Origin: Phycisphaerales bacterium
GTDB lineage: Bacteria; Planctomycetota; Phycisphaerae; Phycisphaerales; UBA1924
Length of the DNA: 13,445 bases
Reading direction: 5' to 3'
Assembly: GCA_026982035.1 (NCBI GenBank)
Contig: JALSHW010000252.1
Location: forward strand, 1-13,445
Shown here: piece after piece, positions 1 through 13,445 of the stretch
How the letters are laid out: every line of letters begins with the position of its first letter
Numbering within the stretch: position 1 is the first letter of the stretch
Position numbers and translations under genes: made by a program
The notes under the pieces: model-generated
The model's input: only the letters and a program-made list of their open reading frames with translations
What the model was told of the DNA's origin: nothing
The model's database searches: none

Positions 1-88
1 GCTCTGCCAGCAGAGTCTTGCCGCTCCCGGTTTGTCCTACAAGTGCAATGTTCCGGATATCTTCAGTGGGTCGCGCGTTTTGGGACAC
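1..88 (-). CDS. EF-G-like translational GTPase, N-terminal fragment
   Basis: Only the first 29 or so codons are in the window; the gene continues past base 1. Read on the minus strand from GTG at 88-86 it begins MSQNARPTEDIRNIALVG and runs into a P-loop, GQTGSGKT, followed by LLAE. The order (D)IRNIA(L/I)xG then GxxxxGKT is the G1 region of elongation factor G and its bacterial paralogues, which use GTP to drive ribosome translocation or related steps. An AAAGGCGG stretch lies about 9 bases before the GTG. An in-frame ATG at 130-128 would add 14 residues but has no ribosome binding site. It is divergent from gltX, sharing the gap upstream. Another P-loop NTPase cannot be ruled out from so short a piece. 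Confidence 0.6.
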   Translation of the reverse strand, partial: MSQNARPTEDIRNIALVGQTGSGKTLLAE

Positions 89-312
89 GATCGGCCGCCT
101 TTCTGAGGTAAGGCGGGCTCGTCGGCCCATCAACAAAGCGAGCCGGCAGCCCGCAGATCGGATTGTTCCGCCTCTGGATCGGTACTGATCTGAGGCAACA
201 TCCATCATAGCAGCCATCCACGAAATTGAAAGATAAAAACATCCTCTTTCCACACAACCCACATGAGCCATTTTCCATGAATTTGCTCAGAGCCGACCTA
301 AACTTTCATCCC
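89..312. other. Divergent intergenic region between the EF-G-like gene and gltX
   Basis: This gap of 224 bases must hold the promoters for both divergent genes. I find no convincing -35/-10 pair and no stable hairpin. Open frames here show no recognisable protein. In-frame extensions of gltX to TTG 226 or ATG 277 run through non-conserved sequence and are probably leader, not protein. Confidence 0.5.
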
Positions 313-2019
313 ATGACCACAACGACCACCATCACCCGCTTTGCCCCCTCGCCCACAGGACACCTCCATATCGGCGGTGCCCGCACGGCCCTGCTCTGCT
401 GGGCCTTTGCCAAACAAACTGGGATTGGGGGGGGGCGATTCCTCCTGAGAATCGAAGACACCGACCAAAAACGATCCTCCGAATCCTCCACCAAAGGCAT
501 CCTCGAAGACTTGGCCTGGCTCGGCATCACCTGGGACGACGGACCCGAACTGGAGTTCAACGGCCAGACCATCGGTGGCGACACACGATCAGTCGGCCCG
601 TACTACCAAGCCCAACGCATCGACCTCTACAACGACGCCATCAACCGACTCATCGAAGAAGACAAGGCCTACCCCGCCTTTGAGACCCCCGAAGAACTCG
701 AAGCCAAACGCAAAGAAGCCATCGCCGCCAAGATCGGCTACAAATACGACCGCGCGGCCCTCCAAATCTCCAAAGAAGAACGCACCAAACGACTCGCCGC
801 CGGCGAGTCCCATGTCGTCCGCTTCAAAATGCCGGATGAGCCGATCACCGTCGAAGATCAACTCTTGGGCGAAGTGACGATCAAGCCCGAAGAGTTTGAC
901 GATTTCATCATCCGAAAACGAGACGGTTTCCCAACCTACCACCTGGCCGTGACGGTTGATGACGCGTTGATGGGCGTCACCCATGTATTGCGAGGCCAGG
1001 AGCATCTGATCAACACCCCTCGCCATGTCGCGTTGCAGACGGCCCTTGGCTATGACCATCCGGTGTACGCCCATATGCCGCTGATTTTTAATCCCGATGG
1101 CTCAAAAATGTCCAAACGCGACAAGGACAAGGCCGCCAAAAAAGCGTGCAAAGACGCAGGGCATGAGTCCTCGCCGATCGAAGCCCTTGATGACGCCACC
1201 TACACCGAATGGCTCAAAAACAAGACCCGCCAGCTCGAATCAGACACTTTGATTGCCCTGGCCAAGCACCTTAATATCGTCCTTCCCGAAATAGATGTCG
1301 AAGACTTTAGAAGAGCGGGCTACCTTCCCGAAGCCCTCACCAACTACCTCGCCCTCCTCGGCTGGAACCCAAAGACCAAAAACGAAGACGGCACCGACCT
1401 CGAACGCTTTGACATGGACTACCTCGCGTCCCACTTCTCCATCGCGGGTATGGGCAAGGGCCAGTCCAAGTTTGATCGCATCAAACTCCTGAGCTTCAAC
1501 GGCGACGCCATCGCGGCCTTGACCGACGAAGAGTTCGCATCCCGCTGGCATCAATGGGCAACACACTACGACACGGCTTTGGCCGAGCGGTTTTCTCAGC
1601 AAGACATGGTTTCACTTGCCCCAGCCGTTAAGACCCGTTGCAAGACGCTCGCGGATGGTCGCGGCGTGATCGGCTTTGCGTTCATCGCTGATGATGCGAT
1701 TGTCTACGACGGCAAGGCCGTCCACAAGGCCCTCATCAAAGGCGAACGCAAAGGCCTCGAACTGTTGAAGGCCTTCCGCGATGAACTCGCCGAGTTTGAT
1801 GACTTTACTCCAGATGCCATCGAGGCCAAGGTCAGCGCGTTTGCCGAGTCCAAAGAGGTCGGCATGGGAAAAATCGCACAACCATTGAGAGTCGCCGTCA
1901 CCGGCGCGGGTGTTTCACCATCGCTCGGTCAGACGCTCGCCATTCTGGGCAAGGACGCCGTACTTGCGCGGATTGATGGGTGTATAGAATCCGTCCATGC
2001 CGATTCAGGCAAGGAGTAA
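313..2019 (+). CDS. gltX: Glutamyl-tRNA synthetase
   Basis: Class I aminoacyl-tRNA synthetase that attaches glutamate to tRNA-Glu in the cytoplasm using ATP. With the ATG at 313 it has 568 residues. The N-terminus TRFAPSPTGHLHIGGARTA carries the HIGH-type signature (HIGG, residues 19-22), RIEDTD follows, and the second ATP signature KMSKR is at 265-269. The C-terminal third (from about 336, GYLPEALTNYLALLGW) is the anticodon-binding domain, so this is a full GluRS and not the short Glu-Q-RS. Start: ATG 313 puts the conserved block at the usual distance from the N-terminus; TTG 226 and ATG 277 are in frame but add non-conserved residues. No Shine-Dalgarno site is seen. Odd points: about 50 extra lysine-rich residues after KMSKR (roughly 270-333), and a run of nine G at 427-435. 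Its stop lies 2 bp before a DNA methyltransferase gene. Confidence 0.97.
   Translation: MTTTTTITRFAPSPTGHLHIGGARTALLCWAFAKQTGIGGGRFLLRIEDTDQKRSSESSTKGILEDLAWLGITWDDGPELEFNGQTIGGDTRSVGPYYQAQRIDLYNDAINRLIEEDKAYPAFETPEELEAKRKEAIAAKIGYKYDRAALQISKEERTKRLAAGESHVVRFKMPDEPITVEDQLLGEVTIKPEEFDDFIIRKRDGFPTYHLAVTVDDALMGVTHVLRGQEHLINTPRHVALQTALGYDHPVYAHMPLIFNPDGSKMSKRDKDKAAKKACKDAGHESSPIEALDDATYTEWLKNKTRQLESDTLIALAKHLNIVLPEIDVEDFRRAGYLPEALTNYLALLGWNPKTKNEDGTDLERFDMDYLASHFSIAGMGKGQSKFDRIKLLSFNGDAIAALTDEEFASRWHQWATHYDTALAERFSQQDMVSLAPAVKTRCKTLADGRGVIGFAFIADDAIVYDGKAVHKALIKGERKGLELLKAFRDELAEFDDFTPDAIEAKVSAFAESKEVGMGKIAQPLRVAVTGAGVSPSLGQTLAILGKDAVLARIDGCIESVHADSGKE
2011..2016 (+). promoter_or_regulatory. Ribosome binding site of the DNA methyltransferase, inside the end of gltX
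   Basis: AAGGAG lies within the last two sense codons of gltX and 5 bases before the ATG at 2022. It decides the methyltransferase start in favour of 2022 over the in-frame GTG at 1980, and suggests translational coupling to gltX. Confidence 0.8.
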
Positions 2020-2021
2020 GC

Positions 2022-2918
2022 ATGTCTGTACCAACACTCGACATTCATTTTGGCGACAATCTTGAGATCCTCAGTTCATTTGAATCAGGGTCGTTCGACA
2101 TGATTTACATCGACCCGCCATTCAACACCGGAAAAACCCAGGCCCGAACCCGCACCAAAACCGTCCGCGACGACGATGGCGACCGCGAAGGATATAAAGG
2201 CAACCGCTACAAAACAATCACAATGGGCACCAAGGCCTTCGCCGATACCTTCGACGATTTCATGCTCTTCCTCGAACCAAGAATCCTCGAAGCCCAGCGA
2301 CTCCTCAAACCCAACGGCAGTTTCTTCCTCCACCTCGACTACCGCGAAGTCCACTACGCCAAAGTCATGTGCGACATGATCTATGGCCGAGACTCATTCA
2401 TCAACGAAATCATCTGGGCTTATGACTACGGCGCCCGATCCAAAAAACGATGGTCATCCAAACACGACACCATCCTGTGGTACGCGATGAATCCCAAGGA
2501 CTACACCTACCGCTACGACGACATCGACCGCATCCCCTACATGGCTCCCGGCCTCGTCACCAAAGAAAAAGCAGCCCGCGGCAAAACCCCAACCGATACC
2601 TGGTGGCACACCATCGTCTCGCCCAACGGCAAAGAAAAAACCGGATACCCAACCCAAAAACCACTCGGCGTCATCAACCGCCTCATGAAAGTTCACACCA
2701 ACCCCGGCGACCGAGTCCTCGACTTCTTCGCCGGCAGCGGCACCATCGGCGAATCCGCCATCCGCATGGGCCGAAACGCGGTGCTGGTGGATCAGAACAA
2801 AGAAGCGATGGAAGTGATGGTCAAACGACTTGGATTTGCCCAGTTAAAATTTCATGGATGGGAGCCGAAGCCAGATTCAGCAGTTGGGCATTTATTGACG
2901 GACATGGTTGAGGTGTAA
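2022..2918 (+). CDS. Solitary beta-class DNA methyltransferase (N6-adenine or N4-cytosine)
   Basis: A 298-residue site-specific DNA methyltransferase that transfers a methyl group from SAM to an exocyclic amino group in a target sequence. The catalytic motif IV, DPPFNTG, is at 31-37 and precedes the SAM-binding motif I, DFFAGSGTIG, at 234-243; TGYPTQKP (207-214) is the usual motif X segment. This order (IV, target recognition, X, I) is the beta class. DPPF fits N6-adenine best, but N4-cytosine enzymes share the fold. The middle part (AYDYGARSKKRW, KHDTILWY, DRIPYMAPG) is the likely recognition region and resembles, from memory, solitary methyltransferases in actinobacteria and planctomycetes. 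No restriction endonuclase is nearby. A strong AAGGAG and a 2-bp gap tie it to gltX. Target sequence unknown. The GTG at 1980 would overlap gltX and has no ribosome binding site. Confidence 0.9.
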   Translation: MSVPTLDIHFGDNLEILSSFESGSFDMIYIDPPFNTGKTQARTRTKTVRDDDGDREGYKGNRYKTITMGTKAFADTFDDFMLFLEPRILEAQRLLKPNGSFFLHLDYREVHYAKVMCDMIYGRDSFINEIIWAYDYGARSKKRWSSKHDTILWYAMNPKDYTYRYDDIDRIPYMAPGLVTKEKAARGKTPTDTWWHTIVSPNGKEKTGYPTQKPLGVINRLMKVHTNPGDRVLDFFAGSGTIGESAIRMGRNAVLVDQNKEAMEVMVKRLGFAQLKFHGWEPKPDSAVGHLLTDMVEV

Positions 2919-3046
2919 GAAAGGGGGTGTTTTTCGAGTAGTTCGTGAAGGCGAGGGGAAACCAGAATGCCGTGAGAGAACGAGCACTCTTAAAAATAAA
3001 TTTCACGATTTGAACACTAGATATAAAGCACTATTGAGAACGAATA
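2919..3046 (+). promoter_or_regulatory. AT-rich gap with probable glnS promoter
   Basis: The 128 bases between the methyltransferase and glnS are distinctly AT-rich from about 2987 onward. A -10-like TATAAA sits at 3022-3027, but no good -35 is found 16-18 bases upstream. A weak GAGAA at 3036-3040 lies 6 bases before the glnS ATG. There is a G-run followed by T5 near 2927-2936 but no stem in front of it, so I do not call a terminator. The gap size and base composition suggest a new transcription start for glnS. Confidence 0.35.
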
Positions 3047-4807
3047 ATGACTGAGACTATCCAACGACATTTCATCCAGCAGATCATCGACGCCGACATC
3101 GAGTCGGGCAAGTGGGGCCCCCCAGGCGATCGCTCCGTCATCACCACGCGGTTCCCGCCAGAGCCCAACGGCTACCTCCACATCGGACACGCCAAAGCCA
3201 TCCACATCTCCCATGGCATCGCCCGCGAGTACGGCGGAAAATTCAACCTCCGCTTCGACGACACCAACCCGGCCAAAGAAGAAGTCGAGTTCGTCGAATC
3301 CATCAAACGCGACCTTCAATGGCTCGGCACCAAGTGGGACGGCGAGGTGTGCTTTGCTTCAGATTATTTCGGACAGATGTACGACTGGGCCGTGGAGTTG
3401 ATCGAAAAGGAGTTGGCGTATGTCGATGAGTCCACGCCCGAACAAATCCGCGAGATGCGGGGCAAGGTCGGCGAAGCCGGCACAGATTCCCCGTTCCGCG
3501 ATCGACCAATCTCCGAATCCGTCGATCTCTTTGCCAAAATGAAATCCGGCGAAATCGAAAACGGCAAGATGGTCCTGCGTGCCAAGATCGGCATGGACAA
3601 TACAAATCTCAACATGCGTGATCCGGTCATGTACCGCGTGGTCAACACGCCGCACCACCGCACCGGAGATCAATGGCACATCTACCCCATGTACGACTGG
3701 GCCCACGGCCTCGAAGATTCCATCGAAGGCGTCACCCACTCGCTCTGCTCACTGGAGTTCCAAGACCACCGCCCACTCTACGACTGGTTCATCGACGCTA
3801 TAAACCAAGGCCGATCTGGCGACAACAAGATTCATCACCCACAACAAATCGAGTTCTCGCGGCTCGCCATCAGCTACACCAACATGTCCAAGCGGTACAT
3901 GCGTCAACTCGTCGAAGAGAACCGCGTCGATGGCTGGGACGATCCACGCATGATTACCTTGGCGAGCTTCCGCCGTCGTGGCTATACGCCAGAATCCATC
4001 AAAGATTTCGTCACCGGCGTTGGTGTCACCAAGTTTAATGCGATGACGGACATGGGCCGGCTCGAAGGCGCGTTGCGTGATGATCTTAACAAACGGGCAC
4101 CGAGACGCATGGCCGTGCTTGATCCGGTCAAACTCATCATCACCAACTGGGGCGATGGTGGAGATGTTGATCGCATCGAACAAATGGATGCGATCAACAA
4201 CCCCGAGGACGACACCGCGGGCACGCGCCAGATTCCATTTGGCAAAGAACTCTGGATCGAGCGGGCTGATTTCATGATTGACCCACCCAAAAAATTCTTC
4301 CGTCTTGGCGTTGGTCGAGAGGTCCGGCTCCGCTGTGGCTACTGGGTCAAATGTCATGATTTCAAGCAAGATGGCGATGGCAACATCACCGAGGTCCACT
4401 GCACCTACGACCCAAACACCCGAGGCGGAAACAACCCCCCACCCGACGAAGAAGGCAAAGTCCGCAAGGTCAAAGGCACCATCCACTGGGTGGATGCCCA
4501 CGACTGCATTGACGCCGAGGTCCGGCTGTTTGATCGCTTGTACAAAACAGAAAAACCCGGCAAAGAAACAGGCGACCACCTCGATGATCTCAACGAAGAT
4601 TCTCTCGAAATCCGCACCGGCTGCAAACTCGAAAAAACATTCCAGTCCGTCACCCCCGACGAACCACAATGGCCCGACGGCATCCGCCGATTCCAGTTTG
4701 AACGCACCGGCTATTTCTGCATCGACAAAGACTCCGCCGATGCCAAGATGGTCTTGAATCGAACCGCCACCCTCCGAGATTCATGGGCCAAGAAACACCA
4801 TAAATAG
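3047..4807 (+). CDS. glnS: Glutaminyl-tRNA synthetase
   Basis: Charges tRNA-Gln with glutamine directly, so that misacylated Glu-tRNA-Gln need not be amidated. It has 586 residues, slightly more than the roughly 550 of the E. coli enzyme. The N-terminus TRFPPEPNGYLHIGHAK carries HIGH at 45-48; FNLRFDDTNP follows; the second signature is NMSKR at 279-283, followed by GWDDPRM. The C-terminal two-barrel anticodon-binding part is recognisable by RLGVGREVRLRCGYWVKC, then VKGTIHWV, then EVRLFDRL. The PPEPNGYLHIGH sequence distinguishes it from GluRS. GlnRS is absent from most bacteria and is thought to have entered some lineages by transfer from eukaryotes, so its presence about 1 kb from gltX is notable. 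ATG 3047 gives the normal N-terminus. It probably heads a transcription unit with the pfkB-like kinase 44 bp downstream. Confidence 0.97.
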   Translation: MTETIQRHFIQQIIDADIESGKWGPPGDRSVITTRFPPEPNGYLHIGHAKAIHISHGIAREYGGKFNLRFDDTNPAKEEVEFVESIKRDLQWLGTKWDGEVCFASDYFGQMYDWAVELIEKELAYVDESTPEQIREMRGKVGEAGTDSPFRDRPISESVDLFAKMKSGEIENGKMVLRAKIGMDNTNLNMRDPVMYRVVNTPHHRTGDQWHIYPMYDWAHGLEDSIEGVTHSLCSLEFQDHRPLYDWFIDAINQGRSGDNKIHHPQQIEFSRLAISYTNMSKRYMRQLVEENRVDGWDDPRMITLASFRRRGYTPESIKDFVTGVGVTKFNAMTDMGRLEGALRDDLNKRAPRRMAVLDPVKLIITNWGDGGDVDRIEQMDAINNPEDDTAGTRQIPFGKELWIERADFMIDPPKKFFRLGVGREVRLRCGYWVKCHDFKQDGDGNITEVHCTYDPNTRGGNNPPPDEEGKVRKVKGTIHWVDAHDCIDAEVRLFDRLYKTEKPGKETGDHLDDLNEDSLEIRTGCKLEKTFQSVTPDEPQWPDGIRRFQFERTGYFCIDKDSADAKMVLNRTATLRDSWAKKHHK

Positions 4808-4851
4808 GCCCAGTCAATGACCATCAACCGATCGCCGACCTACCATCGCCC

Positions 4852-5775
4852 ATGAGTTTAATAGTCACAGGCACCATCGGAATCGACACCATAGAAACCC
4901 CAGACGGCCAACGGCGCGAGGACCTCCTCGGCGGCTCGGCGGTCTACTTCTGCGCGGCATCGTCTTTTTACACCAAACCCCGCCTCGTCGCCGCCGTCGG
5001 AGATGATTTTCCCGAGTCCTTCATGGACACACTCAAGTCATTCGAGGCCGTCGACCTGGCCGGGCTCGAAGTCCGCCAAGGTTCAAAGACCTTCCGCTGG
5101 GGCGGCAAGTACATGGAAGACATGGACCGCCGCGAAACACTCTTTACCGAACTGGGCATTCTCGAAGAAGCCCCGCCGACGGTGCCCGATGCGTTCAAAG
5201 ATTCAAAGGTTCTGTTCCTGGCCAACTCCCACCCAATGGTCCAACTCGGCATGCTCGAACAACTCGGTGAACTGGAACTCTCCGTCGTCGACACGATGGA
5301 TCTCTGGATCACCATCGCCAAGCCCGAACTGACCAACCTTCTGGGCAAGGTCAATGGCCTGGTCCTCAACTTCGACGAAGCCGAGCAATACACCGGACAC
5401 CGCAATCCAGTCACCGCCGGAAGGCACCTCCTCGAACTGGGCCCAAGATTCGTCGTCATCAAAAAAGGCGAACACGGCTGCATCCTCGTCCACCGCGACG
5501 GCATCTGCGCCCTGCCCGCGTACCCAACCGAACGGGTCGTTGACCCTACAGGCGCAGGCGATTCCTTCGCCGGCGGCCTGATGGGACGACTCGCCGCCCG
5601 AGGCGGCCACGACCTGGGCTCCTTCGAATCCATCCGCGACGCCCTGGCCCATGGCACCATCATTGCATCATTCAATGTCGAGTCCTTCTCCCTCGAACGC
5701 ATGCAAGCGATCACCCGCAAAGACATCCACGACCGATTCGATCACTACGCCTCGATGATGCGCCTGGGCGAATAA
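4852..5775 (+). CDS. PfkB/ribokinase-family carbohydrate (or nucleoside) kinase
   Basis: A 307-residue cytoplasmic kinase of the ribokinase superfamily, which transfers phosphate from ATP to a hydroxyl of a sugar, sugar phosphate or nucleoside. The N-terminal GG motif is at 27-28 (DLLGGSAVYF), and the C-terminal signature DPTGAGDSFAGG is at 231-242, with the catalytic base Asp237 and its anion hole present. VLNFDEAEQYTG and FVVIKKGEHGC are also typical of the family. Residues 92-107 (FRWGGKYMEDMDRRET) and the end (ASFNVESFSLERM) match, from memory, a conserved subfamily found across several phyla whose substrate is not established. No Shine-Dalgarno site precedes ATG 4852. It lies 44 bp after glnS and 3 bp before a methyltransferase gene, so it is probably cotranscribed with both. 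Substrate cannot be assigned from the sequence. Confidence 0.9.
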   Translation: MSLIVTGTIGIDTIETPDGQRREDLLGGSAVYFCAASSFYTKPRLVAAVGDDFPESFMDTLKSFEAVDLAGLEVRQGSKTFRWGGKYMEDMDRRETLFTELGILEEAPPTVPDAFKDSKVLFLANSHPMVQLGMLEQLGELELSVVDTMDLWITIAKPELTNLLGKVNGLVLNFDEAEQYTGHRNPVTAGRHLLELGPRFVVIKKGEHGCILVHRDGICALPAYPTERVVDPTGAGDSFAGGLMGRLAARGGHDLGSFESIRDALAHGTIIASFNVESFSLERMQAITRKDIHDRFDHYASMMRLGE

Positions 5776-5778
5776 ACC

Positions 5779-6435
5779 ATGTCGCCCGACTCGTCATACC
5801 TCGACCCCTACCGCGACGCCGTCGCTGAAATGGGTGCCGGCTTTGAGGCCCAACTCTGGCTCTCAAAAGATGCCCAAGCCAAACGGTTCAAGGTCATCGC
5901 CGATGCCATCGATCAGCACAGCACCATCGCCGATCTCGGCTGTGGCCAAGGCGATCTCCTGATCTACCTCCAACAACACAACCAACTCCCCAAACACTTC
6001 ATCGGCATCGAAGGTGTCCAAGAAATGACCACCCACGCCCAGCAGCGCGTCGATGCACTCGGCATCAAAAACGCCGTCTTTCAAACCCACGATTTCGTCG
6101 CTGACACCAAACTTCCATCCCAACTCGTCAAAGATGCCGGGGTTGAGTGCTTCATTTTTTCAGGTTCACTCAATACGCTCAGCATGAATCAAGCCCAAGC
6201 AGTGCTCGCCCAGTTCTACAAAGCACTCGAAAAATCCGGGCGCGGAACCCTGATTTTCAACTTCCTTTCCAATCGCCACGACAAACAACGCACCCCAGCC
6301 CAGCCCCCGGCCGTCCGATTCGATCCAGTCAAGATGCTCGATTGGGCCCTGAGCCGGACCCCGATCGTGTCGTTGCACCACGATTATCTCGCCGGTCACG
6401 ACGCAACCATCGTGATGCAAGTGCCAAACGATTAG
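5779..6435 (+). CDS. Class I SAM-dependent methyltransferase, substrate unknown
   Basis: A 218-residue protein with a Rossmann-type methyltransferase core. Motif I DLGCGQGD is at 52-59, the acidic end of strand 2 is in FIGIEGVQEM, and a motif IV-like strand is VECFIFSGSLNTLS. About 48 residues precede the core (YLDPYRDAVAEMGAGFEAQLWLS) and may form a substrate cap. There are no catalytic motifs such as DPPF, so it is not a DNA amino-methyltransferase; a small molecule, protein or RNA substrate is possible. ATG 5779 is only 3 bp after the kinase stop and lacks its own Shine-Dalgarno site, which suggests translation coupled to the kinase. Its TAG overlaps the stop codon of the convergent protease gene. 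I do not recognise a named family. Confidence 0.85.
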   Translation: MSPDSSYLDPYRDAVAEMGAGFEAQLWLSKDAQAKRFKVIADAIDQHSTIADLGCGQGDLLIYLQQHNQLPKHFIGIEGVQEMTTHAQQRVDALGIKNAVFQTHDFVADTKLPSQLVKDAGVECFIFSGSLNTLSMNQAQAVLAQFYKALEKSGRGTLIFNFLSNRHDKQRTPAQPPAVRFDPVKMLDWALSRTPIVSLHHDYLAGHDATIVMQVPND

Positions 6436-7916
6436 TTCTCCCAAATTTTCAAGAACCGGTCTGATCCCTGACGACGAATCGAGTTGTCCTCGAGCACCTC
6501 TTCGGTCGATTCGAGCAACTCCTCGGCATCAAAAATCAGCGACTCCTGACTCCGATCAAAGAACTCAAACATCAGCGTCTCTTCTTCGTTGTCACGCAGC
6601 ACTTCAACCAAGTGTGACACCGAGTCAATGTCGATCCCATTGACCGATTTGAGCGTCGGATTCCCAAAAACCTCATAGCCCTTGGTGATCGCATGAGGCA
6701 AGAAAGTCGCCGCCAACACCACATACTCCTGCCCAGGCATCTTCCGCTCTTCATTGATATGCAGCCCCACCGGCGAGCCATCAATGATCCCGTACCCAAG
6801 ATACAAGTTCATAAAATGCTCCCGACGAACCGGCGTAAAAATCATCGGCCCCGCAATAAAATACTCAGGATACGCATTGCCAATAAACGGCACCAACTCA
6901 TCCCGATGACTCGTCACCACAATCTCAAGATCAATTGATTCACCATCTCGGATCACCGTCACAGGCACCATCCCATCCTCAGCAAGTTCCCGAATAAAGT
7001 ACCGCCAGTGCAGCCGAAGCCCGTCGTCCCGCGTCACCATTCCCGCATTGTCGATGTCATATTCGCCGATCCGATCAAGCAAGTCCCACTCCACCAATGG
7101 CTGCTTGGAATCCTCAGGAGGCCGAGTGTACACAATCCCCGTCTGCTCCCTGCTCAATCCAAGAAACGCGCGCAACGCATCGTTTTCACAAGTCTGGAAC
7201 CTGGCTTCGTGCAACCGAGGCGGCCCGTCATATTCACCATCCTCAATATCGCGCAGAAACATTTTCACTTCCTCAGCCGGGATCACATACCCAATATTCT
7301 CGGCATACTCCACCCCGCTAAACACCACCCCGCACACCTTCCCATCCAAAATCACAGGCCCACCAGAGTTCCCATGATTGAGCGCAGCGTCTACCTGCAC
7401 CCGTAATCCACGAGCATCCATGTTGTATTCGGTGTATTCAATCCGTGAAACCACCCCTTCGGTAATCGAGACTTGCTCGCCTCCAACCGGGTATCCAATC
7501 GCTTGCACAGTCGCCCCGATCTTGGGCAGTGCATCACTGAGTTCAAGCACAGGATGGTTCGCATGAAACTCCTCGCGGTCTGACACCTTCTTGAGTTCAA
7601 GCAATGCCAAATCCATTTCTTGAGAAATCCCGATCACCTCGGCCCGCAACTTGTCGGCACTGTTGGGTGGCTGCACATAAATCCGTGTGGAAAGTTCAAC
7701 CACATGCGCGTTGGTCAATATTCGATCCCCAGCAATCACAAATCCAGTGCCGGAAAGTTCCTGGGGTGCCTGTTTCGTCCAAGGCCGAGCAAAGTCTGGA
7801 CCCCGATAAGTTGCGAAAATTTTGACCACCGAATCCCGCACCTCAGCAGTCTCATCAGCCGCCCACCCGCTCAAAGTCATCACACAAATCAGCCCAGTCA
7901 TCATCCATACGCGCAT
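6432..7916 (-). CDS. Secreted Deg/HtrA-type serine protease with PDZ domains, Deg9-like
   Basis: A 494-residue trypsin-fold protease, probably active outside the cytoplasmic membrane in protein quality control. MRVWMMTGLICVMTLSGWAA is a signal peptide, with likely cleavage near residue 20. The complete catalytic triad is visible: His71 in LTNAHVV, Asp102 in EMDLALLEL, Ser184 in NHGNSGGP. IGYPVGG, VSITEGVVSRIE and ENIGYVIPAEEVK are HtrA-family hallmarks. About 235-345 looks like a first PDZ domain and about 400-450 (GYEVFGNPTLKSVNGIDIDSVSHLVEVL) a second. The long segment between them and the FVVLAATFLPHAITKGYE stretch resemble, from memory, the plant Deg9/Deg2 type and not bacterial DegP/DegQ. 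The C-terminus is rich in Glu. Start ATG 7916 is chosen for its GAGGAGA site and signal peptide; an upstream in-frame ATG at 7955 is unsupported. Confidence 0.92.
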   Translation of the reverse strand: MRVWMMTGLICVMTLSGWAADETAEVRDSVVKIFATYRGPDFARPWTKQAPQELSGTGFVIAGDRILTNAHVVELSTRIYVQPPNSADKLRAEVIGISQEMDLALLELKKVSDREEFHANHPVLELSDALPKIGATVQAIGYPVGGEQVSITEGVVSRIEYTEYNMDARGLRVQVDAALNHGNSGGPVILDGKVCGVVFSGVEYAENIGYVIPAEEVKMFLRDIEDGEYDGPPRLHEARFQTCENDALRAFLGLSREQTGIVYTRPPEDSKQPLVEWDLLDRIGEYDIDNAGMVTRDDGLRLHWRYFIRELAEDGMVPVTVIRDGESIDLEIVVTSHRDELVPFIGNAYPEYFIAGPMIFTPVRREHFMNLYLGYGIIDGSPVGLHINEERKMPGQEYVVLAATFLPHAITKGYEVFGNPTLKSVNGIDIDSVSHLVEVLRDNEEETLMFEFFDRSQESLIFDAEELLESTEEVLEDNSIRRQGSDRFLKIWEN

Positions 7917-7921
7917 AGTCG

Positions 7922-7928
7922 TCTCCTC
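7922..7928 (-). promoter_or_regulatory. Ribosome binding site of the Deg-type protease
   Basis: On the minus strand GAGGAGA sits 5 bases before the ATG at 7916. It supports that start over the upstream ATG at 7955. Confidence 0.8.
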
Positions 7929-7960
7929 AAGCACGCCCGACAATGAACGGCTCAATCATC

Positions 7961-7973
7961 ATAGATCATCTAT
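7961..7973. promoter_or_regulatory. Perfect 6+1+6 palindrome upstream of the protease gene, possible operator
   Basis: ATAGATCATCTAT is a perfect inverted repeat with one central base, centred about 51 bases before the protease start, where a transcription start or operator would be expected. A -35-like TTGCCA lies upstream on the minus strand (7995-7990), but a matching -10 is weak. Function is inference; a chance palindrome of this size is possible. Confidence 0.25.
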
Positions 7974-8031
7974 TCAATGCGTGCCTCGTGGCAACATTTG
8001 GCTCAAATACACGACCATTTCAAAACAACTC

Positions 8032-8069
8032 AAAAAAACACCGGCGACCCACACGAAGAGCCGCCGGTG
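8032..8069 (-). terminator. Intrinsic terminator of the di-heme peroxidase gene
   Basis: On the minus strand CACCGGCG (8069-8062) pairs perfectly with CGCCGGTG (8046-8039) across a 15-base loop, and is followed at once by seven T (8038-8032). It starts 44 bases after the stop codon of the peroxidase gene. This is a classical Rho-independent terminator and separates the peroxidase from the protease gene downstream. Confidence 0.85.
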
Positions 8070-8112
8070 CATATATGAACTGCGCCCTCTCCAGAGCGGC
8101 GCAGAGCAGACA

Positions 8113-9672
8113 TCAGTCGTACATCGGAAGTCCAGAAGGAACCGACTGAGGAATCTGATCACGAAGATCAATCGATGATGGATCCGTCAAAGCGTTGAGG
8201 AAATCCATCAGATTGCTGAACTCATCATCGGTGAGATAAGTCGCGCCAAGTTCACTGGCTTCAAGAATCCCATGAAGTCTGGCCTTGTCGTTCATGACCA
8301 TCATGTCTTGCTTAACCAAATCGTCGCGGTATGGCAAAATGACCTGACTCTGATCATAGTTGAACAACGAGTGGGCGGGATTCAAGTGATGCCGAACCAT
8401 CGCCTCAAGCGTACCAAACGCACCATTGTGACCCCAAGGCCCAGTCAACGCAACATTGCGAAGTGAAAGAACACGGAACTTGAAGTTGTCCGCAGGATCG
8501 CCGGTCTCAGCACCAAGCCCAAGATCATCACGACCATCGGTGTACCCAGGTTGGTTGTGACCCTTGCCCGGTCCAATCTGAGGCATCCCAATAGCAGCAA
8601 AATCGTGATTCGTCTGGAACGGTCCAGAGTGACAGCTCGCACAGTTTGCTTGCCCATAGAACAGAACCATCCCTTGAACAGCACCCATCGACATCGCTCC
8701 AGAATCGCCTCGCAAGAAACGATCAAATGGCGAATTGTCCGAACGACCAATAAAGAACTCGTATTCAGCAATCGCATTGGCAATGTGAGCGTAAGTAATG
8801 TCAGAAGCACCCGAAACATCAGGATACACCTTGACAAACAAATCAACATAGTTTGGGATCGAAGCAACCCGAGCGGTCAACAATTCCCATACCAACTGGA
8901 AATCCCCCGCATCGGCCGCATCGGCAACCGCGTTTTCCCCAGGTTGACCGGCCATCTCAGTCCCAGAAGTCACCGGGAAACACGCCTGAGCGGCCACCGT
9001 AGAATCCAACCCATCAATCAAATCCATCCCGGCAGGAGTCGAAAAACCCTTCGGGTGATTCGGATCAGCAGCAATCCGACCATCATGCATCATCACAGTA
9101 AACTCATGAGCACCAAGGTTGAACACATGCGGAGCATTCCGAGGCACACGCTCAACAACCGCATCAATCCCAAATCCCGTATCACGGAATGGACCGACAC
9201 CATTGCCGCCTTCCCCAATAGGAAGCGATAAACCATCACTCGTGTCGGTCACCAAAGTGTGGCAAGTCGAACAAGAAATATTCATATTGCCCGACAAAAT
9301 CTTATCGTGAAACAACAACTTTCCAAGCTCGGCCTGACCCTCATCAATAGGATGGTAATCCGCATCCGTTGGTGCATCAGGCAACCACGCGGCATTGGAT
9401 TGATCGCCTTGCTCAAGCGAACGAATCAACTGACGCACAAGATCCATCTTGGTCGTCGAAGAAGTCGCTGTCGGATCCGCTGTCGGAGCAGTTTTTGATT
9501 GGGCTGTTGATTTGACCGCTGGTTGAACCACAGGTGCTTGCTTGGTACTGGCACCCTTGGCTTTGGGCGTGCCCTGAGCAACCCCCGCCGACACCATCAA
9601 AGACACGCAGGCCAATGAACCAATACACAACCCAGAGAACCCGCGATGGGCTCCTCGTTTCTTCATATTCAT
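8113..9672 (-). CDS. Secreted di-heme cytochrome c peroxidase / MauG-family protein
   Basis: A 519-residue exported c-type cytochrome. The N-terminus (MNMKKRGAHRGFSGLCIGSLACVSLMV..., ending near AGVAQG) is a signal peptide, followed by a low-complexity Pro/Ala/Thr/Lys linker to about residue 75. Heme motifs are CSTCH (134-138) after LGKLLFHDKILSGNMNIS, and CASCH (344-348) followed by SGPFQTNHDFAAIG. RNAPHVFNL and FRVLSLRNVALTGPWGHNGAFGTLEAM are hallmarks of the CCP/MauG family, which reduces hydrogen peroxide or uses it to oxidise a protein or small substrate. Without a structure I cannot tell peroxidase from MauG-like oxidase, since the distal ligand of the second heme is not obvious. Start ATG 9672 has GAGAGGG 7 bases upstream; the in-frame ATGs at 9759 and 9723 lie in unlikely leader sequence. 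It is followed by a strong terminator. Confidence 0.9.
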   Translation of the reverse strand: MNMKKRGAHRGFSGLCIGSLACVSLMVSAGVAQGTPKAKGASTKQAPVVQPAVKSTAQSKTAPTADPTATSSTTKMDLVRQLIRSLEQGDQSNAAWLPDAPTDADYHPIDEGQAELGKLLFHDKILSGNMNISCSTCHTLVTDTSDGLSLPIGEGGNGVGPFRDTGFGIDAVVERVPRNAPHVFNLGAHEFTVMMHDGRIAADPNHPKGFSTPAGMDLIDGLDSTVAAQACFPVTSGTEMAGQPGENAVADAADAGDFQLVWELLTARVASIPNYVDLFVKVYPDVSGASDITYAHIANAIAEYEFFIGRSDNSPFDRFLRGDSGAMSMGAVQGMVLFYGQANCASCHSGPFQTNHDFAAIGMPQIGPGKGHNQPGYTDGRDDLGLGAETGDPADNFKFRVLSLRNVALTGPWGHNGAFGTLEAMVRHHLNPAHSLFNYDQSQVILPYRDDLVKQDMMVMNDKARLHGILEASELGATYLTDDEFSNLMDFLNALTDPSSIDLRDQIPQSVPSGLPMYD

Positions 9673-9679
9673 TTCAATA

Positions 9680-9686
9680 CCCTCTC
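9680..9686 (-). promoter_or_regulatory. Ribosome binding site of the di-heme peroxidase
   Basis: On the minus strand GAGAGGG lies 7 bases before ATG 9672. It decides this start over the longer reading frame that opens at 9759. Confidence 0.7.
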
Positions 9687-9832
9687 GAAAAATCCGACGC
9701 AACCGGCTTGGCCAAAACTGCATGGCCTCATGGTGAACAAATCCGGACGCTACACCCAAGAACCTATCAGATCAGTACCTAGGCGTAAAGTATAAAATGG
9801 ATAAATTCAAGCAAAACCCATCGACACCGGGT

Positions 9833-12800
9833 TCAATGGGCGTTTGAAGCCGTATTTCGCACAATCGGGTCCGAAATAATACAACTCGTTCCACCAATTT
9901 TCTCCAAATCCTGCAGCGCATGAACCCCCCAAATCCCTGCACGCAACGCCTCGATCGCATGAATTGCCTGCCCCGCAGCCGTCGCCGTGGTAATCATCGG
10001 AATCCCAAGCCGCACCGCCGTCGCCCGGATACTCCCCTCATCGGTCTGCCATCCCGTCCGCGTCGGCGTGTTGATCACCAACTGAATATGCCCATTCTGC
10101 ATTAAGTCCATCACATTGGGACGAGCCCCCGCCTGAATCTTCTGCAATACCTTGGGCTGCAATCCATGGCGTGATAACTCATCAGCCGTCCCCTGCGTGG
10201 TAAACACCTTGAACCCCATCGCCATCAGCGACCGCACCACCGGGACCATCTCGGCCTTGTCTTCCTGCCGCACCGACACAAACACGCCACCTTCTTTAGG
10301 CAACGAAACCCCCGCCGATTCCATCGCCTTCAAATACGCCATCGGCAGCGAAACATCAACACCCATCACCTCACCCGTCGATCGCATCTCAGGGCCAAGC
10401 ACAAAGTCCACCCCAGGAAATTTCCGAAACGGAAACACCGGCGCTTTGACGGCAAAGAATCCCGCATCAGGAATCTCCATTGTCCCTTGATCTTTGAGCG
10501 AAACCCCCATCATCGCCTTGGCCGCCACCGATGCCCACGCCACACCCTTGGCCTTGCCCGCATAAGGGACTGTTCTTGAGGCGCGAGGGTTCACTTCGAT
10601 GATGTACACCGTGTCGTCTTTGATCGCCATCTGCACATTCATCAGCCCGCAAACCTTGAGTTCCTCAGCCAGCATCCGAGCAATCCGTTTGATCTCAGTC
10701 AGCACCGAGCCCCGAATCGTCGTCGTCGGAATCATGCAGGTCGAATCCCCTGAATGTACCCCCGCATGTTCAATATGCTCCATCACCGCCGCGATGTAGG
10801 CCCCACCAGCCCCCCGTGGCACAGGCGTCTCGCCTGTGTCTTCTCTTTGATTCTGTTGAGTATCTCCAAAGTCCACAGGCGGGACGCCTGTGCCACGGGT
10901 TATTGGAGTTCCAAAATCCGCCACCACATCAACATCCAGTTCCAACGCATGATCCAAGAACTGGTCAATCAAAATCGGCGCATCATCAAGCCCCGAAACA
11001 TCCACCGCCGTCAGCATGTAGTGCCGCAACGCCTTCTCGTCCGGACAAATCTCCATCCCCCGCCCGCCCAGCACATAGCTCGGCCGCACCAAAACCGGAT
11101 ACCCAATCCCCCCCGCAATATCCACAGCCGCATCAATCGACCGAGCAATCCCCGACGCAGGCCGCTTGAGATCGAGCTTGGTCAACATCTGATCAAACCG
11201 ATCCCGATCTTCTGCCCGATCAATCGCCTCCAATGGCGTCCCCAACATCGGCACCCCGGCCAGATCAAGCCCATGAGCCAGATTCAGCGGCGTCTGCCCG
11301 CCATACTGCACAATCGTCCCGTGCAACGACGCCTCAAGTGTCTCCGTCACATTGAGCACATCTTCGAGCGTCAACGGCTCAAAGAACAACACATCACTCG
11401 TGTCATAGTCCGTACTCACCGTCTCCGGATTCGAGTTGATCATCACCGCGTCGAATCCCAGTTCTTGAGCCGCATACGCCGCGTGGACACAGCAGTAATC
11501 AAACTCGATCCCCTGCCCGATCCGGTTGGGCCCGCCACCAAGGATAATAATTTTCTTCTTCGGATCAATCTCAGCCGCCATCCGGTCGCGCAACTCACAC
11601 TGGGCCGGAACTTCAACCACCGACCCGTCTTCAAGCACTTTCCGCGATCCCGCTTGGTAGGTCGAGTAGTAGTAGGGCGTCACCGCTTCAAACTCGGCGG
11701 CACAAGTATCCACACACTTGAATACGGCCTCAACACCAAGGCCCTTGCGATGAGCCCGCACTGTTAAAATCGTCTCCGAACTGATCTTCCCAAGATACAC
11801 TTGCGCGAGCTGCGCATCCGAATACCCCATCTCCTTGGCCCGCTGCATGAGCGACCGGTCAACAAGTTCCAACGAATCAACCGCCATCAACTCATCTTCA
11901 AAATCAACGAGTTCCTGCATCTGATACAAAAAGAACCGATCAATCCCCGTCAGATCATTGATCCGATCAATCGACCACCCCATCTTCATCGCGTACCGAA
12001 TAAAATACAGCCGTCCCTGCGAAGGCACCGACAACTTCCGCGTCAACTTGTCTTCGTCAATCGGCCATTCGATCTCGCCATCATGTTCCCGCTGGGCGTT
12101 GAGCCAATCATCGTTCTTGTCAAGCCCAAATCCAAACCGCTTGAGTTCCATCGAGCGGATGACCTTCTGGAATGACTCCTTGAATGTTCGACCGATCGCC
12201 ATCGCTTCGCCAACAGATTTCATCTGCGTCGTCAGCGTTTCGTCCGCCTCGGGGAATTTTTCAAAAGTCCACCGTGGCATCTTGGTCACCACATAATCAA
12301 TCGTCGGCTCAAAGCACGCACTCGTCGTTCCCGTGATGTCATTGCGCAACTCATCAAGCGTGTACCCAACCGCAAGTTTGGCCGCGATCTTGGCAATCGG
12401 GAACCCGGTCGCTTTGGATGCCAATGCCGACGACCGTGACACCCGCGGATTCATCTCGATCACCACAAACTCAAACGCCGGCTCGCTTCCATCAGCAGTG
12501 GGGGCCGGGCTGGGATTGATCGCAAACTGCACATTACTCCCCCCAGTCTCAACCCCAACAGCCCGCATAATCGCCAGCGACGCATCCCGCAAGACCTGGT
12601 ATTCTTTATCCGTCAGCGTCAAGCACGGCGCCACCGTCACCGAATCCCCCGTGTGCACCCCCATCGCATCAATATTCTCAATCCCACACACCACCACGCA
12701 GTTGTCCTTCTTATCGCGCACCACTTCGAGTTCATATTCCTTCCACCCGATCAGCGATTTATCAACCTGAATTTGCCCGATCATCGACGCCCCAAGCCCG

Positions 12801-13396
12801 CGTGTCACAAGTTCTTCAAGTTCGGCATAGTTGTACGCAATCCCGCCGCCCCATCCCCCCAAAGTGAAGGCCGGGCGAATGATCGCTGGGAGTCCGACCT
12901 GTTCGATAAACGCCACCGCTTCGGCAAGTGTTTCGACCGTCACCGAATCAGGGGTCGGCAATCCGATCTCCGCACAAATGTCATTGAACACTTGCCGATC
13001 TTCTGCCCGGTGAATAATCGCTCGATCCGCCCCGATCATTTCGATTCCAAACTCTTCAAAGATCCCCAAATCGCTCATTTCACAGGCGCAGTTGAGGGCC
13101 GTCTGGCCGCCGAGTGTCGGCAGCACCGCATCAATCGGGAATCCGAGTTCGATCTCCTTCTCGATAATCTTCCGAACAGACTCCGGCGTGATCGGCTCGA
13201 TATAAGTCCGATCCGCAAACGCCGGGTCGGTCATGATCGTCGCTGGATTCGAGTTGACCAGAACGAGCCGGTACCCCTCGGCTTTGAGCGATTTACACGC
13301 CTGGGTGCCCGAATAATCAAATTCGCACCCTTGTCCAATGACAATTGGGCCAGATCCAATCAGAAGAATCGTATTGAGATCATCGCGTCTGGGCAT
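9833..13396 (-). CDS. carB: Carbamoyl-phosphate synthase large subunit with an in-frame REPIN insertion
   Basis: Makes carbamoyl phosphate from bicarbonate, ammonia (supplied by the CarA glutaminase) and two ATP, feeding pyrimidine and arginine synthesis. At 1187 residues it is about 110 longer than the E. coli enzyme. The two homologous halves are complete: [17 protein letters not shown] (about 14-30) and [10 protein letters not shown] in the first, [17 protein letters not shown] and [15 protein letters not shown] in the second; between them lies the oligomerisation region with [19 protein letters not shown]. The C-terminus ([14 protein letters not shown] to the end) is the MGS-like allosteric domain. 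Residues 833-862 are encoded by a palindromic repeat and split DVDVVAD from [17 protein letters not shown], which are nearly adjacent in normal CarB. The first glycine-rich loop reads GGWGGG (Trp182) where Ser or Thr is usual. The reading frame is unbroken and all core motifs remain, so the enzyme is probably active. Start ATG 13396 has AGGA 8 bases upstream. carA is not in the window. Confidence 0.97.
10813..10899. repeat. REPIN-like palindromic element inside carB
   Basis: Two 26-base arms, 10813-10838 and 10874-10899, are inverted copies of each other with 25 of 26 positions matching, around a 35-base spacer. Each arm is itself a small hairpin: CACAGGCG, a three-base loop (TCT on the left, GGA on the right), then CGCCTGTG. 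The whole unit is 87 bases, exactly 29 codons. On the carB strand it is translated as [13 protein letters not shown]..., ending ...[10 protein letters not shown]. Such paired REP sequences (REPINs) are usually mobilised by RAYT transposases encoded elsewhere, and the GTGGCACAGGCG core is, from memory, a common repeat of planctomycetes and verrucomicrobia. No RAYT gene is in the window and this is the only copy here. Confidence 0.88.
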
Positions 13397-13404
13397 TTGG
13401 GGAT

Positions 13405-13408
13405 TCCT
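13405..13408 (-). promoter_or_regulatory. Ribosome binding site of carB
   Basis: On the minus strand AGGA (within ACAGGAAT) lies 8 bases before ATG 13396, supporting this start. The remaining bases to the window end show no recognisable upstream gene. Confidence 0.6.
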
Positions 13409-13445
13409 GTGGGTAAAAAGGTCCGAAAATGTCGTCGTTGTCGCG

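Follow-up and report, generated by a model that had tools for sequence, protein, structure and literature searches.

A REPIN read in frame within carB and its likely mobiliser, a RAYT inside valyl-tRNA synthetase, in Phycisphaerales

In-frame palindromic repeats and REP-associated transposases

GTAG-tagged palindromic dimers are inserted in frame in genes that include uvrA, uvrB, UvrD and those of tRNA synthetases, and the organisms with such intragenic GTAG REPs include members of the PVC superphylum (Di Nocera 2013, PMC3733652). For recB one case of different REPs at about one site is described (PMC3733652). The Rickettsia RPEs are CGTC-tagged palindromic inserts that are likewise read in frame in proteins, and are described without an associated transposase (PMC3733652). 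According to the original prediction on the DNA studied here, in-frame palindromes in proteins are best documented in Rickettsia; this needs revision in view of the intragenic GTAG REPs, also from the PVC superphylum, described in 2013 (PMC3733652). Since in-frame intragenic REPs have been published, an insert in carB alone is a further case of a known kind (PMC3733652).

TnpA_REP is a transposase of the HUH-Tyr type with inverted GTRG-tagged REPs on its borders, and some tnpA_REP genes themselves contain REPs inserted in frame (PMC6006769, PMC8266576). These genes are treated as free genes with a median length of 148-325 aa over all subclasses, and a few TnpA_REP proteins of unexpected length were excluded, being regarded as fused genes or errors of annotation (PMC6006769, PMC8266576). 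REP transposases are regarded as domesticated, housekeeping-like genes and the mode of repeat spread as unexplained (PMC8266576). The available portions of the open-licence literature were found to contain no account of a tRNA synthetase with a RAYT inside it.

Here a REPIN within a planctomycete carB gene is compared with these systems. It is proposed, with a probability of roughly 0.7, that CarB tolerates this REPIN in a beta turn and that its likely mobiliser is a RAYT that is read in frame in valS and moves among the valS genes of related species.

A REPIN inside carB

The window, that is the whole stretch analysed, comprises 13,445 nucleotides (contig JALSHW010000252.1 of assembly GCA_026982035.1). 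The source assembly is a fragmented MAG of 1.47 Mb in 321 contigs that is 56% complete, and its relatives carry the label Phycisphaerales, an order of planctomycetes. The carB product is a confident CarB (PRK05294, 1510 bits, cut-off 599); three matches to it were counted in its own assembly and among those listed there is one besides carB, with 31% identity over part of the query.

Table 1 Features of carB and its repeat (positions in the window)
Feature	Position	Strand	Details
carB, carbamoyl-phosphate synthase large subunit, host gene	9833..13396	-	1187 aa, open frame throughout
REPIN, two inverted GTGG-tagged REP hairpins	10813..10899		arm comparison; relatives without the element
Arm 1	10813..10838	+	tag GTGG 10816-10819, hairpin 10820-10838
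Spacer between the arms, 35 nt	10839..10873		
Arm 2	10874..10899	-	hairpin 10874-10892, tag complement CCAC 10893-10896
Loop that joins two beta strands, CarB residues 829-866	10799..10912	-	alignments, predicted model

The existence of an 87-nt REPIN-like repeat with inverted hairpin arms in an open carB frame, as originally predicted, is borne out (Table 1). The arms of 26 nt each are complementary at 25 of 26 positions (96%) at a spacing of 35 nt, and each forms an 8-bp hairpin with a 3-nt loop. On the coding strand arm 2 is the upstream arm, read RGTGVPPV, and arm 1 the downstream arm, read DTGETPVPR. The GTRG-type tag (GTGG), the 8-bp hairpin and GTAG-tagged variants in congeners place the repeat in the GTAG superfamily, and the inverted REP pair, the dispersed copies and a RAYT bordered by the same repeats are all those of a REPIN. 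A strong mRNA hairpin had also been foreseen, and the predicted RNA fold of positions 10793-10919 agrees with it at -69.4 kcal/mol (z -7.8; equally stable shuffles 0/200).

CarB residues 829-866 amount to 38 codons, as against 7 in the sister species G001, and in an alignment with E. coli CarB the insert lies between residues 769 and 774. The flanking segments had been placed about ten residues apart in the E. coli protein; the alignment puts 4 residues (770-773) between them there and 39 here. In a predicted CarB model of modest confidence (mean pLDDT 63.8) the beta strands 818-827 and 866-874 flank the insert, of which residues 831-862 have a pLDDT below 50.

When CarB was aligned with that of close relatives, the insert proved absent from the closest of them, G001, whose CarB is about 94% identical. 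Among the 20 other genomes of the genus the site is empty in G001 and 15 further congeners, one (G020) gave no CarB, and G011, G015 and G016 carry at the same turn an unrelated family-2 REPIN that is GTAG- or GTGG-tagged with the core GGGCTTCCAGCCCGT. A single origin of the CarB insert is rejected on the strength of these three congeners with another family. Of 112 homologues parsed among the best 120 of 825, a sample that is biased because the query contained the insert, 83 have loops of at most 14 aa and 29 have longer ones; 14 of the latter were assigned by script to family 1 or 2 and two more by eye (P0122, family 1 or 2; P0179, family 3).

Some further peculiarities of CarB were recorded. 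In another genome of the same order (G045, L059) the loop has AAGTGGCCAAGTGG...CACTCGGCCA repeats at the same turn that are unlike the four REP families. The CarB alignment of G006 (G006:C7:84069-84395) breaks near residue 690, and the same site in G008, G025 and G035 is affected, with 309-384 extra nt that mark a further insertion site. A TGA is found within the aligned C-terminal part of CarB in G009 (G009:C2:49750-50706).

Copies of the repeat in the source assembly

The hairpin CACAGGCGnnnCGCCTGTG, with up to two mismatches, occurs at 25 places in the 1.47-Mb assembly and its reversed control at none. These 25 hairpins make up 15 elements, a modest number for 1.47 Mb. A count of in-frame intragenic copies gave seven of the 15 within recognised genes, namely two in ValS, two in UvrD (one of them a single arm) and one each in UvrA, CarB and UvrB. 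Judged by the layout of reading frames, the remaining eight are outside recognised genes (the family search on flanks covered one of the eight); several of them are directly beyond gene ends, and one of these supplies the last residues of an M48 peptidase. No copy among the 15 elements of this assembly breaks the frame of a recognised gene. The arm is free of stops in each of its three frames, yet a single reading frame is used in all seven in-frame elements, with the upstream arm read GTGVPPV in each.

The earlier reading of the family as a mobile repeat that inserts into protein loops stands in so far as there is a GTGG-armed REPIN, a relative with an empty site, a RAYT and an in-frame position for 7/15 elements. 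It does not stand in its claim of a unit length divisible by three, which was rejected as a family property as the distance from GTGG to CCAC is not constant among two-armed copies: 83 nt in the carB copy, 77, 78 (three copies), 79, 83, 86 and 89 nt in others, and 549 nt in the RAYT-bearing copy.

At the UvrA site the source genome has family 1 and G013 has family 4, and G016 has no element there (the comparison script read three of six loci). A separate stretch at L021:879-971 (residues 213-243 of the source UvrA) is skipped by congeners in the alignment and contains the repeat-like QWAIGNRKEKKK...AIAHCPLPIAPP. Three nucleotide-excision repair genes of one genome, uvrA (L021), uvrB (L028) and uvrD (L022), contain in-frame elements, which echoes the repair-gene bias in PMC3733652.

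A RAYT inside valyl-tRNA synthetase

The search for a RAYT gene in the assembly found one bordered by the same arms, and it lies in frame inside valS (element C52:1533-2081). The borders are perfect inverted arms of 28 nt that belong to the carB family (family 1). The valS open frame of 1168 aa scores 873 bits as ValS (cut-off 704), and NCBIfam profiles recognise valine--tRNA ligase around the insert and REP-associated tyrosine transposase (NF047646) inside it. NF047646 gives 85.6 bits on the domain alone (cut-off 80) and 79.9 bits, just below the cut-off, on the whole ORF; PF01797 (Y1_Tnp) remains at 20.1 bits, below its cut-off of 23, and is absent from the Pfam scan listing. DHVH and the column of the catalytic Tyr, which mark an HUH enzyme, are invariant in 35/35 aligned ValS proteins. 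With a stricter pattern HUH and Tyr are both present in 107 of the 120 embedded RAYTs listed (the best 120 of 703), and three of the remaining 13 retain the residues in alignment A1.

In an AlphaFold model of ValS (mean pLDDT 67.3) the RAYT is predicted to have a folded core at residues 501-640, with ten-residue means of 67-91, between linkers at 473-503 and 647-664 with a pLDDT below 50. The 50 matches listed each by Foldseek and VIA-align for the whole model are tRNA synthetases, and the best solved relative of the RAYT by sequence is TnpA_REP 4er8 (E 0.013). The source copy has an ATG after its upstream arm. A start codon of the RAYT's own was nevertheless rejected: in G001 and G010 an ATG occurs only 21 codons into the RAYT, and no ATG, GTG or TTG is present in G013 and G014 from 60 codons before to 30 codons after its start.

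The strong hairpins bring the insert ends together, as would suit a removal of the inserts before the mature enzyme by ribosomal bypassing, RNA splicing or protein splicing. Such removal would need neither an open frame nor its preservation, both of which are found in the seven in-frame elements of the source assembly and in eight occupied ValS genes, and the Pfam scan of ValS found no intein domain, so that the insert does not qualify as an intein; this explanation is considered very improbable.

The RAYT in ValS is the only one seen with the same arms in the 56%-complete assembly, which contains two other RAYTs that are free-standing, 34-35% identical and located on contigs without carB-family arms. 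A search of the genus with this RAYT returned six best matches that are all in ValS frames, with identities of 51-100% in five genomes and 35% in G013, and the remaining matches are less than 40% identical in frames of 161-367 aa. These data bear on the possibility that the REPINs are mobilised by a free-standing cognate RAYT missing from the assembly, with the ValS copy a mere passenger. The incompleteness of the assembly and the free-standing state of its two other, unrelated RAYTs speak for it. However, in G010, G014 and G016, which are 90-92% complete, the only RAYT more than 50% identical is in ValS, and in G013 (93% complete) the best RAYT (35%) is in ValS as well. Free-standing relatives moreover reach at most 55% identity (best 120 of 1081), as against up to 75% for ValS-embedded ones (best 120 of 703). 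A missing free RAYT is judged unlikely, and the RAYT inside ValS is the likely mobiliser of the carB REPIN, which it would transpose as an active enzyme.

Occupancy of the ValS loops across the genus

Among 21 genomes, the source genome included, ValS site 1 is occupied in eight and empty in 11 of the 19 assessable; the count leaves out G008, where the contig ends at the site, and G011, which gave no usable ValS match. All occupied sites have open frames and contain family 1 in the source genome (G000), family 2 in G001, G010, G014 and G016, family 3 in G015 and G018, and family 4 in G013. The family-3 elements have NHVH and WT, but YVLDEQ or YVLHEQ, which is close to, though not an exact match of, the motif YV[VI][AENY]EQ printed, along with NHVH and W[TA], for class 3 TnpA (Quentin 2018, PMC6006769). 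In these eight genomes a second ValS loop contains either a short element or a remnant in which one arm is clear; in G016 it belongs to another family. The 11 genomes with an empty site 1 have a short second loop (in G006 and G007 judged from the alignment gap alone). Between species, the element family that fills a given loop of CarB, ValS or UvrA differs.

On a CarB tree of 18 genomes ValS occupancy needs six changes, and starred branches force four of them. The clustering of occupancy on this tree does not exceed that of shuffled labels. Occupancy has changed at least 4-6 times within the genus.

REPIN number is associated with ValS occupancy. The summed arms of the four families number 24-186 in occupied genomes versus 0-23 in empty ones, a separation that is narrow at its edge (24 in G010, occupied, versus 23 in G006, empty). 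The exact one-sided rank p is 1 in 75,582 and the tie-corrected two-sided p is 2.9e-4, both with shared descent ignored. All four independent pairs agree (p = 0.125), which are too few for significance and rest on a cut-off of 24 arms chosen after the counts were seen. G008 and G011, which fall outside the ValS comparison, are REPIN-rich (27 and 59 arms). The cognate family is not always the commonest, as G014 and G016 have more family-3 than family-2 arms, and the source genome has 25 family-4 versus 24 family-1 hits, family 4 being nearly palindromic with a few places counted twice. Low family-2 counts are background because the 15-nt family-2 pattern gives 0-2 control hits per genome.

Histories of the RAYT and of ValS

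The bodies of ValS in G000 and G001 are 86% identical and their RAYTs 53%, and the values for G013 and G016 are 85% and 42%. The reverse holds for G001 and G016, where ValS bodies of 70% identity contain RAYTs of 87% identity with a dN/dS of about 0.08. In 458 of the 2080 pairs formed by 65 usable ValS proteins (out of 73), the RAYTs resemble each other more closely than the host enzymes do. As a source of the RAYT similarity between G001 and G016, conversion of valS segments is not favoured; the upstream identity is ordinary and only that of the element is raised. The downstream valS flank is uninformative because all 21 pairs have a high identity there (0.82-0.93), and target-site duplications are unreadable because the loops diverge too fast.

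In a FastTree phylogeny of the top-scoring 120 of 703 embedded and 120 of 1081 free RAYT hits, the distinction between ValS and other requires 5 changes, compared with a mean of 63 and a minimum not below 54 for 200 sets of shuffled labels, a test that ignores the kinship of the organisms. ValS-embedded RAYTs thus appear as clusters on this tree. This clustering, and a dN/dS of about 0.08-0.12 in the three closest RAYT pairs, would also be expected of a domesticated, vertically inherited ValS domain with a host function. That view is quite improbable, as a single genus shows at least 4-6 changes of occupancy, similar ValS proteins hold different RAYT families, and the RAYT is absent from 11/19 assessable genomes.

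Other hosts and other organisms

A broader search among proteins of 0.55-1.75 times the ValS length found 703 that contain a RAYT, of which the best 120 were examined. ValS and the PF06634 'putative DNA methylase' type were recognised by scripted motifs and the rest typed from Pfam accessions and a reading of the flanks. These 120 comprise ValS (73), the methylase type (23), AlaRS (5), LeuRS (5), PurH (3), restriction-like proteins (3), IleRS (2), MetH (1) and others (5). In 113 of these 120 at least 150 residues of other sequence lie on both sides of the RAYT, and the upstream arm is in the TG-x-PV frame in 62/73 ValS and 28/47 other hosts. Four host proteins have two RAYTs each, the AlaRS P0022, P0032 and P0056 and the MetH P0021.

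All 73 RAYT loci in named records were typed, as nine ValS, 27 other frames of at least 400 aa and 37 shorter frames or fragments. Eight of the nine ValS hosts are labelled Phycisphaerales and one Planctomycetota, and some of these genomes are identical to genus genomes. Seven of the 27 other long frames were scanned and represent three LeuRS, two HsdR, one CarB and one SNF2-helicase-like protein that scored below its cut-offs; NF047646 is below its cut-off of 80 in all seven, with 61-73 in four. Two LeuRS frames have an embedded RAYT flanked by GTGVPPV peptides, one of 1639 aa in Roseibacillus persicicus KCTC 12988 (L152) and one of 1161 aa in Luteolibacter pohnpeiensis KCTC 22041 (L156), and both exceed the LeuRS cut-off. 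An Akkermansia-labelled MAG has a 1332-aa CarB frame (L146:1384-5379, 1692 bits) with a RAYT-like match from residue 540 that lies between the CarB halves (profile positions 467/479), a site that differs from that of the carB REPIN.

The source being a fragmented MAG, an assembly artefact or chimera could be suspected. The same architecture in the ValS of Phycisphaeraceae bacterium D3-23 (P0034), a 4.6-Mb record, and with LeuRS as host in both KCTC strains makes this explanation scarcely credible.

Free-standing short RAYT frames also occur in planctomycetes (Gemmataceae, Kuenenia and one Phycisphaerae). Among the matches listed in a family-wide Pfam search, at least 20 are in frames above 600 aa, and those below 1e-14 are all in frames of at most 485 aa. 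A sample of the phylum has a RAYT match in 80 of 199 genomes, and at least 14 frames above 600 aa are among the matches listed; such frames being few, RAYT embedding appears to be a minority habit in this sample.

Proposed mechanism

It is proposed that the REPIN lands in a beta turn of CarB, where it would form a loop on the protein surface. The insert would survive because the frame is kept and it reads as a flexible peptide rich in Gly, Pro and Thr. The RAYT in valS would be translated as an internal domain of valyl-tRNA synthetase. Full-length elements may pass from one valS gene to another among related species, into the same loop, and may seed the short non-autonomous copies in the second ValS loop, CarB, UvrA, UvrB and UvrD. 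Embedding in an essential gene would shelter the transposase against decay, since any frameshift would be fatal to the host gene.

On the best reading, translated mobile elements are tolerated in loops, and a ValS-specialist RAYT lineage behaves in a homing-like, non-splicing manner, with mobility, translation and catalysis being inferred. Chances are even that this represents a class of non-splicing, homing-like HUH transposases that are translated from host promoters, shielded from decay inside essential enzymes, move between the same loops and seed REPIN loops. That the essential enzymes concerned would be above all ValS in Phycisphaerales has equally balanced odds.

The likely new part is a transposase in frame in an essential gene, as the probable source of the repeats and with site-faithful turnover, its translation and activity being presumed. 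Since the RAYT is inside an essential enzyme, the family of the occupant varies from one sister species to another and the repeat load tracks its presence, REP spread becomes testable within one genus. Essential enzymes that repeatedly accept a whole transposase domain are a natural record of insertion-tolerant sites, and the embedding points to a possible route by which a parasite evades decay without splicing. Culture-collection strains with a LeuRS host make bench tests feasible.

Comparison with known systems

Inteins and homing elements are in-frame, same-site, replaceable occupants of essential genes. Inteins have splicing, whereas no splicing domain was found here. The enzyme involved is an HUH-type transposase, and the insert is apparently retained in the protein.

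The elements share with the Rickettsia RPEs the in-frame palindromic insertion in proteins, but differ in that they carry GTGG or GTAG tags rather than CGTC and have an associated RAYT (PMC3733652). The intragenic repeats in the accessible portions of Di Nocera (2013) are all short, whereas a whole in-frame RAYT is a feature of the present system, as is family turnover at one site across a genus, for which those portions hold no counterpart (PMC3733652). The RAYTs of REPtrons are encoded by free tnpA_REP genes, whereas the one described here is an internal segment of ValS with a changing occupant (PMC6006769, PMC8266576).
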